The translations under genes were made by a program, and so were the position numbers. This document shows, one piece after another, positions 1 through 64,000 of a DNA stretch of 64,000 nt; the stretch's first letter is position 1; the number at the start of each line of letters is the position of its first letter. The notes below the pieces were generated by a model. The model was not told where the DNA came from and made no database searches. It worked only from the letters and a program-made list of their open reading frames with translations. This DNA comes from Candidatus Rokuibacteriota bacterium. GTDB taxonomy: Bacteria > Methylomirabilota > Methylomirabilia > Rokubacteriales > CSP1-6. The DNA lies in the NCBI GenBank assembly GCA_003220685.1, contig QHTE01000053.1:1-64000 (forward strand), in the 5' to 3' direction.

Positions 1-49
1 CTCGCCGAACGCCGCGATGCGAACCCGGGCCCCGCCCTGACGATACGCG

Positions 50-1501
50 TCAATGGCCGACGATCTTCGCCGCGTCTCCGGTGAGCCGCACGATGTGCAG
101 CCCGGTATTGGCGCGGTCGGCCAGGTAGATGTAGCCGCGCTCGTCCGCCTCGACGTTGTTGGTCTGGATTGCGACCTTGCAGCTCCGGGTCGGCTCGGTG
201 ACACAGCGCTCCGCGGTCCGCTCAGTCGTCGCTGGGATGTAGGACGCGGCCTCGCGTGGCGCATAGGGGTTGCGGATGTCCACCGCGCGCACGCCGGCGT
301 TGAAGTACGCGACGAAGACCAGCTTCTTGTAGAAGATCGGGGCGAACGACTCGCTGCTCGAGTGCGGGCCGAAGCGGCCGCCCCGCTTGCAGAAGCCGCC
401 GAGCGACTCGGGCACCTGGAAGGTCGCGACGGAGAACGGACGTGACTCGGTCGTGATGTCGACCAGGAACGTGGCGTGCCGGAACTCGCGGCACTCGTTC
501 GCGATCGCCTCCGAGACGAGCACGACGAAATCGCGCACGTTGCCCTTCGTGTTCGTCGCCCAGTCGCCGATCGTCATCCCCAGCACCGGGAATGCCGTGT
601 GCCCGCCCCAGTTGGGTGACATGTAGAGCCGGCTGATCTCCGGCGCGTTGAGGTTCGCGGGCGTCGGCTCCTTCGGCCCGGCGAGGAGTTTCTGGCGATC
701 GACGATCTGCAGGACGCCGTCGGTGCTGGTGCCGTACGCGATGTAGACGCGATTGCCGAGCACGATCGGTCCGTGCGCCCCCGGCGGCACGGGAGAGCTG
801 CTCGAGCCGGGCTCCTGGCCGGCCAGGCCGAAGTCGCGTACGAAGACGGGCTTCGCCGGATCGCTGAGATCGTAGATCTTCGTCATGCGCGAGGTGCGCC
901 AACCCGACGGCCCGGCCTGCAGGGGATCGGTCTTGGCCAGATCGCCCGAGACGAGATACGCGGTGCCCGTGTCGCACTCCCAGAAGTTCTTGTGCGTGGA
1001 GGTGAGGCCGGTCACGACCGTGCTCGCCTTGCGGGGCTTCGCGGGATCGCTGACGTCCCACACCTCGTGGCCCGAGTTGGGCACCGCGTTGCCGAACGAC
1101 CGCAGCAGATACGTCTTGCCCTGGCGATCGCACACGCGCGCCATCTGCGCGCCGCCCTGCTCGGGGCCGCCGGCCGGGCCGGGGATGTGAGTCAGATAGC
1201 GCGGCCGCGCCGGGTCGGTCACGTCGACGATCGACGTGCCGTTGTCCTCGTCGACGCTGGTAAGCGGATTTCTCGCCTTGCCCCCGTGGTGGCCGACGTA
1301 GGCGATGAAGCGCCCGCCTTGCTTGTGGATCGTCGGCTGGTAGGCCGAGCGCCCCTGGAGATCGTCGTGACCGACCAGCTCCATGTCTCGCGCTTCGGCC
1401 CCGTGACCGCGCGGCGTTTGCGACGAAGCGGGCCCGGACACGAGCGCGATCAGGGCGAGGCCGAGGAAGACCACCGAAAGCCGTCGTAGCCGGGAAGTCA
1501 T
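50..1501 (-). CDS. Secreted LVIVD-repeat-like beta-propeller protein
   Basis: 483-aa ORF with N-terminal signal peptide (MTSRLRRLSVVFLGLALIALVSGPASSQ) and repeated 'IVDVTDPARPRYL', 'VWDVSDPAKPRK', 'IYDLSDPAKPVFV', 'AVDIRNPYAPRE' units. Confidence 0.75.
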   Translation of the reverse strand: MTSRLRRLSVVFLGLALIALVSGPASSQTPRGHGAEARDMELVGHDDLQGRSAYQPTIHKQGGRFIAYVGHHGGKARNPLTSVDEDNGTSIVDVTDPARPRYLTHIPGPAGGPEQGGAQMARVCDRQGKTYLLRSFGNAVPNSGHEVWDVSDPAKPRKASTVVTGLTSTHKNFWECDTGTAYLVSGDLAKTDPLQAGPSGWRTSRMTKIYDLSDPAKPVFVRDFGLAGQEPGSSSSPVPPGAHGPIVLGNRVYIAYGTSTDGVLQIVDRQKLLAGPKEPTPANLNAPEISRLYMSPNWGGHTAFPVLGMTIGDWATNTKGNVRDFVVLVSEAIANECREFRHATFLVDITTESRPFSVATFQVPESLGGFCKRGGRFGPHSSSESFAPIFYKKLVFVAYFNAGVRAVDIRNPYAPREAASYIPATTERTAERCVTEPTRSCKVAIQTNNVEADERGYIYLADRANTGLHIVRLTGDAAKIVGH

Positions 1502-1590
1502 GGGCGGCTCCTTTCAGCGTGCGAGGGGATGATAGCGCGTATCGACGCGCTGACGTTGATCTCGCCGTTCGCGCTCGCTAAAGTTGGCAC

Positions 1591-2166
1591 ATGACGCAAG
1601 CCCCGCTCACGCTGCGGCGCTGGAAGCGGGTCGAGTACGACCGGCTGGTGGACCTCGGGGTCTTCGAGGGCGAGCCTCTGGAGCTGATCGGCGGCCAGCT
1701 CATCGTTGCGGAGCCGAAGGGCGCCTATCACAGCTCGGCGGTGAGCACCGCCGAATATGCCCTGCGGGCGGTCCTTCCACCGGGATGGATCGTGAGAACC
1801 CAGCTGCCCCTGTCGCTCGACGACGAGTCCGAGCCCGAGCCCGATCTGGTCGTCGTTGCGGGCCGCCCGGCCGACTACCGTGAAGCGCACCCCGCGCGCC
1901 CCGCGCTCGCCGTCGAGGTTGCGGATTCGAGCCTCCATTTCGACCGGCACCGCAAGGGCAGCCTCTACGCGCGGGCAGGCATCGAGGATTACTGGATCGT
2001 CAACCTCGTCGATCACGTTCTCGAGATCTACCGAGATCCGAGCCCCGATCCGTCTGCGCTCTATGGATGGCGGTACCGATCCGTCACCACGCTGCCACCG
2101 CCGGCCTTCGCCGTTCCGCGCGCCTTCGCATCGAGCAGGATCGCCGTCGCCGACCTGCTCCCGTAG
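1591..2166 (+). CDS. Uma2 family (DUF820-like) restriction-endonuclease-fold protein
   Basis: Motifs 'LELIGGQLIV', 'EPEPDLVVV', 'LAVEVADSSLHFDRHRKGSLYARAGIEDYWIVNLVD' typical of the Uma2/DUF820 family. Confidence 0.88.
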   Translation: MTQAPLTLRRWKRVEYDRLVDLGVFEGEPLELIGGQLIVAEPKGAYHSSAVSTAEYALRAVLPPGWIVRTQLPLSLDDESEPEPDLVVVAGRPADYREAHPARPALAVEVADSSLHFDRHRKGSLYARAGIEDYWIVNLVDHVLEIYRDPSPDPSALYGWRYRSVTTLPPPAFAVPRAFASSRIAVADLLP

Positions 2167-2192
2167 CGGCAGCGCTCCGCGCCAGCGCGTCG

Positions 2193-3380
2193 CTAGATCG
2201 CGCCTTCGGCGCGCAGCTTCGCGATCTCGCCCTTGGAGTAGCCGAGACCCGCGAGCACCTCGTCGGTGTGCTGGCCCAGACGCGGCGGCGGGGTCTCGAT
2301 GCTCGGTCCGCCGTCGGCGAACTTGAACGCGGCCATCGGCACGGTCACGGGACCCTCGATGCCGTCGATCTTCTCGTGGCGGTGCAGGACGCCCCGCGTT
2401 GCGAGCTGCGGATCTTTCAGTGATTCCGAGAGCCGCCGTACGCGCCCGGCCGGGACGTGGCTCCCCTGGAGGTATTGCTCCCACTCGTCGGCGGTCCGCT
2501 GCGCGATGATCTTCTGAAGCTCTTCGGTCTGCGCGTCGTACAGTTTCTCGCGTTCGTCGTGACTCGACTGCGCGGCGATGTCCGGGCGGCCGACGGCCTG
2601 GAAGAGGCGCTCGTGCTGGCCACGGTTGCCGGCGGCGATCATCAACGGGGCGTCCTTGGCCTCGTAGAGCTGACTGCTGGCGCGGTCCATCTGGTTACCC
2701 TTGGGCTGGGGCTCGTGGCCCGTGCGCATGTACGACGTGATGTGCGAGCCCATCAGCATCAGCGACACGTCGAGCATCGCGCTGTCGATGTGCTGGCCGC
2801 GGCCCGTGCGCTCGCGCTGGAAGAGCGCGGACGAGATCGCGAACGCGCACATCGTGCCGGTGGCGTAGTCGATGACGGGAGCGCCGGTCTTGATCGGGTT
2901 CACGTCCGGCGTGCCGGTCATCGCCATCATCCCCGACGTCGCCTGGATCAGCTGGTCGTAGGCGGTCTGCACGCCGCGCGGGCCTTCCTGGCCGAAGGCG
3001 GTCATCGAGCAGTAGATCAGCCGCGGGTTGAGCGGGCGCAGATCGTCCCAGCCGAGCCCGAGCGCAGGGAACGCGCCGGAGCGCCAGTTCTCGACGAGCA
3101 CGTCGGCGTCTGTCACGAGCTTCTTCAAGATCTCGCGCCCCTTCTCGTGCTTGAGGTTCAACGTGATCGCGCGCTTGTTCGAGGCCTGCGTGAGGAAGCC
3201 CGTGCCCATCTGCTGGCGGTTGAGGGCGCGATCGCCGCCCGAATCGCGGCTCTGATCGTAGTCCGTCGGATGCTCCACCTTGATCACGTCGGCGCCCAGC
3301 AGCGCCAGCTGGTAGGCCGCGAACGGACCGGCCAGCACGTGCGTGATGTCGATGATCTTGATGCCCTCGTACGGTCTCAT
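2193..3380 (-). CDS. CaiB/BaiF family CoA-transferase (class III)
   Basis: 395 aa; 'MRPYEGIKIIDITHVLAGPFAAYQLALLGADVIKVEHP', 'LNLKHEKGREILKKLVTDADVLVENWRSGAFPALGLGWDDL'. Confidence 0.93.
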   Translation of the reverse strand: MRPYEGIKIIDITHVLAGPFAAYQLALLGADVIKVEHPTDYDQSRDSGGDRALNRQQMGTGFLTQASNKRAITLNLKHEKGREILKKLVTDADVLVENWRSGAFPALGLGWDDLRPLNPRLIYCSMTAFGQEGPRGVQTAYDQLIQATSGMMAMTGTPDVNPIKTGAPVIDYATGTMCAFAISSALFQRERTGRGQHIDSAMLDVSLMLMGSHITSYMRTGHEPQPKGNQMDRASSQLYEAKDAPLMIAAGNRGQHERLFQAVGRPDIAAQSSHDEREKLYDAQTEELQKIIAQRTADEWEQYLQGSHVPAGRVRRLSESLKDPQLATRGVLHRHEKIDGIEGPVTVPMAAFKFADGGPSIETPPPRLGQHTDEVLAGLGYSKGEIAKLRAEGAI

Positions 3381-3429
3381 GGCGTCCTCCCCGCGTTGGT
3401 TGCGCTATTCTACAGGCGGGAGGATTCGG

Positions 3430-5040
3430 ATGAGCGGGATCACCGTGCTGAGCCCGTTGGGTGTCAATCGGGTCGGGTCTCAGCCGCTCGCGCCGCGCCT
3501 GCGATCCCTCGACGGCGTCACCCTGGGCGTTCTCAACAACAGCAAGCCGAACTCGCTCGAGCTCCAGCGACGCGTGATCGAGCTGCTCGCCAAGCAACAC
3601 CCCGTGGCCGGCTCCCTGACGAAGCAGAAGCCCAGCGCCGCGATCGGCGCCGAGGGGCTCGACGCGTACGCGAAGGAGGTCGGCGCGGTCATCACCGCGA
3701 TCAGCGACTGAGGCTCGTGCACGTCGTGGTGTATCCACGACTCGGTCGAGCTGGAGCGCAAGGGCATCCCCACGGTGACCATCTGCACCGAGGCGTTCAT
3801 GGGGCTGGCGCGCGAGGAGTCGAAGAATCTGGGGATGCCGGATCTGCCGCTGGCCATCATCACGCACCCGATCGGCGGTGAGTCCATCACGGTCATCCAC
3901 CAGCGCGCCGACGACGCGCTCGCGCAGGTCATTCGCGGCCTGACGGGCGACGCCGCGACCCGTCCGGCCGGCGCCGCGTCGAGCGCGGGACCGACGATGA
4001 ACGAGCGCTTCACGTTCGCCGATGTAGACGAAGCCCTGGAGGCCTTTCACGCGCGGCGGCTCACCGACGGTCTGCCGTTCGTCTTGCCGACCCCCGAGCG
4101 CGTCCAGGCGATGATCGCGGGCTCCGGCCGGCAGCCCGGCGAGGTCATCGCGATCGTGCCGCCCCGTTGGGCCGAAGCCACGGTGGAGAACATCGCGATC
4201 AACGCGGTGATGGCCGGTTGCCGGCCGCAGTACATGCCCGTGCTGATCGCCGCGCTCGAGGCGGCCGCCGATCCGGCGTTCGGCCTCTACAGCGTGCAGG
4301 CGACCACGCATCCCTGCGCGGTCATGATGCTGGTCTCGGGCCCGATGGCGCAGGAGCTCGGGCTCAACTTCCGCCACGGCGCCTTCGGCCCGGGCTTCCG
4401 CGCCAACGCCTCCATCGGACGGGCCATGCGGCTCGTGCTCGTGAACGTGGGCGGCGGCATCCCGGGCGAGGGCGATCAGGCCACGCACGGCTCCCCGGCC
4501 AAGTTCAGCTACTGCGTCGCGGAAAACGAAGTCGCCACGCCCTGGGAGCCGTTCCGGGTGACGCGCGGATTCGCCAGGAGCGACAGCACGGTCACGGTCT
4601 TCTCCGGCGAGGGCCCGCACAACATCAACGATCACGTCTGCACGTCGGCCGAGACCACCTTGACGGTCGTCGCCGACACGATGACGACCGTCGGCCACAA
4701 CAACGCCGGCTCGGTGATCCGCGGCGACGTGCTGGTGGCATTCGGCCCCGAGCACGCGCACACGATCGCCTCGGGCGGCATGTCCAAGGCCGACGTGCAG
4801 AAGTTCCTCTTCGAGCGGGCGCGCAACAAGGTCGGCTTGCTCAAGCTGCGCGCGATGTACAAGGCCGAGAACTGGCCCGACTGGGTGGACCAGAGCGACG
4901 ACGAGGCGCTCTGCCCCATCGTCGGCAAGCCGGAGGATATTCACATCGTCGTCACGGGCGGCCCCGGCAAGCACTCGGCCTTCATCCCGACCTTCGGCAC
5001 CTCGAAGTCGGTCACCCGGAAAATCCAGCCGAGGCGCTAG
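3430..5040 (+). CDS. UGSC-family selenoprotein with in-frame UGA (Sec) at 3709-3711, fused to a C-terminal domain of unknown function
   Basis: The ORF ending at 3711 and the ORF starting at 3775 share one frame. Reading through the TGA gives ...VGAVITAISD-U-GSCTSWCIHDSVELERKGIPTVTICTEAFMGLAREES..., with no other stop until 5040. ATG at 3430 has an upstream purine-rich RBS (gggagg). A SECIS-like hairpin starts directly after the UGA. Confidence 0.88.
3712..3752 (+). promoter_or_regulatory. Bacterial SECIS-like RNA hairpin
   Basis: Inner stem GTCGTGG (3723-3729)/CCACGAC (3735-3741), 7 perfect bp, apical loop TGTAT with G in the second position. Outer stem GCTCG (3713-3717)/CGAGC (3747-3751), extendable by a G-U pair. 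Apical loop begins 18 nt after the UGA. Confidence 0.75.
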
Positions 5041-5582
5041 ACCTTCAGCACCTCGGCGCCCGGCGCCGCCTCGAGCTCGCAGGCGTTGACCGTCATCGCC
5101 AGCATGCTGTAGTAGCCGATCGCGCCGGTGAGCTGGATGAAGCCGTCGTTGCCGAACCGACCGATCAGCGCCTTCACGGTCGGCTCGTCGACCCGGTGCT
5201 GCCGCATGAGCTGGCGCGTGAACTCGACGATCTGGGCGTCCTCCGACGGAATGCCGCGGCTGTGGTTCTCGCGGATCGCGGTGATCGTCGACTCCGGCAC
5301 ACCGAGCCGCCGGGCGCCGCCCGCCTGCGCGCCCCAGACGTACACGGCCTCGAGCTCGCGCGCGACCGTCATCGCGGCGAGCACACGCACGCGCATGTCG
5401 AGCGAGCCCTCGAACCGCACGTAGGCGCCGAGGTGCGCGAGCCGGCCGGCCAGCTCGGGCGAGTGCAGGAACATCGTGAACGGCCCCTGCAGCGCGCCGC
5501 GGCTCGCGACGATCGAGTCGACGATCGCCTGGTCCTTCGCGGCGACCTGGTTCTTGCTGGTGATCGGTGTCAGCCTTGCCAT
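5037..5582 (-). CDS. Carboxymuconolactone decarboxylase (CMD/AhpD-like) family protein
   Basis: 181 aa; 'RVRVLAAMTVARELEAVYVWGAQAGGARRLGV' ... 'VEFTRQLMRQHRVDEPTVKALIGRFGNDGFIQLTGAIGYYSMLAMTVNACE'; no CxxC. Confidence 0.82.
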   Translation of the reverse strand: MARLTPITSKNQVAAKDQAIVDSIVASRGALQGPFTMFLHSPELAGRLAHLGAYVRFEGSLDMRVRVLAAMTVARELEAVYVWGAQAGGARRLGVPESTITAIRENHSRGIPSEDAQIVEFTRQLMRQHRVDEPTVKALIGRFGNDGFIQLTGAIGYYSMLAMTVNACELEAAPGAEVLKV

Positions 5583-5598
5583 GATCTCCTCCTCATGC

Positions 5599-7917
5599 TC
5601 ATGCGAGTCCGGCCTCTCGAAGCAGGGTGTAGACCCGGTGCGGCGTGAGCACCGGATTCGTGACGTCGAGTCGCCCCCCGAAGGCGTCCGCGACGGCGTT
5701 GGCGAGCGCCGCGGTCGGCGGGCCGGTGGCGCCCTCGCCGACCCCGCGCACGCCGAGCGGGTTGTGATCGGTCGCGAAGTGCAGGTGCTCCATCACGAGC
5801 GGCGGCATGTCCTCCGCCCGGGGGATAGGGTAGTCCATGAGCGTGTTCGTGAGGAGCTGGCCGTCGTCGCCGTGGACGATGTGCTCGCCGAGCGCGACCC
5901 CGAGGCCCTGGGCGAAGCCCCCCACGATCTGGCCGTCGACGATCACCGGATGGAGCTGGCGGCCGCAGTCGTGCACGATCGCGTAGCGGAGAATGGCGAC
6001 CCGCCCGGTCTCCGCGTCGACCTCGACGACCGCCGCGTGGACGCCGCTCGACCACGTCACCGTCGGCGGCGAGTAGAACTTCGTGGCCCAGAGCCCGGGA
6101 CCGCCGAGCTCGACGAGGCCGCGATCGGTCAGCGCCGCGCGAGCGACCTGGGCGAGGGGAATCGCGCGCGCGGGCGTGCCGACCACGAACGCACGACCGT
6201 CCTCGATCCGCACGTCGTCCGGCGCGCACTCGAGGAGGCGGGACGCGACGCGACACGCCTTCACCTTCACGTCGGCGGCCGCGACCGCCACCGCGTTGCC
6301 GGTGTTCACCGCGACCCGGCTGGCTCCCGTCCCGTAGCCGAAGGGCACCAGCGTGGTGTCGCCGCCGCGGACGCGGATGTCGTCGAACGCGGCGCCGAGA
6401 TACTCCGCGCACACCTGGGCGAACACGGTCTCGTGGCCCTGACCCGAGCCCGACACGCCGATGAGCACCTCGACGTGACCGCGATCGTCGACCTTGACGG
6501 TCGCCCACTCGCCGGGACGCACGCTGCCCCCTGCTTCGAGGTATCCCGCGATCCCCAGCCCGATCCGTCGGCCCTCGGCGCGCAGGTCGCGCTGGCGCTT
6601 CCGCCAGCCCGCGTAGTCGATCAGGTCGAGCGCCCGACGGAGCTCGAGCGGGTAGTCGCCGCCGTCGTAGCTCACGGCGACGCCGTCTCGGTACACGAGG
6701 CCGGGCCGATAGGGCATGTCCGCCGGCGCGATCTGGTTTCTCGCCCGGACCTCAGCGGGGTCGAGGCCGAGCTTGGCCGCGAGCCGATCGAGCAGCCGCT
6801 CGACGACCAGAATCGCCTCCGGCCGGCCGGCGCCGCGGTACGGCGCGGTCGGCGTCTTGTTGGTGACCACCGAGAAGCCCTCGGCGCGGAACGCCGGGAC
6901 CCGGTACTGAGACGGCAGGTGATTGATCGTGTTCGTCGGCTCGTGGACGGAGAAGTAGTGATAGGCGCCGACGTCTTTCACGATCCGTACATCGAGGCCC
7001 AGGATGCGCCCCTCGCGTGTCGCCGCGAGCCGGGCGTGATGCGATTGCTGGCGCGCCTGATGGGAGCTCGACAGGAACTCCGTGCGCGTCTGGATCCACT
7101 TCACGGGGCGGCCGAGGTGATGCGCGAGCAAGGGGACGAGCACGTCCTCCGGGTAGATCCCTTCCTTGGGCCCGAAGCCGCCGCCGGTGTCCGGCGCGAT
7201 GACGCGCACGCTCTCGGCCGGCAGCCCGAGCCGCGCCGCGACGACGCCGCGCAAGTGGTAGGGCGCCTGGTGTGCCGCCCACACGGTCATCGCGCCGGTG
7301 GCCGGATCGAACGCCGCGCAGAGGCCACGCGTCTCGATCGCCATCGAGGTCACGCGCCCGTGAGAGGGATGGTCCTCGACGACCGCGTCGGCGTCGGCGA
7401 ACGCGCGATCGACGTCGCCGATCACCTTGGCGACCTGGCCGACGACGTTGCTCGTGCCGTCGTGGACCTGCGGCGACGTCGCGGCCATCGCGGCCTCGGC
7501 GTCGATGACGGCGGGCCGCGGCTCGTACTCGATCCGGATCAGCTCGGCGGCGTCGGCCGCCTGGTACGGATCCGGACCGATCACCGCGGCGATCGGCTCG
7601 CCGACGTAGCGGACTTCGTCGCGGGCGAGCGGCCGCTGCGCGCGTGGAGTGTCCAGGCGGACGTAGGGATTCGTCCTGTCGGCGCGCGCCGCGGGGAGGG
7701 GCTCGGCGAGCCCGGGCAGATCGTCGGCGAAGAAGACGACGACCCCGGGGAGCTTGCGCGCCGCCTCCGCATCGATGGCGACGATCCGTGCCCGCGCGTG
7801 CGTGGAGCGGACGACGGTGAGATGGGCGATGCCGGGTGGGGCGATGTCGTCGATGAAGCGGCCGCGGCCGGTGATGAGCCGCTCGTCTTCCTTGCGCCGG
7901 GGGGATTGACCGATCAC
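5599..7917 (-). CDS. Xanthine dehydrogenase/CO-dehydrogenase-type molybdopterin-binding large subunit
   Basis: 'GQSPRRKEDERLITGRGRFIDDI', 'GGGFGPKEGIYPEDVLVPLLA', 'GVRGVGEGATGPPTAALANAVADAFG'. GTG start at 7917 overlaps the stop of the upstream TPR gene (GTGA). Confidence 0.92.
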   Translation of the reverse strand: MIGQSPRRKEDERLITGRGRFIDDIAPPGIAHLTVVRSTHARARIVAIDAEAARKLPGVVVFFADDLPGLAEPLPAARADRTNPYVRLDTPRAQRPLARDEVRYVGEPIAAVIGPDPYQAADAAELIRIEYEPRPAVIDAEAAMAATSPQVHDGTSNVVGQVAKVIGDVDRAFADADAVVEDHPSHGRVTSMAIETRGLCAAFDPATGAMTVWAAHQAPYHLRGVVAARLGLPAESVRVIAPDTGGGFGPKEGIYPEDVLVPLLAHHLGRPVKWIQTRTEFLSSSHQARQQSHHARLAATREGRILGLDVRIVKDVGAYHYFSVHEPTNTINHLPSQYRVPAFRAEGFSVVTNKTPTAPYRGAGRPEAILVVERLLDRLAAKLGLDPAEVRARNQIAPADMPYRPGLVYRDGVAVSYDGGDYPLELRRALDLIDYAGWRKRQRDLRAEGRRIGLGIAGYLEAGGSVRPGEWATVKVDDRGHVEVLIGVSGSGQGHETVFAQVCAEYLGAAFDDIRVRGGDTTLVPFGYGTGASRVAVNTGNAVAVAAADVKVKACRVASRLLECAPDDVRIEDGRAFVVGTPARAIPLAQVARAALTDRGLVELGGPGLWATKFYSPPTVTWSSGVHAAVVEVDAETGRVAILRYAIVHDCGRQLHPVIVDGQIVGGFAQGLGVALGEHIVHGDDGQLLTNTLMDYPIPRAEDMPPLVMEHLHFATDHNPLGVRGVGEGATGPPTAALANAVADAFGGRLDVTNPVLTPHRVYTLLREAGLA

Positions 7918-8411
7918 CGCGTCACGCCCGTCCTCTTGCGATAGGCCGCGATCTCGCGCTCGAGGTCGCCGAGCTCCTCGCACGGCAGCAGGCAGATTCG
8001 GCGCAGCGCGGCCAGGTGCTCCTCAGCGCGCGCGAGGTCGCCGACTATCAGGTAGGCTTCCCCCGCGTACTCGTGGGCGCCGCGGTGGCGGGGGTTCAGC
8101 TCGAGCGCGCGCCGATAGTGCGCGAGCGCGGCGTCGAGCTGTCCGAGATTGCGATAGGAGTAGCCGAGGTAGTTCTCGAGGTCGGCGTTGTCAGGGTCGC
8201 GCAACGCGGCCTGTTTGAAGCGCCGGCCGGCTTCGCTCCAATCCTTGCGGTCGAGCGCCTCCTTGCCGGCCGTGAAGTCCGGGTCGGTCGCCGCTGCTTC
8301 CGGTTTGGTTTCGGTCGGCTCGGCGAACACCGGCGCACCGCTGCCGGCCGTCGCGGCGAACGCCAGCCAGACGATCCACCGGCCCCAGCGATGTCGGTCC
8401 CGCGCCTTCAT
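7914..8411 (-). CDS. Secreted tetratricopeptide-repeat protein
   Basis: 165 aa with signal-like N-terminus; TPR 'NADLENYLGYSYRNLGQLDAALAHYRRALELNPRHRGAHEYAGEAYL'. Confidence 0.85.
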   Translation of the reverse strand: MKARDRHRWGRWIVWLAFAATAGSGAPVFAEPTETKPEAAATDPDFTAGKEALDRKDWSEAGRRFKQAALRDPDNADLENYLGYSYRNLGQLDAALAHYRRALELNPRHRGAHEYAGEAYLIVGDLARAEEHLAALRRICLLPCEELGDLEREIAAYRKRTGVTR

Positions 8412-8737
8412 ACAGCCTCCGGTCGTCCAGAGTGCGACATGGATCTTATACCGCTGCGGCGCGGCCTGCGGACCCGTCTCAAGAGTGTGAAAACAGCCGT
8501 GGTGGCTCTTGCCCGGGAACCGAGGACTGGAGCCGCCCGTTTATGGGGCGATCCCGATATGGAGCGGGCAGACCGCCTCCCATAGCGATTCCGGGCCAAC
8601 GAGGTGCCTTCGTCCTCACTGATCGTCGCTTGAAATTCACTTGAACTGCCAGGGGAGGGGGTGTCCTTTAGGTCGATCGATACAACGGAAGCCCGTGGAC
8701 GCGGGGAAGTCTCACTCAACCCGTAAGGGAGGACGCC

Positions 8738-9343
8738 ATGCGCCGGGACAAGCTCATCAAAACCGTGCTGGTCGCCACGCTCGTCGGGTTCTCAGCGAGC
8801 TACGCCTACGCCGAGGAATTTTTCGCGCGCTTGAACGGGTTCCAGGAGATCGGAGCGCTGGCCGGTCCAACCGGGGCGATCCGATCCAACGGCACGGGCA
8901 CCTTGCATCTCAGCCTCAATGAGACGGCCGGGACGGCAACTTTCACCCTGACCTATTCAAACGTGGGCACCACGGCGCCGGGTACCGGCAATGTGACGCA
9001 GGCGCACATCCATTTCGGTAAAAAGCATGTGGCCGGTGGAGTCATGGTGTTCTTTTGTACGAACCTGGGTAACGGTCCCGCCGGGACGCAGGCATGCCCG
9101 AATCTCGGGGCCGCGACCGCAACCGTGACCGGTACCTTCACGAACGCGAGCGTCGTGGCCATTCCTACCCAGAACGTCACGGCTGGAGAGTTCGACGCGC
9201 TCGTCGACGCGCTGAGGTCGAATACCGCCTACGCCAACATCCACACGAGCGCTTTCCCGGCGGGCGAGATCCGCGGCCAGATCCACAGGGTGCGCGGTGA
9301 TCACGACGACAAGGAGCACGACGACAAGGATCACGGCCGGTAA
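8738..9343 (+). CDS. CHRD domain-containing secreted protein with His/Asp-rich C-terminal tail
   Basis: Signal peptide; 'ARLNGFQEIGA', 'VTQAHIHFGKKHVAGGVMVFFC', 'YANIHTSAFPAGEIRGQI' are CHRD signatures; tail DHDDKEHDDKDHGR. Confidence 0.9.
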   Translation: MRRDKLIKTVLVATLVGFSASYAYAEEFFARLNGFQEIGALAGPTGAIRSNGTGTLHLSLNETAGTATFTLTYSNVGTTAPGTGNVTQAHIHFGKKHVAGGVMVFFCTNLGNGPAGTQACPNLGAATATVTGTFTNASVVAIPTQNVTAGEFDALVDALRSNTAYANIHTSAFPAGEIRGQIHRVRGDHDDKEHDDKDHGR

Positions 9344-9355
9344 GTCGACACACGG

Positions 9356-9385
9356 CCACTCGGGGCTCTCGTGAGCCCCGAGTGG
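9356..9385. terminator. Bidirectional hairpin between convergent genes
   Basis: CCACTCGGGGCTC-TCGT-GAGCCCCGAGTGG, 13-bp perfect stem, between the + strand gene ending 9343 and the - strand gene ending 9394. Confidence 0.8.
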
Positions 9386-9393
9386 CTCATCCC

Positions 9394-10383
9394 TTACACC
9401 GGCCCGTTCGGGCCCACCAGGATCTTGCCGCTACGCTCGCCGCGCTGCGCGTGCGCCACCGCTTCCTTGATGTCCTCGATGGGATAGACCATCTCGACCG
9501 GCGCCGACAGGTTGCCCTTCGCGACCTGCTGGCCGAGATCGGCGTAGATCGCCCGGATCTCGGGGAGCGAGCGCGTGCCGAGCGCGCGGCCCAGGATGAA
9601 GCCGACGAGCGACTGGCCGCCCGAAATCAGCGTGCTGCGCGACATCACCGGGTCCTCGCCCGTCATCGAGCCGTAGTTGCAGACGACACCGCCGTCGGCC
9701 AGACAGGCCGAGAGCCGTGCGGTCGCCCGGCCCGACACCGCGTCGAGCCCGAGGCGGATCGGCGCCTCGCGCGTCTGCGCCTTGACCGCCGCGGCCAGAT
9801 CGGGCCCGTCGAGGACGCACACGTCGCCGCCGAGGGCCTTGAGCTCGCCGAACAGCGACTCGCGCCGCACCACGTTCACCGTCTTCACGCCGCGCGGCCG
9901 CGCCAGGCGGATCACCAGGCGGCCGACCGCCGAGTTGGCGACGTTCTGGATGATCCAGTCACCCGGCTTCAGCGGGACGACGTCGGCGAGCAACAGGAGC
10001 GCGGTCGCGGGATTGATCCGCAGCATCGCCGCCTGCTGGATGTCGATACCGTCCGACACCGCGATGACGTCGTCGCCCTTGACCCGCCGCTGCTGGGTCC
10101 AGTTCTCGCGCTGCAGATTGATCACGAGGTCGCCCGGCTTCACGTGCGTCACGCCGGAGCCGATCGCGGCGACGCGGCCGACGCACTCGGCCCCGGGTGT
10201 CGCGGGCAGCTCGGGCCTGAGCCGGTAGGTGCCGCGGCAGAACGAGATATCGGCGGGATTGATCGGAAACGCGAGGACGTCGAAGACCACCTCGCCGGCG
10301 CCCGGCGCCCCGAGGTCCGGCACCTCCGCGCAGCGCAGGCCATCCTCGGGCTGGCCGTAGCGATCGAGCATGATCTGTTTCAT
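9394..10383 (-). CDS. Zinc-type/MECR-like NAD(P)H-dependent oxidoreductase (MDR superfamily, 2-enoyl thioester reductase-like)
   Basis: 329 aa; 'PINPADISFCRGTY', 'GAECVGRVAAIGSGV', 'GDWIIQNVANSAVGRLVIRLARPRGVKTVNVVRR'. Confidence 0.87.
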   Translation of the reverse strand: MKQIMLDRYGQPEDGLRCAEVPDLGAPGAGEVVFDVLAFPINPADISFCRGTYRLRPELPATPGAECVGRVAAIGSGVTHVKPGDLVINLQRENWTQQRRVKGDDVIAVSDGIDIQQAAMLRINPATALLLLADVVPLKPGDWIIQNVANSAVGRLVIRLARPRGVKTVNVVRRESLFGELKALGGDVCVLDGPDLAAAVKAQTREAPIRLGLDAVSGRATARLSACLADGGVVCNYGSMTGEDPVMSRSTLISGGQSLVGFILGRALGTRSLPEIRAIYADLGQQVAKGNLSAPVEMVYPIEDIKEAVAHAQRGERSGKILVGPNGPV

Positions 10384-10395
10384 GGCTTCACTCCG

Positions 10396-11199
10396 TCAGG
10401 CCGGAAGCTTCCAGCCGAGCCAGTTGCAAAGCGCACGCCCCATGACCAGCTCCTTGTCCTTCGCCGTCAGCCACGGCAGCTCTTCGGTGAACATGGTGAC
10501 GCACTGTGTCCACGGGCACGGCATCCGCGTGATGTCCGTCCCCCAGAACATCCGATCGGGGCCGAAGGCGTCGTAGAGCTTGCGAATGTGGCCGTGGATG
10601 TCGCGATACGGATAGGGCTGGGCCGAATAACTCGGCGCTCCGGTCGCCTTCAGCGCGACGTTGCGGTGCTTGGCCGCGGCGACGAGGTCCGGCAGGTTGG
10701 ACCAGGCCGCGTCGGGGCGCCCGAAATGATCGATGATCAGCTTGAGCCCCTGATGCCGCTCGGCGATCTTGCCGATCACTTGCATGAGCCCGGGACCGAG
10801 CAGCGCGACCGGCATGCTGGCGCGCTCGGCGGCGACCCAGAGCCAGTCGAGGGACCCGTCGGTGAGCCACGTCTGCTGATGCGGCTGCAGCAGCGCGAAG
10901 CGGAGCCCGAGCATTCCAGGCCGGTTCTTCAAGCCGTCGATCGCCGAGCGGCTCTCCGGCTTGTCGAGCGGGAAGTTGGCGAGGATCGCGAGGCGATTCG
11001 GATGCTGGCGCACGGCCTCGACCGCCAGGGCGTTGGAGTTGGGGTCCCATCCGGGCGGATGGATCACGGCCGCGTTGACGCCGCCTCCGTCCATCTCCTT
11101 GAGCACGTCCTCCGCCGTGTAGTCGGCGATCTGGCGATGGTTCGGATTCGTCGGCTTGTGGCCTTTCCAGATGTGGATCTGCGCGTCGACGATCAGCAT
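10396..11199 (-). CDS. Amidohydrolase family protein (TIM-barrel, amidohydrolase_2)
   Basis: 'MLIVDAQIHIWKG', 'GLRFALLQPHQQTW', 'LKLIIDHFGRPD', 'RMFWGTDITRMP'. Confidence 0.88.
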   Translation of the reverse strand: MLIVDAQIHIWKGHKPTNPNHRQIADYTAEDVLKEMDGGGVNAAVIHPPGWDPNSNALAVEAVRQHPNRLAILANFPLDKPESRSAIDGLKNRPGMLGLRFALLQPHQQTWLTDGSLDWLWVAAERASMPVALLGPGLMQVIGKIAERHQGLKLIIDHFGRPDAAWSNLPDLVAAAKHRNVALKATGAPSYSAQPYPYRDIHGHIRKLYDAFGPDRMFWGTDITRMPCPWTQCVTMFTEELPWLTAKDKELVMGRALCNWLGWKLPA

Positions 11200-11224
11200 G
11201 CCTATTTCTCCTTCGTGCTGCTCC

Positions 11225-12496
11225 TCACGTCTTCTCGAAGTCGATCCGCTCGGCGACCGGCAGCCCCTGGAGGTAGCGGCGCAGGCAGTCGAGCCCCATC
11301 TCGGTCGCGCCCAGACGTACCCACTCGCGGCCGCCGAGAATCCGGCTGCGTCGGGACTCGGCGCCGTCGGCGGTTCCGATCGCTAGACAGATGGTGCCAC
11401 CGAAGTCTATCCGGTCCGGGCCGTCGTCGAGCGCGATCAGCACCGCCAGTGCGTAGGTCGCGCCGGTGCGCCGGCGCGCGGCCTGCGCCACCGCCTCCGC
11501 CGTCTCGCGCGTGAGCTCGCCCGCGGGGGGATCGCCGTCGAGGCCGACCCCGGCGAAGATCTCGCCGAGGTCCCGTGCCACCACGCCGCGGCGGAAGACC
11601 TTCTCCGCGCCGGGCAGGTGGGCGAAGCGCGCGGCGATCTGCCCGCTCGTGAACGTCTCGACGATCGCGAGCGAGCCCTGGCGCGCCGTCAGCGCCGACA
11701 GGACGACGCCCTCCAGGGTCTGCTCGTCCTCGGCCATGATGAAGTTGCCGAGCCGCTTGCGCACCTCGCGCTCGACGGGCGCGAGCTTCGCCCGCACGTC
11801 GTCCATGTCGCGGCCGCGCACCGTCAGCTTGGTCTCGAGCTGCGGGTAGTGCGCGCGGAAGCCGAGCTTCACGCTGCCGTCGGGCACGAGCTTCTCCACG
11901 TCGGTGAGCAGCGCGTCCACGTGGGATTCGCCGAGGCCGTAAGAATGGAACCGCTTGAGGTGGATGGCCGTCTGCAGGCCGCTCTTCGCCAGCAGGCGCG
12001 GAATGATCTGCTCCTCGAGCATGCGCCGGAGCTCGCGCGGCACACCCGGGGTGAAGAAAAAGCGCGCCCGGCCGATGTCGAGCGCGAAGCCGCAGGCCGT
12101 GCCGACCGGGTTGTCGATCACCTCGGCGGTCGCCGGCAGCATCGCCTGCTTCTTGTTGTTCGGCGGCATGACGCGGCTGCGGCGGCGGAAGAACTCCTCC
12201 ATCGTCTTGAGCCACTCCTCGTTGAGGACGAGCTCGACCCCCGCGGCCTGGGCCGCGATCTCCTGGGACAGGTCGTCGACCGTGGGGCCGAGGCCGCCGT
12301 TGACGATGACCGCGTCGGCGCGTTGCCCGGCCTGCTTGAACGCCAGCAGGAGATTCTCTCGATCGTCGCCGACCGTCGTTTCCCACTGGACCGCGAGGCC
12401 GACGTCCTCCAGCTTCTGCGCGATGTAGCTGAAGTTGGTGTTGACGATCTTGCCGGTGAGGACCTCGTCGCCGGTGCAGATGACCTCGATACGCAT
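11225..12496 (-). CDS. cinA: CinA family protein (MoaB-like N-terminal domain plus diverged CinA C-terminal domain)
   Basis: 'MRIEVICTGDEVLTGKIVNTNFSYIAQKLEDVGLAVQWETTVGDD', 'VNGGLGPTVDDLSQEIAA'. Confidence 0.85.
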   Translation of the reverse strand: MRIEVICTGDEVLTGKIVNTNFSYIAQKLEDVGLAVQWETTVGDDRENLLLAFKQAGQRADAVIVNGGLGPTVDDLSQEIAAQAAGVELVLNEEWLKTMEEFFRRRSRVMPPNNKKQAMLPATAEVIDNPVGTACGFALDIGRARFFFTPGVPRELRRMLEEQIIPRLLAKSGLQTAIHLKRFHSYGLGESHVDALLTDVEKLVPDGSVKLGFRAHYPQLETKLTVRGRDMDDVRAKLAPVEREVRKRLGNFIMAEDEQTLEGVVLSALTARQGSLAIVETFTSGQIAARFAHLPGAEKVFRRGVVARDLGEIFAGVGLDGDPPAGELTRETAEAVAQAARRRTGATYALAVLIALDDGPDRIDFGGTICLAIGTADGAESRRSRILGGREWVRLGATEMGLDCLRRYLQGLPVAERIDFEKT

Positions 12497-12508
12497 GTGG
12501 GATTCGTC

Positions 12509-13399
12509 CTAGTGGAGGACCTTCAGCAGCGCGTCGACCACTGCCTGGGGCTCCTCGCGCGGCATGAAATGACCGACGCCGGGTACGACGCGCCGCTCGG
12601 TTCCCGCCGGAAATCGTGAGAGCTCGGCCTCGGAGCGCCGGGCGGAGCTCACCGTGTCGTCGCCGCCGTGAAGGATCATGGTGGGCACGGTGATCGCCGG
12701 ACTCTCGGCAAGGCGCCGCTCGATCGCGTCCAGGCGCCCATCGCCTGGCGCGTTGCCGTGACGGTGGCGGTAGGAGTGGATCACGACCGCCACGAAGTCG
12801 GGATTGTCGAACGAAGGGGCGGTGCGATCGAACGTCGCCGGATCGAATCGCCAGGTCGGAGACCATTCTTGCCAGAGAAGCCGGCAGATGTCGCGACGGT
12901 TCTGCTCGAGCCCCCGCCGGCCGCGCTCGGTGTTGAAGTACCACTGGTACCAGTACGAGCGCTCGGCTCGAGCCGAGGCCGGCGCCGCCGGCGTCACCGT
13001 GTTCTGGACGTTGTAGCCGCCGATCGTGACCAGCGCGCGCACGCGCTCGGGCGCCAGGATCGCCGCGATGCACGCGGCGCGACCGCCCCAGTCGTAGCCG
13101 GCCAGCGCGGCCGGCGCGAGGCCGAGCGCGGCCATGAACTCGAGCAGGTCTTGACCGATCGCCGCCTGCTGGGCCATGCGGGGCTCTTGCGGATCGAGAA
13201 ATCGCGTCGGCCCGTAGCCGCGCAGGTACGGGACGAGCACGCGGCAGCCGGCGGCGGCGAGCGGTGGCGCCACGTGATCGAACGCGTGCGCGTCGTCGGG
13301 AAAGCCATGGAGTAGGACGACCGGCGTGCCGCCGGGATTGCCGTGGGCCTCGTAGCCGATCTCGAGCGTCCGGGTGCGGACCGTGAGGACCTCGCCCAT
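12509..13399 (-). CDS. Alpha/beta hydrolase
   Basis: 'GTPVVLLHGFPDDAHAFDHVAPPLAAAGCRVLVPYLRGYG', nucleophile elbow 'AGYDWGGRAA', 'PGVGHFMPREEP'. Start chosen at the internal ATG (MGEVLTVRTRTLEI). Confidence 0.9.
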   Translation of the reverse strand: MGEVLTVRTRTLEIGYEAHGNPGGTPVVLLHGFPDDAHAFDHVAPPLAAAGCRVLVPYLRGYGPTRFLDPQEPRMAQQAAIGQDLLEFMAALGLAPAALAGYDWGGRAACIAAILAPERVRALVTIGGYNVQNTVTPAAPASARAERSYWYQWYFNTERGRRGLEQNRRDICRLLWQEWSPTWRFDPATFDRTAPSFDNPDFVAVVIHSYRHRHGNAPGDGRLDAIERRLAESPAITVPTMILHGGDDTVSSARRSEAELSRFPAGTERRVVPGVGHFMPREEPQAVVDALLKVLH

Positions 13400-13422
13400 C
13401 GGAGCCCGATCATACGTCAAAC

Positions 13423-14235
13423 TCACCACATCACCATGCCGCCGTCGATGTTGATCGACTGGCCCGTCATGTACGTGGCGGCCGGGGAGCAGAGGAACGC
13501 GATGAGCCCGGCGACCTCGTCGTCGCTGGCCGCGCGTCCCATCGGGATCCGCTCGAGCAGCCCCTGCCAGCCCTCGCCGCGTCCGAGCACGTCCATGCGC
13601 GCGGTGTCGATGATGCCCGGACAGATGGCGTTGACCGTGACGCCGTCACGGGCGAGCTCCATGGCCAGGGACTGCGTGAACCCCTGAATGCCGAAGTTCG
13701 CGACGTTGTACGCCGCGGTGTTCGGAGCGCCGCGCTTGCCGGCGACCGACGAGAGATTGACGATGCGGCCCCACTTCTGTTTCACCATGATCGGCACAAT
13801 GCGCTTGGAGAGCAGGAACGCGCCCGTGAGCTTGATCTCGAGCACGCGCCGCCACACGGTCTCGTCGAGCTCGGTGAGGGGCACGCGGTCGTTGCCGCGC
13901 GGATAGGCGGCGTTGTTCACGAGCACGTCGATGCGCCCGAACGTCGCCATGACGCGGTCGACGAGATCCTCGACCGACGCGGCCCGGCTCACGTCGCCGA
14001 CCCAGGTCAGGGCCCGGCGGCCGCGCTCGCGGACCTGCTGTGCCGTGCTCTCGACGTCCTTCCAGCCGACCTGCTTTTCGTGATCCGGATAGGCCGCGGG
14101 ATCACGGCCCGTGCCCGTCACCACGACGTCGGCGCCTTCGCTGGCAAGCAAGACCGCGGTCGCCCGTCCGATGCCGCGCAGCCGGCCGGCGCCCGTCACG
14201 ATCGCGACCTTTCCGGCCAGATATCCCATGCCCAC
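13423..14235 (-). CDS. SDR family oxidoreductase
   Basis: 'GKVAIVTGAGRLRGIGRATAVLLASEGADVVVTG', 'NNAAYPRG', 'YNVANFGIQGFTQSLAMELARDGVTVNAICPG'. Confidence 0.92.
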   Translation of the reverse strand: MGMGYLAGKVAIVTGAGRLRGIGRATAVLLASEGADVVVTGTGRDPAAYPDHEKQVGWKDVESTAQQVRERGRRALTWVGDVSRAASVEDLVDRVMATFGRIDVLVNNAAYPRGNDRVPLTELDETVWRRVLEIKLTGAFLLSKRIVPIMVKQKWGRIVNLSSVAGKRGAPNTAAYNVANFGIQGFTQSLAMELARDGVTVNAICPGIIDTARMDVLGRGEGWQGLLERIPMGRAASDDEVAGLIAFLCSPAATYMTGQSINIDGGMVMW

Positions 14236-14432
14236 ACTCTCCTCGCGACCTGCTGCTGGCCGGTACGTTACTGGGTTCGCACACGGCGGGCAACACTCGC
14301 CTGGTCCGCCGGGGGCGGCGGCGCCGGGGCGGGAGGGGGCGCTCGGGCTTGACGAAATGGAGCGCAGGTCGCAGGCTCTGGCCCGAGTCGAGATCGCGAG
14401 GTTCGAATCACACCGATTCGGGAGGATGACAC

Positions 14433-15218
14433 ATGGCCGGGCGAGTTGAGGGGAAGGTGGCGCTGGTGACCGGGGGCGGCAGCGGGATCGGGCGCGCCTG
14501 CGCCGTGAGGTTCGCGAAGGAGGGGGCGAACGTCTGCGTGGCGGACCTGGATTTGAAGGGGGCGACCGAGACCGCGCGGATGGTGGAGGGGGCCGGGCGG
14601 AAGTCGGTGGCGGTGCAGGTCGACACGACCGACGAGGCCGCGAACGACGCGATGGTCAAGCGCTGCGTCGATGCGCTGGGGGCGGTCGACATCCTGGTGG
14701 CGGCGGCGGGCATCGGCGCGGTGCGCGTGCCGGGGGCGACGTCCTACCAGCCGCACACGGTCCTGAGCATCCCGATGGACCAGTTCCGGCGGGTCATCGA
14801 CGTGAACCTCTACGGCGTGCTCTTCTCGAACCGGGCGGTGGCGCGCTGGATGACGGAGCACCGGCGCGGCGGCAGCATCATCAACCTCGCGTCGATCATG
14901 TCGAAGATGCCGTCGACGAGCGCGCCCTACAGCGTGAGCAAGGCGGGCGTGTGGATGCTGACGAAGTGCCTGGCGCAGGAGCTGGCCGGCCAGGGCATCC
15001 GCGTGAACGCGATCGGCCCCGGCTTCATCGAGACGCCGATGACCGCGGCGATGCGCGCGGACTCGGCGCGCTCGAAGTGGGCGATGGGCCTCACGCCGAT
15101 GGGGCGCTACGGCAAGCCGGAGGAGATCGCGTCGACCGCGCTGTTCCTGGCATCCGACGACGCCTCGTACTTCACCGGCGAGCTGTTGCACCCGTCGGGC
15201 GGCGTGTTCGTCGGCTGA
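14433..15218 (+). CDS. SDR family oxidoreductase
   Basis: 'GKVALVTGGGSGIGRACAVRFAKEGANVCVADLD', 'YSVSKAGVWMLTKCLAQELAGQGIRVNAIGPGFIETPM'. Confidence 0.93.
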   Translation: MAGRVEGKVALVTGGGSGIGRACAVRFAKEGANVCVADLDLKGATETARMVEGAGRKSVAVQVDTTDEAANDAMVKRCVDALGAVDILVAAAGIGAVRVPGATSYQPHTVLSIPMDQFRRVIDVNLYGVLFSNRAVARWMTEHRRGGSIINLASIMSKMPSTSAPYSVSKAGVWMLTKCLAQELAGQGIRVNAIGPGFIETPMTAAMRADSARSKWAMGLTPMGRYGKPEEIASTALFLASDDASYFTGELLHPSGGVFVG

Positions 15219-15225
15219 GCCTCGC

Positions 15226-16017
15226 TCAGGTCGCGGCGGCCAGCGCGCCGCCGTCGACCACGATCTCGGTGCCGCTGATCCACGCCGAGTCGTCGGAGGC
15301 CAGGAACAGGGCGCAGCGCGCGACGTCCTCGGGCTCGCCCACGCGCCCGAGCGGGATCTGGCGTCCCTCGGCCGCCTCGCGCTCGACGCGCTCGATGATG
15401 TCGGCGGTCAGCCGCGTGCGGATCGTGCCGGGACAGATCGCGTTCACGCGGACGCGGTCGCGTCCGTAGGACGCGGCCATCGCGCGCGTGAGGGCGAGCA
15501 CCGCGCCCTTCGACGCGGCATACGCGTGGCTCGGGCGCGACGCCGAGCCGCGGAAGGCGCTGACCGAGGCGGTGTTGATGATCGAGCCGCCGCCCGCCCG
15601 GCGCAGGGCCGGGAGCGCAGCGCGGCTCACCAGGTACATCGCGCGGACGTTCACGTCGAGCGCCAGATCCCACTTATCGAGCTCGATCGTCTCGACCGTC
15701 CCGCCGACGACCATCGTGCCCACCCCGGCGTTGTTGAAGACCACGTCGAGCCGGCCCGCCGCGCCGACCGCCGCCGCGACCACGGCGGCGCAATCCTCGG
15801 GACGCGCGAGGTCGGCGGTCACCGGCACCGCCTCCCCGCCGGCCTGGCGCACGGCCCCGACCGTCCGCGCCAGCTCGTCGTCGCGCGTGTCGGCCAAGGT
15901 CAGCCGCGCCCCCGCCCGGGCGAACAGGAGGGCCGTCGCCCGCCCGATCCCGGTCGCCGCCCCCGTGATGATCGCGGCCTTCCCCTCGAGCACCCGATTC
16001 GCCGCGGCGGTCCCCAC
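15226..16017 (-). CDS. SDR family oxidoreductase
   Basis: 'GKAAIITGAATGIGRATALLFARAGARLTLADT', 'YAASKGAVLALTRAMAASYGRDRVRVNAICPG'; GTG start at 16017 inferred because the open frame runs far upstream into the neighbouring gene. Confidence 0.9.
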   Translation of the reverse strand: MGTAAANRVLEGKAAIITGAATGIGRATALLFARAGARLTLADTRDDELARTVGAVRQAGGEAVPVTADLARPEDCAAVVAAAVGAAGRLDVVFNNAGVGTMVVGGTVETIELDKWDLALDVNVRAMYLVSRAALPALRRAGGGSIINTASVSAFRGSASRPSHAYAASKGAVLALTRAMAASYGRDRVRVNAICPGTIRTRLTADIIERVEREAAEGRQIPLGRVGEPEDVARCALFLASDDSAWISGTEIVVDGGALAAAT

Positions 16018-16025
16018 GTCGCGGT

Positions 16026-17183
16026 TCAGCCCCAGAGTCGCTTGGTGGCGAGGTCCGCACCGTGGCGCAGCGCGCGCAGCTTCGCCCACACCACGCTCTC
16101 TTCCACCAGCTGGGAGCCGGCGAACGTCCCGAAGCCGCAATCGACGCTCGCCAGGACCCGCGTCCGGTCGCCCACCGCGCCGACCGCCGCGGCGATGCGG
16201 TCGGCGACGACTTCCGGGTGCTCGACGACGTTGGTGGTCGAGTCGATCACCCCCGGGAGGAACAGCATGTCGTTCGGGAGGGGATGCTGGCCGAACGCCT
16301 TCAGCTCGTGCTGGTGGCGCGGGCTCGCGAGCGGCAAGGACAGCGCGCCGACCTTCGCGCGGTAGATGATCGGCAGCAGGGGCTCGAGCGGCACGTCGTG
16401 CGTGTGGGGCCCGTCGTAGTTGCCCCAGCAGAGGTGCAGGCGCACGCGGTCGCGGGGGATCGCCGCGATCGCCTCGTTGATCGCGTCGATGTGGAGCGCG
16501 ACGGCGCCGAGGAAGCCGTCGAGGGACTCGTCCTGGAAGAAGCGCGCGCGCTCCATCGCGAGGTCCGGGCAGTCGAGCTGGAGCACGAAACCGCGCGCCA
16601 CGATGAGCTCGTACTCCTTGCGCATCTCGCGCGCGAGCGCCCGGATGTAGCGCTCGTGCGAGCCGTAGAAGGCGTCGAGCATGATCGTGGCGATGACGCC
16701 GGGCGAGGCCGCCGTCATGAACGGCTCGGCGAAGCCCTTCGTGCCGGCGACGCCCCGCTGGAAGAGATCGCACTCGGCGGTGGCCTCGCCGAGGTCCGTG
16801 TAGGCGACCTCGGCGACCGCCTGCGGCGCGTCGTTGATCCGCGCGGCGCCCGAGCGCAGGCGGGACAGGCGAGCCATGTAGTCCGGGTGCTCGGCGATGT
16901 CGCGCGACATGCGCCGCTTGCTCTCGCCCCCGAAGCCGCGCATGCGCCTGGCCGGATAGGTCGAGAACCCCACGCGCGGCTGCTCGCCGTCGTTGCCGAC
17001 GTCGATGCCGACCTCGAGCTGCTTGGCCACCACGTGGCGCACGGCGGCCTCGGCCTCGCGCGCGAGCGCGCTGGCGTCCACGTTCTCGCCCCGATCCTGG
17101 CGCACTAGCAGGTCGCGGAGCGCGACGGTGCGGGGCAGGCTACCGACGTGAGTCGTCAGGATGCGCTGGTCGCTCTGTTTCAT
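16026..17183 (-). CDS. Cobalamin-independent methionine synthase II family protein (MetE C-terminal-domain only)
   Basis: 'ILTTHVGSLPRT', 'VGNDGEQPRVGFSTY', 'LQLDCPDLAMERA', 'LHLCWGNYDGPHTHDVPLEPLLP', 'VLASVDCGFGTFAG'. Confidence 0.88.
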   Translation of the reverse strand: MKQSDQRILTTHVGSLPRTVALRDLLVRQDRGENVDASALAREAEAAVRHVVAKQLEVGIDVGNDGEQPRVGFSTYPARRMRGFGGESKRRMSRDIAEHPDYMARLSRLRSGAARINDAPQAVAEVAYTDLGEATAECDLFQRGVAGTKGFAEPFMTAASPGVIATIMLDAFYGSHERYIRALAREMRKEYELIVARGFVLQLDCPDLAMERARFFQDESLDGFLGAVALHIDAINEAIAAIPRDRVRLHLCWGNYDGPHTHDVPLEPLLPIIYRAKVGALSLPLASPRHQHELKAFGQHPLPNDMLFLPGVIDSTTNVVEHPEVVADRIAAAVGAVGDRTRVLASVDCGFGTFAGSQLVEESVVWAKLRALRHGADLATKRLWG

Positions 17184-17417
17184 CGTGCCTCCTGCTTTCC
17201 GCGATGCAGGGTGCCCCCTTCGCGGGCTCTCCGGGGGCGAGCACCCCGTCCGAGATCTGCGCGTAGGGAAACAACCGCGGCTCGAGGCCGCGGAGGAGCG
17301 CCGCGGGCAAGGTCGTCGGCGAAAGGGCGATCAGGTTCGGGATCACCGGGACCCGATCATACACGCTCTCGAGCACCCGGTCTGGTGTACCCTCTGGTCC
17401 ATTCAAAGGAGGTCCGA

Positions 17418-17738
17418 ATGATCTTCGAGCTGCGGCAATACCACGTCCGACCCGGACAGCGCGACCGCTGGGTGAAGTGCATGGAGGAGGAGATCATCCC
17501 GTTCCAGGTGAAGATGGGCATGGTCATCCTCGGCAGCTTCGTCGGCGAGGAAGACGAGAGCGTGTACGTCTGGATTCGTCGTTTCGAGAGCGAGGCCGAG
17601 CGCAAGCGCCTCTACGACCTGGTCTACCAGAGCGACTACTGGAAGAACGAGATCTCGCCGAAGGTCCCAACCCTGATCGACCGCGAGCAGATCAAGGTCA
17701 CGCGTCTGGTGGCAACGCCGCACTCGGTCATCCAGTAG
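17418..17738 (+). CDS. NIPSNAP family protein
   Basis: 'MIFELRQYHVRPGQRDRWVKCMEEEIIPFQVKMGMVILGSFVGEEDESVYVWIRRFESEAERKRLYD'; strong RBS aaaggagg. Confidence 0.87.
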   Translation: MIFELRQYHVRPGQRDRWVKCMEEEIIPFQVKMGMVILGSFVGEEDESVYVWIRRFESEAERKRLYDLVYQSDYWKNEISPKVPTLIDREQIKVTRLVATPHSVIQ

Positions 17739-17739
17739 G

Positions 17740-18522
17740 GTGGCGTTCTCGGCCGACACGCTCCGCGATCGCGTCGCGATCGTGACCGGGGCGAGCCGGG
17801 GGATCGGCCGCGCGATCGCGGTCGAGCTCGCCCGGGTCGGCGCCCACGTGGCCGTGTGCAGTCGTCGGAAGGACGCGCTGGAGCCGGTGGCCGATCTCGT
17901 GCGGGCCGAGGGCCGCCGCGTGCTCGCCGTCGCGTGCGACGTGGGCGACGCGCGGCAGGTCGACGGCGCCGTCGCCCAGACCCTCGACGCCTTCGGCCGG
18001 ATCGACATCCTGGTCAACAACGCCGGCTATCGGGTCCGCGCGCCGCTCGAGGACCTGCCGCGGTCCGAATGGGACGCGCTGGTCGCAACGAACCTCACCG
18101 GCGTGTTCCTCTTCACGCAGGCCGTCGGGCGCGTGATGATCCGGCAGCGCGCAGGCAAGATCATCAACGTTACCTCGGTGGCCGGCCGCACCGGCTCGCG
18201 CGGCATGGCCGCCTACGCCGCCGCGAAGGCGGGCGCCGCTGTGCTCACGCAGAGCCTCGGCGCGGAGTGGGCGAAGCACGGGATCACCGTCAACGCGGTG
18301 GCGCCGGGCCCTGTGGAGACCGAGGGCGTGCTCGAGGTGTGGAAGACGCCCGCGATGATCGCCCAGGCCGCGCGCGATGTGCCGCTCCAGCGCCTGGGCC
18401 GCCCCGAGGAGATCGCGTGGGCGGTCGTCTTCGTCGCCTCGGACCAGGCGAACTTCATGACGGGCGAGACGATCTACGTGAGCGGGGGCCCGCGAGTGGC
18501 CAACCGCGAGGACACCAAATGA
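17740..18522 (+). CDS. SDR family oxidoreductase
   Basis: 'DRVAIVTGASRGIGRAIAVELARVGAHVAVCSRR', 'YAAAKAGAAVLTQSLGAEWAKHGITVNAVAPGPVETEG'. Confidence 0.92.
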   Translation: MAFSADTLRDRVAIVTGASRGIGRAIAVELARVGAHVAVCSRRKDALEPVADLVRAEGRRVLAVACDVGDARQVDGAVAQTLDAFGRIDILVNNAGYRVRAPLEDLPRSEWDALVATNLTGVFLFTQAVGRVMIRQRAGKIINVTSVAGRTGSRGMAAYAAAKAGAAVLTQSLGAEWAKHGITVNAVAPGPVETEGVLEVWKTPAMIAQAARDVPLQRLGRPEEIAWAVVFVASDQANFMTGETIYVSGGPRVANREDTK

Positions 18523-19568
18523 AAGTCGCGTTCGGAGTCAGCCTGAGTCCGGGAACGCCGCTGCTGCAGGAAAAGGACACGCGCCGCTTCATCGACCTCG
18601 CCAAGATGGCCGACGACTATGGCGCCGAAGCGGTCGGCACGCACGACACCGCGTTCATCGGCGGCGACGCGTACGTCAGGGCGACCCTGATCGCGCTCGG
18701 CGCGTCGCGCGCCCGCGTGGGCCTTCGCCCGACGAACCCGCTCACGCGCGAGCCGCAGGTGATGGCGTCCTTCCTGGCGTCGATCGACAGCCTGACCGGC
18801 GGCCGGGCCTTCATGGACATGGCCAGCGGCGACAGCGCCGTGCTCAACATCGGCTACCAGGTCGCCACGCGGTCGCGGATCGAGGACTACGTGACGTGCG
18901 TGCGGGACCTGATCGCCAAGGGCGACGCGACCTATCAGGGACGGCCGCAGCGTGTCCGGTGGGCGTCGACCGTGACGCGCCAGCGCATTCCGATCTTCAT
19001 CTGCGCCGAGGGCCCGAAGATGCTGCACCTGGGCGGACGCATCGGCGACGGCGTCACCGCGGGCACCGGCCTCCTGCCCGAGGTGATCAAGGACACGATC
19101 GCGCGGGTCCACGCGGGCGCTCGAGAAGCTGGGCGCAATCCGTCCGAAGTCGACATCTGGTTCACGACGCGAACGTCGCTCGACGAAGACCGCGACCGGG
19201 CGATCCAGGGCGTGAAGGCCTCCGTGTCCTCGATCCTCAACCATTCGATGCGATTCGGGCTCGACCACAAGCACGTGCCGGACGAGCTCCGCGCGAAGAT
19301 CCAGGAATACGTCGACGGCTACGAGCTGTACGATCACGTGCTCCACGAGGGGCGGAACCCCAAGCGCATGGAGGCGCTCGGCCTGACCCAGTACGCGATC
19401 GACCGGTTCGCGCTCGCCGGCAACGCGAGCGACTGGATCAGGCGCATCGAGCAGATTGCCGAGGCCGGAGCGCGAAAGATCTGGGTGAGCCTGCGGGCGA
19501 CCGACATGGAGACCCAGCACCACTACATGAAGATCCTCGGCGGCCAGATCATGTCCCGCTTCGGCTGA
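18519..19568 (+). CDS. LLM class flavin-dependent oxidoreductase
   Basis: 'MKVAFGVSLSPG', 'RARVGLRPTNPLTREPQVMASFLASIDSLTGGRAFMDMASGDSAV', 'IPIFICAEGPKMLHLGGRIGDGVTAGTG'; ATGA overlap with upstream SDR. Confidence 0.9.
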   Translation: MKVAFGVSLSPGTPLLQEKDTRRFIDLAKMADDYGAEAVGTHDTAFIGGDAYVRATLIALGASRARVGLRPTNPLTREPQVMASFLASIDSLTGGRAFMDMASGDSAVLNIGYQVATRSRIEDYVTCVRDLIAKGDATYQGRPQRVRWASTVTRQRIPIFICAEGPKMLHLGGRIGDGVTAGTGLLPEVIKDTIARVHAGAREAGRNPSEVDIWFTTRTSLDEDRDRAIQGVKASVSSILNHSMRFGLDHKHVPDELRAKIQEYVDGYELYDHVLHEGRNPKRMEALGLTQYAIDRFALAGNASDWIRRIEQIAEAGARKIWVSLRATDMETQHHYMKILGGQIMSRFG

Positions 19569-19633
19569 TCTGGACACGCCGTGTAGCGCAGTTCCACGAT
19601 CAGCGAGCACCAGCAAGAGCTGGTCGACAGACG

Positions 19634-20272
19634 TCACATCGAGCCATGCGTCGGTCCCCCTATCGGTAGATCGTTCGGCACGGCGGCCTCGCGCGGGCGC
19701 TCGCCGAGCGGTCGGCTCGCCTCGGCGTCGATGTCCGCCGTCCAGATCGACGCGTCTTCCTCGGACATGCTGCCGTGCGGCGCGAGTCGCGCGTCCTCGT
19801 ATCCCCAGAGCTCGAGGTCGACGAGGTACTGGGCGCGCGACGTCAAGGTCCCGCGGCCTTCGACCGGGCACAGCAGGACCGGGACGTCCAAGACGCGCGA
19901 GGGCACCGCGTAGTTGAACCAGTCGTCGTCCACGACGCAGACGCCGTTGCCGGCGTTGAAGATGAGGTCGACGTGGTCTCCACGCTTGCGGACCTTGCCG
20001 AGCCAGTGCGGGAAGGTGAGCTCGGTGTCGCATCCCAGGCGCGCGCCGAGGTGGTCGAGCGCCTTCTGGACGTCGGCGGCGCGGAGGAACAGGTCGAGGT
20101 CCTTCACGAGCCGGCCGATGCCCAGATAGCGCTCCAGCGCATAGCCGCCGCCGACGAGGAAGTCGATTCCCGCCGCGGTCAGCTCCCGGAGCACGCGACG
20201 ATGGAACGAGCCGGGAGAGGTCCTCTTGCAATGGAGGTCGCCGACGGCGGCGACCCGCACGGAGCCGTTCAC
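19634..20272 (-). CDS. Nucleotidyltransferase-like protein, probably chimeric or degraded
   Basis: Core 'ELTAAGIDFLVGGGYALERYLGIGRLVKDLDLFLRAADVQKALDHLGARLGCDTELTFPHWLGKV'; N-terminus 'VRVAAVGDLHCKRTSPG' instead resembles a metallophosphoesterase start; GTG start at 20272. Confidence 0.6.
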   Translation of the reverse strand: MNGSVRVAAVGDLHCKRTSPGSFHRRVLRELTAAGIDFLVGGGYALERYLGIGRLVKDLDLFLRAADVQKALDHLGARLGCDTELTFPHWLGKVRKRGDHVDLIFNAGNGVCVVDDDWFNYAVPSRVLDVPVLLCPVEGRGTLTSRAQYLVDLELWGYEDARLAPHGSMSEEDASIWTADIDAEASRPLGERPREAAVPNDLPIGGPTHGSM

Positions 20273-20276
20273 GGTC

Positions 20277-21824
20277 TCAGCTCCGCGCCGAGCGTTCGAC
20301 CGAGCCGAGCAGTTGAGCGAGGTGGCCGGTGTCCAGCGGCTTGACCAGATGATGGTCGAAGCCCGCAGCCCGCGACCGCGCGCGATCGGACTCCTCACTC
20401 CATCCGGTGATGGCGATTAGGCACATGCCCTGGCCCCAGGCCTCGCGGCGGAGTCGCTGGGCCACCTCGTGGCCGTCGATCTTCGGCAGGCCGATGTCGA
20501 GCAGCACGACCTCGGGACGGAACTCGCTGGCCACCTCGAGGGCCTCGAGCCCGTCATAGGCCGTGCGGATCTCGTTCCCGGTCGTCCGCAGCAGCATCGC
20601 CAGGCTGTCGGCGGCGTCGCGGTTGTCGTCCACGATCAGCATGCGCAGCGAAGGGGGACTCATCCGTCCGAGCCCGTCCGGCTCCGGCTGCGAGCCGGGC
20701 GACACCTCGGCCGCGGCCGGCAGGCGGATGACGAACGTGCTGCCCATGTCCTGCCCGGCGCTCTCGGCGTGGACCGTTCCGCCATGCATCTCGACCAGTC
20801 GCTTCACGAGCGCGAGACCGATGCCGAGCCCTCCGAGCGCCCGACCTCGGGTCTGCTCGCCCTGAGCGAACATCTCGAAGACGTGAGGCAGCACGGCCGC
20901 GGGAATGCCGACGCCGGTGTCGCGCACGCTGATCACGGCGTCGTCCCCGCCCCGCTCCGCGATCAGCCAGATGCGGCCGCCGCGCTCGGTGTACTTGGCC
21001 GCGTTGTTCAGGAGGTTCGACACGGCCTGCGCCAGCCGGATGGGATCGGCGTCGAGCCTGATCGGCGCGTCGGGCAGGACGACGGTGAATTCTTGGCCGC
21101 CGGCCTTCAGGAGCGTCCCGCTCGTCTCGATGGCGGACCGCAACACCGCCGCCAGCTCCACGCGCTCACGGCGCAGCTCGAGCCGGTTGCTGGTGATCCG
21201 GGCCGCGTCCACCAGATCGTCGATCAGTCGGGCCATCTGGCGCACCTGGCGCTCGATCGCCGACAGGGCCCATTGCGACTCCGGCGCGAGCGCATCCTCC
21301 CGGTTCAGGATCTGGACCGCGTTGCGGATGGGGGCCAGCGGGTTGCGGAGCTCGTGGGCCAGCGTCGCCAAGAACTCGTTCTTGGATCGGTCGGCTGTCT
21401 TCCAAGCATCCTCGGCGTGCTTGCGATCGGTAATGTCGACGAGCACGTTCACCGCGCCGAGGACCTTTCCCGACCCGTCGCGGATCGGGTTGGCGTGGGC
21501 CAGCACCGTCCGACGCTGCCCGTCCGGACGCTCGATGACGATCTCGAGCCCGTTGAGCGCCTTCTCGGTCCGCAGGGCCCACGCCATCCAGCATTCCGCG
21601 TGAGGGATCGGAGTCCCGTCTGCCGCAAAGAGCCTGAAGGAGCCGCAGAAGCGGTCGATGGGGTCGTTCAACTTCGGCGCCCGGCCCCAGAGCTCGATGG
21701 CGTGGGCGTTGAAATACGTGATCAGCCCGTCCGCGTCGCAGGTGTAGGCGCCGGCGGGAAGCGTCTCCAGCAGCCGGTGAAATTCCGAGTCGTCCAGAGC
21801 GGGCGAGATATCGCGGGTCCTCAT
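20277..21824 (-). CDS. PAS domain hybrid histidine kinase with C-terminal receiver domain
   Basis: PAS 'LLETLPAGAYTCDADGLITYFNAHAIELWGR'; HisKA 'FLATLAHELRNPLAPIRNAVQIL'; HATPase 'VSNLLNNAAKYTERGG', 'GLGIGLALVKRLVEMHGGTV'; REC 'MLIVDDNRDAADSLAMLLR', 'VVLLDIGLPKIDGHEVA'. Confidence 0.95.
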   Translation of the reverse strand: MRTRDISPALDDSEFHRLLETLPAGAYTCDADGLITYFNAHAIELWGRAPKLNDPIDRFCGSFRLFAADGTPIPHAECWMAWALRTEKALNGLEIVIERPDGQRRTVLAHANPIRDGSGKVLGAVNVLVDITDRKHAEDAWKTADRSKNEFLATLAHELRNPLAPIRNAVQILNREDALAPESQWALSAIERQVRQMARLIDDLVDAARITSNRLELRRERVELAAVLRSAIETSGTLLKAGGQEFTVVLPDAPIRLDADPIRLAQAVSNLLNNAAKYTERGGRIWLIAERGGDDAVISVRDTGVGIPAAVLPHVFEMFAQGEQTRGRALGGLGIGLALVKRLVEMHGGTVHAESAGQDMGSTFVIRLPAAAEVSPGSQPEPDGLGRMSPPSLRMLIVDDNRDAADSLAMLLRTTGNEIRTAYDGLEALEVASEFRPEVVLLDIGLPKIDGHEVAQRLRREAWGQGMCLIAITGWSEESDRARSRAAGFDHHLVKPLDTGHLAQLLGSVERSARS

Positions 21825-21904
21825 TGGCCTCGACCGTCACCCAGCTATCGATATAGACAGGGACAGCAACGGACATGCCATCGGAGCGGACGCTCCTCGA
21901 ACGG

Positions 21905-22087
21905 CTACGAGGTTCGACCCGCGGGATCCCCGACCGGCTCGATCTCGTCGAGAAAGGTCTCGGGATCGGCGTCAAAAATGCGCTTGCACTCGTCGCAGCA
22001 GAAGTAGATCGTCTCGCCCTCGTACACGAGCTGGGCTTCGGCGGAATCGGGCGAGATTTCCATCATGCAGACCGGATCCAGTGCCAT
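21905..22087 (-). CDS. YHS domain-containing protein
   Basis: 'MALDPVCMMEISPDSAEAQLVYEGETIYFCCDECKRIFDADPETFL' is a canonical YHS domain. Confidence 0.92.
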   Translation of the reverse strand: MALDPVCMMEISPDSAEAQLVYEGETIYFCCDECKRIFDADPETFLDEIEPVGDPAGRTS

Positions 22088-22210
22088 GGTGGGCCTCCTA
22101 TGTCCCGCTGGACGCGATGGTCTACGGCAAGGGCCGTGCCAGGGCAAATTTGTGCAGAATCGCGGGGTTTCGACGGTCGGGCGACTCGACGGCAGGTAAA
22201 ATTTCCCTGA

Positions 22211-22264
22211 CGACCGTGTAACTTCGGCCAACCGTGTAACTTCGGCCGACCGTGTAAATTCGAC
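22211..22264. repeat. Three tandem copies of an 18-bp repeat
   Basis: cgaccgtgtaacttcggc / caaccgtgtaacttcggc / cgaccgtgtaaattcgac. Confidence 0.9.
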
Positions 22265-22274
22265 AGGCGAGCGC

Positions 22275-24164
22275 TCAGCGCTCGGTGAGAAAAGCGCAGA
22301 GCTTGCCCGGATCGACTGGCTTGGTCATGTGGGTATCGAAGCCGGCCGCAAGAGCTCGCTGCCGGTCCTCAGCTTGGCCATAGCCGGTGAGTGCGACCAG
22401 ATGCGTGACGCGTGTCTCGGGCGTCTGTCGGGCCATCCGGGCCAGCGCGTAACCGTCGACGCCGGGCAGACCGATGTCGATCAGGGCGAATTCCGGCCGG
22501 AAGGTCCGAAGCTTCTCGAGCCCGTCCAATGCGTCTTCCGATGTCTCGACCTCGTGGCCGGCCAGCGTCAGGAGCATTCGCAGCCCTTCTCGAGCATCGG
22601 CATTGTCCTCGACGATCAGGATACGGCGGCCGCGAGGGGCGCCCGGATCCGCCCGCATCGCGGTCGGCTCGGGCTCCGGGCGCGCGACGAACGCGGGCAG
22701 GCGCACCGTGAACTCGCTCCCGTGTCCGCGCCCCCGGCTGGTGACCGACACCGTGCCGCCATGGAGCTCGACCAGTTGCTTCACCAGCGCGAGCCCAAGG
22801 CCGAGCCCGCCGCGCGCGCGATCGAGCGCCTGGGGCTCCTGCACGAACACGTCGAAGACCCGCGCGCCGAGGTCGGTGCCGATGCCCTCGCCGGTATCCC
22901 GCACGCGCAGCACGGCGTCGCCGCCGGCGCGTTCGGTCGTCACGCGGATCTCGCCCCCCTGCGCCGTGTACTTGAGCGCGTTGTCGAGGAGGTGGTTCAT
23001 CACCTGCTCGAGGCGCGCGCGGTCGCCGTGGACGCGGATCGAATCGCCCTCGACCGCGAGCCGATGCTCCCGGGCGCGGCCGCCGTCGCGGAGGCCGTGC
23101 ACGCATCGCTCCGCCAGCTCCCGCAGGTCGACGGGCTCGAGCTCCAGGGCGATCTTGCCGGACGTCGCGCGCGCGACGTCGAGGAGGTCGTCGACGAGCC
23201 GGGTCAGGCGAGTGGTCTGGCGTCCGATGATGCCCAGGACGCTCTGAAGCTCGGGGCGCGTGACGAGCCCGTCCATCACCCCGAGCGCATTGGTGATGGC
23301 GCCCAGCGGATTGCGGAGCTCGTGGCTCAGGACCGCCAGGAACTCGTTGGCTTCCTCGCGCCGCGCCTCGCGCTGCGCCTCGCGCTGCTTGCGCTCGGTG
23401 ATGTCGACCGACACGTTCAGCACCGCCGGCTCGCCCTCGTAGGTGATGACCTCCCAGTTCGTGAGGAGGTGGCGCTCCTCGCCGGTCTTCGTGCGAAAGG
23501 TCACCTCGAAATCGCGCACCTGCCCCTGCGCGAGCAGCTGATGCAATAGCTCGTCGCGCTGGTCCGGAGCCACCCAGAGGCCCAGCTCGGGCTTGGTGCG
23601 TCCGAGCATCTCCTCGCGGGTGTAGCCGCTGTGGCGCACCGCGGCCTCGTTGACGTCGAGATGGCGGTGGGTGCGCAGACTGACGATGGTCATCGGCAGC
23701 GGGTTGGCGTGGAAGAGCTGGGCGAAGCGCCGCTCGCTCTCGCGCAGCGCCGTCTCGGCGCGAACCCGGTCGCTGATGTCGATCAGCGCCGTCAGGACGC
23801 ACCGGCGCCCGTCGATGACGACGACGTCGGCGTTGGCGAGGGCCACGAGCTCGCTGCCGTCCTTCGCGCGGAACCGCGCCTCGACGTTGCGAATCGATCG
23901 GCCGGCGCGGAGCTCGGCCAGGCCGGCCTCGCGCTGGCCCGGATCGACCCAGACCGCGATCTCCGGCACGGACCGGCCGATGACTTCGTCGCGCGCGTAG
24001 CCGGTGGCGAGAAGGAAGCCGTTGTTGACTTCGACGATCCGCCCGTCGTCGAGTCCGGTGACGGTGAGGATGGTCGGGCTCAGCTCGAAGACCGCCTGCA
24101 GCCTAGCGGCCCACGTGGAGTCCATCATCGCCGGAAGTCTGACCCTGCCGAGCGCTCCGCGCAA
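22275..24164 (-). CDS. Multi-PAS hybrid histidine kinase with C-terminal receiver domain
   Basis: Two PAS/PAC units, HisKA 'FLAVLSHELRNPLGAITNALGVMDG', HATPase 'GGLGLGLALVKQLVELHGGTVSV', REC 'ILIVEDNADAREGLRMLLTLAGHEV', 'FALIDIGLPGVDGYALA'. Start may be internal (MMDSTWAARL). Confidence 0.95.
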   Translation of the reverse strand: MRGALGRVRLPAMMDSTWAARLQAVFELSPTILTVTGLDDGRIVEVNNGFLLATGYARDEVIGRSVPEIAVWVDPGQREAGLAELRAGRSIRNVEARFRAKDGSELVALANADVVVIDGRRCVLTALIDISDRVRAETALRESERRFAQLFHANPLPMTIVSLRTHRHLDVNEAAVRHSGYTREEMLGRTKPELGLWVAPDQRDELLHQLLAQGQVRDFEVTFRTKTGEERHLLTNWEVITYEGEPAVLNVSVDITERKQREAQREARREEANEFLAVLSHELRNPLGAITNALGVMDGLVTRPELQSVLGIIGRQTTRLTRLVDDLLDVARATSGKIALELEPVDLRELAERCVHGLRDGGRAREHRLAVEGDSIRVHGDRARLEQVMNHLLDNALKYTAQGGEIRVTTERAGGDAVLRVRDTGEGIGTDLGARVFDVFVQEPQALDRARGGLGLGLALVKQLVELHGGTVSVTSRGRGHGSEFTVRLPAFVARPEPEPTAMRADPGAPRGRRILIVEDNADAREGLRMLLTLAGHEVETSEDALDGLEKLRTFRPEFALIDIGLPGVDGYALARMARQTPETRVTHLVALTGYGQAEDRQRALAAGFDTHMTKPVDPGKLCAFLTER

Positions 24165-24170
24165 GCCTCT

Positions 24171-25253
24171 TCACCAGGCGGCGGTCGCGCCCGGCGGCAG
24201 GATCCACACGCTGTCGGCATCGAGGTGGCGCCGGACGACTTCCTCGGCGATCCGACGGGGCGGCTCGTCGTACGGCTCCCGCGCCAGCGCGAAGGTTCCC
24301 CAGTGAATGCCGAGGAATTTCGTCGCGTGAAGATCCTGCCACGCTTGCAGGGCCTCCTCCGGCGACATGTGCACGGGCCTGGCGAGCGCGCGGGGCGTGT
24401 AGGAGCCGATCGGCAGGGCGGCGAGGTCGAAGGGGCCGAGCGCCGCGCCGATCTCCTTGAAGTGCTCGTAGTAGCCCGTGTCGCCCGCGAAATAGAAGCG
24501 CTTGGTCCCGAGCACCGCCCAGGACGCCCACAGGCGGCGCCCCTGGTCCACGAGCGTCCGGCCCGATCCGTGCTGCGCCGGCGTGCACACGACGGTCACG
24601 CCGCCGATCCTCACCGATTCGCCCCAGCTCAGCTCGACCACGTTTCTGATGCCCCGGTCCTCGAGCCACGCCTTGATGCCGAGCGGCACCACGAAGCGCG
24701 GATTGAATTGCCGCGCGAGGTGCCTGACGGTCGGCTCGTCGAGATGATCGTAGTGATCATGCGAGATCAGCACGAAGTCGATGCGCGGCAGATCGTCGAA
24801 CGCGATGGCCGGCGGCGTGTAGCGCCCGACGCCCACCAGCCCGCCGAACGGGCCGCTGCGGCTCGCCCAGATCGGGTCGGTCAAGAAGTTGACGCCGTCG
24901 AGCTGGACCAGGACGGTGGCGTGGCCGATCCACGTCGCGGTGGCGCGGCTCGAGTTGGCGCGAAGCGCCGTGAGGTCGGGATGGACGATCGGAAGGGGGA
25001 CGACGCGCCGCTCGCCGACGAGCCAGGTGCCCCCGACGATCAGTGAGCGCGCGCGCGCCCAGAGTGAGGCACGGTGATAGCTCGGATCGAGGTTGCGGAA
25101 CGTGCTTCCGACCCGCGGCGCCGCGGAGAGCCCGCCGCCGACGGCGGGCGCGGGGATGGCCGCCGGGACGGGCTGCGGCAGTGCTTCGCTCGCGCCGACC
25201 AGCAGAGCCAGGACGACGAAGAGCAGAGCCTGACGGGCGACTCCGGCGACCAC
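24171..25253 (-). CDS. MBL-fold metallohydrolase (NAPE-PLD/UlaG-like), exported
   Basis: 'WIGHATVLVQLDGVNFLTDPIWASRSGP', 'IDFVLISHDHYDHLD', 'CTPAQHGSGRTL', 'YFAGDTGYYEHF', 'LGIHWGTF'. Confidence 0.9.
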   Translation of the reverse strand: MVAGVARQALLFVVLALLVGASEALPQPVPAAIPAPAVGGGLSAAPRVGSTFRNLDPSYHRASLWARARSLIVGGTWLVGERRVVPLPIVHPDLTALRANSSRATATWIGHATVLVQLDGVNFLTDPIWASRSGPFGGLVGVGRYTPPAIAFDDLPRIDFVLISHDHYDHLDEPTVRHLARQFNPRFVVPLGIKAWLEDRGIRNVVELSWGESVRIGGVTVVCTPAQHGSGRTLVDQGRRLWASWAVLGTKRFYFAGDTGYYEHFKEIGAALGPFDLAALPIGSYTPRALARPVHMSPEEALQAWQDLHATKFLGIHWGTFALAREPYDEPPRRIAEEVVRRHLDADSVWILPPGATAAW

Positions 25254-25302
25254 TCCTTCGAGCTTACATGATCCCCCCTGGGGTGGACCAGCGCTCGGCC
25301 CG

Positions 25303-26037
25303 CTACATCTGCTCCTTGAGCGGGAACGCCAGAAGCTCGAGGAACCGGCTGGTGAGGCTGCGGTTCTTCCAGTCCTCGTACAGCACGGGCCGGGAGTTGG
25401 CGAGGTCGTCCTCGAAGATCCGCTCGAGCCGCTGCGCGGTGTCGGCGTCGTAGAGCGCGACGTTCAGCTCCTCGTTGAGCGAGAACGAGCGATGGTCGAG
25501 GTTGGTGCTCCCCACCGTCGCCCAGATGCCGTCGACGACCATCGTCTTGGCGTGCAACAGAGCCGGCCGGTACTCGTAGATCTGCACGCCGTTCTGCAGC
25601 AGGCGGCCGAGCTTCGAGCGGCTCGCCTGGCGAACCAGGTTGTGATCGATCGCGCCCGGGATCAGCAGCACGACCTCGACGCCGCGCTGGGCGGCCCCGA
25701 GCAGCGTGCTGATCATCGTCTCGTCCGGCACGAAGTAGGGATTGGTGATGTGGATGGAGTGGCGGGCCGAGGCCAGCGCGAGCAGGAACATGGTGTACAT
25801 GGCGGTGCTGCCGCCGGCCGGCGAGCTCCGGACGACCTGGGCGTCGACCAGCCCCTTCGAATCCAGGCGCCGGCGCGGAAAATACTCGGGCCCGCCGATC
25901 GCCACCCCCGTCGCCTCGAGCCAGTTCTCGGCGAAGGCGCCCTGCAGCTGCTCCACGACCGGCCCTTCCACGAGGACGTCGGTGTCGCGCCAGTGGCCCT
26001 GCTGGCGTCCGTTTCCGCTCCACTTGCCGATGCGCAC
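25303..26037 (-). pseudogene. 5'-truncated cardiolipin synthase-like phospholipase D protein (second HKD motif only)
   Basis: Sequence opens mid-domain at 'GKWSGNGRQQGHWRDTDVLVEGPVVEQLQ' and retains only the C-terminal 'LLHAKTMVVDGIWATVGSTNLDHRSFSLNEELNV' HKD motif. The expected first HKD is absent; the 5' end overlaps the divergent BON gene. Confidence 0.72.
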
Positions 26038-26659
26038 AGAATGGAAGACTGCAGGCGCGCTCCTGAGCGCCATCCTGCTCGCGCTGCCGCTGACGGCGGG
26101 CGCCGCCGACAAGGCCGGCACCACCGACAAGCCGGGCAAGACCGAGAGCACGCTGGACAAGATGGAGAACAAGGCCAAGGACACGACGCACGAAGTGAAG
26201 GGCGCCGTCAGCGATAGCTGGCTGACGTCGAAGACCAAGATCGCGCTCTTCGCGGACGATCGGGTCAAGGGCAGGGACGTGCGGGTCGAGACCGTCACCG
26301 GCGAGGTGTTCCTGCGCGGGAAGGTCGACTCCGACGAGGCGAAGACCACGGCTGCCGAGATCGCCCAGGGCGTCGAGGGTGTCAAGAACGTGAAGAACGA
26401 TCTGCAGGTCGTGGCGCCGTCGGCGCGCAAGACCGTCCAGGCCAACGACAAGCAGATCACCAAGGCGGTCGAGACCAGCTTCGGCAGGGACCCGCAGCTG
26501 AAGAAGATCGACGTCCGCACCGACGCCGGTGTGGTCGTGCTGAGCGGCGAGGTGCCGAACATCCCGGTGAGCGCGAAGGCTTCCGAGATGGCGCACTGGG
26601 TCGACGGGGTGAAGTCGGTCAAGAACGAGCTCCGCGTGGCGCAGGCGAAGGCCAACTAG
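26030..26659 (+). CDS. BON domain-containing periplasmic protein (two BON domains)
   Basis: Signal peptide 'MRTEWKTAGALLSAILLALPLTAGAA'; 'VRVETVTGEVFLRGKVDSDEAKTTAAEIAQGVEGVKNVKNDLQV' and 'IDVRTDAGVVVLSGEVPNIPVSAKASEMAHWVDGVKSVKNELRV'. Confidence 0.92.
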   Translation: MRTEWKTAGALLSAILLALPLTAGAADKAGTTDKPGKTESTLDKMENKAKDTTHEVKGAVSDSWLTSKTKIALFADDRVKGRDVRVETVTGEVFLRGKVDSDEAKTTAAEIAQGVEGVKNVKNDLQVVAPSARKTVQANDKQITKAVETSFGRDPQLKKIDVRTDAGVVVLSGEVPNIPVSAKASEMAHWVDGVKSVKNELRVAQAKAN

Positions 26660-26679
26660 CCCGGACCCGACGAAACGAC

Positions 26680-26710
26680 AGAGCGGGCGGTCCGAACGAC
26701 CGCCCGCTCT
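26680..26710. terminator. Bidirectional hairpin terminator
   Basis: AGAGCGGGCGGTC-CGAAC-GACCGCCCGCTCT, 13-bp perfect stem between convergent genes. Confidence 0.82.
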
Positions 26711-26729
26711 CGTTGCTTCTCGCTACCGT

Positions 26730-26957
26730 TCACCGCCGGGCTGGATCGCGCGTCTCGGCGTCGTACTGCTCGAAGCGCCTCTTCATCTCGCGCTCGGCCG
26801 GATCGCGCTCCCAGCCATATCGCTCTTGCAGTGCGCCGGCGAGCTTGTCCATCGCGCCGTCGATCCGGTCGAGATCGTCGTCGGTGAGCTTGCCCCACCA
26901 CTGCTTGACCTGACCGCGCATCTGCTTCCACTTGCCCTTGACGATGTCCTGATTCAT
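26730..26957 (-). CDS. CsbD family general stress protein
   Basis: 'MNQDIVKGKWKQMRGQVKQWWGKLTDDDLDRIDGAMDKLAGALQERYGWERDPAEREMKRRF'. Confidence 0.93.
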   Translation of the reverse strand: MNQDIVKGKWKQMRGQVKQWWGKLTDDDLDRIDGAMDKLAGALQERYGWERDPAEREMKRRFEQYDAETRDPARR

Positions 26958-27135
26958 GGCGTATCGCCTCCTTCCGTGTTTCGTATGTCGGTCGACGTCC
27001 TTCATCACGGCGAATCCGTCGGCGAGCGGCAGTCGGAGTTACTCGGTAAATCTTTCTGATCGGGGCGTGGACGCCGCTGCGCTGTTGGCATTGCGGCTGC
27101 ACCAAGATGAGCGCATGCTGTCGCCGGGTTTTCCG

Positions 27136-27759
27136 ATGAGCGCCAAGACCGTCGAGCGGCCGCCGTGGAGTCCGTGGGGCCGCGAGTACGTGAACACGCC
27201 CGGCCGCTTCATCTGGGGCACGCGGCCGTCGGCGCTGGCTCGGGAGGCGAACGAGCTCACGGCGGACCGGGCGCGCGTGCTCGACCTCGGCTGCGGCGAG
27301 GGCCGCGACAGCGTCTTCCTCGCCGAGCAGGGCCACGACGTGGTCGGCGTCGATCTCTCGCTCGACGGGCTCCGCAAGGCCCAGCGCCTCGTGAAGAACC
27401 GCGGCGTTCGCGTGGCGTGGGTGTGCGCGGCCCTGCCCGATCTGCCCGTGCGCGGCCCGTTCGACCTCGTCTACTCCTGCGGCGCGATCCACTACGTGGC
27501 GCGCGGCGAGCGCGGCGCGCTGTTCGCCCGGCTCCGGTGTCTCACGCGCCGGGGTGGTCACCACGCGCACGTCGTCTTCACCGGGCGGCGCATCTACCGC
27601 GAGAAGAGCGAGGTCGTGCATTACTTCGCGCCGGACGAGCTGCGCCGCGCGTACCGCGGCTGGATCATCGTGCGCCACGACGCGGGCTGGATTCCGTGCG
27701 CCCAGGACGGCGTGCACCACGTGCACAGCGTGGAGACGATTCTCGCCCGGCGGCCCTGA
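27136..27759 (+). CDS. Class I SAM-dependent methyltransferase
   Basis: 'RVLDLGCGEGRDSVFLAEQGHDVVGVDLSLDGLRKAQRL', 'PFDLVYSCGAIHYVARGERGALFARL'; start could also be 27115. Confidence 0.9.
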   Translation: MSAKTVERPPWSPWGREYVNTPGRFIWGTRPSALAREANELTADRARVLDLGCGEGRDSVFLAEQGHDVVGVDLSLDGLRKAQRLVKNRGVRVAWVCAALPDLPVRGPFDLVYSCGAIHYVARGERGALFARLRCLTRRGGHHAHVVFTGRRIYREKSEVVHYFAPDELRRAYRGWIIVRHDAGWIPCAQDGVHHVHSVETILARRP

Positions 27760-27794
27760 TCGCGCGGCCGTGCTACGCTCCGGAGGCGTATCAC

Positions 27795-29756
27795 ATGGCC
27801 GCCGAGCTCGAGACCCTGCGCGCGCTGATCGACGCCTTCCGTCCGCCGTCCTGCCCCGTCAGCGTCGACGCCGCCGCGCGGCGCGCGCACGAGTTTCTGG
27901 CGGCGTTCCGTGCGAGCGGCTCGCCGCGAGCCGGCATCCTCGACACGAGCCTCTCGCTGCTGGGCCTGCTGGCGCTCGCTGGCACCGACGGAGGCCGCGA
28001 GTCGGTCAGGCGGCGGCTCACCGTGATGGACTCGAGCCTTCCGCCGCTGCGCGATCTGGCGCGATTGGCCCAGCGGCTGGCCACCGTCGTGCTGTACGCC
28101 ACGCTCGACCAGACGGGGCGTCCCGCGGCGGCCCAGGCGATCGGCTACGACGTCTTCGCCGATCGGCCGCGCGGCGCGGCGCCCGTCGTGCCGGCGGAGC
28201 CGCGGCTCCCGGCTGATGTCGTCGTCGGCCCCGCCGAGCCCGTGCCCGGCGACGTCTACGACGTCGTGGTGGTCGGGTCCGGCGCCGCGGGCTCGGTGCT
28301 GGCGGCCCGGCTCGCCGGCCAGGGGCGGACGGTGGCGCTGGTCGAGTCGGGCGACTACGTGCCCGAGCGATACGATGCGGGCGCGCCGGAGCGCCCGCGC
28401 CCGCACGACGAGCTCGACAATCTGCTCCGCTACTACAAGGACGCTGGGCTCCAGATCACCGACGGCGATTGCCGGATGTCCGTGCTCCAGGGGCAGTGTG
28501 TCGGCGGCGGGAGCGTGGTGAACAACGCGGTGTGCTTCCGGATGCCGGAGCAGGTCCGGAGTATCTGGGCGCGGGAGTTCGGCGCGGCCTGGGCCGTCGA
28601 CGGGCGGCTGGACGCCGCCTACGACCGCATCGCCCGAGACCTTCGCATCGCGCCCGTGACGACCGCGGTCCCCGACGGGTGGATCAACCCGTCGGCGCGC
28701 CACCTGGCGAGCGGGGCGCGGGCGCTCGGCCGGGCCGACGCGCTGCGACCCTGCGAGGTCAACATCGAGGCGTGCCTGGGCTGCGGCTACTGCAATCTCG
28801 CCTGCGCCTATCTCCGGAAGCGGACCGTCTTACAAACGCTGCTGCCGGCCGCCGCCTCGACCGGGCGGTTGCGGATCTTCGCGGGGCGACGCGCGCGCGA
28901 GATCGTCATCCGCTCCACCGCCTACCGAGCCGAGGGCGTGATCGCGGAGCCGACGCGAGGAGGCGGCGAGCGTCGGGTGATTCGCGGGCGGCGGGTCGCG
29001 GTCGCGGCCGGCGCCGTCGGGAGCAGCGCGCTGCTCGGCCGGACGACCGCGCTCAACCCGCTGGCGCTTCCGATCGGCGAGCGGTTCTCGTTCAACTTCG
29101 TGAGCCCCGTGCACGCCGAGTACGAAACCCCGGTGCGCGCGTTCGACGGCCTCCAGATGGGCCACTACTACCTCGAGGACCTGCCGCGGGACGGCTTCGT
29201 GATCGAGACGTGGTGCAGCCCCCCGGCGACGCAGTCGCTGTCACTCCCGGGCTGGATGGACGAGCTGCATGAGAACATGCAGCGGTATGCGTATTACGCG
29301 TCGGCGTCGCCGCTGGTCGGGTCCACCTCGGGCTCGAAGGTCGACACGCGGCACACGCCCGAGCGGATCTGGATCCGGCTCGACGGCCGCGACCTCGACC
29401 GCCTCAAGCACGGGCTCGAGCGCACCTGCGAGCTCTTCTTCGCGAGCTCGCCGCCGCCGCGGCGCGTGCTCATCGGAGCCCGCAAGGGCTGGAGCCTCGC
29501 CCCGGCGACGTATCGGCGCGCGATCGACGCGATCGCCTCGTTCGACGACGTGCAGATCAGCACCGCGCATCCTCAGGGCGGCAACGCGCTCGATCCGGCC
29601 GAGCGCGGCGTCGTCCGGCCCGATTTCCGCGTACGGGACACGCGAGACCTCTACGTGGTCGATGCCAGCGTGTTTCCCACGAGCCTCGGCGTGAACCCGC
29701 AGTGGACGATCATGGCCGTGGCCGATCTGGCCGCCGCCCACGTCGGCGGCGATTGA
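27795..29756 (+). CDS. GMC family oxidoreductase with helical N-terminal extension (long-chain alcohol oxidase-like)
   Basis: 'DVYDVVVVGSGAAGSVLAARLAGQGRTVALVESGDYV', 'QGQCVGGGSVVNNAVCFRMPEQV', 'STAHPQGGNALDPAERGVVRPDFRVRDTRDLYVVDASVFPTSLGVNPQWTIMAVAD'. Confidence 0.92.
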   Translation: MAAELETLRALIDAFRPPSCPVSVDAAARRAHEFLAAFRASGSPRAGILDTSLSLLGLLALAGTDGGRESVRRRLTVMDSSLPPLRDLARLAQRLATVVLYATLDQTGRPAAAQAIGYDVFADRPRGAAPVVPAEPRLPADVVVGPAEPVPGDVYDVVVVGSGAAGSVLAARLAGQGRTVALVESGDYVPERYDAGAPERPRPHDELDNLLRYYKDAGLQITDGDCRMSVLQGQCVGGGSVVNNAVCFRMPEQVRSIWAREFGAAWAVDGRLDAAYDRIARDLRIAPVTTAVPDGWINPSARHLASGARALGRADALRPCEVNIEACLGCGYCNLACAYLRKRTVLQTLLPAAASTGRLRIFAGRRAREIVIRSTAYRAEGVIAEPTRGGGERRVIRGRRVAVAAGAVGSSALLGRTTALNPLALPIGERFSFNFVSPVHAEYETPVRAFDGLQMGHYYLEDLPRDGFVIETWCSPPATQSLSLPGWMDELHENMQRYAYYASASPLVGSTSGSKVDTRHTPERIWIRLDGRDLDRLKHGLERTCELFFASSPPPRRVLIGARKGWSLAPATYRRAIDAIASFDDVQISTAHPQGGNALDPAERGVVRPDFRVRDTRDLYVVDASVFPTSLGVNPQWTIMAVADLAAAHVGGD

Positions 29757-30520
29757 GGCCGGCGACGAGACGCCTCACCGCCGCCGCGCTCGCCTGCGCG
29801 CTGGCTCTCGGCGTGGTCGGCCCGGTCCGGGCGGCCACGCCCCCGCCGAGCGGCGCCGTCCTCGACGCGTGGAAGAACGTGACCACCTTCCACGAGGACC
29901 TCTCGCGAATCGACCGCGCCCGCGACATGCTCGAGAACGAGGTCGCGCGGGCGCCGAGCCTGGAGGCGCTGCTCCTGCTGGCCTGGGCCCATCTCATCTG
30001 GGCCGACTACCGGGCGCCCAGCGTCGACGCCAAGCTCGCGAGCTACGAGCGCGGCCGGGACGTCGCCAAGCGGGCCATCGACATGGCGCCGCGTAGCCCC
30101 GAGGCCCATCTCTGGTACGCCGCGAATCTCGGCCGCTGGGCCATCACGAAGGGCAAGCTGCGCGCAGCGTTTCTCCTGTCGACCTTGAAGCAGGAGATCA
30201 ACACGATCCTCGAGCTCGATCCCAACCACGTCCCCGGGTTGGCGCTGGCGGGCTCGTTCTATCTCGAGACGCCCGCGCTGTTCGGCGGCGACGTCCCGCG
30301 GGCCGAGGGATACCTGCGCCGAGCTCTCTCGCTCGACCCGCACTTCACGCGGGCGCGCGTCGAGCTGGCCCGGTGCCTCATCGCCGAGGGGCGCTACGAC
30401 GAGGCGCGCCAGCAGCTGACGGGCGTCATCGACGAGCGTCAGCCGAGCTACGTCGCCGACTGGGTCATGAAACACAAACCCACCGCGGAGCGCCTGCTGG
30501 CCCAGATCCGCGCCAAGTGA
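29753..30520 (+). CDS. TPR-like TRAP transporter TatT component family protein, exported
   Basis: Signal peptide; 'RDVAKRAIDMAPRSPEAHLWYAANLGRWAITKGKLRAAFLLSTLKQEINTILELDPNHVPGLALAGSFYLETPALFGGDVPRAEGYLRRALSLDP'. TTG start overlaps the GMC stop. Confidence 0.78.
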   Translation: MRPATRRLTAAALACALALGVVGPVRAATPPPSGAVLDAWKNVTTFHEDLSRIDRARDMLENEVARAPSLEALLLLAWAHLIWADYRAPSVDAKLASYERGRDVAKRAIDMAPRSPEAHLWYAANLGRWAITKGKLRAAFLLSTLKQEINTILELDPNHVPGLALAGSFYLETPALFGGDVPRAEGYLRRALSLDPHFTRARVELARCLIAEGRYDEARQQLTGVIDERQPSYVADWVMKHKPTAERLLAQIRAK

Positions 30521-31671
30521 CGGCGGCCTCCGCCGCGCCGCTCGAGGTGCTGGAGCTGTCGCCGGGCCGGCGCGCCGATCGCGCGCGCTTCATCGCCGTC
30601 CCGGCGCCGCTCTACCGCGGCGACCCTCGCTACGTCGCCCCGCTGCGGCGGGAGGTCCACGCCCTTCTCGATCCAGCCCGGAACCCCTGGCACCGCCACG
30701 CGGAGCTCGCGCTGTTCGTCGCGGTCCGCGGGCGCGAGGCGGTCGGCCGGATCGCGGCGATCCGGGACCCTCGCTACGACCGGATCCGCGCCGAGCCCCT
30801 GGGATTCTTCGGCTTCTTCGACTGCGTCGACGACCGCGCGTGCGCCGCGGCGCTCCTCGCCGAGGCCGAGCGCTGGGCCCGAGCGCGCGGCGCCCGCGAG
30901 ATGCGGGGGCCGGTCAGCCCGTCGATGCACGACGAGTGCGGGACGCTCGTCGACGGGTTCGACTCGCGCCCGGTGATCCAGATGCCCTATAACCCGCCCT
31001 ACCACGCGGGCCTGCTCGAGGCGTGCGGCTACCGGAAGGCGCAGGATCTCTTCGCCTACGACTTCGACCTCGGCCAGGCCGTCCGGCCGGCGCTCGAGCG
31101 GATCGCGGGCGCGGTGGAGGCGCGCAGCGAGTTCCGCATCCGGACGATCGATCCACGCCGCTTCGCGAGCGAGGTGGACATAGTGCGCGCCCTGTACAAC
31201 GCCGCGTGGGAGGCGAACTGGGGCTTCGTGCCGCTCGCCGTCGACGAGATGGAATGGCGAGCGCGGCAGCTCAAGCGGCTGATCGATCCGCGCGTGGCCC
31301 TCCTCGTCGAGGCGCAGCGTGGAGCCGGGTTCGAGCCGGTCGGCTTCGCGCTGGCCGTGCCCGACATCAACGAGATCCTGGTGAGGCTCGACGGGCGGCT
31401 CACGCCGCTGGCGCTGTTCCGGCTCGCGTGCGGTCTCCGGCGCGTCCGCACGTGGCGGCTGCTGCTGCTCGGCGTGATCGCCGGATATCGAAAGCGCGGT
31501 CTGGAGGCGCTGCTCATTCGCGAGATCCACGTGCGCGGCGCGCGGATCGGCGCCACGCGCGGCGAGCTGTCGTGGGTCCTCGAGGACAACGTCCTGATGA
31601 ACCGGACCATCGTGAAAGCGGGGGGCCGCCACTACAAGACCTACCGCATCTTCCGACGACCGCTCGGCTGA
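30517..31671 (+). CDS. GNAT-like N-acyltransferase family protein
   Basis: 'YRGDPRYVAPLRREVHALLDPARNPWHRHAELALFVAVRGREAVGRIAAI', 'GPVSPSMHDECGTLVDGFDSRPVIQMPYNPPYHAGLLEACGYRKAQDLFAYDF'. GTG start overlaps the upstream stop (GTGA). Confidence 0.78.
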   Translation: MTAASAAPLEVLELSPGRRADRARFIAVPAPLYRGDPRYVAPLRREVHALLDPARNPWHRHAELALFVAVRGREAVGRIAAIRDPRYDRIRAEPLGFFGFFDCVDDRACAAALLAEAERWARARGAREMRGPVSPSMHDECGTLVDGFDSRPVIQMPYNPPYHAGLLEACGYRKAQDLFAYDFDLGQAVRPALERIAGAVEARSEFRIRTIDPRRFASEVDIVRALYNAAWEANWGFVPLAVDEMEWRARQLKRLIDPRVALLVEAQRGAGFEPVGFALAVPDINEILVRLDGRLTPLALFRLACGLRRVRTWRLLLLGVIAGYRKRGLEALLIREIHVRGARIGATRGELSWVLEDNVLMNRTIVKAGGRHYKTYRIFRRPLG

Positions 31672-31782
31672 GCGGCCCGCGACCAAAGCCCAGGCACGTA
31701 CGGTCCTGGGTCCAGTCTTCGCGAGCGGGCCATTGGCCTAAGATTCCCTCAGAATCCTAAAAGAAGTGCCTTCGAGGCGAGC

Positions 31783-34338
31783 GTGACCCACAGCAACGGA
31801 ACACGAACGATCACCGCGCGCGCGGCGCCGCCGCGTCAGGCAGCCGGCCCCGTTGCGAATGGCGGCGGCGCATCGAGCCTCGTCGACGCCTACGGCCGCG
31901 CCTGCCGCCCCGCGCTCGCGCGCCTGCTCGCCGCGATCGGTCTCGACGTCGTCTACGAGCGCGGGGAGGGCGACACCTTGTGGCTGCGCCGCGACGGCCG
32001 GCTCGTCCCGATCCTCGACCTCGTCGGCGGCTACGGCGCAAACCTCTTCGGCCACCACCATCCCGACCTCGTCGCGGTGGCCCGCCGGTGCTTCGACGAG
32101 CAGGTGCCCTTCCACGCCCAGGCATCGGTCCGGCCCGGCGCGGCGCAGCTCGCCGAGGCGCTCCGCGAGCGCGTGGGCGACTACGTCGTGACCCTGACCA
32201 ACTCCGGCGCCGAGACGATCGAAGCCGCGCTCAAGCACGCGATTCTCGAGCGCCGGCGCTCGACGTTCTGGGCCGTGCGCGGCGCCTTCCACGGCAAGAC
32301 GCTCGGGTCGATCCAGCTCACGTGGTCGTACCGGGGGCCGTACGAGGGGCTCGGCCCGCGCGTGAGGTTCCTCGATTCCGAGGATCCACGCGACTGGGAA
32401 TCGGCGGCGCGCGAGGTCGGCGACATCGCGGCGATCGTCCTCGAGCCTGTGGCCGGCGAGGGCGGGATCCGGCCCCTTCCGGCGCCCTTCGTCGAATGGG
32501 TCCGGAAGACGTGCGGCGCCGCGGGAGTCCCGGTGATCGCCGACGAGGTCCAGAGCGGCATGGGTCGCACCGGCAGCTTCCTGGCCTCGGAGCGACTCGG
32601 CCTCGAGCCGGACTACGTGTGCCTGGCCAAGTCGCTGGGCGGCGGCATTGCGAAGGTCGGCGCGCTGCTGGTCCGCCGGCGCCGCTTCGTCGAGGAGTTC
32701 TCGCTCCAGCACACCTCGACCTTCGCGGAGGACGAGTACGGATGCGCGATCGCCCTCGAGGCGCTGCGGCTCCTCGACCGCGACGACGTGCTCGCGCGCT
32801 GCCGCGCGCGCGGCGAGTTCCTGATCGACGCCTTGCGCCGCGTGCACGCGCGATTTCCCGACCAGGTGAAGGACGTCCGCGGGCTCGGCCTCATGGTCGG
32901 TGTGGAGCTCCGTGATCACGCCAACGCGACGTCGTACGCGCTCCGCATGCTCTCGCGCCAGGACTACCTCGGCTACGTCGCCGCGGCCTACCTGCTGCAC
33001 GGCCACGACCTGCGCGTGGCGCCCTCGCTGGGCGACCCGCGCACGCTCCGCTTCGAGCCCTCGGCGTACGTGCCGGAGGAAGCGCTGGCCCGGTCCGCCC
33101 GCGCCATGGAGGACCTCTGCGCGATCCTGCGCGCCGAGGACGTCGGGCGGCTGACGGGTCACACGGTCGGGTCGACTCCGAGCGCGACGATCGACCACTC
33201 GGTCTGGGGGCGCCCGGACACGCAGGAGGAGCCGCGCACGCCAAGGCGGGTTGCGTTCATCGGGCATCTCCTGCTCGACGAGCACGTGACGATCGTCGAC
33301 CCCTCGTACCGGGCCTTCGGCAAGGACCGTCTCGAGAAATACCTCGACCGGGCCGCGAAGGTACTCGACCCGATCGTCTTCGATCGTGTCCACGTGCGCT
33401 CGACGACCGGCGCCGAGGTCCACCTGAGCTTCGTCGGCCTCGTCCTCTCCTCGCGGCATTTCGCCCGCGCGATGCACGAGCGCGACTCGTTGTGGATCAC
33501 GGACAAGATCGAGAAAGCGGTACGGGTCGCGCAGGAGGCCGGCTGCTCCGTCGTCGGCTTCGGGGGCTATACCTCGATCGTGACGGGCAGCTGCCGGCGC
33601 GTGCGTACGGGCGGCATCACGCTGACGACGGGCAACTCGCTCACGGTCGGGATGGGCGTCGCGGCGCTGCGCGAGGCCGCGCGCCAGCGGGGGATCGATC
33701 TCGCGTCGAGCCGGTTGGCCGTGATCGGGGCGACCGGCAACATCGCGAGCATCTACGCGGCGCTCATGGCGCCCGAGGTCCGCGAGCTCGTTCTCGTGGT
33801 CCGCAAGGCCGGCTCGTCGAAGCTCGTCTCCGTTCTGGGCGGGCTGCGCGCGGCAGCCCCGGGCGCGCGCGTGCGCGTGGTCGACGACCTGAGCGTGCTG
33901 GCCGAGTGTCCGCTCATCGTCGCCGCGTCGAGCACCCCCGAGCCCCTCATCTATCCCGAGCACCTCGGATCCGGGCGGGTCGTGATCTGCGACATCTCGG
34001 TGCCCTCAAACGTGGCGGACGCCGTCGCGCGCGAGTGTCCGAACGTTCTGGTGGTCCAGGGCGGCGTCGTGCGGCTCCCGCACGACCACGAGTTCTCGAT
34101 CGGCGGGATTCCGCTCGCGCTCGGCCACGTCTACGCCTGTATGGCCGAGACCCTGCTGATGGGCCTCGAGGGCTCGACGCACGGCTCGATCGGCCCCGTG
34201 ACGGTGAAGGGCGTCCAGAGCGCCATGGCGATGGCGGACAAGCACGGCTTCACGCTCGCCGACATCCACGCCAACGATGCCGCCTCCGGCTTGATGGGAG
34301 CCGCGTACGCGCGCCGTCACCGGCAGGGCGCTGGCTGA
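31783..34338 (+). CDS. Fusion: class III PLP aminotransferase plus long-chain acyl-ACP reductase-like domain
   Basis: N-terminal half: 'PILDLVGGYGANLFGHHHPDL', 'LTNSGAETIEAALKHA', 'VIADEVQSGMGRTGSF', 'CLAKSLGGGIAKVGALL'. C-terminal half: 'VVGFGGYTSIVT', 'LTTGNSLTVGMG', 'LAVIGATGNIASIYAALM', 'VLVVQGGVVRLPHDHEFSIGG', 'VYACMAETLLMGLEG', closely resembling cyanobacterial AAR motifs. Confidence 0.85.
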   Translation: MTHSNGTRTITARAAPPRQAAGPVANGGGASSLVDAYGRACRPALARLLAAIGLDVVYERGEGDTLWLRRDGRLVPILDLVGGYGANLFGHHHPDLVAVARRCFDEQVPFHAQASVRPGAAQLAEALRERVGDYVVTLTNSGAETIEAALKHAILERRRSTFWAVRGAFHGKTLGSIQLTWSYRGPYEGLGPRVRFLDSEDPRDWESAAREVGDIAAIVLEPVAGEGGIRPLPAPFVEWVRKTCGAAGVPVIADEVQSGMGRTGSFLASERLGLEPDYVCLAKSLGGGIAKVGALLVRRRRFVEEFSLQHTSTFAEDEYGCAIALEALRLLDRDDVLARCRARGEFLIDALRRVHARFPDQVKDVRGLGLMVGVELRDHANATSYALRMLSRQDYLGYVAAAYLLHGHDLRVAPSLGDPRTLRFEPSAYVPEEALARSARAMEDLCAILRAEDVGRLTGHTVGSTPSATIDHSVWGRPDTQEEPRTPRRVAFIGHLLLDEHVTIVDPSYRAFGKDRLEKYLDRAAKVLDPIVFDRVHVRSTTGAEVHLSFVGLVLSSRHFARAMHERDSLWITDKIEKAVRVAQEAGCSVVGFGGYTSIVTGSCRRVRTGGITLTTGNSLTVGMGVAALREAARQRGIDLASSRLAVIGATGNIASIYAALMAPEVRELVLVVRKAGSSKLVSVLGGLRAAAPGARVRVVDDLSVLAECPLIVAASSTPEPLIYPEHLGSGRVVICDISVPSNVADAVARECPNVLVVQGGVVRLPHDHEFSIGGIPLALGHVYACMAETLLMGLEGSTHGSIGPVTVKGVQSAMAMADKHGFTLADIHANDAASGLMGAAYARRHRQGAG

Positions 34339-34339
34339 G

Positions 34340-35551
34340 GTGACGCCGCCCGTCGTGCCGGTCTCCCACGTTCACACGCGGCCGCCGTCGTCGGCCCGCC
34401 CGACCTACGTGGTTCGCGTCGTCGGCCGTGTCGCCGATCTTCCGGCGAGCGACTGGGCAAAGGTCCGGGAGGTCGCGCCGACCGTGTTCATGGATCCGCG
34501 GTTCCTCGAGACGGTCGAGCGCGCCTTCGCGTCGCAGGGCCGGTTCCACCACGCCATCGTCGTCGACCGCCACGAGCGTCCTGTCGCCTGGGCCTCGCTC
34601 TGTACGTTCCCGGTCGACGTCCTCACCTTGGCCGGGCCCGGGCTCCAGGCGCTCGCGCGGGGCGCCCGCGCCGCTCTGCCCGGACTCGGCTCGCTGCGGA
34701 CCTTGTTCGTGGGGCTGCCGGTGTCGCTCGGCCAGAGCCACCTGGCGATCGCGCCCGACGCCGAGCCCGCGGCGGTCCTGGCGGCGCTCGACGAGACCCT
34801 GCAGGCGATCGCGGCGCGCGAGCGCGTGTGGCTCGTGGTCTGGAAGGAGTTCGATCCGGCCGGCGCGGCGCGGCTCGCGCCCTTGCTGGAGCGGGGCTAT
34901 CGCCGCGCGGAGTCGCCGGCGATGCACGCGCTCGACGCGCGCTTCAAGGACTTCGCGGACTACTGCGCGGCGCTCAAGTCGCACTACCGCTACGACGTCA
35001 GACGATCGGAGCGTAAGTTCCGCGCGTCGGGGCTGCGCGTGGCGCAGCTTCACGACGCGGCCGCGATCCGGCGCGTCTACACCGCCGAGGTCCATCGCCT
35101 CTACGAGGCGGTCGTGGCCAGGTCCCCGGTGAAGCTCGAGGTCCTGCCGATCGAGTTCTTCCACGAGCTGGTGCGCCGGCTCCCGGAGCTGGTCAGCCTC
35201 ACCACGATCGCCGACGGCGACCGCATCGTCGCGTTCAACTGGGGGCTGATGAACGGCCGCGTTCACCACTATCTCTTCTGCGGCCTCGACTACACGCGGG
35301 CTCCCGACGCCGACCTCTACTTCAACCTCATGTACCACCAGCTCGACGACGCCTTGCGCCGCGGCCCGGAACGGGTCGAGGTGGGGCAGACCGCCGACAC
35401 GTTCAAGGCGCGCCTCGGCTGCGGGGCGACGCCGCGATACTTCTTCGTGAAACCCCACGGCCTCGTCGCGGGCGCCGCGCTCCGGCACGGCTTCGACCTG
35501 CTCTTTCCGGCCCGCCCGCGCGGCCCGGTTTATTCTGTGTTCCGAGCATGA
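34340..35551 (+). CDS. GNAT/BioF2-like (peptidogalycan biosynthesis-type) acyltransferase
   Basis: 'YCAALKSHYRYDVRRSERKFRASGLRV', 'EFFHELVRRLPELVSLTTIADGDRIVAFNWGLMNGRVHHYLFCGLDYTRAPDADLYFNLMYHQLDDALRRG'. Confidence 0.78.
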   Translation: MTPPVVPVSHVHTRPPSSARPTYVVRVVGRVADLPASDWAKVREVAPTVFMDPRFLETVERAFASQGRFHHAIVVDRHERPVAWASLCTFPVDVLTLAGPGLQALARGARAALPGLGSLRTLFVGLPVSLGQSHLAIAPDAEPAAVLAALDETLQAIAARERVWLVVWKEFDPAGAARLAPLLERGYRRAESPAMHALDARFKDFADYCAALKSHYRYDVRRSERKFRASGLRVAQLHDAAAIRRVYTAEVHRLYEAVVARSPVKLEVLPIEFFHELVRRLPELVSLTTIADGDRIVAFNWGLMNGRVHHYLFCGLDYTRAPDADLYFNLMYHQLDDALRRGPERVEVGQTADTFKARLGCGATPRYFFVKPHGLVAGAALRHGFDLLFPARPRGPVYSVFRA

Positions 35552-36393
35552 AGGGCAAGACCTGCGTCGTCACCGGGACGACCTCGGGGATCGGCAAGGA
35601 GACGGCGGTGGCGCTGGCGGCCGCCGGGGCCCGCGTCGCCATCGTCTGCCGCACGCGGGACAAGGGCGAGCGCGCCCTCGACGAGATCCGGCAGCGGAGC
35701 GGCGGCGACGTCATCCTGTTCCTGGCCGATCTCGGCTCGCAGCGCGCGGTGCGGGCGCTGGCGGCCCGGCTCACCACGGCGCTGCCGCGGGTCGACGTGC
35801 TCGTCAACAACGCGGGGCTCATCCTGGACGAGCGCTTGCTGACGGAGGACGGGCTCGAGACCACGTTCGCGGTGAACCACATCGGCTACTTCCTGCTCTC
35901 GCGTCTCCTCGAGCCGAAGCTGCTCGCGAGCGCGCCGGCGCGAGTCGTCAACGTCGCGTCGCGCGCGCATCACGGAGCCACGATCCGGTTCGACGATCTC
36001 ATGGGCGCTCGCAGCTACGACGGCTGGAAGGCCTACGCGCAGTCCAAGCTCGCCAACATCGTGTTCACCTACGAGCTCGCGCGCCGTCTGGCCGGCACCG
36101 GCGTCACCGCCAACTGTCTGCACCCGGGGGTGATCGCGAGCAACTTCGGCAGCGCGGGGCCGGCGCTGATCCGGCTCGGCGTCCGGATCGGCCGGCCGCT
36201 CATGAAAAGCTCGGCGCGCGGGGCCGAGACGCCGATCTATCTGGCCTCGTCGCCCGAGGTAGAGGGCGTGAGCGGCAAGTATTTCGTGAACCGGCGCGCG
36301 GCCCGCTCGAGCGACGAATCCTACGATCCGGCGGTCGCCGCGCGGCTCTGGAAGGTGAGCGAGGAGCTGACCGCGGCCTCCGACGTGCCGTAG
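35548..36393 (+). CDS. SDR family oxidoreductase (retinol dehydrogenase-like)
   Basis: 'GKTCVVTGTTSGIGKETAVALAAAGARVAIVCRTRDKGERALDEIR', 'TTFAVNHIGYFLLSRLL', 'YAQSKLANIVFTYELARRLAGTGVTANCLHPG'. Confidence 0.93.
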   Translation: MKGKTCVVTGTTSGIGKETAVALAAAGARVAIVCRTRDKGERALDEIRQRSGGDVILFLADLGSQRAVRALAARLTTALPRVDVLVNNAGLILDERLLTEDGLETTFAVNHIGYFLLSRLLEPKLLASAPARVVNVASRAHHGATIRFDDLMGARSYDGWKAYAQSKLANIVFTYELARRLAGTGVTANCLHPGVIASNFGSAGPALIRLGVRIGRPLMKSSARGAETPIYLASSPEVEGVSGKYFVNRRAARSSDESYDPAVAARLWKVSEELTAASDVP

Positions 36394-36404
36394 CGGTCGG
36401 CGCG

Positions 36405-38003
36405 ATGGCCACCGACGATCGCAGCGACGTCCTGGTGATCGGCGCCGGCGCCTCGGGCGCCGCCGTTGCCTGGCGGCTGGCCGGCGCCGGAATCGGCGTC
36501 GTGTGCCTGGAGCAAGGCGACTGGGTCAATCCGAGCGCGTACCCGCACTGGCGGGCCGACTGGGAGCTTCACCGCCACACGGACTGGAGCGCCGAGCCGA
36601 ACGTGCGGCGGCTCACTCAGGATTATCCCGTCAACGACCAGGCCTCGCCGATCTCGCCCCTCATGTACAACGCGGTGGGGGGCAGCACGATCCACTGGAG
36701 CGCGCACTTCCCGCGGTTCCGGCCCTCGGACTTTCGCGTCAAAAGCCTCGACGGCGTGGCGGACGACTGGCCGATCGACTACGCGACGCTCGAGCCGTAC
36801 TTCGACCTGAACGATCGCATGATGGGCGTGGCCGGCATCACGGGCGACCCGGCGTATCCGCCGAAGTCGCCGCGCCAGACGGCGCCGATCCCGCTCGACA
36901 CGCTCGGGCTCACCATCGCCCGCGGCTTCGAGCGGCTCGGCTGGCACTGGTGGCCCTCGGACAGCGCGATCCTCACGCGCGACTACGACGGCCGGCGAGC
37001 CTGCGTGAACTGCGGTCCCTGCGATCTGGGCTGTCCGATCGGGGCCAAGGCGAGCACGGACATCACGTACTGGCCGAAGGCGCTCGCGGCGGGCGCGCGC
37101 CTGGTCACGCGCGCCCGCGTGCGCGAGATCACGCTCGGCCCGGACGGCCTCGCCGACGGCGCGATCTACTACGACGGCGACGGGCGAGAGCGTGCGCAGA
37201 AAGCGCGCGCGGTCGTGCTGGCCGCCAACGGCATCGGCACGCCGCGGCTCCTGCTGAACTCGCGCTCGGCGCGGTTTCCCGACGGGCTCGCCAATCGCAG
37301 CGGCCTCGTCGGGCGCAACCTCATGTTCCATCCCTACGCGATGGCGCGCGGCGTCTTCGACCGGCCCCTCGGCGGCCATCGCGGTCCGATCGGCTGCAGC
37401 ATCATCAGCCAGGAGTTCTACGAGACGGATCTCGCGCGCGGCTTCGTCCGCGGCTACTCGTTCCAGGTGGCCCGCGGGCTCTCGCCGATCGCCTCGGCCA
37501 ACGGCGGCTCGGTCGGCGACCGCGTGCCCTGGGGCGGGGAGCACCGGCGGGCCTACGCCGAGCGGTTCGACCGAACCATCACCGTCGCCATCATCGGCGA
37601 GGATTTACCGGAGACGGACAATCGCGTCGACCTCGATCCCACGCTCACCGATTCGCACGGCATTCCCGCGCCGCGGGTGTCCTACCAGCTCAGCGAAAAC
37701 AGCCGGCGGATGCTCGACCACGGTATCGCGCGCGCCCGCGAGGTCCTGCTCGCCGCGGGCGCGCGGGAGGTCGCCTTCAATCCGCTCTTGCGCGCCGGCG
37801 GCTGGCACCTCATGGGCACCGCGCGCATGGGGCGCGATCCGGCCACGTCGGTGGTCGACGCCGAGGGGCGGTGCCACGACGTGCCGAACCTCTACATCGT
37901 CGACGGGAGCGTCATGGTGACGTGCGCCGGCGTGAACCCGACCTCGACGATTCAGGCCGTGGCGCTCCACGTCGCCGACGGGATGATCCGGAGACGCGCG
38001 TGA
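36405..38003 (+). CDS. GMC family oxidoreductase
   Basis: 'DVLVIGAGASGAAVAWRLAGAGIGVVCLEQGDWV', 'ACVNCGPCDLGCPIGAKASTDITYWPKALAAGARL', 'GGWHLMGTARMGRDPATSVVDAEGRCHDVPNLYIVDGSVMVTCAGVNPTSTIQAVALHVAD'. Confidence 0.93.
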   Translation: MATDDRSDVLVIGAGASGAAVAWRLAGAGIGVVCLEQGDWVNPSAYPHWRADWELHRHTDWSAEPNVRRLTQDYPVNDQASPISPLMYNAVGGSTIHWSAHFPRFRPSDFRVKSLDGVADDWPIDYATLEPYFDLNDRMMGVAGITGDPAYPPKSPRQTAPIPLDTLGLTIARGFERLGWHWWPSDSAILTRDYDGRRACVNCGPCDLGCPIGAKASTDITYWPKALAAGARLVTRARVREITLGPDGLADGAIYYDGDGRERAQKARAVVLAANGIGTPRLLLNSRSARFPDGLANRSGLVGRNLMFHPYAMARGVFDRPLGGHRGPIGCSIISQEFYETDLARGFVRGYSFQVARGLSPIASANGGSVGDRVPWGGEHRRAYAERFDRTITVAIIGEDLPETDNRVDLDPTLTDSHGIPAPRVSYQLSENSRRMLDHGIARAREVLLAAGAREVAFNPLLRAGGWHLMGTARMGRDPATSVVDAEGRCHDVPNLYIVDGSVMVTCAGVNPTSTIQAVALHVADGMIRRRA

Positions 38004-38452
38004 CACCCGAGCGTCTGGCGGCGAAGCGTGACCTCCTGCGCGCCGTGCTCGACACTCTCGTGCCGGCCGGCGACGGCTTTCCGGAAAGCGGCGCCCTGGC
38101 GCTCGACCATCTCCTCGCGATCGCCGGCGCCTCGGCCGAGGCCGGATCGCTGCTGGCGCGCGCGCTCGACGCCGTCGAGACCGCGGCGCGCGCCGACGCG
38201 GCCCGCGGATTCGCGGGGTTGAGCGTCGCCCGGCGCGAGGATCTTCTTCGCGCGGTCGAGCGTTTACACCCCGAGGCGTTCGACGCGCTCGTCCGCCACA
38301 CCTATGACGGGTTCTACAGCCATCCGGCGACGATCGCGCGGCTCGGGCTCGAGCCCGGGCCGGTGCAGCCGCGCGGCCACCGGATCGAGCCGGCGGCGCT
38401 CCCGGATCTGGCGCGCGTGGCCGCACGAGGGCCGATCTTCCGTCGCGCGTAG
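38000..38452 (+). CDS. Gluconate 2-dehydrogenase subunit 3-like protein
   Basis: 150 aa following a GMC oxidoreductase with GTGA overlap; 'KRDLLRAVLDTLVPAGDGFPESGALALDHLL', 'HPEAFDALVRHTYDGFYSHPATIARLG'. Confidence 0.7.
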   Translation: MTPERLAAKRDLLRAVLDTLVPAGDGFPESGALALDHLLAIAGASAEAGSLLARALDAVETAARADAARGFAGLSVARREDLLRAVERLHPEAFDALVRHTYDGFYSHPATIARLGLEPGPVQPRGHRIEPAALPDLARVAARGPIFRRA

Positions 38453-38506
38453 GTGTCGCCGCCGGGCGACGTTGACGGCCGGCGCCGGGTATCACTAGAC
38501 TCGCTC

Positions 38507-39085
38507 ATGCCCGAGCCCCCGCTCCCGATGAAGCGCTGGAAGCGCGTCGAGTACGAGCGCCTCGTCGACCGGGGGATTTTCGAGCCGGGTGACCGCATCG
38601 AGCTGATCGACGGCCTCTTGCTGGTTTCGGAGCCTCAGAGCTCGTTCCACTACACGGCGATCCAGCTCGTCGAGCGCGTGCTGTCGCGCGCCTTCGGCGA
38701 CGGCTGGACCGTTCGCACGCAGGCCCCGATCGCGCTCGACGATGCGTCGGAGCCCGAGCCGGACGTCGCAGTAGTGCGCGGCGAGATTCGTGACTACGCG
38801 ACCTCGCATCCGGCGGATCCCGTGCTCGTCGTGGAGGTCGCGGTCTCGAGCCTCACGTTCGATCGCGAGCACAAGGCGAGCCTCTATGCGCGCGCCGGGC
38901 GCCCCGAGTACTGGATCGTCAATCTGGTCGACCGCGTGCTCGAGGTGCGGCGCGAGCCGGCGCCGGAGCCATCGGCGCCGTACGGCTGGGACTATGCCGT
39001 GGTCGATGTGCTGGGCCAGGCCGAGCGAGTGTCGTCCTTGGGAGCGTCGGCCATCCAGATCCCCGTCGTCGATCTGCTGCCGTGA
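38507..39085 (+). CDS. Uma2 family (DUF820-like) restriction-endonuclease-fold protein
   Basis: Paralogue of 1591..2166: 'RIELIDGLLLVSEP', 'EPEPDVAVVRGE', 'PVLVVEVAVSSLTFDREHKASLYARAGRPEYWIVNLVDRVLEVRREP'. Confidence 0.88.
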   Translation: MPEPPLPMKRWKRVEYERLVDRGIFEPGDRIELIDGLLLVSEPQSSFHYTAIQLVERVLSRAFGDGWTVRTQAPIALDDASEPEPDVAVVRGEIRDYATSHPADPVLVVEVAVSSLTFDREHKASLYARAGRPEYWIVNLVDRVLEVRREPAPEPSAPYGWDYAVVDVLGQAERVSSLGASAIQIPVVDLLP

Positions 39086-39144
39086 GGCTGCGCGCGTCTA
39101 TCGCGCGTATATTATGAGTCCAGGCTGCACGACGAGGTGAGCCG

Positions 39145-40944
39145 ATGAGTAAGCCGACCGGACGCATCCACGAGATGGAGCACCACGCCGCCGACCGAGC
39201 GACGACGCGGCCCGTGGTCTCGGGCACGCAGGGCGTCGTCTCGGGAGGTCATCCGCTCGTGTCGATGGCGGGCATGCGTATGCTGCTCTCGGGCGGCAAC
39301 GCGTTCGACGCCGCGGTGGCCGCCGGCTTCGCCGCCGCCGTCGTGGAGCCGGCCGCATCGTACACGCTCTGTGGCGAGTGCGTAGCGCTCATCCACGACG
39401 CGCGAGGGCGCGAGACCCTGGCGCTGAGCGGTCAGGGCACGGCGCCGGCGCTCGCGACCGTGCGGCTCTTCCGCGAGCGCAAGCTCGATCGCATCCCGAC
39501 CGGGCCGGGCGCGAACGCGCATCTGTCGTTCACCGTGCCGGGCGCCGTCGACGCGTACCTGACCCTGCTGGAGACGCACGGCACGAAGAGCGTGAGCGAG
39601 GTGCTGGCCCCGGCGGTTCACTACGCCGAGCACGGGTTCCCGATGTACGAATACATGCGCGGTCTCCTCGCCATTCCCGAGACGCGGAGCCAGTTCGACA
39701 TCTATCCACCCGGTGGCACGGCCGTCTTCTACCCGGGCGGGCGCGTGCCCGAGGTCGGCGAGCTGTTCGTGCAGCCGGCGCTCGGCGCGACGCTCCGGCG
39801 GCTCATCGAGGCCGACACAAAGGCCCGCGGCCATCGCACGGCCGGCATCGCGGCGGCGCGCGAGCGCTTCTACCGGGGCGACATCGCGTCGGCGATCGGC
39901 GCCTTCTCCGAGCGGCTCGGCGGGCTCCTACGCGCCTCCGATCTGGCCGGATATCGGGCGCGGCTCGAGCCGCCGCTCAGGACGGCCTTCGCGGGCCGGG
40001 AGGTCCTGGGCCAGTCCGCGTGGACGCAGGGGCCCGTGCTCATGCAGGCCCTGGGCATGCTCGCGACATTCGATCTGCGCGGCCTCGGCCACAACTCCGC
40101 CCGGTACATCCACGTGGTCTCGGAGGCGCTCAAGCTCGCGTTCGCCGACCGCGAGCGATACTACGGCGACCGTGAGGACGCGCTCGCCTCGATCGGCGAT
40201 CTGCTCGCACCTGCCTACTTGAAGGAGCGGGCGGCGCTGATCCGCAGCGACCGCGCAGCGGCGGAGGCGCCCGCGCCGGGAGATCCCCGGCACCTCGGCG
40301 GCGCGGCGCGTAGCACCGGCGCGACGGCGGGCGTGCGCACGACCGGCGTGTCGGCGGCCGCGGCCGACGGCACCACGCACATCGCCGCGATCGACCGCGA
40401 GGGCAACATGATCTGCCTGACGCCGAGCGGCGGCGTGTTCAGGAAATCGGCGTTCGCGCCCGAGCTCGGCTGCACGCTCAGCACGCGCAGCGAGATGTTC
40501 GTGCTCGAGGACGAGCACCCCAACGGCCTCGTCCAGGGCAAGCGCCCGCGGACCACGCTCGTGAATTACCTGATCTGCGAGGGCGGCGTGCCCACCATGA
40601 CCGTGGGCTGTCCCGGGGGCGACGATCAGAGCCAGGCGGACCTGCAGCTCGTGCTGAATCTGCTGATCTTTGGCATGAACCCCCAGCAGGCGGTCGAGGC
40701 GCCGCGCTTCTCGACGCAAACGCTCGTCAACTCGTTCTATCCGCGCGTCTATCGGCCGGGCCAGCTGAACGTGGAGCCGGGCATTCCCGAGCGCACGCGC
40801 GCCGAGCTGTCCGCGCTCGGTCACGAGGTGACGGAAATGGGCGCCTGCGGCATCGGCGCGGTGGTGACGCGACGCGATCCACAGACGGGCGTGCTCTCGG
40901 CCGGCGCCGACCCGCGCCGCCCGACCTACGCGCTCGCGTGGTAG
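39145..40944 (+). CDS. Gamma-glutamyltransferase family protein
   Basis: 'GMRMLLSGGNAFDAAVAAGFAAAVVEPAAS', 'GTTHIAAIDREGNMICLTPSGG', 'GKRPRTTLVNYLICEGGVPTMTVGCPGGDDQSQADLQLVLNLLIFGMNPQQAVEAPRF'. Confidence 0.92.
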   Translation: MSKPTGRIHEMEHHAADRATTRPVVSGTQGVVSGGHPLVSMAGMRMLLSGGNAFDAAVAAGFAAAVVEPAASYTLCGECVALIHDARGRETLALSGQGTAPALATVRLFRERKLDRIPTGPGANAHLSFTVPGAVDAYLTLLETHGTKSVSEVLAPAVHYAEHGFPMYEYMRGLLAIPETRSQFDIYPPGGTAVFYPGGRVPEVGELFVQPALGATLRRLIEADTKARGHRTAGIAAARERFYRGDIASAIGAFSERLGGLLRASDLAGYRARLEPPLRTAFAGREVLGQSAWTQGPVLMQALGMLATFDLRGLGHNSARYIHVVSEALKLAFADRERYYGDREDALASIGDLLAPAYLKERAALIRSDRAAAEAPAPGDPRHLGGAARSTGATAGVRTTGVSAAAADGTTHIAAIDREGNMICLTPSGGVFRKSAFAPELGCTLSTRSEMFVLEDEHPNGLVQGKRPRTTLVNYLICEGGVPTMTVGCPGGDDQSQADLQLVLNLLIFGMNPQQAVEAPRFSTQTLVNSFYPRVYRPGQLNVEPGIPERTRAELSALGHEVTEMGACGIGAVVTRRDPQTGVLSAGADPRRPTYALAW

Positions 40945-40955
40945 GGGAGGCGACG

Positions 40956-42059
40956 ATGAGCATCGCAGCGAGACCGCCGTTCCGCGCCGACCACGTGGGA
41001 AGCCTCCTGCGTCCGCCCGAGCTGCGCGAGGAGCGCGCGCGCGCGGCGCGCGGCGAGATCGACCGCGCGGCGCTGCGCGCGGTCGAGGACCAGGCGATCC
41101 GTGGCGCCGTCGCGCTGCAGGAGTCGGTCGGGCTGCAGTCGATCACCGACGGCGAGTTCCGGCGTGACTGGTGGCACATCGACTTCCTACGGGGCTTCGA
41201 CGGCGTGGAGACCTCGGCGCAGAGCTTCGGCGTGAAGTTCGAGGGCGCCGACGAGCAGCCGCCGCTCATGAAGGTGACCGGCAAGATCCGGCGTTCCCGG
41301 CCGAGCATGCTCGATCACTTCACCTTCCTCAAATCGGCGACCCGGCGCACGGCCAAGTTCTGCCTGCCGTCGCCGGTCATGCTCCACGCCCGGGGCGACC
41401 GTCCGACGCTCGAGGCCACCTATCCGGACCTAGCCGAGTTCTGGGCGGATCTGACCGCCGCGTATCGCGACGAGATCCGCGCGCTGTGCCAGGCCGGCTG
41501 CACCTATCTTCAGATCGACGACACCACCGTGGCGATGATGTGCGACCCGAAGGTGCGCGAGCAGGTCAAGAAGCTCGGCGACGATCCGGAGCAACTGCCG
41601 GGAATCTATGCCGACCAGGTCAACGCCGCGCTGCGCGACGTGCCGCGCGACGTCACGGTCGCCATCCACACCTGCCGTGGCAACTTCAAGAGCACCTGGA
41701 TGGCCAGCGGCGGCTACGACCCGGTCGCCGAGACCGTCTTCACCCGGTTGAACGTGAACGCGTTCTTCCTGGAGTACGACACCGAACGCGCCGGCGGCTT
41801 CGAGCCCCTGCGGTTCGTGCCCAAGGGCAAGAAGGTGGTGCTCGGGCTGATCAGCTCGAAGGTCCCCACGCTCGAGGGGAAGGAGGATCTCAAGCGCCGT
41901 ATCGAGGCCGCCGCCAAGTACGTGCCGTTCGAGAATCTCTGCCTGAGCCCGCAGTGCGGCTTCTCGAGCACGCACCACGGCAACAAGATCACGATCGACG
42001 ACGAGAAGCGCAAGCTCGGGCTGGCGCTCGAGGTCGCGCGTGAGGTGTGGGGTTCGTAG
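40956..42059 (+). CDS. MetE C-terminal-domain (cobalamin-independent methionine synthase-like) protein
   Basis: 'FRADHVGSLLRPPELREERARAARGEI', 'QSITDGEFRRDWWHIDFLRGFDGVE', 'TYLQIDDTTVAMMCD', 'VAIHTCRGNFKSTW', 'LCLSPQCGFSSTHHGN'. Confidence 0.9.
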   Translation: MSIAARPPFRADHVGSLLRPPELREERARAARGEIDRAALRAVEDQAIRGAVALQESVGLQSITDGEFRRDWWHIDFLRGFDGVETSAQSFGVKFEGADEQPPLMKVTGKIRRSRPSMLDHFTFLKSATRRTAKFCLPSPVMLHARGDRPTLEATYPDLAEFWADLTAAYRDEIRALCQAGCTYLQIDDTTVAMMCDPKVREQVKKLGDDPEQLPGIYADQVNAALRDVPRDVTVAIHTCRGNFKSTWMASGGYDPVAETVFTRLNVNAFFLEYDTERAGGFEPLRFVPKGKKVVLGLISSKVPTLEGKEDLKRRIEAAAKYVPFENLCLSPQCGFSSTHHGNKITIDDEKRKLGLALEVAREVWGS

Positions 42060-42084
42060 GGTGTGACGCTTCTTAAACCCTCCG

Positions 42085-42477
42085 GGCCATCTGGCCCGTG
42101 GTCGCGACGATCCACCGGAGGATCCGCGCATCGCTTCGTCCGCCCGAGTGATCGAGGCCGGAGGATTGGTCGTGGGCGCGATGTTCGACCTGACCACCGT
42201 GGGCCTCGCCGCCGCGACAGGCGATCGGCTCGACTTCGGCGAGGACTTCTCGCTCGAGCAGTTGCAGCGCGTATTCGGACGGCGCGTCGACGTGGTGGTG
42301 TTCGGAGCGACTCACCGCGAGATCGTCGCGTTTCACCGGGGCGTCTTGCTCGTCAATCCGGGGAGCCCGACCCTTCCGGCGCGGCCGAGATCGGGGGCCG
42401 TCGGGACCGCCGCGTTGCTCGAACTCGAGCGGGGCGTCGCGCTGGCCGAGATCGTGACGTTCGCAAGGCCACGATGA
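42085..42477 (+). pseudogene. 5'-truncated metallophosphoesterase (YfcE/MJ0936-like) remnant
   Basis: 'ARGRDDPPEDPRIASSARVIEAGGLVVGAMFDL ... DVVVFGATHREIVAFHRGVLLVNPGSPTLPARPRSGAVGTAALLELERG' matches the C-terminal half of the family (VVFGHTH..., LLVNPGSP...). The N-terminal metal-binding half is absent just downstream of the previous stop. Confidence 0.68.
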
Positions 42478-42656
42478 ACAACCCTCGGCGGGCGTCCCGC
42501 ATTTTCCGCGCGACCGGGTCTGCGGACGCTGCCTCGACGGTCCCGCAGCGTGGCGTAGATGACGCACTCGCGGGCCGCGCCAAGGCTCACGATGCGCGCA
42601 GGCTCGGTGACGTGTTGCCACCCGTTGGCGCGCGGCGGCTAGCATGTCCACGCAAG

Positions 42657-43685
42657 CTAGCGAAACGCCGGCGCCACCTCCCGCGCGAAGCGCTCCATCG
42701 AGCGCATCACGCGCGCGTGCTCCAGGTCCCCGAACGAGAAGCTGCAGTTGAAGTGCGTGATGCCGACCATCTCCTCGACGCGCTTGATCTGACGGATGAC
42801 CGTGTCCGGCGTGCCGATGACCAGGAAGCGGTCGAGCAGGTCGTCGGTGTCGGGCTCCTTGGGCGCCGGCACCGGGATCGCGCGTCCGCGCTCGACCCGC
42901 TCGTACTGATTGCGCAGCGAGAGCGTCACGCGCATGTTCCAGCGCGCCTCCTCGGCGGCGGCTCGGGCGTCGACCTGGCTCTCGGCCACGTAGACCGCGC
43001 GCTGCACACCGACCCGCAGGGGGTGAGGGGGCTTGAACTCGCCGACCAATCGATCGAGCAGCCGGCGGAACTCGGCCATGCGCTCGATCGGCACACCGAA
43101 GCCTCCGGTGAGCACGTTGAAGCCGCGGCGCACCGCCGCCTCGATCGACTCCGGGCTCTGCGCGGTGATCCAGATCGGCGGGTGGGGCTGCTGGAGGGGC
43201 TGCGGGAAGACCGTGGTCTCCGGGATCTTGAAAAGCTTGCCGTCGTAGCTGAAGGGCCGGCCCTCGAACGCCTTCAGGAGAATATCGATCGATTCATCCC
43301 AGCGAGCCCGCCCACTCTCCAGGTCGAGGCCGAAACGCTCGAACTCGTATGGCTGATAGCCGCGTCCGAGCCCGACGTCGAGGCGACCGCCGGAGAGGAG
43401 GTCGAGCGTCGCGATCTCCTCGGCGATGACCAGCGGATGATGGAGCGGCACGACGATGACCGCGGTGCCGACGCGGATCCGCGTGGTCTTCGCGGCAATG
43501 TACGTCGCGAGCTGGGCCGGGCGCGAGAGGTAGCCGTACGTCGAGAAATGATGCTCGGCGAGCCAGACGTTGCCGAAGCCGAGCGTCTCGGCGGCCTGGG
43601 CGATCTCGAGCCCGCGCGCGTAGATCTCCCGCGACGAGCGCGCCGACGGAGACTGCATCAAGAGGAACGTTCCGAAGTTGATCAT
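42657..43685 (-). CDS. LLM class flavin-dependent oxidoreductase
   Basis: 'NVWLAEHHFSTYGYLSRPAQLATYIAAKTTRIRVGTAVIVVPLHHPLVIAEEIATLDLLSGGRLDVGLGRGYQPYEF'; ATGA overlap with upstream gene. Confidence 0.93.
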   Translation of the reverse strand: MINFGTFLLMQSPSARSSREIYARGLEIAQAAETLGFGNVWLAEHHFSTYGYLSRPAQLATYIAAKTTRIRVGTAVIVVPLHHPLVIAEEIATLDLLSGGRLDVGLGRGYQPYEFERFGLDLESGRARWDESIDILLKAFEGRPFSYDGKLFKIPETTVFPQPLQQPHPPIWITAQSPESIEAAVRRGFNVLTGGFGVPIERMAEFRRLLDRLVGEFKPPHPLRVGVQRAVYVAESQVDARAAAEEARWNMRVTLSLRNQYERVERGRAIPVPAPKEPDTDDLLDRFLVIGTPDTVIRQIKRVEEMVGITHFNCSFSFGDLEHARVMRSMERFAREVAPAFR

Positions 43686-44545
43686 CGTCGGCTGTACCAG
43701 GGAAGCGGGCGCCCCGGGACCTTGACGCGCATGGCGTAGACCGACGTGCGGGCGGTGAAGAACAGCGTCCGGAGGTCCGGGCCGCCGAACGCGAGATTGG
43801 CGGGAACCTCGGGGGTGCGGATGACGCCGAGCTTCGTGCCGTCGGGCGCGAACACCCAGGTGCCGCCCGGACCCGTGCAGAAGACCCGGCCCTCGACGTC
43901 GACCTTCATGCCGTCGGGCACGCCGTCGGTCTCGTCCGACGACATGTCGGCGAAGATCCGGCGCCGGATCAGCTTGCCCCCCGAATCGATCTCGAGGGCG
44001 TGGATGTACTGCGCCCAGCGCGTGTTGGCCACGTAGAGCACGCGCTCGTCGGGTGAGAAGGCCAGGCCGTTGGGATACTCGCAGTCGGCGACGAGCGACG
44101 TCTTGCCGTCGGGTGCGATGCGATAGACGCCGGCGGATGGCAGCTCCCGCTCGGCGAGCGGCACGCGCAGGCCCGGATCTGTGAAGTAGATGCTGCCGTC
44201 GGATCTGCAGACGACGTCGTTCGGGCGATTCAGCCGCTTGCCCTCGAAGCGGTCCATCAGGATCTCGCTCCGGTCGCCGGTCCAGCGCGTGACGCGACGG
44301 TTGCCGCCCTCGCAGATGACGAGCCGGCCCTGCAAATCGAACGTCGTGCCGTTGCCCTCGCCGGTGTCGAAGCGCACCAGCTCGGGTGCCTTGCCCGGTG
44401 TGAGCTTGTGCAGATTGCTCCGGCGGATGTCGACGAAGTAGTAGAAGCCGTCGGGGTGCCAGACCGGGCCCTCGGTGAAGACGAAGCCCGTGGCAAGCCG
44501 TTCGGCCTCTTTCGATTCGAGGATGCCGGACAGCGCGTCGCTCAT
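43682..44545 (-). CDS. SMP-30/gluconolactonase/LRE family protein
   Basis: 'GFVFTEGPVWHPDGFYYFVDIRRSNLHKL', 'NRPNDVVCRSDGSIYFTDPG', 'YPNGLAFSPDERVLYVANT', 'VPDGMKVDVEGRVFCTGPGGTWVFAPDG'. Confidence 0.93.
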   Translation of the reverse strand: MSDALSGILESKEAERLATGFVFTEGPVWHPDGFYYFVDIRRSNLHKLTPGKAPELVRFDTGEGNGTTFDLQGRLVICEGGNRRVTRWTGDRSEILMDRFEGKRLNRPNDVVCRSDGSIYFTDPGLRVPLAERELPSAGVYRIAPDGKTSLVADCEYPNGLAFSPDERVLYVANTRWAQYIHALEIDSGGKLIRRRIFADMSSDETDGVPDGMKVDVEGRVFCTGPGGTWVFAPDGTKLGVIRTPEVPANLAFGGPDLRTLFFTARTSVYAMRVKVPGRPLPWYSRR

Positions 44546-45456
44546 GATGTCGTCCCTCGATTCTTCGTGCGAAGCTCGACACCGGCCCGCTCTTCCTGCA
44601 GCTTGAAGAACGTCATCGAATCCTTGTCGCCCCAGCCGCGCCCGAGCGCTTCCTCGAGCTGTTGCTCGGCCAGCGCCGCGATCATCATCGGCACGTGGTA
44701 CTCGCGCCCGAGCTCGGTGGCGAGGCCGACGTCTTTCCGGAGGAGCCTCAGCGCGAAGCTCACGTCGTCGAAGGCGCCGGGGAACACCGTGTTGGGGATC
44801 ATGTCCTTGAGCACGCGGCCCTGGCCGAACGAGCTCTTGGCGAGCGCGTCGAGCAGCACCTCGGGCGCCACGCCGGCCTTGACGCCGAGGGTCATGCCCT
44901 CGGCGATGGCCATGCGCGAGCACGCCGAGACCATGTTGTGCACGAGCTTGGCGACCGTGCCGCAGCCGATCCCGCCGACCCAGGTGACCTTGTCGCCGAT
45001 CGCGTCGAGCACGGTCTTGACCCGCTCGTAGAGCGCCTCGTCGCCGCCGACCAGCACCGCGAGCTTGCCCGAGCGGGCGCCGGGGACGCCACCGCTGACC
45101 GGCGCGTCCAGCACGTCGACGCCGCGCTCGGCGCAGACACCGTGGATCTTCCGGATCAAGGTCGCCGAGTTCGTCGACAGATCGACGTAGAGCGTGCCGC
45201 GCGCCGCCCCTTCGAGGATGCCGTTGGCGCCGAGCACCACGGACTCGACTTCGCGAGGGCCGGGCAGGGAGGTGAAGACCACCTCGCTCGCTTGAGCGAC
45301 CGCCCTGGGCGTGTCGGCCCATCGGGCGCCCTGGGCGAGGTGAGGCTTCGCCAGCTCGTGACGGACGTCGTTGACGACCATCGCGTGTCCGGCCTTCAGC
45401 ACGTTGAGAGCCATCGGTCCGCCCATGTTGCCGAGCCCGATGAAGCCGATGCGCAT
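44542..45456 (-). CDS. NAD(P)-dependent beta-hydroxyacid dehydrogenase family oxidoreductase (3-hydroxyisobutyrate dehydrogenase-like)
   Basis: 'MRIGFIGLGNMGGPMALNVLKAGHAMVVNDV', 'VLDAPVSGGVPGARSGKLAVLVGGDEALYERV', 'GCGTVAKLVHNMVSACSRMAIAEGMTLGVKAGV'. Confidence 0.92.
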   Translation of the reverse strand: MRIGFIGLGNMGGPMALNVLKAGHAMVVNDVRHELAKPHLAQGARWADTPRAVAQASEVVFTSLPGPREVESVVLGANGILEGAARGTLYVDLSTNSATLIRKIHGVCAERGVDVLDAPVSGGVPGARSGKLAVLVGGDEALYERVKTVLDAIGDKVTWVGGIGCGTVAKLVHNMVSACSRMAIAEGMTLGVKAGVAPEVLLDALAKSSFGQGRVLKDMIPNTVFPGAFDDVSFALRLLRKDVGLATELGREYHVPMMIAALAEQQLEEALGRGWGDKDSMTFFKLQEERAGVELRTKNRGTTS

Positions 45457-45514
45457 GCGCGTCTCCTCCTCCTGGAACGATGTGCTAAGGTACACCAACC
45501 AAAGGAGATCTCGC

Positions 45515-46381
45515 GTGCGACGATTCGAGCTGGTGCTCCCCGGTAGTCTCGACGAGTGCGTGAAAGCCCTGGCCCAGGCTCCTGCCGATTCGAAGCTGCT
45601 CGCCGGAGGCACGGATCTCCTGCCGCAGCTGAAGAACGGCCTGCTCAAGCCGGCCTGCGTGATCGATCTCTCGGGCATCCCGCGGCTGCGCTCGATCGAG
45701 GCCGGAAACGGGCAGGGGCTGCGGGTCGGCTCCGCGGTGACGGCCCGGACGCTCGAGCTCGATCGGGCGGTCCGCGCGAACTATCTCTCGCTCGCCGAGA
45801 GCGGCGCCCTCGTGGGCTCCGTGCAGGTTCGCAATCTCGCGACGCTCGGCGGCAACATCTGCAACGCCGCGCCGTCGGCGGACATGGCGCCGCCGCTCCT
45901 GGCGCTCGACGCCGAAGCGGTGATCACCGGGCCCAAGGGCGAGCGTCGCGTGCCGATCGCGGCGTTCTTCACCGGCGTGCGGCGCACCGTGCTGGCCCCC
46001 GACGAGCTGCTCGTCGAGCTGGCGATCCCCAATCCAGGGTCGCACAGCGGCGGCAGTTACCTGCGCCACACGCCTCGCCGCGAGCTCGACATCGCCGTGG
46101 TCGGCGTCGCCTCGCAGCTCACCCTGGCCAACGGCAGGTGTGCCAAGGCGCGGATCGCCCTGGCGGCGGTGGCACCGGTCCCGGTGCGGGCGACGGCCGC
46201 CGAGCAGGCGCTCGAGGGGCAGGCCGTGACCCCCGATCTGATCAAGCGCGCGGCCGATCTCGCGGTCGAGGCGGCTCGCCCGATCAGCGACCAGCGCGGC
46301 TCGGCCGATTTCCGCCGCCATCTCGTGCGCGTCCTCACGCGCCGCACACTGACCACGGCGCTCGCGCGCGCGGGCGCGTAA
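45515..46381 (+). CDS. FAD-binding subunit (CoxM/XdhB-type) of a xanthine dehydrogenase-family molybdoenzyme
   Basis: 'KLLAGGTDLLPQLKNGLLKPACVIDLSGIPRLRSIE', 'SVQVRNLATLGGNICNAAPSADMAPPLLALDAEAVI'; GTG start with aaaggag RBS. Confidence 0.92.
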   Translation: MRRFELVLPGSLDECVKALAQAPADSKLLAGGTDLLPQLKNGLLKPACVIDLSGIPRLRSIEAGNGQGLRVGSAVTARTLELDRAVRANYLSLAESGALVGSVQVRNLATLGGNICNAAPSADMAPPLLALDAEAVITGPKGERRVPIAAFFTGVRRTVLAPDELLVELAIPNPGSHSGGSYLRHTPRRELDIAVVGVASQLTLANGRCAKARIALAAVAPVPVRATAAEQALEGQAVTPDLIKRAADLAVEAARPISDQRGSADFRRHLVRVLTRRTLTTALARAGA

Positions 46382-46396
46382 CGAGGAGAACACGAC

Positions 46397-46879
46397 TTGG
46401 CCAAGCAGGTCCTGAATTTCACCGTGAACGACGAGCCGGCCGAGGTGCTCGTCCAGCCCTGGGACACGCTGCTCGACGCGCTGCGCGAGCGGATGGGTCT
46501 GACGGGGCCCAAAGAAGGCTGCGGCACCGGAGACTGCGGCGCCTGCACCGTGCACGTCGACGAAAAGCCGGTCGCGAGCTGCCTGCTGCTGGCCATGCAG
46601 GCGCGCGGCCACAGCGTGCGTACGATCGAGGGGCTCGGCAAGCCCGGCGCGCTGCACCCGCTACAGGATGCCTTCGTCCGCCACGGCGTGCCCCAGTGTG
46701 GCTTCTGCATCCCCGGCGTCATCATGGCGGCCGCCGCGCTCTTGGCCGAGAATCCGCATCCGACCGAGGAAGAGATCCGCTACGGGATCGCCGGCAATCT
46801 GTGCCGATGCACGGGATACACGAAGATGCTGGCCGCGATCACCGAGGCTGCCGGCGCCCCCGTCGGCCGGAGGAGCTGA
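46397..46879 (+). CDS. (2Fe-2S)-binding small subunit (CoxS/XdhC-type)
   Basis: 'LTGPKEGCGTGDCGACTVHVDEKPVASCLLLA', 'PQCGFCIPGVIMAAAALL', 'GIAGNLCRCTGYTKMLAAI'; TTG start. Confidence 0.95.
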   Translation: MAKQVLNFTVNDEPAEVLVQPWDTLLDALRERMGLTGPKEGCGTGDCGACTVHVDEKPVASCLLLAMQARGHSVRTIEGLGKPGALHPLQDAFVRHGVPQCGFCIPGVIMAAAALLAENPHPTEEEIRYGIAGNLCRCTGYTKMLAAITEAAGAPVGRRS

Positions 46880-46883
46880 GGCA

Positions 46884-49196
46884 ATGTCGACCGTGATGAA
46901 GACGACCCGCGACGTGAAGGGCATCGGACTGTCGATTCCGCGTCCGGACGGACCCGACAAGGTCACCGGCCAGGTCCAGTACGTCGCCGATCTCAATCCG
47001 CGCGGCCTGCTGCACGCGAAGCTCTTGCGCAGCCCCCACGCCCACGCCAAGATCGTCCGCATCGACGTGAGCCGCGCGCGCGCCCTGCCCGGCGTGCGCG
47101 CGGTCCTGACCGCCGCCGACATCCCCGTGCTGAAGAAGAAGGCGCCGACGCGCGCGCACGCCGTGCTGGCGATCGACCGCGTCGTCTTCGCGGGCCAGCC
47201 GGTCGCCGCCGTCGCCGCCGACGAGCCGGCCATCGCCGAGGAAGCGCTCGACCTGATCGACGTGCAGTACGAGGTCCTGCCGGTCGCCGCGGATCCGCTC
47301 GAGTCGATGAAGCCCGGCGCCCCGCCCGTCGCCGAGCTGGGGACCGAGGCGGACACCAGTGAGGCGCAGGCACACGGCAGCGTGGCCGGCGTGACGACCG
47401 AGGTCAAGTCCTCGAAGGCCGTCAACATCTCGCAGCAGGCGCGCCTGCAGCGCGGCGACGTCGCGAAGGCCTTCGCCGAGTCCGACGTCGTGATCGAGAA
47501 CACCTACCGAGTCCCGATGGTCCACCAGGGCTATCTCGAGCCGCACGCGGTGCTGGCCCAGTGGGATACGGCCGGCAACCTGACCCTGTGGGCGAGCACG
47601 CAGGGCTCGTTCAACACGCGCTCGGAGGTCGCCGACGTCCTGGAGCTGCCCGAGAACCGCATCAAGGTGATTCCGATGGAGTGCGGCGGCGGATTCGGCG
47701 GCAAGATCCGTGCGCTGTGCGAGCCGATCACGGCGGTGCTGGCCCGCGCCACCAATCGACCGGTGCGCTACGTGATGACCCGACGGGAAGAGCTCGAGGC
47801 CGGGATGCCGGCGCCGCAGGTCATCATCAAGTTGAAGACCGGCGTGAAGCGCGACGGGACGCTCATGGCGCTCGAGGCCGAGGCGATTTTGGAAAGCGGC
47901 GCGTTCTCCGGCGCCGTGCTCGCGGTGGCCGGCGTCTTCCTGGCGAGCCTCTATCTGTGGCCGCACTTCGACGTCAAGGGCTTCGAGGTCCTCACGCACA
48001 AGCCGAGCATCGCCGCCTATCGCGCGCCGGTGGCGCCGCAGACCATCTTCGCGATCGACTCGCAGATGGAGCAGATCGCGCGGAAGCTCGGCGTCGATCC
48101 CGTCGAGTTCCGCCTGCGCCACCTGCAGCGCGAGGGCGACAAGATGGCCAACAACCAGCCGTGGCTGAGCAACGGCGGCGTCGAGGTGCTGACGCGACTG
48201 GCCGAGCACCCGTTCTGGAAGAAGCGCGCCGAGTGGAAGGCCAGCGCGAAGGACGGCAAGCTGCGCGGGACGGGCCTGTCGCTCGGCGGCTGGCTGGGCG
48301 GGCTTCAGCCGACCGGCGCCACCGTGCGGCTCAATCCCGACGGCACGCTTCAGGTGCTGACCGGCCAGGTCGACATCGCCGGGACCAACATCGCGCTGGC
48401 GCAGATCGCCGCCACCGCCTACGGCGTCGACATCGACAAGGTGAAGATCACGACCGGCGACACCGACGTGGCGCCGCTGACCGGGCTCAGCGCCGGCAGC
48501 AAGACCACGTACACCGTCGGTGTGGCCGTGATGCAGGCCGCCCAGAACGCGCGCAACCAGACGCTCGAGATCGCCGCGAAGGAGCTCGAGGCCTCGGTGC
48601 ACGACCTCGAGATCGACGGCGACCGGGTCGTGGTGCGCGGCGTGCCGGACAAGGGCGTCACGCTCGCGTCGATCGGCAAGAAGGGCAACCTCTACATGTC
48701 GAAGGTCGAGCCGGTGCTTGGCGCCAGCCACCCGGCCTTCTCCGTGCAGGCGCCCGCGTTCTGCGGCCAGCTCGCGCGGATCGAGGTCGATCCCGACACC
48801 GGCGAGGTCACCTTGCACAACTTCGTGGTCGTCCAGGACGTCGGCAAGGCGATCAACCCGGCCCAGATCGAGGGACAGATGCAGGGCGGCGCCGTCCAGA
48901 GCCTCGGCATGGCGCTGACCGAAGCCCTCATGTACGACGACAAGGCGCGGCTGACGAACCCGAGCCTGCTCGACTATCGAAAGCTCACCGCGGCGGATCT
49001 ACCGAACATCGAGACGATCATCGTGGAGAAGCCGGCGCCGCACGGCCCGTTCGGCGCGCGGGGCGTCGGCGAGCCCCCGATCGTCCCGGCGCCGGCGGCC
49101 ATCGCCAACGCGATCGAGGACGCGACCGGGGTGCGGCTCACGCACTTGCCGCTCTCGCCCGAGCGGATCGCTCTGGCGATCGCGTCCGCGTCTTGA
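46884..49196 (+). CDS. Xanthine dehydrogenase-family molybdopterin-binding large subunit
   Basis: 'IPRPDGPDKVTGQVQYVADLNPRGLLHAKLLRSPHAHAKIVRIDVSRARALPGVRAVLTAADIP', 'MECGGGFGGKIRALCEPITAVLA', 'GPFGARGVGEPPIVPAPAAIANAI'. Confidence 0.95.
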   Translation: MSTVMKTTRDVKGIGLSIPRPDGPDKVTGQVQYVADLNPRGLLHAKLLRSPHAHAKIVRIDVSRARALPGVRAVLTAADIPVLKKKAPTRAHAVLAIDRVVFAGQPVAAVAADEPAIAEEALDLIDVQYEVLPVAADPLESMKPGAPPVAELGTEADTSEAQAHGSVAGVTTEVKSSKAVNISQQARLQRGDVAKAFAESDVVIENTYRVPMVHQGYLEPHAVLAQWDTAGNLTLWASTQGSFNTRSEVADVLELPENRIKVIPMECGGGFGGKIRALCEPITAVLARATNRPVRYVMTRREELEAGMPAPQVIIKLKTGVKRDGTLMALEAEAILESGAFSGAVLAVAGVFLASLYLWPHFDVKGFEVLTHKPSIAAYRAPVAPQTIFAIDSQMEQIARKLGVDPVEFRLRHLQREGDKMANNQPWLSNGGVEVLTRLAEHPFWKKRAEWKASAKDGKLRGTGLSLGGWLGGLQPTGATVRLNPDGTLQVLTGQVDIAGTNIALAQIAATAYGVDIDKVKITTGDTDVAPLTGLSAGSKTTYTVGVAVMQAAQNARNQTLEIAAKELEASVHDLEIDGDRVVVRGVPDKGVTLASIGKKGNLYMSKVEPVLGASHPAFSVQAPAFCGQLARIEVDPDTGEVTLHNFVVVQDVGKAINPAQIEGQMQGGAVQSLGMALTEALMYDDKARLTNPSLLDYRKLTAADLPNIETIIVEKPAPHGPFGARGVGEPPIVPAPAAIANAIEDATGVRLTHLPLSPERIALAIASAS

Positions 49197-49533
49197 AGTC
49201 ACGGCCCCGGAACGCGCGCAGGAACTGCCGGAGGGTGGCGGCCTCGAGACCGAGCCGGAATTTCTGGTAGCGCGCGAGGAAGTCGCGGCCGGCGGCGGTC
49301 AGGCGCATCCCACTGCGCGGGCCGCCGCCGGGCATGCGCTCGACGAACTTGAAGCCGGCCGCCCGCTCCAGCTCCTGAAGGTAGCCCCACGCGTTCCGGT
49401 AGGAGATGCCGAACTCAGCCGCCGCCCGCCGGAGCGAGCCGCGCTCGTCGATCAATCGCAGAAGCTGGGCGCGCCCGTGGCCGAGCTTCGGCCCCTTGCC
49501 GAACACCACCCACACTCGTATCTTTGGGTCCAC
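49138..49533 (-). CDS. ModE-like winged helix-turn-helix regulator (N-terminal domain only)
   Basis: 'MDPKIRVWVVFGKGPKLGHGRAQLLRLIDERGSLRRAAAEFGISYRNAWGYLQELERAAGFKFVERMPGGGPRSGMRLTAAGRDFLARYQKF' is typical of ModE N-terminal/LysR-type wHTH; 3' end overlaps the large-subunit gene antisense. Confidence 0.88.
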   Translation of the reverse strand: MDPKIRVWVVFGKGPKLGHGRAQLLRLIDERGSLRRAAAEFGISYRNAWGYLQELERAAGFKFVERMPGGGPRSGMRLTAAGRDFLARYQKFRLGLEAATLRQFLRAFRGRDFKTRTRSPERSARARAASA

Positions 49534-49571
49534 GATCTGGGAGAGTACGCCAAGACGAGGGAGATCGGCTC

Positions 49572-50723
49572 ATGAAGGTGACGGCCGTCACGCCGTTCGG
49601 CGTCGATCCAGGCTACGGCAAGAACTGGCTCTTCGTGAAGGTGGAAACCTCAGACGGGCTCCACGGGTGGGGTGAATGCTATACGCAGGCCGATCGCGAC
49701 CAGTCGATCGTCGCCCACGTCCGCCAGCTCGCGCGATATCTGATCGGCCGCGACGCCGGCCACATCCGCCACTTCACGCACTGGGCGTACCACGACTTCG
49801 CCGGCAAGCGTGGCGCGATGGACTTCTGGAGCGCGGTCAGCGGCATCGAGCAGGCGCTTTGGGATCTCGCGGGCAAGCGCCTGGGCGTGCCGGTGGTGAG
49901 CCTGCTCGGCGGTCCCTGTCGCGAGCGGATCCGCGTCTACGCGAACGGCTGGTACTCGGGCGCCAAGACGCCGGAGGCGTACGCGGCCAAGGCGAAGGAG
50001 ACGATCGCGCGGGGCTTCACCGCGCTCAAGTTCGATCCGTTCCCGGGGCCGTGGCGCACCCACATCACGCGCGACGCCGAGCGGCAGGTGGTGGACACCG
50101 TCCGCGCCGTGCGCGACGCGGTCGGGCCCAAGGTCGATCTGTTGATCGAGGTGCACCGTCGGCTCGCGCCGATGCACGCCGTGCGCGTGGCGCGTCTGCT
50201 CGAGCCCTTCGATCCCTTCTGGTACGAGGAGCCGGTCTCGGCGCGCGATCTCGGAGCGCTCGCCGAGTGCCGGCGCGAGATCCGGATACCGATCGTCACG
50301 GGCGAGGAGCTCTACACGCGCTTCGAGTTCCGAGAGGTGTTCGAGCGCCGCGCCGCCGATATCGTCAACCCCGACGTGTGCAACGTCGGCGGCATCGAGG
50401 AGCTGCGCGAGATCGCCGCGATGGCGGAGGCCTATCACGTGGTCGTCTCGCCCCACAACTACAACAGCACCACCGTCGGCCTCGCCGCGACGTTGCAGGT
50501 GTCGGCCGCCATCCCGAACTTCCTGATCACCGAGTACTTCGTGAACTTCGACGCGAGGGCCGCCGAGGTCGCGGTCACTCCGTTCCGCGTGGAGCAGGGC
50601 TACCTGACGGTGCCAACGACGCCGGGGCTCGGGATCGAGCTTCGCGAGGACGCGCTCGCGCGGTACGCGTATCGGGAGTTTCCACCGCGCAGCATTCCGA
50701 CACCCGGCGAGGAAGGACCCTAG
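49572..50723 (+). CDS. Mandelate racemase/muconate lactonizing enzyme family protein (enolase superfamily)
   Basis: 'SAVSGIEQALWDLAGKRLGVPVVSLLGGPCRERIRVYANGWY', 'FTALKFDPFPGPW', 'LLIEVHRRLAPMHAVRVARLLEPFDPFWYEEPV', 'ADIVNPDVCNVGGIEELREIAAMAEAYHVVVSPHN'. Confidence 0.93.
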   Translation: MKVTAVTPFGVDPGYGKNWLFVKVETSDGLHGWGECYTQADRDQSIVAHVRQLARYLIGRDAGHIRHFTHWAYHDFAGKRGAMDFWSAVSGIEQALWDLAGKRLGVPVVSLLGGPCRERIRVYANGWYSGAKTPEAYAAKAKETIARGFTALKFDPFPGPWRTHITRDAERQVVDTVRAVRDAVGPKVDLLIEVHRRLAPMHAVRVARLLEPFDPFWYEEPVSARDLGALAECRREIRIPIVTGEELYTRFEFREVFERRAADIVNPDVCNVGGIEELREIAAMAEAYHVVVSPHNYNSTTVGLAATLQVSAAIPNFLITEYFVNFDARAAEVAVTPFRVEQGYLTVPTTPGLGIELREDALARYAYREFPPRSIPTPGEEGP

Positions 50724-50751
50724 GATCGCGCTCCCTTCGCACGCGCGGGTA

Positions 50752-53163
50752 GTGGTCATCGGCGGCGGCATCGCCGGCTGCAGCGTCGCCTATCACCTGA
50801 CCAAGCTCGGCTGGCGCGACGTCCTCCTCCTGGAACGTCGCGACATCTCCTGTGGCACGACCTGGCACGCCGCCGGCCTCGTCGGCCAGCTGCGCGCGAC
50901 GCAGAACCTCACGCGCCTGGCCAAGTACGGCGGCGATCTCTACGGACGGCTCGAGGCCGAGACGGGCCAGGCCACGGGCTTCCGCCGCCCGGGCAGCCTG
51001 AGCCTCGCGCGCAACGCGGAGCGCATGCACGAGCTCAAGCGCCTGGCCTCGATGGCGCGCTGCTTCGACGTCGACGTGGACGTCGTCACGCCGGCCGAGG
51101 CCGGACGCCGTTGGCCGCTCCTGCGCACCGACGATCTGGTCGGCGCCCTGTGGCTGCCGCGCGACGGACGCACCAACCCGATCGACACCACCTTGGCGCT
51201 GGCCAAGGGCGCGCGCCTGGGCGGCGCGACGGTCCTCGAGAACGTCGCCGTCACCGGCATCCGCGTCGAGGGCGGGCGCGTCGCCGGCGTGAGGACGACG
51301 GCCGGCGACGTGGCGTGCGAGGTGGTCGTGAATTGCGCCGGCATGTGGGCGCGTAACGTCGGCCTCATGGCCGGTGTCACGGTGCCGCTCCATGCCTCCG
51401 AGCACTTCTATATCGTCACTGAGCCGATGGCCGGCGTGACGCCCGATCTTCCCGTCTTGCGCGACCCCGACGGCTACATCTACGTCCGCGAAGAAGTCGG
51501 CGGCCTGCTCATGGGCGGCTTCGAGCCGGTCGCGAAGCCGTGGGGCATGGAAGGCATCCCCGGCGACTTTGCCTTCTCACTGCTGCCCGAGGACTGGGAG
51601 CACTTCCAGGTCCTGATGGAGCAGGCGCTGATCCGCATCCCGGCGCTCGAGACCGCGCCGGTGCGCCGCCACGTCAACGGTCCCGAGAGCTTCACCCCCG
51701 ACGGCCGCTATCTCCTCGGCGAGGCGCCGGAGTGCCGCAACTTCTTCGTGGCGGCCGGCTTCAACTCGATCGGCATCGCGTCGGGGGCGGGGGCGGGCCG
51801 GGCCGTGGCCGAGTGGATCGTGGGCGGCGAGCCGCCGATGGACCTCTGGGATGTCGACATCCGCCGCGTCGCCCCGTTCCAGGGCAACCCCGCCTATCTG
51901 CGCGATCGCACCGTCGAGATGGTGGGCGCGCTCTACGCGATCCACTGGCCGTACCAGCAGCCGGTGACGGCGCGCGGCGTGCGCAAGAGCGCGCTGCACG
52001 ACCGCCTCGCCGCGCGCGGCGCCTGCTTCGGGGCCGTGCTGGGCTGGGAGCGCGCCAACTGGTACGCGACGCCGGGCATGGAGGCCGCATACGGCTACAG
52101 CTACGGCCGCCAGAACTGGTTTCCGTGCGCGGCCGCCGAGCATCGTGCCGTGCGCGAAGCGGTCGGGCTCTTCGATCAGTCCTCGTTCTGCAAGCTCAGG
52201 CTCGACGGGCCCGATTCGCTCCCGGTGCTCCAGCGTCTGTGCGCGAACGAGGTCGACGTGCCACCCGGCCGCCTGGTCTACACACAGATGCTGAACGCGC
52301 GCGGCGGGATCGAGGCGGACTTGACGGTGACCCGGCTGGCGGACGACGCCTTTCTGATCGTCACGAGCGCGGCCGCGTCCACGCACAACGCTCACTGGAT
52401 CCGGCGTCACCTCGGCGCGGCGCGGGCCGTGCTCACCGACGTCACCTCGGGCGAGGCGGTGCTGGGCGTGATGGGGCCCCTCTCGCGCGCGCTCCTCGCG
52501 CGGCTCACCGACGCCGACCTCTCGAGCGCGGCGTTTCCGTTCCTCTCGTCGCGGGAGATCTGGCTCGCGTCGGCCCCCGTGCGCGCCGCGCGCGTCACCT
52601 ACGTCGGCGAGCTGGGCTGGGAGCTGTACGTTCCAACGGAGTTCGCCGGCGGCGTCTACGACGCCGTGGTCGCGGCGGGAGAAGATGTGGGGCTCCGCCA
52701 CGCGGGCTATCACGCCATGGACTCGCTTCGCATCGAGAAGGCGTATCGCTCCTGGGGCCACGACCTCGGCTGCGAGGACTCACCGCTCGAGGCCGGCCTC
52801 GGGTTCGCGGTGCGCTTCGACAAGCGCGCCTCGTTCGTCGGGCGCGACGCACTGCTGGCTCAGCGCGAGAAGCCGCTCGCCCGGCGGCTCGTGGTGTTCG
52901 TGCTCGACGACTCGGAGCCGCTCTTGTATCACGACGAGCCCATCTGGCGGGATGGCGCGCTCGTCGGGCGCATCGCGTCGGGCGCGTACGGCCATACCCT
53001 CGGCCGCTCCGTCGGGCTCGGCTGGGTCGCGGATCCGGACGGCGTCACCGAGAGTTTCGTGACCACCGGCCGGTGGGAGATCGAGATCGCCTGCGAGCGG
53101 CGGCGGGCGCGCGCCCAGCTCGCCCCGCCGTACGATCCGAAGTCCCTCCGCGTCCGCGCCTGA
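50752..53163 (+). CDS. GcvT family FAD-dependent oxidoreductase (dimethylglycine/sarcosine dehydrogenase-like)
   Basis: N-terminal DAO domain 'VVIGGGIAGCSVAYHLTKLGWRDVLLLERRDISCGTTWHAAGLVGQLRATQNLTRLA'; C-terminal GcvT 'VGLFDQSSFCKLRL', 'TYVGELGWELYVPTEFAGGVYDAV', 'MDSLRIEKAYRSWGHDLGCEDSPLEAGLGFAVRFDK'. Exact start uncertain; no ATG is available upstream. Confidence 0.92.
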   Translation: MVIGGGIAGCSVAYHLTKLGWRDVLLLERRDISCGTTWHAAGLVGQLRATQNLTRLAKYGGDLYGRLEAETGQATGFRRPGSLSLARNAERMHELKRLASMARCFDVDVDVVTPAEAGRRWPLLRTDDLVGALWLPRDGRTNPIDTTLALAKGARLGGATVLENVAVTGIRVEGGRVAGVRTTAGDVACEVVVNCAGMWARNVGLMAGVTVPLHASEHFYIVTEPMAGVTPDLPVLRDPDGYIYVREEVGGLLMGGFEPVAKPWGMEGIPGDFAFSLLPEDWEHFQVLMEQALIRIPALETAPVRRHVNGPESFTPDGRYLLGEAPECRNFFVAAGFNSIGIASGAGAGRAVAEWIVGGEPPMDLWDVDIRRVAPFQGNPAYLRDRTVEMVGALYAIHWPYQQPVTARGVRKSALHDRLAARGACFGAVLGWERANWYATPGMEAAYGYSYGRQNWFPCAAAEHRAVREAVGLFDQSSFCKLRLDGPDSLPVLQRLCANEVDVPPGRLVYTQMLNARGGIEADLTVTRLADDAFLIVTSAAASTHNAHWIRRHLGAARAVLTDVTSGEAVLGVMGPLSRALLARLTDADLSSAAFPFLSSREIWLASAPVRAARVTYVGELGWELYVPTEFAGGVYDAVVAAGEDVGLRHAGYHAMDSLRIEKAYRSWGHDLGCEDSPLEAGLGFAVRFDKRASFVGRDALLAQREKPLARRLVVFVLDDSEPLLYHDEPIWRDGALVGRIASGAYGHTLGRSVGLGWVADPDGVTESFVTTGRWEIEIACERRRARAQLAPPYDPKSLRVRA

Positions 53164-53177
53164 GGCGCGCTTTCCCC

Positions 53178-54275
53178 CTATCGAAGAAACGGCCAGGCGA
53201 GCTGGCGCCAGTATCCCTGCGGCACGGGACTTCCGCTGATGCCGTAGACCTCGGGCCAGCGCCCCGCGGGCAGGTAGGCGGTGCCGAAGAGCCGGTCGAT
53301 CCACGGCAGGTGCACGGCGAAGTTCTTGTCGACCGGGTTCGCGGCGTGGTGCCAGTGGTGGAAACGCGGCGTGGCCAGCAGCCAGTCGAGCGGCCCCAGG
53401 TCGAACCGCACGTTGGCGTGGATGAAGACCGCGAGGAACGACACGAAGACGAGATACGCGTAGACGGCCGGCGGCGCGAAACCCAGGACGTAGAGCGGCA
53501 CGAACGAGAGGCCGCGCGTCACGACGATGTCGAGCAGGTGCAGGCGCGATCCGGCCAGCCAGTCCATGGTCTCCGACGAGTGGTGGATGGCGTGGAGGCG
53601 CCAGAGCCACGGGACCCGGTGGAAGGCCCGGTGCACCCAGTACTGGGTAAAGTCGGCGACCAGGACGATCTCGAGGAACTGCAGCGCCAGGGGTTGCGCC
53701 GCCACCGCGTCCTGGAGCCAAGGCTGAGTCGCCCATCGAAAGAGCACGCCCGCCGGCAGCATCGTGAGTACGACCGTCACCTGCACCAGGAGGTGGCTCA
53801 TCGCGAAGTGCATGAGATCGGTCGTCCAGCCCGGGCGGAAGATCGCCTGCTCCGGTAGGCGCGGGATCACGCGCTCGAGCGGCACGAAGAGGAGCGCCAG
53901 GATGAACAGGTTCAGCAGGAACCAGTCGAGCCCCACGGCCGTCGTCCCGCCGAGCGTCCCGATCTCGGCGGACGAGCCGCCGAGCAAGGTGCCCGCGGTG
54001 GCGAGCGCGATCCCGGTGAAGCCGAGCACCTTGCGGCGCCGCAGCACCACGCTCAAGGCACCCAGGCCGAAGCCGAGCACGAGCATCACGTAGATCAGAA
54101 AGCGGACCAGCTCGAGCGGATAGAGCGCGCGCGCCGACGGCGTGGTGAGCCAGCTCGGAAACAACAGGCAGAGAACACCGCCGTAGCCGAGTGCGCCGCA
54201 GGTGACCGCGAGGACCCCGCTGATCCAGCCCGAGCCGAAGCGGCGGCCCGCCCCACGGCCGAGCCCCGTGCTCAT
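53178..54275 (-). CDS. Sterol desaturase/fatty acid hydroxylase superfamily membrane protein
   Basis: His-box motifs 'YWVHRAFHRVPWLWRLHAIHHSS', 'FHHWHHAANPVDKNFAVHLPWIDRLFGTAYLP'; several TM segments. Confidence 0.92.
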   Translation of the reverse strand: MSTGLGRGAGRRFGSGWISGVLAVTCGALGYGGVLCLLFPSWLTTPSARALYPLELVRFLIYVMLVLGFGLGALSVVLRRRKVLGFTGIALATAGTLLGGSSAEIGTLGGTTAVGLDWFLLNLFILALLFVPLERVIPRLPEQAIFRPGWTTDLMHFAMSHLLVQVTVVLTMLPAGVLFRWATQPWLQDAVAAQPLALQFLEIVLVADFTQYWVHRAFHRVPWLWRLHAIHHSSETMDWLAGSRLHLLDIVVTRGLSFVPLYVLGFAPPAVYAYLVFVSFLAVFIHANVRFDLGPLDWLLATPRFHHWHHAANPVDKNFAVHLPWIDRLFGTAYLPAGRWPEVYGISGSPVPQGYWRQLAWPFLR

Positions 54276-55321
54276 GCGAAGGCGAAGGCGCGGGCCGGAT
54301 TCTCGACGAGAAGGCGGGCGAGCCCCGCGTCGTCCAGCCCCTTGGCGCGAAGCCGGGGCACCACGTTCACCAGCAGGTGGTGGTAGCCGTAGCCGCCGTA
54401 CTTCACGAGCGAGGTCTTGTAGGCGATGTCGTGCGACAACAAGATTTGATCGCGATGGCCGGCGGCGATGAGCGCGAGCACGTGTGCCATGCGCCCGCCG
54501 TCGTTGGGCATGTCGAAGCTCGGATTGTAGGGATAGAACGAGTTCTCCATCCCGAACAGGTCGTACTCGAGCCAGATGCCGGCCTGGGCGAGGTCGATCA
54601 CCGCCCGCACGTCGCTGATCGTGCGGCAGATGTGACACATGATCGTGCGGCGCAGATCTCCGCCTTCCTTGCGGACTAGCTCCACCAGCTGCATCGGCAT
54701 GTCCGGATGCCGCCCGGGGTGGACCATGAGAGGGGCGCCGGTCTCGCGCTGGGTGACGACCGCCGCGCGCAGCACCTTCCGCTCGTTCTCCGTCCAGGGG
54801 TACGTGGTGCCGATCTCGCCGAGGAGACCGGCGCGGATGCCCGTGTCGCCGACTCCCGAGGTGACGTCGGCGATCATCTCCCGCGCGAGATCGTCCACCG
54901 AGCGGCGGCCCATGTCGGGTGGATGCGAGGCGTCGACGTAGTAGCCGGTGCCCATGACCACGTTGAGACCGGTGGCGCGGGCGATGCGGGCGAGTGCCTG
55001 GGGATCGCGGCCGATCGTCTTGGGGGTCGGATCGACGACGGTCCGGCCGCCGGCGCGCTTGAACAGCAAGATCTCGTCCTGCGCCACCTGCTCGTCGAGC
55101 AGCCGGAGGTTGTCGAGGTTCGCGTTGAAGTTCTGGCGGACCCAGCCGAGGTTCGCCAGGCTCACCGGCTCCCACGCCCGCCCCTTGTCGCTGGCGGCCG
55201 CCGGCTCGGCGAACATCACCGTGAAGTCGATCAGGAGGTGCTCGTGGGGCAGGGTGATGCCGAGCGCGTCCGGCCCCACGGTGCCGAGCACCGTCTGGAC
55301 CTGTCCTTCGAGCGCGCTCAC
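54272..55321 (-). CDS. Phosphotriesterase-family metal-dependent hydrolase
   Basis: 'VQTVLGTVGPDALGITLPHEHLLIDF', 'ALARIARATGLNVVMGTGYYVDASHP', 'GLLGEIGTTYPWTENERKVLRAAVVTQRETGAPLMVHPGRH', 'LLSHDIAYKTSL'. Confidence 0.92.
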   Translation of the reverse strand: MSALEGQVQTVLGTVGPDALGITLPHEHLLIDFTVMFAEPAAASDKGRAWEPVSLANLGWVRQNFNANLDNLRLLDEQVAQDEILLFKRAGGRTVVDPTPKTIGRDPQALARIARATGLNVVMGTGYYVDASHPPDMGRRSVDDLAREMIADVTSGVGDTGIRAGLLGEIGTTYPWTENERKVLRAAVVTQRETGAPLMVHPGRHPDMPMQLVELVRKEGGDLRRTIMCHICRTISDVRAVIDLAQAGIWLEYDLFGMENSFYPYNPSFDMPNDGGRMAHVLALIAAGHRDQILLSHDIAYKTSLVKYGGYGYHHLLVNVVPRLRAKGLDDAGLARLLVENPARAFAFA

Positions 55322-55340
55322 CGACGGCCCACGACGCGCG

Positions 55341-56276
55341 TTACCGGAAGGCCGGCGCGATCTCCGTGATGAACCGGTCGAGGTCGCGTCGCAGCTCGTC
55401 GATGGGCCGGAACATGCTTGGAATGAACAGCGTGTCGACCCGCGCCGACCGGAGCTGGTGGAGCTGCTCGCGGATCTGGTCGGGCGTGCCCGCCAGGCAC
55501 GTGTCGCGCGCGTCGGCGGCGTGGCGGCCCATGCGCTTGGCGATCGTGTCGGCGAGCTGGTCGACTTCGATCTTGTTGTCGGTGATCAGCAGCGACATGT
55601 TCGCAGAGCGCTTGAGGCTCTTGGGGTCTCGGCCGAGCGCGGCGCAGTGATCGTCGAGGATCTTGCCCTTTCGCGCGAGGACCCGCGGCCCGCCCCAGCA
55701 GTTCCAGTGGTCGGCGTGCTTGGCGACGATCTTGAGCGTGATGCGCTCGCCGCCGCCGCCGATCATCAGCTCGGGGTGAGGGGTCTGCACCGGCTTGGGG
55801 TCGAGGGGGGCGTCGGAGAGCTGGTAGTAGCGCCCCTCGAACGTGGTGCGCCGCTCCTTCCACAGCGACCGGATCACGTGGCAGGCCTCATCGAGCCGCT
55901 CGAGCCGCTCGCGCATCGTGTAGAAGGGAATGCCGTACGCCTTGTGCTCGTTCTGCTGCCATCCCGCGCCCAGGCCGAGCAGGAGCCGTCCGCCGGAGAT
56001 GATGTCGACCTGCGCGGCCATCTTGGCGACCAGGGCCGGATGGCGATAGGTGTTGCCGAGGACGATCGTTCCGACCCGGAGCCGCGGCACCAGGGCCGCC
56101 AGGGCGCTGAGCGTGCTCCACGACTCGAGCATCGCGCCCTCGCGTTCTTTCGTGTTCGGCATGAAGTGATCGGTCACGCAGGCGATGTCCCACCGGCTCG
56201 CCTCGAGATGCTTCCAGAGGTCCAGCACGCCCGCCCAGGTCTGGCCCCCCATGCTCGTGAAGATGCCGAAGCGCAT
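55341..56276 (-). CDS. LLM class F420/flavin-dependent oxidoreductase
   Basis: 'MRFGIFTSMGGQTWAGVLDLWKHLEASRWDIACVTDHFMPN', 'LRVGTIVLGNTYRHPALVAKMAAQVDIISGGRLLLGLGAGWQQNEHKAYGIPF', 'LMIGGGGERITLKIVAKHADHWN'. Confidence 0.94.
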   Translation of the reverse strand: MRFGIFTSMGGQTWAGVLDLWKHLEASRWDIACVTDHFMPNTKEREGAMLESWSTLSALAALVPRLRVGTIVLGNTYRHPALVAKMAAQVDIISGGRLLLGLGAGWQQNEHKAYGIPFYTMRERLERLDEACHVIRSLWKERRTTFEGRYYQLSDAPLDPKPVQTPHPELMIGGGGERITLKIVAKHADHWNCWGGPRVLARKGKILDDHCAALGRDPKSLKRSANMSLLITDNKIEVDQLADTIAKRMGRHAADARDTCLAGTPDQIREQLHQLRSARVDTLFIPSMFRPIDELRRDLDRFITEIAPAFR

Positions 56277-56358
56277 GTGTCGGTCTCCTCTCTTGGTGCC
56301 CACATACTATCGCGACCCCCGCGCTCTTGCGTGATGCTACCTTGACGCGGGAGGTTCT

Positions 56359-56709
56359 ATGGACATCATCCGCATCCACACCGGTTCCGACGGCAAGTCA
56401 CACTTCGAAGAGATCGTGCCGAAGCTCGAGCCGCGCGGCGACAAGTCGGAGAGCGCCGAGCTGATCCCCGGCAGCGGCATCGTCATCCGCCGCTTCGAGC
56501 CGACGCGTTCCAACCCGTGGCACCACGCGCCAGGCCGCTACGCCGTGTTCACGCTCTCCGGTGCGGTCGACATCGAGATCGGCGACGGCACGGTACGCCG
56601 GCTGGGCACGGGCGACATCCTCATCGCCGAGGATCTGACGGGCCAAGGACACGCGACGCGCGAGGTCGGCCCAGAGTCTCGCGTCTCCGTCTTCGTCCCC
56701 CTCGAGTAG
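56359..56709 (+). CDS. Cupin domain-containing protein
   Basis: 'GRYAVFTLSGAVDIEIGDGTVRRLGTGDILIAEDLTGQGHATREVG'. Confidence 0.85.
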   Translation: MDIIRIHTGSDGKSHFEEIVPKLEPRGDKSESAELIPGSGIVIRRFEPTRSNPWHHAPGRYAVFTLSGAVDIEIGDGTVRRLGTGDILIAEDLTGQGHATREVGPESRVSVFVPLE

Positions 56710-56734
56710 CGTCGATCTCTTGCCGTGCCGGGGC

Positions 56735-56883
56735 GGGGCGGAGTGGGCGGGGTAGGGGTCGAAGGGACCCGTGGCCGTCCGGCGTGCGGCGGACGACGTG
56801 CGCCGGGATGTAGCCCCGCCGCCGCGCGGCAGCGCACGTGTGCCGCGTGGTCGTCTCGACCCCTACCCCGCCCGCTCCGCCCC
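56735..56883. repeat. Inverted repeat with 28-bp arms (1 mismatch) and about 93-nt spacer; G-rich arm
   Basis: Left arm 56735-56762 GGGGCGGAGTGGGCGGGGTAGGGGTCGA; right arm 56856-56883 TCGACCCCTACCCCGCCCGCTCCGCCCC (reverse complement except one position). Confidence 0.9.
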
Positions 56884-56897
56884 ACCGCCGCCTCCAG

Positions 56898-58103
56898 CTA
56901 GATGACGCCTTCCGCCTTCCACTGGGCGAGCTCGTCTAGCGAATGGCCGAGGAGGTCGACGAAGACTTCTTTGTTGTGCTCGCCGGGGATCGGGGCGAGC
57001 CACTTCACACGGCCCGGAGTCTCGGAAAGCTTCAAGGGCGTGCCGGTCGTCTTCAGGCGGCCGTAGGTCGGATGGTCGAGCTCCACGAACATCTCGCGGG
57101 CCTGCACCTGCGGATCGGCGACCATCTCCGCGACGTTGTTGACCGGGGCGGCGGGGACACCGCCGGTGGACAGCGTCTTGACGACTTCGGCCTTGGAGCG
57201 CGCGCTCGTCCAGCCCTGGATGATGGCGGCGACCTGGTCGCGCCGGTCGCGCCGGGCCGCGGCCGTCGCGAATCCGGCGTCCGTCGTGAGATCGCTCCGG
57301 CCGATGATCTCGCAGAAGCGGCGCCAGACCGCGTCGCTGGCTCCGGCGGCGATCGCGACGTGGCCGTCGGTCGTCGGATAGACGCCCGAGCTGGACCCGC
57401 CGAACGAAACGTTGCCCGCGCGTGTGAGGATCTCGCCGCCGACCGTGTAGCGCTCGCCGAGGTTGTCGAGGGCGATGAGCAAGCTGTCCAGGAGCGCCAG
57501 GTCGATGCGCTGGCCGTGGCCCGTTCGCTGACGGTAGTGCAGCGCCGACACGATGCTGAAGGCGCAGAGCATCCCGGCGTAATAGTCCGAGATCGACTGA
57601 CCCGAGCGGGTGGGCGGATGATCGGGGAAGCCGGTGATGCTCATGTAGCCGCTGATCGCCTGGGCCAGCATGTCGTAGCCGCGCTGGGCAGCGTACGGTC
57701 CGTCCTGGCCGAAGGCCGTGATCGAGGCGTAGATGATGTCGGGCTTCACCACTTTGAGGTCTTCGTAGCCGAGCCCGAGGCGCTCGAGAGTGCCGACGCT
57801 GAAGTTCTCGGTCACCACGTCCGAGCGGCAAACGAGCTCCTTGAAAAGCTCGACGCCACGCGGGGTTTTCAGCTCGAGGGTGATACCGAGCTTGTTGCGG
57901 TCCCGGTACTGCGCCGCGGGCACGCGCTCCTCGACGCCGTTGCGCCTGCGCTTGATGCCCAGAGAGACGCGCTCTTGCCCGCGCTCCCGCGACTCGACCT
58001 TGATCACCCGCGCTCCCATGTCGGCCAGGAGCATCGTGCAGAAGGGCATGGCGATGACCTGTCCCAGGTCCAGCACCGTGACGTCGCTCAGCGCCTGATC
58101 CAT
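56898..58103 (-). CDS. CaiB/BaiF family CoA-transferase (class III)
   Basis: 'MDQALSDVTVLDLGQVIAMPFCTMLLADMGARVIKVESRERG', 'LELKTPRGVELFKELVCRSDVVTENFSVGTLERLGLGYEDLK'. Confidence 0.94.
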   Translation of the reverse strand: MDQALSDVTVLDLGQVIAMPFCTMLLADMGARVIKVESRERGQERVSLGIKRRRNGVEERVPAAQYRDRNKLGITLELKTPRGVELFKELVCRSDVVTENFSVGTLERLGLGYEDLKVVKPDIIYASITAFGQDGPYAAQRGYDMLAQAISGYMSITGFPDHPPTRSGQSISDYYAGMLCAFSIVSALHYRQRTGHGQRIDLALLDSLLIALDNLGERYTVGGEILTRAGNVSFGGSSSGVYPTTDGHVAIAAGASDAVWRRFCEIIGRSDLTTDAGFATAAARRDRRDQVAAIIQGWTSARSKAEVVKTLSTGGVPAAPVNNVAEMVADPQVQAREMFVELDHPTYGRLKTTGTPLKLSETPGRVKWLAPIPGEHNKEVFVDLLGHSLDELAQWKAEGVI

Positions 58104-58277
58104 GTGCCCTCGATGGCGGCCAAGCCCGCGCCGCCCCGGCGATATTGCGCCGGCCCGGCCGGCCGGGTCAACCGGCGGCGCATCGCGATCGGGCCTGGAA
58201 CGGCAGGATGCCGGCTTCCGCGGGGCTGGGTGATAGCATTGAATCCTGCGCGGCGGACCATTTCCCATGGAGCCGAC

Positions 58278-58652
58278 ATGGACCTGAGGCCGAAACGCTA
58301 CGTGGACACGGTGGTGCTGTCCCCCGTGGGCCGCATCGATCACGCCACGTCGGAGGACTTCAAGATCGCCCTGGCGCCCTACATGACTCGCTGCGCGGAG
58401 GGGCAGGACCGGGTGGTCCTGGACTTCGCAGGGGTGGAGTACATCAGCAGCGTAGGGCTGCGTGTGCTCATGCTGGCCTCCAAGCAGGCCAAGGCCCAGC
58501 GCGGCTCGCTCGGCATCGCGGCCCTGCAGCCGGCCGTGCGAGAGATCTTCGATATCAGCCGGTTCACCATGGTCCTCGACGTCTTCCCGTCGGTCCGCGA
58601 GGGGCTCGCTCGGCTCTCGCCCAAGGCGCTGGCCACGTTCGATGCCGCCTGA
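58278..58652 (+). CDS. STAS domain anti-sigma factor antagonist
   Basis: 'VVLSPVGRIDHATSEDFKIAL', 'VVLDFAGVEYISSVGLRVLMLASKQAKAQRGSLGIAALQPAVREIFDISRF' with the STAS Ser (SSVGLR). Confidence 0.93.
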   Translation: MDLRPKRYVDTVVLSPVGRIDHATSEDFKIALAPYMTRCAEGQDRVVLDFAGVEYISSVGLRVLMLASKQAKAQRGSLGIAALQPAVREIFDISRFTMVLDVFPSVREGLARLSPKALATFDAA

Positions 58653-59616
58653 CGGGCGCTTGACAGTCAAGTTCTGGGGCACGCGCGGCTCGATCCCGGT
58701 GGCCATGACGTCGGCCGAGGTGCGGCGCAAGCTGATCGCGGCCCTCACCCGCGCCTCTGGACGTAAACTCGAGACGCCCGAGCAGGCGGCGGCCTTCCTC
58801 GACCGCGAGCTCGACTTCGCGGGCTCGCGCACGTTCGGCGGCAACTCGTCGTGCGTGGAGATCGTCACGGACCGGCGGGACTACGTCCTCTGCGATCTGG
58901 GCTCCGGCGCTCGCGTCTTCGGCAACGAGGTCCTCGGCACGCGCGACGCCTCGGGCCAGCGATTTCACGCGTTCATGTCCCACCCGCACTGGGACCACAT
59001 CATGGGCTTTCCGTTCTTCATGCCCGCCTACCAGGCCGGCAACCACATCAAGATCTACGGCTGCCACGCCGACCTCGAGGAGGCCTTTCGGGGCCAGCAC
59101 GCGGCGCCGTGCTTCCCGGTCGATTTCTCGCGCCTGTCCGCCACGATCGAGTTCGTGCGGCTCGAGCCCGACCGCGAGTACGAGATCGCCGGGCTGCGAG
59201 TCCGACCCAAGCTCCAGCGCCACGGCGGCGACTCGTACGGCTACCGGTTCCAGGCGGGCGACAAGGTGGTTGTCTACTCGACTGATGCCGAGCACAAGCA
59301 AGACGATCTGACGGAGATCAAGGCGTTCGCGGAGTTCTTCCGCGACGCCGACCTGGTCATCTTCGACTCGCAGTACTCGCTGGCCGAGGCCACCTCGATC
59401 AAAGAGGATTGGGGACACTCGAGCAACGTCGTCGGGCTCGAGCTGTGTCAGATGGCGCACGCGAAGCGTCTGTGCCTCTACCACCACGAGCCCGTTTCCG
59501 ATGACGAGCGAATCGCCGCGCTGCTCGCCGAGACGCGCCGACTCGAGGAGATCACCCGCACCGACCGGCGGGTGGAGATCCTGGCCGCTTACGACGGCAT
59601 GGAAATCGCTCTCTGA
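58642..59616 (+). CDS. MBL-fold metallohydrolase (cyclic-nucleotide phosphodiesterase/RNase Z-like)
   Basis: 'LTVKFWGTRGSIPVAM', 'FGGNSSCVEI', 'HAFMSHPHWDHIMGFPFFMPAY', 'VVYSTDAEHKQDDL', 'DWGHSSNVVGLELCQMAHAKRLCLYHHEPVSDDE'. Confidence 0.9.
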   Translation: MPPDGRLTVKFWGTRGSIPVAMTSAEVRRKLIAALTRASGRKLETPEQAAAFLDRELDFAGSRTFGGNSSCVEIVTDRRDYVLCDLGSGARVFGNEVLGTRDASGQRFHAFMSHPHWDHIMGFPFFMPAYQAGNHIKIYGCHADLEEAFRGQHAAPCFPVDFSRLSATIEFVRLEPDREYEIAGLRVRPKLQRHGGDSYGYRFQAGDKVVVYSTDAEHKQDDLTEIKAFAEFFRDADLVIFDSQYSLAEATSIKEDWGHSSNVVGLELCQMAHAKRLCLYHHEPVSDDERIAALLAETRRLEEITRTDRRVEILAAYDGMEIAL

Positions 59617-59635
59617 GCCTTCCGGCCTGAGCCCG

Positions 59636-61750
59636 ATGCACTGGTCGGAGCGGCGTTGGGTTCGGGTCCTGTGCGGCAGCCGCGGCCGCCCCCTCGGGAT
59701 CGCGATACTGGCGCTGCTCCTGGCGGTCGAGGCCGCGCCCGAGCTCTTCGGCCTCGGTCTCGTCCGGCTCGCGGCCTTCGACGCCTATCAACGATGGGCG
59801 CCACGCACCCGTCACTCGGCGCCGGCCGTCATCGTGGCGATCGACGACGAAAGCCTTCGGCTGCACGGGCAGTGGCCGTGGCCGCGGACGTGGCTCGCTC
59901 AGCTGGTGGCCAAGGTTGCGGAGGCCGACCCCGCGGCGATCGGCATCGACATCGTGATGCCCGAGGCGGATCGACTCTCGCCCGGGCGCCTGCCGGAGTT
60001 CGTCCCCGGCATTGGCCAGGACCTGACCCAGCGATTATCCCGCCTGCCGAGCAACGACGCGGTCCTGGCGCGAACCCTACAAACGTCGCCGGTGGTGCTC
60101 GGCGTGGCCGGGCTGGAGGCCGACGCGGGACCGCGGCGCACGGTCCGGCGCGTGCCGTTTCGCATCGTCGGAGGGGATCCGACACCACTCGTGCGCCGAT
60201 TCGAGGCCACCTTGCACAGCGCCGAGGAGATCGACCGCGTCGTGAAGGGGCACGGTCTCCTGAACGTGGACACCGAGCGCGGCGTGGTGCGACGGATGCC
60301 GCTCGTCGCCGCCGTCGGCGACGAGCTGGTTCCCTCGTTCGGCATCGAGATTCTCCGTGTCGCGATCGGTGAGCCCGTGCTGACCGTGCGCACCGGGGCG
60401 TCGGGGGTCGAGGCGGTGGGTGTCGGCGATCTGTTCGTTCCCACCGAGCGCGACGGCAGCGTGCGCCTGCACTTCGCGCGGCCCGACCCGGAGCGCTTCG
60501 TCTCGGCGGCCGATCTCCTCGCCGGGAAGGTCGATCGGCAGCTGCTCGAGCGCAAGCTCGTCCTGATCGGCGTCACCGCGCTCGGTCTCTCGGATTACCA
60601 GGCAACGCCGGCGGCCGACCGGATGTCCGGCGTCGAGATCCACGCCCAGCTCCTGGAGAACATGTTCGACACCGATCTGCTCACGCGGCCGCGCGCCGTC
60701 GGCTGGGCCGAAGCGGGTCTGCTGCTGGCCGGCGGCCTCCTGCTCATCGTGATCATGCCGCGGGGGTCGGCCCTCGCCTCGGTGGCGCTCTACGCGCTGA
60801 TGGTCGGCGCCATCGTGACCGCGGGCGCGCTGCTCTATCTGAAGAGCGGGATCCTGCTCGACGCCGCGTCCCCGTCGCTCGCGCTCGGCACCCTCTTCAC
60901 CTCGATGCTGGTGGTCACGCTCGCCGAGACCGAGCGCCACCGCCAGGCTCTGCGCCGCCAGGTCGAGCAGCAGCGCGAGGAGGCCGCGCGCCTCGCCGGC
61001 GAGCTGGAAGCCGCCCGCCGGATCCAGATGGGCAGCCTCCCGAACCCGGCGACCGCGTTTCCCGGCGACGCGCGCCTCGACCTTTATGCGCTCCTCGAGC
61101 CGGCGCGTGAGGTCGGCGGCGATCTCTACGACTTCTTCTCCCTCGATCGCGACCGGCTCTGCCTCCTGATCGGAGACGTCGCGGGCAAGGGCTTGCCGGG
61201 CAGCCTCTTCATGGCGGTGAGCAAGGCGCTCTACAAGAGCGCCGCGCTGCGGGGCGTCGGATCGGTCGATGCGGTGATGCGCGAAGCCGACCGCGAGATC
61301 TCGCGGGACAACGCCGAAGGGCTCTTCGTCACGATGCTGGCCGGTATCCTCGACGCCAGCAGCGGCCTGCTCGAATACTGCAACGCGGGCCACGAGCCGC
61401 TCTATCTGCTGCCGAACGGCGACCGGCCGCTGGTCCGCCTCGCGGACGGCGGCGGCCCACCCCTCTGCGTCGTGGACCGCTTTCCGTACGCGGCGAGCGC
61501 CCGCAGCCTCGCGCGGGGTGACACGATCTGCCTCGTGACCGACGGCGTGCTCGACGCCATGAGCCCGAAGGCCGAGGCGTATGGACGGGCCCGCTTCGAG
61601 GCGCTGCTCGAGAAAGTCGGCCGCGCGGCGAGCGCCGCAGAGATCGGTGAGGCGATCCGTCTCGAGGTCAGCCGGTTCGCCGACGGCGTCGAGTCAACCG
61701 ACGACATGGCGATCCTCGTGTTGCGCTGGAAAGGGCCTAGCGGACGCTGA
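59636..61750 (+). CDS. CHASE2 sensor domain plus PP2C/SpoIIE-type serine phosphatase
   Basis: CHASE2 'VIVAIDDESLRLHGQWPWPRTWLAQLVAKVAEADPAAIGIDIVMPEADR', 'VLIGVTALGLSDYQATP'; three C-terminal TM segments; PP2C_SIG 'ARRIQMGSLPNPATAFPGDARLDLYALLEPAREVGGDLYDFFSLDRDRLCLLIGDVAGKGLPGSLFMAVSKALYKS'. Confidence 0.94.
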   Translation: MHWSERRWVRVLCGSRGRPLGIAILALLLAVEAAPELFGLGLVRLAAFDAYQRWAPRTRHSAPAVIVAIDDESLRLHGQWPWPRTWLAQLVAKVAEADPAAIGIDIVMPEADRLSPGRLPEFVPGIGQDLTQRLSRLPSNDAVLARTLQTSPVVLGVAGLEADAGPRRTVRRVPFRIVGGDPTPLVRRFEATLHSAEEIDRVVKGHGLLNVDTERGVVRRMPLVAAVGDELVPSFGIEILRVAIGEPVLTVRTGASGVEAVGVGDLFVPTERDGSVRLHFARPDPERFVSAADLLAGKVDRQLLERKLVLIGVTALGLSDYQATPAADRMSGVEIHAQLLENMFDTDLLTRPRAVGWAEAGLLLAGGLLLIVIMPRGSALASVALYALMVGAIVTAGALLYLKSGILLDAASPSLALGTLFTSMLVVTLAETERHRQALRRQVEQQREEAARLAGELEAARRIQMGSLPNPATAFPGDARLDLYALLEPAREVGGDLYDFFSLDRDRLCLLIGDVAGKGLPGSLFMAVSKALYKSAALRGVGSVDAVMREADREISRDNAEGLFVTMLAGILDASSGLLEYCNAGHEPLYLLPNGDRPLVRLADGGGPPLCVVDRFPYAASARSLARGDTICLVTDGVLDAMSPKAEAYGRARFEALLEKVGRAASAAEIGEAIRLEVSRFADGVESTDDMAILVLRWKGPSGR

Positions 61751-62375
61751 TCTCGACGCGCCGGTTGCGCGGCTCCGACACCTGGCTCGCAGTGCGAACC
61801 TCGGGCTCGCGCGACCCGCGGCCCGCCACCGAGATCCGAACTTTCGGGATGCCGAGCTTGATCAGCTCGTCGCGGCAGCGCTCGGCGCGCCGGAGCGAGA
61901 GCGCGTCGTTGTGCTGCGGGGTGCCGACGCGGTCGGTGTGTCCGATGATGACGACCTCGGGCGCCGGCCGGCGGGCGATCTCGGCGAAGATCTGGTTGAC
62001 GAGCGCCCTGGACTCCGGCACGAACTCGTCGGTGTCCGTCTCGAAGTAGAGGTAGAAGGACACCGGACGCTTCGGCTGCGCCGCGAGCGCCGGACCGAAG
62101 TCCTGTTTCACCTCGGCCTCGGAGCTCTTGAAGCCATCCACGCTGCCGACGTTCTTCACGCGCGCCGCGGCGTAGGGTTTGTCGAGGGTCTGCTTCTGCC
62201 CGTCGCTCTCGATGATGAGGGCGCCGGTCTTTCCGTCCTTGCCGGGGAGGAGAACGTACAGATCGTTCCGGCTGGCGCAGCCCGCCAGGACAGTCAGCGC
62301 GAGCGGCGCCAGCCAGGCGAGGTGTGGCGTCCGGGCGAGCCGGGATTCAGTCTTTCGCTGGGCCGGTACGAACAA
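61737..62375 (-). CDS. OmpA family lipoprotein
   Basis: Lipobox 'LALTVLAGC'; 'SFYLYFETDTDEFVPESRALVNQIFAEIARRPAPEVVIIGHTDRVGTPQHNDALSLRRAERCRDELIKLG'. Confidence 0.93.
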   Translation of the reverse strand: MFVPAQRKTESRLARTPHLAWLAPLALTVLAGCASRNDLYVLLPGKDGKTGALIIESDGQKQTLDKPYAAARVKNVGSVDGFKSSEAEVKQDFGPALAAQPKRPVSFYLYFETDTDEFVPESRALVNQIFAEIARRPAPEVVIIGHTDRVGTPQHNDALSLRRAERCRDELIKLGIPKVRISVAGRGSREPEVRTASQVSEPRNRRVEISVR

Positions 62376-62799
62376 GGAACTCGGTCCCGCGCACGCCGAG
62401 GATCGCCGCCGGCGTCTTCACCTTCATCGCCTCGGGGGACTGCTTGGCCAGCTTTCCGGACACGACGGCGAGGGTGCCCTGCTTCAGCGAGCTGTCGAAG
62501 GCCCCCTGGTGGGTCGTCGAGTCGAAGGCGAAGCGATCGATCGCGAGCACGCTGTCCGGTCCGATCGAGATCAGGCTGTTGTCGCGGAACGTGATGCCGA
62601 CCGAGCCGTCGGCGCCGGTGACCACCACGTCCCCCTGCTGCACGACCTGGCCGACCTTGGCGGGGAGCTTCCGACCGGCGCGCTCGACCTGGGCCGCGCC
62701 CTTCGAGGTTTTGATCTGTCCGGCCTCCTGGGCCGCGGCGACCGCGACACCGAAGGCCAGAATCATCGGCAGCGTCAAGGCAATCAATGCGGATCTCAT
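62347..62799 (-). CDS. FecR domain-containing exported protein
   Basis: Signal peptide; 'GQVVQQGDVVVTGADGSVGITFRDNSLISIGPDSVLAIDRFAFD', 'LAVVSGKLAKQSPEAMKVKTPAAILGVRGTEFLV'. Confidence 0.92.
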   Translation of the reverse strand: MRSALIALTLPMILAFGVAVAAAQEAGQIKTSKGAAQVERAGRKLPAKVGQVVQQGDVVVTGADGSVGITFRDNSLISIGPDSVLAIDRFAFDSTTHQGAFDSSLKQGTLAVVSGKLAKQSPEAMKVKTPAAILGVRGTEFLVRTGPAKD

Positions 62800-62880
62800 G
62801 ATGTCCTCCTCGGTCCTTCACACCTCGCGCAATCGTCGGGCCGATTCCGGAATGCACAGCCGCCCGACGCGCAACCCGAT

Positions 62881-62890
62881 GTATATATAG
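62881..62890 (-). promoter_or_regulatory. Possible AT-rich -10 element upstream of FecR/OmpA pair
   Basis: Isolated CTATATATAC (minus strand) in otherwise GC-rich sequence about 80 nt upstream of the FecR start. Confidence 0.3.
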
Positions 62891-63002
62891 TAGCCGAGTC
62901 GCTCTCGACATCTCGTGAGATCCGGAGGCGCGCACGAGCCACGACGCGAATACCGGAAACCACCACAGGACCTTCCCGGCCCGTCGGGATACCCTACCCG
63001 CA

Positions 63003-63377
63003 GTGGCGCAATTCATCGCCGACATCTGCGCGCAGAGCGGCGTGCCGCGCAAGGCGTGTCTTCGACTGACCCTGCTCGTCGAGGAGCTGTTCACGAACAC
63101 GGTCGTGCACGGCCACGGGACCGACAGCGAAGCGCCCATCGATCTCGTGTTCGCGATCCAGCCCGGCTCGATCGCGCTCACCTACGAGGACACGGCCCGT
63201 CCGTACGATCCGTTCGCCCGAGTCGGTGTGCCCGACGATAGCCTCGGCGTCGAGGAGCGACCGGTCGGCGGGCTCGGCGTGGCCCTGGTCGCCGCGATCG
63301 CCGAGCGCGTCGAGTACGCGCACGTCGCAGGCAAGAACCGCATCTCGCTCGTGATCCCGACACCGTCCGATTCCTGA
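63003..63377 (+). CDS. RsbW-like ATP-binding anti-sigma regulatory protein (HATPase_c_2)
   Basis: 'CLRLTLLVEELFTNTVVHGHG', 'IALTYEDTARPYDPFARV', 'PVGGLGVALVAAIAERVEYAHVAGKNRISLVIP'. Confidence 0.88.
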   Translation: MAQFIADICAQSGVPRKACLRLTLLVEELFTNTVVHGHGTDSEAPIDLVFAIQPGSIALTYEDTARPYDPFARVGVPDDSLGVEERPVGGLGVALVAAIAERVEYAHVAGKNRISLVIPTPSDS

Positions 63378-63387
63378 GGAGCCCGCC

Positions 63388-64000
63388 ATGACCACGCCGC
63401 TCGTGACCTACGCCACCGACGGCCGCGTCGGCATCGTCTCGCTCAATCGGGCCGACAAGCTCAACGCGATCAGCGCGGAGCTCAAGAAGATGCTCGTCGA
63501 GCGCTTCCACGAAGCCGATCGCGACCCGGCCACCAGCGTCGTCGTCCTGCGCGCCGAGGGCCGGAGCTTCTGCGCCGGCTACGACATCTCGCCCAACCCG
63601 GCCCGGGCGGCCCGGCGCGGCAATGCGCTCGCCTGGCACGCCTCGCTCACCGACGACGTCCAGCTCGAGCTGACGCCGTGGGAGATGAAGAAGCCGGTGA
63701 TCGCGTCGGTGCAGGGCCACTGTCTCGGCGGGGGCTGCGAGCTCGTGATGATGTGCGACCTCACGATCGCCGCCGACGATGCGCTCTTCGGCGAGCCGGA
63801 GATCCGCTTCTCGAATGTCGGCCCCGCACTGGTCATGCCGTTCATTATCGGCCTCAAGCGCGCCCGCGAGCTTCTGTTCTTCGGCGACCCGATCGACGCG
63901 CGGACCGCGCTGCAGTACGGGATGGTGAACCGCGTCGTCCCGCGGGCCGAGCTGGCGACCGCGACCCTGAAGTTCGCGCGGCGGATGGCCTTGATCTCGC
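63388..64000 (+). CDS. Enoyl-CoA hydratase/isomerase family protein (runs off window end)
   Basis: Translation from ATG 63388: 'MTTPLVTYATDGRVGIVSLNRADKLNAISAEL', 'VVLRAEGRSFCAGYDIS', 'KPVIASVQGHCLGGGCELVMMCDLTIAADDALFGEPEIRF'; no stop before 64000. Confidence 0.93.
   Translation, partial: MTTPLVTYATDGRVGIVSLNRADKLNAISAELKKMLVERFHEADRDPATSVVVLRAEGRSFCAGYDISPNPARAARRGNALAWHASLTDDVQLELTPWEMKKPVIASVQGHCLGGGCELVMMCDLTIAADDALFGEPEIRFSNVGPALVMPFIIGLKRARELLFFGDPIDARTALQYGMVNRVVPRAELATATLKFARRMALIS

Follow-up and report, generated by a model that had tools for sequence, protein, structure and literature searches.

A conserved Rokubacteria operon that probably produces fatty amines and may lead to ceramide-like lipids without serine palmitoyltransferase

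An uncultured soil bacterium of Candidatus Rokuibacteriota carries eight genes that probably convert fatty acids to fatty amines, and we regard it as an even call whether a ceramide-like amide lipid, formed from the fatty amine, is the product of the operon. The gene content suggests that such a ceramide-like lipid would be made without serine palmitoyltransferase (SPT), the enzyme that normally starts lipids of this kind. The window analyzed was a stretch of 64,000 nucleotides (G000:C23:1-64000) from a 6.1-Mb metagenome-assembled genome that is 87.6% complete. Each of the enzyme types in the operon is known, and the partner genes of its transaminase/reductase fusion are the undescribed part, as far as could be found within the open-access literature. 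No report of this gene combination was found among open-access papers, a scope that leaves out most subscription journals and preprints. The open-access literature on fatty-amine and ceramide-like pathways and on Rokubacteria sphingolipids likewise contained nothing on this gene set.

The ORF list contains eight ORFs within positions 27795-38452, all on the plus strand. The first, GMC1 (27795..29756, 653 aa), is an FAD-dependent GMC oxidoreductase and matches the Pfam profiles GMC_oxred_N (2.9e-29) and GMC_oxred_C (1.3e-18). It shares a TTGA overlap (29753-29756) with the gene for a TPR protein (29753..30520, TTG start at 29753; TPR_19, 4.5e-14), which in turn shares a GTGA overlap (30517-30520) with gene 3 (30517..31671, GTG start at 30517), a putative tandem-GNAT N-acyltransferase of an SPT-linked, ceramide-synthase-type family. 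A gap of 111 nt (31672-31782) separates gene 3 from the fusion gene (31783..34338, GTG start at 31783, 851 aa; Aminotran_3, 2.1e-62), which encodes a class III transaminase joined to an acyl-ACP reductase. This gap contains no predicted promoter and is not strongly conserved in a second genus. After a further 1 nt comes gene 5, which is FemAB-like (34340..35551, GTG start at 34340; Acetyltransf_6, 3e-15; FemAB_like, 1.8e-12) and overlaps the SDR gene (35548..36393, ATG start at 35548; adh_short, 7e-37) in an ATGA at 35548. GMC2 (36405..38003, ATG start at 36405, 532 aa; GMC_oxred_C, 1.2e-27) follows after 11 nt, and a GTGA overlap (38000-38003) joins it to the gene for a subunit-3-like protein (38000..38452, GTG start at 38000; Gluconate_2-dh3, 2.3e-08). 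The original prediction of eight plus-strand genes with overlaps or short gaps was accurate for every ORF and junction, and Pfam agrees with its labels of GMC, TPR, Aminotran_3, GNAT-like gene 5, SDR, GMC and subunit 3. Its placing of the end of the run at 38452 does not hold, as a Uma2-like ORF begins with GTG at the very next base, 38453, and a same-strand methyltransferase ORF (26956-27759) also lies upstream, ending 35 nt before GMC1.

The gene order is retained in relatives. A second species (G006) keeps the entire order plus both flanks at 78-95% protein identity, and a member of another genus (G010) keeps GMC1, gene 3, the fusion, gene 5 and the SDR at 69-76%. For example, the SDR is 90% identical in G006 and 71% in G010, and in G006 the values for GMC2 and the subunit-3-like protein are 95% and 85%. 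Because the order is kept in G006 and the core in G010, the operon is more than a chance arrangement. Three of the eight genes (TPR, GMC2 and subunit-3-like) were not found at the G010 locus, where the TPR place is occupied by an unrelated 471-aa protein without a Pfam match. The proposal that all eight genes form one unit stands for the five genes kept in G010, but not for these three. The conserved core consists of GMC1, gene 3, the fusion, gene 5 and the SDR; the TPR, GMC2 and subunit-3-like genes are accessory. GMC1 (E<=1e-40), orthologs of gene 5 and close orthologs of the fusion show the same presence pattern among 59 relatives, each occurring in exactly the operon genome, G006 and G010. 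A few others of these relatives have remote matches to gene 5 (24-29%), and two more have distant fusions (33-36%). Phylum-wide, in 95 genomes, there was only one further match to gene 5 at E<=1e-20.

The presence of two GMC enzymes, one SDR and one gluconate-dehydrogenase-like subunit favors a catabolic or detoxification operon, in which the GMC enzymes and the SDR would oxidize alcohols or aldehydes and the fusion would run towards amine disposal. We consider this very improbable, since GMC2 and the subunit lie outside the conserved core, the fusion is linked to gene 5 irrespective of the GMC genes, and a fused acyl-ACP reductase with a conserved Cys points to biosynthesis. The 150-aa N-terminal region of GMC1 had been described as resembling long-chain alcohol oxidases, which could not be confirmed, as this region has no Pfam match. 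It also has no profile similarity to the subunit-3-like protein, and the idea that it represents a fused Gluconate_2-dh3 subunit was rejected. GMC2 carries His/Asn motifs (WHLMGT, GVNP) and has been observed in just two species of the genus; the subunit-3-like protein is probably its partner. The SDR matches the adh_short and PRK06197 types and is classical, not an extended SDR of the CerR type. The TPR protein has a plausible Sec-type signal peptide, as judged by eye. Its earlier label as TatT, and a reading as a TatT/TRAP component, were dropped, as the TAtT profile scored 21.2 bits against a cutoff of 26.5.

The fusion enzyme is well supported, on sequence comparison, as a predicted converter of acyl-ACP to aldehyde and then to amine. 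A class III PLP transaminase forms its N-terminal part, with the PLP lysine at Lys283 (AKSLGGG), and an acyl-ACP reductase its C-terminal part; the best PDB matches of the protein are CrmG and PigE. The C-terminal 367 aa match the acyl-ACP reductase (AAR) of S. elongatus (6jzq) at 1.6e-16 in a phmmer search. In that domain Cys786 (codon at 34138) aligns with the Cys of the ACFAE motif, equivalent to C294 of the S. elongatus enzyme (HVYACMAET in the fusion vs MFACFAEA in AAR). The dinucleotide motif at 649, GATGNIAS, keeps the first and second Gly of GxxGxxG and has Ala in place of the third. The closest characterized comparison is PtTamH of the tambjamine YP1 pathway in Pseudoalteromonas tunicata, which likewise has an N-terminal class III transaminase, a C-terminal acyl-ACP reductase and a catalytic-type Cys. 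The domain order of TamH is the same; it binds PLP and yields a C12 amine in reactions that have been shown biochemically, the acid being taken to the amine via a TamA-bound acyl-ACP (PMC9594044). Because this homologue has been tested biochemically, conversion of acyl-ACP to amine can be inferred for the fusion. KecF of the koreenceine pathway in Pseudomonas koreensis is described as having the same domain architecture, and is predicted to convert an ACP-bound chain to the aldehyde and the amine, with cyclization to follow (PMC6498172). PigE of prodigiosin biosynthesis contains both domains, homologous to those of the fusion, but in reversed order with the reductase first. The domain order, Lys283, Cys786 and the TamH precedent thus bear out the original prediction that the fusion takes an acyl-thioester to an amine by way of the aldehyde. 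The same precedents led us to reject the fusion as a new architecture, as the TamH and KecF type has already been described. Of the earlier claim that no named pathway has this set, what remains is that the combination was not found described.

The fusions found to be characterized serve alkaloid pathways, those of tambjamine (PMC9594044) and koreenceine (PMC6498172), and this raises the alternative that the operon is an alkaloid- or pigment-type cluster. The amine would then go into a small secreted product as one of its building blocks, and the GNAT proteins would tailor it or serve in self-protection. The patchy presence of the operon among relatives fits such a cluster, as do the many homologous fusions that lie beside PPDK/PigC-like genes of about 880 aa. 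We judge this alternative unlikely, because there is no ketosynthase, pyrrole-forming or PigC-like gene within the operon and because the SPT-linked family of gene 3 is a lipid-acylating one. Across the genome PPDK_N has a single match, which lies on contig C105 rather than on the operon contig C23, and a PigC-like condensation of the sort seen with many other fusions was rejected, there being no such gene nearby. The tambjamine pathway has TamA (ligase-ACP), bipyrrole genes and a PigC-like condensing gene, the last of which is lacking here, whereas the operon has two tandem GNATs, GMC and SDR genes. The kec cluster has type II PKS genes, of which the operon has none. The operon encodes neither an ACP nor an acyl-ACP ligase of its own.

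The preferred reading, a lipid pathway, draws on the neighbors of the fusion. GTDB species genomes were scanned for the reductase domain, which returned 80 loci. In the tree the fusion falls in a clade of eight (support 100/100) together with those of G006, G010, a Gemmataceae member, Luteitalea, two Crocosphaera and a Saprospiraceae member. Every member of this clade has gene 5 immediately after the fusion except Luteitalea, where a P450 gene directly follows. Gene 5 is thus found directly 3' of the fusion in four phyla, represented by Rokubacteria, Gemmataceae, Crocosphaera and Saprospiraceae. It is the fusions outside this clade that often lie beside the PPDK/PigC-like genes noted above. 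A separate Gemmataceae locus (L029) contains a partial fusion at a contig edge and has no gene 5 downstream. An alignment with one row (L114) evidently read in the wrong frame or strand supports none of the claims made here. A Nostoc plasmid carries a homolog of gene 5 (41%), and nearby genes there encode a desaturase, a class III aminotransferase that stands alone and an NAD_binding_4 protein resembling fatty acyl reductases. This plasmid and the adjacency to the fusion therefore tie gene 5 to amine-forming enzymes in several settings. The survey also answers the original question of neighborhood: neighbors are conserved around the fusion, and the fusion is not always part of a characterized pathway.

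Gene 5, from its modeled fold, may transfer an acyl or aminoacyl group to the fatty amine. Its AlphaFold (AF2) model is a tandem GNAT (pLDDT 85, pTM 0.83), for which Foldseek returned FemX, the aminoacyl-tRNA-dependent synthases Sbb17/Sba18, MprF and FemA as the best folds; for 7z5y the E value is 9.7e-12 and the TM-scores are 0.53/0.61. These matches have moderate TM-scores (0.43-0.54 by query) at identities of about 10-18%, and they also include tandem GNATs with acyl-CoA donors, and N-myristoyltransferases. A sequence-profile search of the PDB with gene 5 gave no match. Gene 5 therefore shares the tandem GNAT fold with FemABX-type transferases (FemX, VlmA, Orf11/Sbb17), its top structural matches, but differs from them in its low identity over the fold, about 13-18%. 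According to a review (PMC12945691), the FemABX-like enzymes VlmA and Orf11 use aminoacyl-tRNA to aminoacylate small acceptors. The catalytic Lys of the comparison enzymes is Lys305 in FemX and Lys329 in DhpH-C. Phe355-Lys356 of gene 5, invariant in six homologs, resembles Phe328-Lys329 of DhpH-C, a likeness drawn by motif and not by residue-level alignment. Gene 5 was rejected as a CerS homolog, the SPT-linked family being that of gene 3.

Gene 3, as judged by sequence, belongs to a GNAT family found at the CerS position beside SPT. The gene 3 protein of the window has no Pfam match, and Pfam/NCBIfam and PDB sequence searches were uninformative; the family link came from the neighborhoods of its homologs. 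Its GNAT-like nature, as originally predicted, is supported by its G010 ortholog, which passes Acetyltransf_1 (24.0 bits, cutoff 20.7) and has a weak NMT match (E 0.013), and by an AlphaFold (AF2) model that is a tandem GNAT. The confidence of this model is modest (pLDDT 70), because only four sequences were aligned. Homologs of gene 3 lie directly 3' of SPT genes in Methylomirabilota, Saprospiraceae, Streptomyces and Rubrobacter, and gene 3 is 42-46% identical to SPT-adjacent homologs. The Methylomirabilota SPT genes score 553 and 513 bits against NF047600, below its 640-bit cutoff, and their nearest solved structure is a bacterial SPT (3a2b). The order SPT, GNAT, oxidoreductase recurs in Saprospiraceae (SPT at 683 bits, above the cutoff), Streptomyces and Rubrobacter. 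In 290 alphaproteobacterial genomes, with SPT-like genes counted at E<=1e-100, the gene 3 family was present in 42 and SPT-like genes in 39. All 39 SPT-bearing genomes also had the gene 3 family, which was absent from 248 of the 251 SPT-free genomes and present in 3 (Fisher p 3e-45, uncorrected for genome relatedness). The gene order at one locus (L175) runs ligase, ACP, SPT, kinase-like, LptF/LptG-like permeases, flippase-like, hydroxylase-like and gene 3 homolog, with names assigned by eye. It resembles the Caulobacter region holding CC_1154, the CerS of that organism (PMC11324152). The label CerS-type for gene 3 rests on the linkage to SPT and not on direct comparison with CC_1154 or BF9343_4218. 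The tree does not place gene 3 within the alphaproteobacterial CerS clade but gives it a separate branch among other SPT-linked lineages, with an unresolved backbone, and gene 3 may therefore have changed substrate. Because gene 3 is in this SPT-linked family at the CerS position, N-acylation, which the original prediction had offered as possible, is now more strongly supported.

The operon nevertheless differs from the bacterial ceramide locus (SPT, CerS-type GNAT, CerR). The two share the GNAT family that follows SPT, but here the PLP enzyme is the fusion and the SDR is classical, while CerR is extended and epimerase-type. No SPT was found in the operon genome (87.6% complete), where the one candidate, elsewhere in the assembly, was rejected as a glycine C-acetyltransferase (607.5 bits, cutoff 493), and searches of G006 (98% complete) and G010 (100%) at E<=1e-90 likewise gave none. 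Another non-canonical bacterial route to sphingolipid-type bases is that of SgaAB, which gives PKS-derived sphingolipids in Pseudomonas fluorescens MYb115 (PMC12134224). That route uses a PKS and an alpha-oxoamine synthase; the operon has no oxoamine synthase.

In the proposed ceramide-like pathway, the reductase domain of the fusion (Cys786) would reduce a fatty acyl-ACP to the aldehyde, and its transaminase domain (Lys283) would convert the aldehyde to a long-chain amine. Gene 5 would then acylate or aminoacylate this amine, and gene 3 would attach a fatty acyl chain to an amine in the resulting product, much as its relatives beside SPT are thought to N-acylate. GMC1 and the SDR might perhaps alter the oxidation level of the chain or generate the aldehyde from an alcohol. 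The steps, order and substrates given for the two GNATs are our inference. Gene 5 is preferred before gene 3, because gene 5 is the constant partner and because no gene 3 homolog was found in the Crocosphaera and Gemmataceae genomes that have the fusion and gene 5. Gene 3 is therefore not part of the core chemistry there. In a more specific version, which we think rather unlikely, gene 5 would use aminoacyl-tRNA to couple an amino acid to the fatty amine, and gene 3 would N-acylate that amino acid to give an N-acyl-aminoacyl-N'-alkylamide. Quite improbable, in our assessment, is a simple N-alkyl fatty amide, with either gene 5 or gene 3 alone acylating the fatty amine and the other GNAT unrelated. 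The constancy of gene 5, the occurrence of gene 3 beside the fusion only in Rokubacteria, the N-myristoyltransferases in the fold search and the NMT match of the G010 ortholog would suit a simple amide. However, each GNAT is conserved in position across two genera, and thus both are probably used.

If the ceramide-like pathway is correct, ceramide-like lipids would be reached from a starting point other than SPT, and surveys for sphingolipid-type lipids that use SPT as the marker would therefore miss producers. If the aminoacyl version is true, the N-acyl-aminoacyl-N'-alkylamide would be a two-chain, ceramide-shaped lipid made without SPT, with the amino acid side chain as its head group. The fusion and gene 5 would then represent a lipid-amine cassette common to several phyla. 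Gene 5 is a constant candidate partner for a recognized family of fusions that form fatty amines, a finding of use in biocatalysis. Lastly, the operon gives the SPT-linked GNAT family a context away from sphinganine in which its acyl acceptors can be studied.

Upstream of the operon, on the minus strand, lie neighbouring genes for a Lactamase_B_2 protein and a phospholipase-D-like ORF (window 24171-25253 and 25303-26655), the former judged by eye to be NAPE-PLD-like. This pair is retained in the second species with the whole operon order (G006), and it was not seen at the locus of the other genus, where only the core is conserved. Downstream, a Uma2-like ORF (38453-39085) follows the final gene of the operon with zero gap and is also present in G006.

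A homolog of gene 5, the FemAB-like tandem GNAT, occurs on Nostoc sp. C052 plasmid pC052_E with a class III aminotransferase, a desaturase, a NAD_binding_4 reductase and a nitric oxide synthase oxygenase domain (L177, 5427-19939). At L041, L072 and L039, PPDK/PigC-like genes and distant gene-3-like GNATs adjoin TamH-like fusions, and these clusters probably represent a further lipid-amine cluster family. DUF3419-like genes, assigned by eye, are found at L041 and L072.

In a same-family relative, a fatty-acyl-AMP ligase, an ACP-alpha-oxoamine synthase fusion, an SDR and a gene-3-family GNAT are consecutive (L145, 242-6158); this may be a sphingolipid-type cluster whose synthase carries a fused ACP. 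Among the homologs of gene 3 is E. coli YghO, at 33% and nearly full-length (matches H58 and H59, E. coli records), and because of this homology YghO is, as judged by sequence, a member of the serine palmitoyltransferase-linked GNAT family.
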